From Deltaproteobacteria bacterium RIFOXYA12_FULL_61_11 (GTDB lineage: Bacteria > Bdellovibrionota_F > JAHFAK01 > YA12-FULL-61-11), in NCBI GenBank assembly GCA_001799195.1, contig MGSU01000341.1:1-7120 (forward strand): DNA of 7,120 bases. The letters are read 5' to 3'. The notes beneath the pieces were generated by a model. It was given only the letters and a program-made list of their open reading frames with translations. It did no database searches and had not been told where the DNA came from. Both the position numbers and the translations under genes were made by a program. Shown piece by piece: positions 1-7,120 of the stretch (positions within the stretch are counted from its first letter, which is position 1; every line of letters starts with the position of its first letter).

Positions 1-350
1 GTGGCCAGGAGCAGGAAGCGGGGGCCCGGCTGGGCAACCTGCCGCTCGATTTCCTCTCGTTGGTCGCCGGAGATGTACTTGACGAACGAGGCCTCGTCGT
101 CGGCGTCGAAGGCGATAGGGTTGCCGACATGGGTCCCTCCGGTCATGTCCTGCTCGATGATGACCGGGTTGCCGACATTGGTTCCTCCGGTCAATTCCGA
201 GAGAAGCAGGTCCGCGCTGGTCTGGTTGGACGGGATGGCCGAGGTGCGAGGGGTATCTGCGGCCTCGGCTAGTTCCGGATCCGAGGCGTTCTCGGTGCAT
301 CCGAGAAGGAGGAGGGAGAACAACAGAAAGAGAGCGATCATTCGGAACAT
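1..350 (-). CDS. Lipoprotein with tandem TGGTxVGNP repeats (3' end off window)
   Basis: Not a recognised family. The frame is open from an ATG at 350 to the window edge, giving 116 codons. The N-terminus is a lipoprotein signal peptide: Arg3, a hydrophobic stretch at residues 5-16, then the lipobox L-L-G-C with Cys18 as the predicted lipidated residue, so the protein should be membrane-anchored and exposed outside the cytoplasm. Residues 19-50 are Ala/Glu/Ser/Thr-rich linker. Two copies of TGGT(N/H)VGNP(V/I) follow at residues 54-63 and 70-79, then an acidic segment (82-86) and a charged region. GGAGG lies 6 nt before the ATG at 350, which selects this start over the in-frame ATG at 341. The start overlaps the end of the TIGR02147 gene by 13 nt, suggesting translational coupling. 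Substrate or partner is unknown. The reading frame and lipobox are secure; the function is not. Confidence 0.82.
   Translation of the reverse strand, partial: MFRMIALFLLFSLLLLGCTENASDPELAEAADTPRTSAIPSNQTSADLLLSELTGGTNVGNPVIIEQDMTGGTHVGNPIAFDADDEASFVKYISGDQREEIERQVAQPGPRFLLLA
118..193 (-). repeat. Two 28-bp direct repeats, period 48 bp
   Basis: Bases 118-145 and 166-193 are the same 28-bp sequence with two mismatches. The period is 48 bp (16 codons), so the repeat stays in frame and encodes the duplicated TGGTxVGNP motif of the lipoprotein. It is best read as an internal coding duplication. Further copies may lie beyond the window edge. Confidence 0.85.
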
Positions 351-1219
351 GGAGAACCTCCACAAGGCTCCGAGGGTTTCGGCTCGTCGCGCTGGATGAG
401 CGGGAAGACCTGGAAGTTGAACTGATAGATCCTTTCTCCGCGGTCCTCACCGGTTGCCAGGGCAAGGATCTCGTCGCCGAACTCGACCAACCGCTTTTTA
501 ATCGTCTGGAATTGCCGTTCGGTGATGCCGAGGGTCAACGAGGAAATGTGCCGCTGATCCGAGGGGAACCGTTGGATGGCCTCCTTGGCCAATTGGATCA
601 TGGTCTCGTGATAGTTCTTGATTGATAGGTCTCGTACTTCGGCTTCGGTGGTGAGCGACGGTTCCCTTTTCTGGTAGCGGCCTGCGTCGTCGGCTACGAC
701 CAGCCCCAGCTCGAGCAGGACCTTCAGCGCGCGTCGGGCCTCGGTAACCGTGATCGGAGGGTTGAGCTTCTTGGCGATCCATTCGGGATCATCGCGGAAA
801 CCGGGCAGTTCGACCAGCTCGCGGACCACGGGGATGAACCAGTTGGAGAAGTAATCGTACTCGAGTTTCTGGAGTTGTTTGACCGACCGGAAGCGGGTAT
901 TGCGAGCAACCTTCTCATAATAGTAGTTCTTCTCTTTGAGGCTCTTGCTCTGATTGAGGAACACCAGGTTCTCGAAGAATTCGTGTTCCTTCTTGGTATG
1001 CCCCAGGGCCCGGGAGAATTTGAACACGCTCTCGCGGGACAGGTTGCGCTTGTTGTTGATCACCAGTTGCAGGAACGAGGGAGAGGAGATCTCGGCCTTG
1101 CGGGCGAAGTAACGATGCGACCAGAACGGTTTCTCAGCCTTGAGCTGCTCGAACTTGGCGCGCAGATAGGCCCGGTAGTCGTCGAAGTCGAAGACTGAAA
1201 CGGTAGTCGCCTCACTCAT
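338..1219 (-). CDS. TIGR02147 family protein (DUF4423-type, putative regulator)
   Basis: The 293-residue protein matches the TIGR02147 pattern from end to end. Residues 9-20 hold the family's FDFDDYRAYLR opening. Residues 37-75 (YFARKAEISSPSF, INNKRNLS, ALG) look like a helix-turn-helix unit with the signature S-P-S-F-L and K-R-N-L-S. Residues 88-140 form a charged helical middle with EYDYFSNWFIPVVREL. Residues 145-180 look like a winged helix (EWIAKKL, EARRALKVLLELGLV). The C-terminus has the typical DQRHISSLTLGI (221-232) and IYQFNFQVFPL (264-274). The family was defined in Fibrobacter and is presumed regulatory; the molecular role is poorly known. ATG 1219 is chosen because it sits nine residues before the family's first conserved Phe and has a GGTGGG-type SD. 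GTG 1270 and ATG 1255 are in-frame alternatives. The downstream lipoprotein overlaps it, so the pair probably works together. Confidence 0.9.
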   Translation of the reverse strand: MSEATTVSVFDFDDYRAYLRAKFEQLKAEKPFWSHRYFARKAEISSPSFLQLVINNKRNLSRESVFKFSRALGHTKKEHEFFENLVFLNQSKSLKEKNYYYEKVARNTRFRSVKQLQKLEYDYFSNWFIPVVRELVELPGFRDDPEWIAKKLNPPITVTEARRALKVLLELGLVVADDAGRYQKREPSLTTEAEVRDLSIKNYHETMIQLAKEAIQRFPSDQRHISSLTLGITERQFQTIKKRLVEFGDEILALATGEDRGERIYQFNFQVFPLIQRDEPKPSEPCGGSPCSE

Positions 1220-1289
1220 GATCCCACCCGTGTTCGGATCCAATGACTTCCACATCCCTTCGTTTTCCACTACTCTACAAGCATAAGAT

Positions 1290-1316
1290 GTTATAGTAAG
1301 TTAGTGAAGAGCACAA
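1290..1316 (-). promoter_or_regulatory. Possible promoter for the TIGR02147 gene
   Basis: Bases 1261-1335 are clearly AT-rich compared with the flanking genes. On the minus strand TTGTGC (1316-1311) lies 15 nt before TATAAC (1295-1290), with another -35-like TTGATC just upstream (1322-1317). The spacing is imperfect, so this is only a candidate. It would let the regulator and lipoprotein be transcribed separately from the radical SAM genes. Confidence 0.3.
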
Positions 1317-1337
1317 GATCAAATATTGTACTCTCGA

Positions 1338-1365
1338 GGATACGGTATCCGAGGTCTTACCTCGG
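1338..1365 (-). other. Adjacent inverted repeats downstream of radical SAM gene 2
   Basis: A perfect 7-bp stem with a 3-base loop (ccgaggt / acctcgg, 1349-1365) directly abuts and partly overlaps a second palindrome, ggatac-g-gtatcc (1338-1350). The hairpin lies 33 bases after the stop of the second radical SAM gene, but no U-tract follows on the minus strand, so it is not a convincing intrinsic terminator. The second palindrome has a one-base centre and is more like a protein-binding dyad, upstream of the TIGR02147 promoter region. Either role is inference. Confidence 0.4.
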
Positions 1366-1397
1366 GCTGGCCACGGCGATACTCGTCCTGATTGCCC

Positions 1398-2891
1398 TCA
1401 CCCCACGTTCACCCGATCCTCGTGGCTGAAACCGCAGTTGAGGACGAGGTGGCAGTTGCGCGAGCAGGTCGCCAGCGCGGCGGTGGCCTCTTGCCACCGC
1501 GCAGAGGTGAAGAGGTTTTCCAGACCGGGGTCGCCGGCATGCCCGAGGGGTTCGGTTCCTTCGAGGAAGGGGCACAGGACCAGGGTGCCGTCGCAGTTGA
1601 CGTTGAGAAAATCCTGACCGAGCGGACAACCGGGACGGGTCCGCACATAGGTGGTCGGGTCCCGGTAATAACGGGCGAAGGTCCGGAGCTGCGCGACCGG
1701 GTTGGCAATTTTCCCCCTGGCCGCGCGGGCGGTGATCACGCCCTCCAGGACCTTCTCGACCGCGCCCGGGTCCTGGGGCCAGAGATGCTGGTAGGGACCG
1801 CGGAACCACGCGGGGTCAGGAGTACTTTCGTGCGGGGGAATCAAGGCCAGCAGGTTGAGCCCATGGAGGTGGTCGTGCTCTTGGGTGAAGGCCACGAGCC
1901 GCGGTATTTCCCCCAGGTTGGCGGCCATCAGGGTCGGTTGCAGCTCGAGTCGCAGCGGTGCTCCGGCGGCGGCCAGGGCTGCGATCGCTTCCAGGGCTCG
2001 AGCATGGGCGCCCGGAACTCCGCGCAACCGATCATGGATGACCGGGTCCATGGCATCGAGCGACAATGCGACGTGGTGCAGCCCGGCACCGATCAGTTTT
2101 TCCAGAACGTTGCCCCGCAACAGGTAGCCGTTGGTGCAGATGGCGGTCGTCATCCCACGGGCGGTAGCCGCGGCGACCAGCTCGGTGAGGCCAGGGTAGA
2201 GCAGTGGTTCTGCACCGGCGAAATTGATTGTGGTCCCGGGCGCGAGGGGAAGGACCTCGAGCAATTTCAGCCACGCTCGGTGCGGGAGGTGAGCCTCGGG
2301 AGGAACTTGGTTACGCCACTTGAAGCACATGGCGCAACGGAAGGTGCAATTCTCGGTCAGACTCAGGTTGACCAACCGCGGGCCCTCTTCCACGAGTGGC
2401 CGCAACCAGTCGGTCTCGAGGTCGTACCGTTGCATCGCCGAAGCCAGGATTCGAGCGATCGCCGGGGGTAGGTGCCGAGGGAGAGGCGCCCCCAGTTCCA
2501 CCGCCGCGGCCAACAGTCCGGCCTCGCTGTCCGGAGTAGGAGGTAGGGCTTCGAAGAGCCGGCGAGCTGGATCGGCGCGACGCAAACTCAACAATAACCA
2601 AGCCATATCCCTGGCCAGGTGAAGAGGAGGGGAAGCCTCGCCGTGCTCGCGCAAGGCTCGAATGCGCTGGGTCACTACTCCGACGATCGAGGGGAGGTCG
2701 AACCTAGGCGGCGGGGGTTCGGGCAGGATCAACCGGACATAGTAGTCGACGAGTTCGTGGGGGCGCCTCTGTCGCAACAGCTCGAGCCCGTGGGAGAGGT
2801 GGTGCGCAGATACCCGTTCCCCGGGGTCGGTTCCCGGAGGGGTTGATCGTTTTTTTTTACCTCGAAGGGATACCCGGCCTCGAAATAACAA
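1398..2891 (-). CDS. Radical SAM/SPASM protein 2, probably reached by frameshift from protein 1
   Basis: This is a radical SAM enzyme, predicted to cleave S-adenosylmethionine at a [4Fe-4S] cluster; substrate unknown. Numbering is from TTG 2891. The cluster motif C182-x3-C186-x2-C189 lies in ENCTFRCAMCFKW, followed by the GGE-like FAGAEP (224-229), TNGYLL (253-258) and SLDAMDP (277-283). The C-terminal SPASM-like part has C422-x12-G-x4-C440 and C476-x3-C480-x5-C486; the last Cys of the canonical SPASM set is absent. About 165 residues precede the SAM domain, predicted mostly helical and of no recognised family. TTG 2891 is the only start before the N-terminal region. It has no Shine-Dalgarno and lies inside gene 1. 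Protein-like sequence begins about where the A run ends (2849). I therefore infer translation by -1 shifting from protein 1, contributing residues 15-497. A truncated start at GTG 2675 is a weaker alternative. Confidence 0.88.
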   Translation of the reverse strand: MLFRGRVSLRGKKKRSTPPGTDPGERVSAHHLSHGLELLRQRRPHELVDYYVRLILPEPPPPRFDLPSIVGVVTQRIRALREHGEASPPLHLARDMAWLLLSLRRADPARRLFEALPPTPDSEAGLLAAAVELGAPLPRHLPPAIARILASAMQRYDLETDWLRPLVEEGPRLVNLSLTENCTFRCAMCFKWRNQVPPEAHLPHRAWLKLLEVLPLAPGTTINFAGAEPLLYPGLTELVAAATARGMTTAICTNGYLLRGNVLEKLIGAGLHHVALSLDAMDPVIHDRLRGVPGAHARALEAIAALAAAGAPLRLELQPTLMAANLGEIPRLVAFTQEHDHLHGLNLLALIPPHESTPDPAWFRGPYQHLWPQDPGAVEKVLEGVITARAARGKIANPVAQLRTFARYYRDPTTYVRTRPGCPLGQDFLNVNCDGTLVLCPFLEGTEPLGHAGDPGLENLFTSARWQEATAALATCSRNCHLVLNCGFSHEDRVNVG

Positions 2892-3976
2892 TTGAGCAGG
2901 AAGTGGCAGTTGTCCTCACAGTTCCGGATCGAAGTCCGGGCCTTCTCGGCCGCGGCCGAATACCACAACTCCCGGACGTCGGTGCCCTCTTCTGTGATGT
3001 TACCCAGGATGTCCCACTTGAAGCAGCAGAAGACGTCGCCGACCGCGCTGACATGCAGGGCCGTGTCCATGTTGCAGGTCGAGGTTTTGACGAAGCTCTC
3101 CGGCTCGCGGAAGTACTGCCGCTGAGCCTCGAGCTGGGGCAGCGTGTTGGAAATGAGAAAGCCTTCCCGACGGAATTCTTTCAGTTTGTTGAAGATAGCA
3201 TCGAGTCGGGCCTGATCGCGGGGCCACAGGTCATGGCACTCGTCGCGGTCGTACCAGGCCTTGTCGAAGCGTTCCTCGCTGTTGTTCGGCTGCATCACTG
3301 CCATGAACAAGATGTGGCGCAGGCGGGGATCGGTCTTGACCCAGTTGTAGAGGTCGAGAATCCCGGGCAGGGTCGGTTCCATGATGATGGAGCAGATCCC
3401 GATGATGAAATCGTCATCGCGGCGGTGGCGGTGAAGGTGGTCGATGGCAGCCAAGACCCTTTTATGGGTACCCTCGACCCCGCGGAAGGTGTCGTGGATC
3501 TTGGGGTCGAGGCTGTCGACAGAGAGGATCATTTTCGAGAGCCCGGAGGCGGCAATGCGGCGGGCCAGTTCGTCGTCGATCAACCAGCCATTCGAAGCGA
3601 TGGTGGTGGTGAAACCGAGGTCCGCGGCGTGACGGACCAGCTCCAGCAAGCCGGGCAGCATCAGGGCCTCGCCTCCCCCGAAATCGATCTCGAAATCCTC
3701 GTCGGTGAGGTCGCGGAGCTGGGAGATGACCCGTTTCCATTGCTCAAGGGTCGGTTTCCGCTGATCCCGGACATAGAGGTCGGATTTCCATTTATTGCAC
3801 ATGCGGCACTTGAGTACGCAGGTATCGACTACGCCCAGGCAACAAAAACCGGGTTTGCGGATGGAGGATGTATCCACCCCCGCCGGTTTGAGGCCGGAGA
3901 GGTTCTCGAAACCGGCGCTGATACGGGGCCTCAAGCGAGAGAGGCGGTCACGGAGTTCGTGCGTGAAGGAAGACAT
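2729..3976 (-). CDS. Radical SAM/SPASM protein 1
   Basis: This is a radical SAM enzyme with a SPASM-like C-terminus, a class that usually modifies peptides or proteins; substrate unknown. Counting from ATG 3976 (415 residues), the SAM-binding cluster is C53-x3-C57-x2-C60 (DTCVLKCRMCNKW). GGGEA follows at 100-104, SNGWL at 128-132 and SVDSLDP at 152-158. Auxiliary-cluster cysteines are C301-x11-G-x4-C318 and C353-x3-C357-x5-C363. It is homologous to protein 2 along the whole SAM/SPASM part (shared WPxDx, VxTxxxC, NCHxxLNC). GAGG lies 6 nt before ATG 3976, favouring it over ATG 3979 and ATG 4021. The last 40 codons in this frame (after Lys375) look non-coding and are the shadow of protein 2. 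The genuine protein either shifts at the A run or ends with this nonsense tail at the TGA at 2729. Confidence 0.92.
   Translation of the reverse strand: MSSFTHELRDRLSRLRPRISAGFENLSGLKPAGVDTSSIRKPGFCCLGVVDTCVLKCRMCNKWKSDLYVRDQRKPTLEQWKRVISQLRDLTDEDFEIDFGGGEALMLPGLLELVRHAADLGFTTTIASNGWLIDDELARRIAASGLSKMILSVDSLDPKIHDTFRGVEGTHKRVLAAIDHLHRHRRDDDFIIGICSIIMEPTLPGILDLYNWVKTDPRLRHILFMAVMQPNNSEERFDKAWYDRDECHDLWPRDQARLDAIFNKLKEFRREGFLISNTLPQLEAQRQYFREPESFVKTSTCNMDTALHVSAVGDVFCCFKWDILGNITEEGTDVRELWYSAAAEKARTSIRNCEDNCHFLLNCYFEAGYPFEVKKNDQPLREPTPGNGYLRTTSPTGSSCCDRGAPTNSSTTMSG
2819..2839 (-). other. Hairpin downstream of the slippery run
   Basis: On the minus strand CTCCGGG (2839-2833) pairs with CCCGGGG (2825-2819): seven pairs, one of them U-G, around a 7-base loop. 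The spacer from the heptamer's C (2849) to the stem is 9 nt. It shortens to 5 nt if the outer ACCC/GGGT pairs (2843-2840 with 2815-2812) also form. This is within the distance range of stimulatory structures at -1 frameshift sites. GC-rich sequence makes chance hairpins common, so the evidence is the position, not the stem alone. Confidence 0.45.
2849..2858 (-). promoter_or_regulatory. A9 slippery run with A AAA AAC heptamer (candidate frameshift site)
   Basis: The coding strand has nine consecutive A (2858-2850) followed by C. In the frame of radical SAM gene 1 the codons are GTA AAA AAA AAC, so the last six A plus C form A AAA AAC, a classical X XXY YYZ slippery heptamer. A -1 shift puts the ribosome on CGA (2849-2847), exactly the frame of gene 2. 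Insertion of one A by RNA polymerase slippage gives the same fusion. GAGG lies directly upstream (2865-2862 region) and could act as an internal SD, although it is closer than usual. A run of nine A is striking in such a GC-rich gene. Function is inferred, not shown. Confidence 0.55.
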
Positions 3977-3982
3977 CATTTT

Positions 3983-3986
3983 CCTC
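3983..3986 (-). promoter_or_regulatory. Shine-Dalgarno deciding the start of radical SAM protein 1
   Basis: GAGG on the minus strand lies 6 nt before ATG 3976 and only 3 nt before ATG 3979. ATG 4021 has no good SD. The SD can pair in a CTCGG/CCGAG stem with 4002-4006, which might moderate initiation, but that is speculative. Confidence 0.6.
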
Positions 3987-4044
3987 GGGCTGATAGTCTT
4001 GCCGAGCCCGCGCCGTGCCATGAGGCGCTCTCGGGCAAGGACGG

Positions 4045-4073
4045 ATGGTACGGCAGGTGGGGGCGGATGTAAA
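4045..4073 (-). promoter_or_regulatory. Candidate sigma70-type promoter for the radical SAM genes
   Basis: On the minus strand TTTACA (4073-4068) is separated by 17 nt from TACCAT (4050-4045). The first box matches TTGACA at five of six positions and the second matches TATAAT at four of six. Transcription would start near 4038, about 60 nt before ATG 3976. The region 3977-4143 is shared with gltX on the other strand; I saw no comparably good promoter for gltX in it. Confidence 0.4.
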
Positions 4074-4130
4074 GCCCGCTTTCAATCGTCGTTCCTATCT
4101 GTTAGAGGGGAGGCCGTGAACCCGAGGTAT

Positions 4131-4139
4131 GGAGGAGGT
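4131..4139 (+). promoter_or_regulatory. Strong Shine-Dalgarno deciding the gltX start
   Basis: GGAGGAGGT contains AGGAGGT (4133-4139), a full match to the anti-SD core, 4 nt before ATG 4144; the earlier GGAGG is 8 nt before it. The upstream in-frame ATG 4129 has only a GAGG one base away and is unlikely to be the start. Confidence 0.75.
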
Positions 4140-4143
4140 CGAG

Positions 4144-5661
4144 ATGGAAGCAAGATCCTGTCAGCGCGTGCGCACCCGCGTGGCCCCGTCCCCGACCGGC
4201 GACCCCCACGTTGGCACGGTCTACCAAGCCCTGTTCAACTACGCCTTCGCCAAGCACCACGGAGGGGATTTCCTGTTGCGTATTGAAGACACGGACCAGA
4301 CCCGTTCGTCGCGAGCATCCGAAACCGCCATCTTCGAGGCGTTGCGCTGGGCGGGCCTCGCTTGGGACGAGGGGCCGGATGTCGGGGGACCCTGTGCGCC
4401 GTACCGACAGAGCGAGAGGACTGCCATCTATCGCGAGCATTGCGCGCGTTTGCTCGAGAGCGGAGCGGCCTACCGCTGCTATTGTACCCCAGAGCGGTTG
4501 ACCGCCTTGCGTCTCGAGCAGCAACAGGCCAAGCAAACCACGCGGTACGACGGGTATTGCCGGGACCTGACCGAGCAGGAACGGCGGAGGTTCGAGGTCG
4601 CAGGAACCCCCTACGTGGTGCGGTTACGTGTTCCTGACGAAGGGGTCTGTCAGTTCCCCGACCTGCTCCGTGGCGTGGTCGAGCTCGCCTGGGACAGCAT
4701 CGACGACCAAGTGCTCCTCAAGTCTGATGGTTTCCCGACCTATCACCTGGCCAACGTGGTCGACGATCACCTGATGGACATCAGTCACGTCATCCGCGGG
4801 GAGGAGTGGATCAACTCCGGGCCCAAGCACCTCTTGCTCTACAAGGCGTTCGATTGGACTCCTCCAATCTTCTGTCACCTGCCCCTCCTCCGCAACCCCG
4901 ACCGCTCCAAGCTCTCCAAACGGCACAACCCGACCTCGGTGACGTATTACCGACGCTTGGGCATCCTGCCCGAGGCTTTCACCAATTACCTCGGTTTGAT
5001 GGGCTGGACTATGCCCGACGAACGAGAGCTGTTCTCCATCCACGAGATGGCCCAGGCCTTCGACCTCTCGAGGATTTCCCTCGGCGGACCGATCTTCGAC
5101 GAGGCGAAACTGCGTTGGCTCAATGGCAAGTACCTGAGAGAAAAGCTCGATGAGGCTGAGGTGTTGCGCAGGCTCCGGTTGTGGTGCTTCTCCGACGAGT
5201 ACCTTGCCGCGATCGTGCCCTTGGTCAAGACTCGCATGGATACCCTCGCGGAGTTCGTTCCTCTCGCCGATTACCTCTTCACCGATGTGGTTGCGCCCGA
5301 TCGGAGCCTCCTCGTGCTCGGCGAACGGGACGAAGAGGGCATGAAGGAGGTGCTGCATCTCCTCCTCCACGCTCTCGACACCGTGCGCGGCTGGGACCGC
5401 GAGCTCGCGCAGGCCGTGGTCCGAGGTGTCGCAGAACGGCAGGGCATTGAATTCAGAGCTATCTTGCGGTTCCTTTTCCCGGTCCTCGCGGGCAGGAAAG
5501 ACGCCCTGCCCCTGTTCGAGACCATGGAAATACTGGGCAAGGATCTGGTGCGGCGCCGCCTGCGCAACGGGTTGGAGGTTTTGGGTGGACCTTTGGGGAA
5601 CAAGAAGTTGCGCAAGCTCCTCTCCACGGTGACGGAGGACGGTGTCGAACGCCAGGACTGA
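4144..5661 (+). CDS. gltX: Glutamyl-tRNA synthetase
   Basis: Cytoplasmic class I aminoacyl-tRNA synthetase, charging tRNA-Glu with glutamate using ATP. From ATG 4144 it has 505 residues, normal to slightly long for the family. The HIGH-type motif is PSPTGDPHVGT (15-25), followed by FLLRIEDTDQTRS (43-55). The zinc-region cysteines are C112-x-C114 and C139 (YDGYC), with Asp141 at the place where the E. coli enzyme has its His ligand. The tRNA acceptor-binding part follows, with DGFPTYHLANVVDDHLMDI (195-213) and HVIRGEEW (215-222). The KMSKS loop is KLSKR (256-260), then HNPTSVTYY. The helical anticodon-binding region fills the C-terminus. No catalytic motif is missing. Whether it also charges tRNA-Gln cannot be told from sequence. 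The downstream DUF58 gene starts within its last 20 bases, so the two are probably cotranscribed. Confidence 0.97.
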   Translation: MEARSCQRVRTRVAPSPTGDPHVGTVYQALFNYAFAKHHGGDFLLRIEDTDQTRSSRASETAIFEALRWAGLAWDEGPDVGGPCAPYRQSERTAIYREHCARLLESGAAYRCYCTPERLTALRLEQQQAKQTTRYDGYCRDLTEQERRRFEVAGTPYVVRLRVPDEGVCQFPDLLRGVVELAWDSIDDQVLLKSDGFPTYHLANVVDDHLMDISHVIRGEEWINSGPKHLLLYKAFDWTPPIFCHLPLLRNPDRSKLSKRHNPTSVTYYRRLGILPEAFTNYLGLMGWTMPDERELFSIHEMAQAFDLSRISLGGPIFDEAKLRWLNGKYLREKLDEAEVLRRLRLWCFSDEYLAAIVPLVKTRMDTLAEFVPLADYLFTDVVAPDRSLLVLGERDEEGMKEVLHLLLHALDTVRGWDRELAQAVVRGVAERQGIEFRAILRFLFPVLAGRKDALPLFETMEILGKDLVRRRLRNGLEVLGGPLGNKKLRKLLSTVTEDGVERQD

Positions 5662-6751
5662 CGATCTGGAGAGCGGGCTCGTTGGCAGGCTTCGGCCTCG
5701 TCGGCGACCGCGGCTGAGCGGTTGGTCGTTCCGTCCGACCAAGAGCGGCCTGATCTTCTTCGGCATGACCTTTGCCGTGGGTCTTGCCGCGCTGAACACG
5801 GGCAACAATCTCCTCTACCTCGCCCTTGGGATGACCTGTGCCCTGATCATTGTCTCCGGAGTGATCTCCGAGTTGACCCTCTGGGGTATCGCGGTCGAGC
5901 CGGTCCTGCCAGGTCCGGTCCATGCCGGACAGAGCGCGATGCTGACCTTGCGGATTAGTAACCGCAAGCGGGTCTTGCCCTCCTACTGTCTCAGAGTTTC
6001 CGCTGTCCTACGAGCGGGGGAGGCTGTAAAAGCAGTGGTGCCCGAGACCGAACGCCTCCTACTCCGGCTCGACCCTGGGGAGAGTTGTACGTTGGCGCAG
6101 CGGCTGTTTTGCAGGCAACGAGGTCGGCACGAGCTCATCGGTTTCAAGGTGACCACCACGTTCCCCTTCCATTTTCTTCGCAAGGGTTGGGTGGTGCGGC
6201 GGCCAGCGGTGATCCTCTGTTATCCTGCCTTGTTGCCCTTGCGCGCCGAGGAAGCGTTGGCCATGTTCGCCCAGGGCGGAGAGCACCTCGTGCGGCATCG
6301 TGGGCAAGAACCCGAGTCCTTCGACAGCCTTCGCGAGATGCAACCCGGGGACGGTCTTCGCAGGGTGCACTGGAAGGCGTCCGCCCGGCGCGGCGTGTTG
6401 GTAGTAAAAGAGGGAAGGGGGAATGTGGCTCCGGCACCGAGGATCCGACTGGTACTCACCGCCGCATGTCCTCGACCCCACACCGAGTGGGCGATCAGTG
6501 CAGCGACGACTCTCCTGGTCCACGCGGTTGCCGCAGGGAGGGGGGTGCGCTTCCAGTGCAACCTCGAAGAGGAGGTGATGGTGGAGAGCGACCTCAGCTT
6601 TGTGCTCGCCCGGTTGGCGGTACTGCAACCCGACCAAGACGTCCTGCAGGGGCCGCTCTGGCCCCAGGGCGGGGCGACGGCGGGGCAGACGCTCTTGATC
6701 AGCAATAACAAAAATTACAATATGTTGTTTGGTTTTCCCTCGAAAATGTGA
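5642..6751 (+). CDS. DUF58 domain-containing membrane protein
   Basis: The 369-residue protein has a basic N-terminus (16-24, RLRPRRRPR), two predicted membrane helices (about 36-52 and 56-80), a beta-rich middle (90-180), and the DUF58 signature at 226-257 (ESFDSLREMQPGDGLRRVHWKAS and VLVVKEG). DUF58 proteins usually sit beside MoxR-type AAA ATPases and transglutaminase-like proteins; neither is visible here, and the biochemical role is unknown. The start is GTG 5642, with GGAGG only 3 nt upstream, overlapping the gltX stop by 20 nt; translational coupling is likely. No better start precedes the first helix. After LLISN (351-355) the last 14 codons become AT-rich and lie in a long inverted repeat, and the C-terminal helix expected after this strand is not apparent. 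The 3' end may have been altered by a rearrangement. Confidence 0.92.
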   Translation: MSNARTDDLESGLVGRLRPRRRPRLSGWSFRPTKSGLIFFGMTFAVGLAALNTGNNLLYLALGMTCALIIVSGVISELTLWGIAVEPVLPGPVHAGQSAMLTLRISNRKRVLPSYCLRVSAVLRAGEAVKAVVPETERLLLRLDPGESCTLAQRLFCRQRGRHELIGFKVTTTFPFHFLRKGWVVRRPAVILCYPALLPLRAEEALAMFAQGGEHLVRHRGQEPESFDSLREMQPGDGLRRVHWKASARRGVLVVKEGRGNVAPAPRIRLVLTAACPRPHTEWAISAATTLLVHAVAAGRGVRFQCNLEEEVMVESDLSFVLARLAVLQPDQDVLQGPLWPQGGATAGQTLLISNNKNYNMLFGFPSKM

Positions 6752-6770
6752 GCTTTTCGACGGAAACAAC
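6724..6770. repeat. Imperfect inverted repeat across the DUF58 stop codon
   Basis: Outer arms gttgttt (6724-6730) and aaacaac (6764-6770) are perfectly complementary, as are inner arms tcgaaaa (6740-6746) and ttttcga (6754-6760), around a 7-base loop. An asymmetric internal loop (9 versus 3 bases) separates the two 7-bp stems. No T run follows on the plus strand. On the minus strand the repeat is followed by a T-rich stretch (6718-6702), so it resembles a terminator only for leftward transcription. It may otherwise be the remnant of a small mobile repeat. Confidence 0.5.
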
Positions 6771-7023
6771 GAGGCACAGGGGTTGGGGAGAGATCCAACG
6801 GCTATATAGTGTTTTCAGTATATTAAGCAGTTTTTCGGTGGGTGGCGCATGGTTTGCAAATGGCGGCCCGGATTTGACTCGGGGTAACCCCTTGTCAATA
6901 ATTCGATGAGCGAGTGATTCGAGACCGCGTCGGACAGAGAAGGGAAAGCTCTGGTTTGACAAGTGCGACCGTCCCTGCTACTGGGTCGCCAGCAACCGTC
7001 GCGAGCGATCGTGAGGTGATAGC
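6752..7023 (+). other. Non-coding region between the DUF58 gene and the next gene
   Basis: These 272 bases contain no convincing gene on either strand. The left part (6752-6840) is AT-rich with a weak tatata/tatatt dyad around 6803-6824 followed by a T5 run (6831-6835). The middle holds the promoter and inverted repeat described separately. The right part (about 6908-7023) would be a leader of about 115 nt with a GCGACC/GGTCGC hairpin (6965-6970 with 6984-6989) ahead of the SD. I recognise no riboswitch class. Confidence 0.6.
6874..6902 (+). promoter_or_regulatory. Sigma70-type promoter with an embedded palindrome
   Basis: TTGACT (6874-6879) and AATAAT (6897-6902) are separated by exactly 17 nt, and each matches its consensus at five of six positions. 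The interval 6874-6898 is an inverted repeat: TTGAC pairs with GTCAA and GGGGT with ACCCC, with a 2-bp mismatch on each side. The dyad therefore covers the -35 box and the whole spacer and reaches the -10 box, the layout of a repressor operator. Start would be near 6909. A second TTGACA at 6956-6961 has no good -10 partner (TACTGG, with an upstream TG). Confidence 0.6.
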
Positions 7024-7120
7024 ATGTTCGGTAAACCAGCATCAATTCTCAAACGTTTCGGCAGCGTCCTCAGCGTCGTCCTCTATTGCACCGACCTCCT
7101 CGTGGTCGCTACAGCTTGGA
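7024..7120 (+). CDS. Probable polyprenyl glycosylphosphotransferase, N-terminus only
   Basis: Thirty-two codons are visible from ATG 7024 before the window ends. GAGG at 7013-7016, 7 nt upstream within GAGGTGAT, and the promoter at 6874-6902 support a real gene. The visible peptide is a short basic start (Lys4, Lys10, Arg11) followed by a membrane segment with Tyr21, Asp24, two Leu-Val runs and Ala31-Trp32. The pattern S-x-L-x-x-x-x-x-x-D-L-L-V-V-A-x-A-W is typical of the first transmembrane helix of undecaprenyl-phosphate sugar-1-phosphate transferases (WcaJ/CpsE-like, exopolysaccharide initiation). With no catalytic domain in view, this assignment is an inference; another multi-pass membrane protein is possible. 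Confidence 0.65.
   Translation, partial: MFGKPASILKRFGSVLSVVLYCTDLLVVATAW

Follow-up and report, generated by a model that had tools for sequence, protein, structure and literature searches.

Slippage at homopolymeric runs is known from a small number of bacterial genes. In Thermus dnaX, slippage at nine A yields about 50% short product, and in Shigella mxiE the longer product arises by slippage (both described in PMC1088944). Nine or ten A suffice for slippage by RNA polymerase in several bacteria (PMC1088944). In addition, Antonov et al. 2013 described a dnaX class in which recoding is used to make tau, nine such genes having ten A (PMC3711429). Here, we analyze a stretch of 7,120 nucleotides (henceforth termed the window) from a draft genome (4.64 Mb, 342 contigs), in which it is located on contig C341; the collection contains one further genome of the phylum. 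Two radical SAM/SPASM genes overlap in the window at a run of nine A. We consider it about an even chance that these genes are one split coding unit, from which slippage, most simply transcriptional, gives a single and a double enzyme.

Overlap of two radical SAM/SPASM genes at nine consecutive A

The features of the locus, all on the minus strand, are as follows.

2729..4021, minus strand: gene 1, radical SAM/SPASM protein (Pfam, alignment, 54% identity to an Omnitrophota protein)
2850..2858, minus strand: nine consecutive A, proposed slip site from gene 1 to gene 2 (-1); one of 12 A/T runs of at least nine in the genome
2818..2840, minus strand: 7-bp GC hairpin, 9 nt past the A run; present, no better than shuffles
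2391..2849, minus strand: N-terminal extension of gene 2, about 153 residues, all-helical by prediction, no Pfam match
1398..2390, minus strand: radical SAM/SPASM domain of gene 2 with its stop codon (PF04055, 4.2e-21)

Nine T at positions 2850-2858 of the plus strand correspond to nine A on the coding strand. Because the run reads GTA AAA AAA AAC in the frame of gene 1 and GGT AAA AAA AAA CGA in that of gene 2, gene 2 lies in the -1 frame, and frame reading thereby confirmed the initial annotation, which had placed A AAA AAC in the frame of gene 1. Gene 1 ends with a stop codon at 2731-2729, and the frame of gene 2, which overlaps it, is open from 2891 to a stop at 1398. Two start candidates were found for gene 1, ATG4021 and ATG3979; the latter has GAGGA upstream and is the likely start. 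Counted from ATG3979, a fusion comprises 376 + 483 = 859 residues, the length given earlier (390 + 483 from ATG4021).

The assignment of both proteins to the radical SAM/SPASM family also held. The two radical SAM parts match PF04055 with 3.5e-20 and 4.2e-21, both products contain the CxxxCxxC core with cysteines that are invariant in the alignment, and SPASM-type C-terminal cysteines are conserved in both (invariant C408, C426, C462, C466 and C472 in alignment numbering), although the Pfam SPASM model itself scores in paralogues and relatives only. In an alignment with 14 paralogous proteins, gene 1 is seen to be complete as far as its last SPASM-type cysteines, which precede the A run, and keeping the gene 1 frame adds a tail of 40 residues after the run. 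The gene 1 protein is 54% identical to an Omnitrophota protein, and the pair is among many paralogous genes of the genome. A fold search with the AlphaFold model of the gene 2 radical SAM part retrieved BlsE (Z 26.3) as well as DesII, SuiB, SkfB, MoaA and PqqE, with 15-22% identity to the closest solved structures.

Two further observations were made. On contig C280, a one-frame protein of 1107 residues carries two radical SAM domains (L048 2-3322). At 3-1270 on the minus strand of the window, and likewise at L062 and L064, a TIGR02147 regulator precedes a lipoprotein-like protein whose GGTxxGNP repeats take the forms TGGTNVGNP and TGGTHVGNP in the window. The two may constitute a regulator-lipoprotein module; at the other loci read, it shows no link with radical SAM genes.

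At the frame junction, A AAA AAC is present as previously claimed, but it is only one of two slip-prone heptamers in the gene 1 frame, the other being A AAA AAA. A AAA AAA is the better slippery heptamer in bacteria. With both sequences in place, ribosomal slippage is possible. The hairpin that had been described with a 9-nt spacer exists; its stability does not exceed that of dinucleotide shuffles (z -0.38 and 0.01), and no stimulatory hairpin better than chance was thus detected past the run.

Where gene 2 begins

Coding character had been said to switch exactly at the run, which codon usage did not bear out: the best switch to the gene 2 frame is at 2799 (plausible range 2844-2781), and the A run scores 5.7 nats lower. 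By codon usage, a switch some 50 nt past the A run is weakly favored, and since this optimum lies off the run, codon usage alone is no proof of the junction. Relative to a frame change placed at the run, the scores of TTG2732, GTG2675 and ATG2606 as starts are worse by 6, 18 and 34 nats, respectively, and that of TTG2777 is better by about one nat. The first ATG or GTG of the gene 2 frame is GTG2675, with coding character beginning at least 120 nt earlier, and none of the TTG candidates (2777, 2732 and 2891) has a clear Shine-Dalgarno sequence. AlphaFold predicts a helical N-terminal extension for the 483 residues after the run, with pLDDT of about 60-73 across most of the first 100. TTG2777, the nearest usable start, lies downstream of the beginning of the first predicted helix (residues 9-26), and initiation at this codon would, according to the model, remove this helix. 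Gene 2 has no convincing independent start, TTG2777 being a possible one.

GTDB contigs searched with gene 2 yielded no relative, and those searched with the closest paralogue pair yielded six loci at which the tandem genes are separate. An orthologous gene 1/gene 2 pair was not found in the GTDB contig searches, and the distant tandem relatives lack an A run at their junctions. In each of the 17 tandem pairs compared (Omnitrophota, archaea and contig C227), an ATG 14-50 residues ahead of CxxxCxxC serves the second gene as its own start, which makes a tandem arrangement the normal condition. The initial annotation had named a separate second gene with its own start and no A run as the arrangement that speaks against a fusion. 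This holds in part, for such an arrangement is seen in these distant relatives, from which gene 2 differs in having no convincing start of its own and a long extension, its coding reaching about 150 residues upstream against the 14-50 of the compared pairs. Compared with the linker of C139, the closest paralogue, that of gene 2 showed no similarity above shuffles, so that no second example of the present fusion was found. In Omnitrophota and one archaeal genome, three to five or even more radical SAM/SPASM genes follow one another in tandem arrays (L154-L158).

Long A/T runs across the genome

A/T runs of at least nine number just 12 in 4.64 Mb, and each was inspected in context. Five lie inside genes of the organism, namely the window pair, mnmE (C309), dnaX (C26) and genes on C38 and C76; the runs on C60, C247, C291, C297 and C313 are extragenic or sit at gene ends, and an A11 run on C287 is at a possible gene start. 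Among the five genic runs, three are located at a -1 junction (window pair A9, mnmE A9, dnaX A10), while the reading frame is unbroken across those of C38 (A10) and C76 (A9). The three are short by exactly one A, which fits slippage and also fits undercounting. The remaining run is on C303, a low-GC contig that encodes a gyrB-like protein with third-position GC of 0.14 (L083) and is probably a contaminant of the draft genome.

In mnmE (L084 1975-3317), which is present in a single copy, the A9 run cuts the TrmE_N domain, of which positions 1-35 precede the run and 39-116 follow it in the -1 frame. In dnaX (L075 610-2360), positions 1-376 of PRK14965, a gamma/tau family model, precede the A10 run and 424-573 follow in the -1 frame (E 1.4e-9). 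The first frame of dnaX ends within two codons of the run, giving a gamma-like short product, and the tau C-terminal part is found in the -1 frame only. This layout, with A10 and tau in the -1 frame, fits that of Antonov et al. 2013 and is of a known but little-studied kind. In G001, a class relative and the nearest genome compared, mnmE and dnaX are both continuous.

Shorter runs and runs of other bases were examined as well. Genic A/T runs of eight with both sides scorable are in frame; the A8 site L090, at first flagged as a shift, turned out to comprise two genes, of which the second has an ATG and a ribosome site of its own. Scored genic G/C runs are in frame in 10 of 11 cases, the flagged one being a G10 site (L141). 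A frame-switch scan for other start-less junctions, which took in 419 kb, made two further calls on C151, both next to N runs (L060), and a third at L089, where there is no long run. Contig C148 contains a CRISPR-like array (L110 1325-2235) with 14 copies, about 66 nt apart, of the repeat GTTTCAATCCACGCCCCCGCGGGGGGGGCGAC, in which G8 is kept in 13 copies and G9 occurs in one.

Directly before the run, the Shine-Dalgarno-like sequence AGGG or GAGG is present in all three shifted genes and in neither of the two in-frame genes (n=3). As the known -1 stimulator, however, it would stand too close to the run. Downstream of the run, the shifted trio has little else in common.

Proposed slippage, its alternatives and comparison with known systems

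Our preferred reading rests on what is observed: the run, the two frames, the two complete domains, the similarly split dnaX and mnmE, and a gene 2 that lacks a convincing start. By default, the nine A would be read in the gene 1 frame to give a single radical SAM/SPASM protein with the 40-residue tail. An extra A introduced into the transcript by slipping RNA polymerase would lead translation into the gene 2 frame, appending a helical linker followed by another complete radical SAM/SPASM domain, and part of the transcripts would thus encode a double enzyme of about 859 residues with two active sites. A ribosomal -1 slip would be a less likely route into the same frame. The transcriptional route is favored because the hairpin is not significant, the shifted trio is little alike downstream, and RNA polymerase can already slip at nine or ten A in several bacteria. 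That a single and a double enzyme are made is probable because dnaX and mnmE of the same genome are split alike at A runs; we infer that slippage occurs, mostly during transcription, and that both products are used. The analogy to dnaX by which slippage was originally suggested has gained from the genome's own dnaX (A10), from mnmE (A9) and from a gene 2 with no good start of its own, and has been weakened by the hairpin, the codon switch and the relatives. More tentatively, the lineage might routinely use slippage at runs of at least nine A (dnaX, mnmE and the double radical SAM enzyme), with the ratio of one-center to two-center enzyme set by the run.

Alternatively, the locus may consist of two overlapping genes, gene 2 starting within the tail of gene 1 at a TTG (2777, 2732 or 2891), in which case the A run would be coincidental. 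Relatives, and likewise C227, as a rule carry tandem radical SAM/SPASM genes that are separate and overlap only briefly; codon usage is equally compatible with a start near 2780 and with a switch at the run, and a TTGA overlap is available at the gene 1 stop (2732-2729). We nevertheless regard this explanation as rather unlikely: the TTG candidates lack a clear Shine-Dalgarno site, relatives use ATG and not TTG, a start at TTG2777 would truncate a predicted helix, and the chance of an A/T run of at least nine falling at the gene 1/gene 2 junction is about 2e-4.

The remaining explanations concern the A count itself. An ordinary fused gene with ten A in the genome or in most cells, from which the draft assembly dropped one, would account for three breaks of one sign and for mnmE, a gene hard to imagine broken that is likewise one A short in the same direction, and the assembly is a draft in 342 contigs. 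Against undercounting stand the intact frames at C38 (A10), C76 (A9), the genic A8 runs and 10 of the 11 scored genic G/C runs, together with the identical G8 in 13 of 14 CRISPR-like repeats. Furthermore, the dnaX A10 matches a recoded class that is already known, and this speaks for its A count being right, and N runs of varied length suggest short-read scaffolds, in which miscalls would be rarer. A plain A10 gene therefore appears unlikely to us. A real one-base deletion, leaving a fused gene that is decaying or switched on and off via DNA run length, seems very improbable: long A runs do mutate easily and the pair is one of many paralogues, yet catalytic cysteines and open frames are kept in both domains, and the normally important mnmE is broken in the same way.

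If genes 1 and 2 do form one coding unit read by slippage, one locus would supply a radical SAM enzyme in single form and in fused double form, and the pair would join the short list of bacterial genes that make two useful products by slippage. The lineage would then hold several slippage-dependent genes at A runs, including the tRNA-modification gene mnmE. As enzymes, the proteins of genes 1 and 2 share the radical SAM fold and a C-terminal cysteine-rich region with BlsE, SkfB, SuiB, PqqE and anSME, but at about 15-22% identity, with two complete domains in series and a substrate that is not predictable. Shigella mxiE likewise has overlapping frames joined by slippage into a longer protein; there, the run consists of U, the product is a transcription activator and slippage was experimentally shown. 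With the dnaX class of Antonov et al., the pair has in common overlapping frames, a -1 shift, a long A run and a longer product that requires the slip. It differs in being another gene, in that its parts are complete enzymes, and in that no conserved set of run-bearing homologues is known. Thermus thermophilus dnaX has the same nine A and two products, but in reversed roles: reading without a slip leads to the long product in Thermus and to the short one in the window pair.
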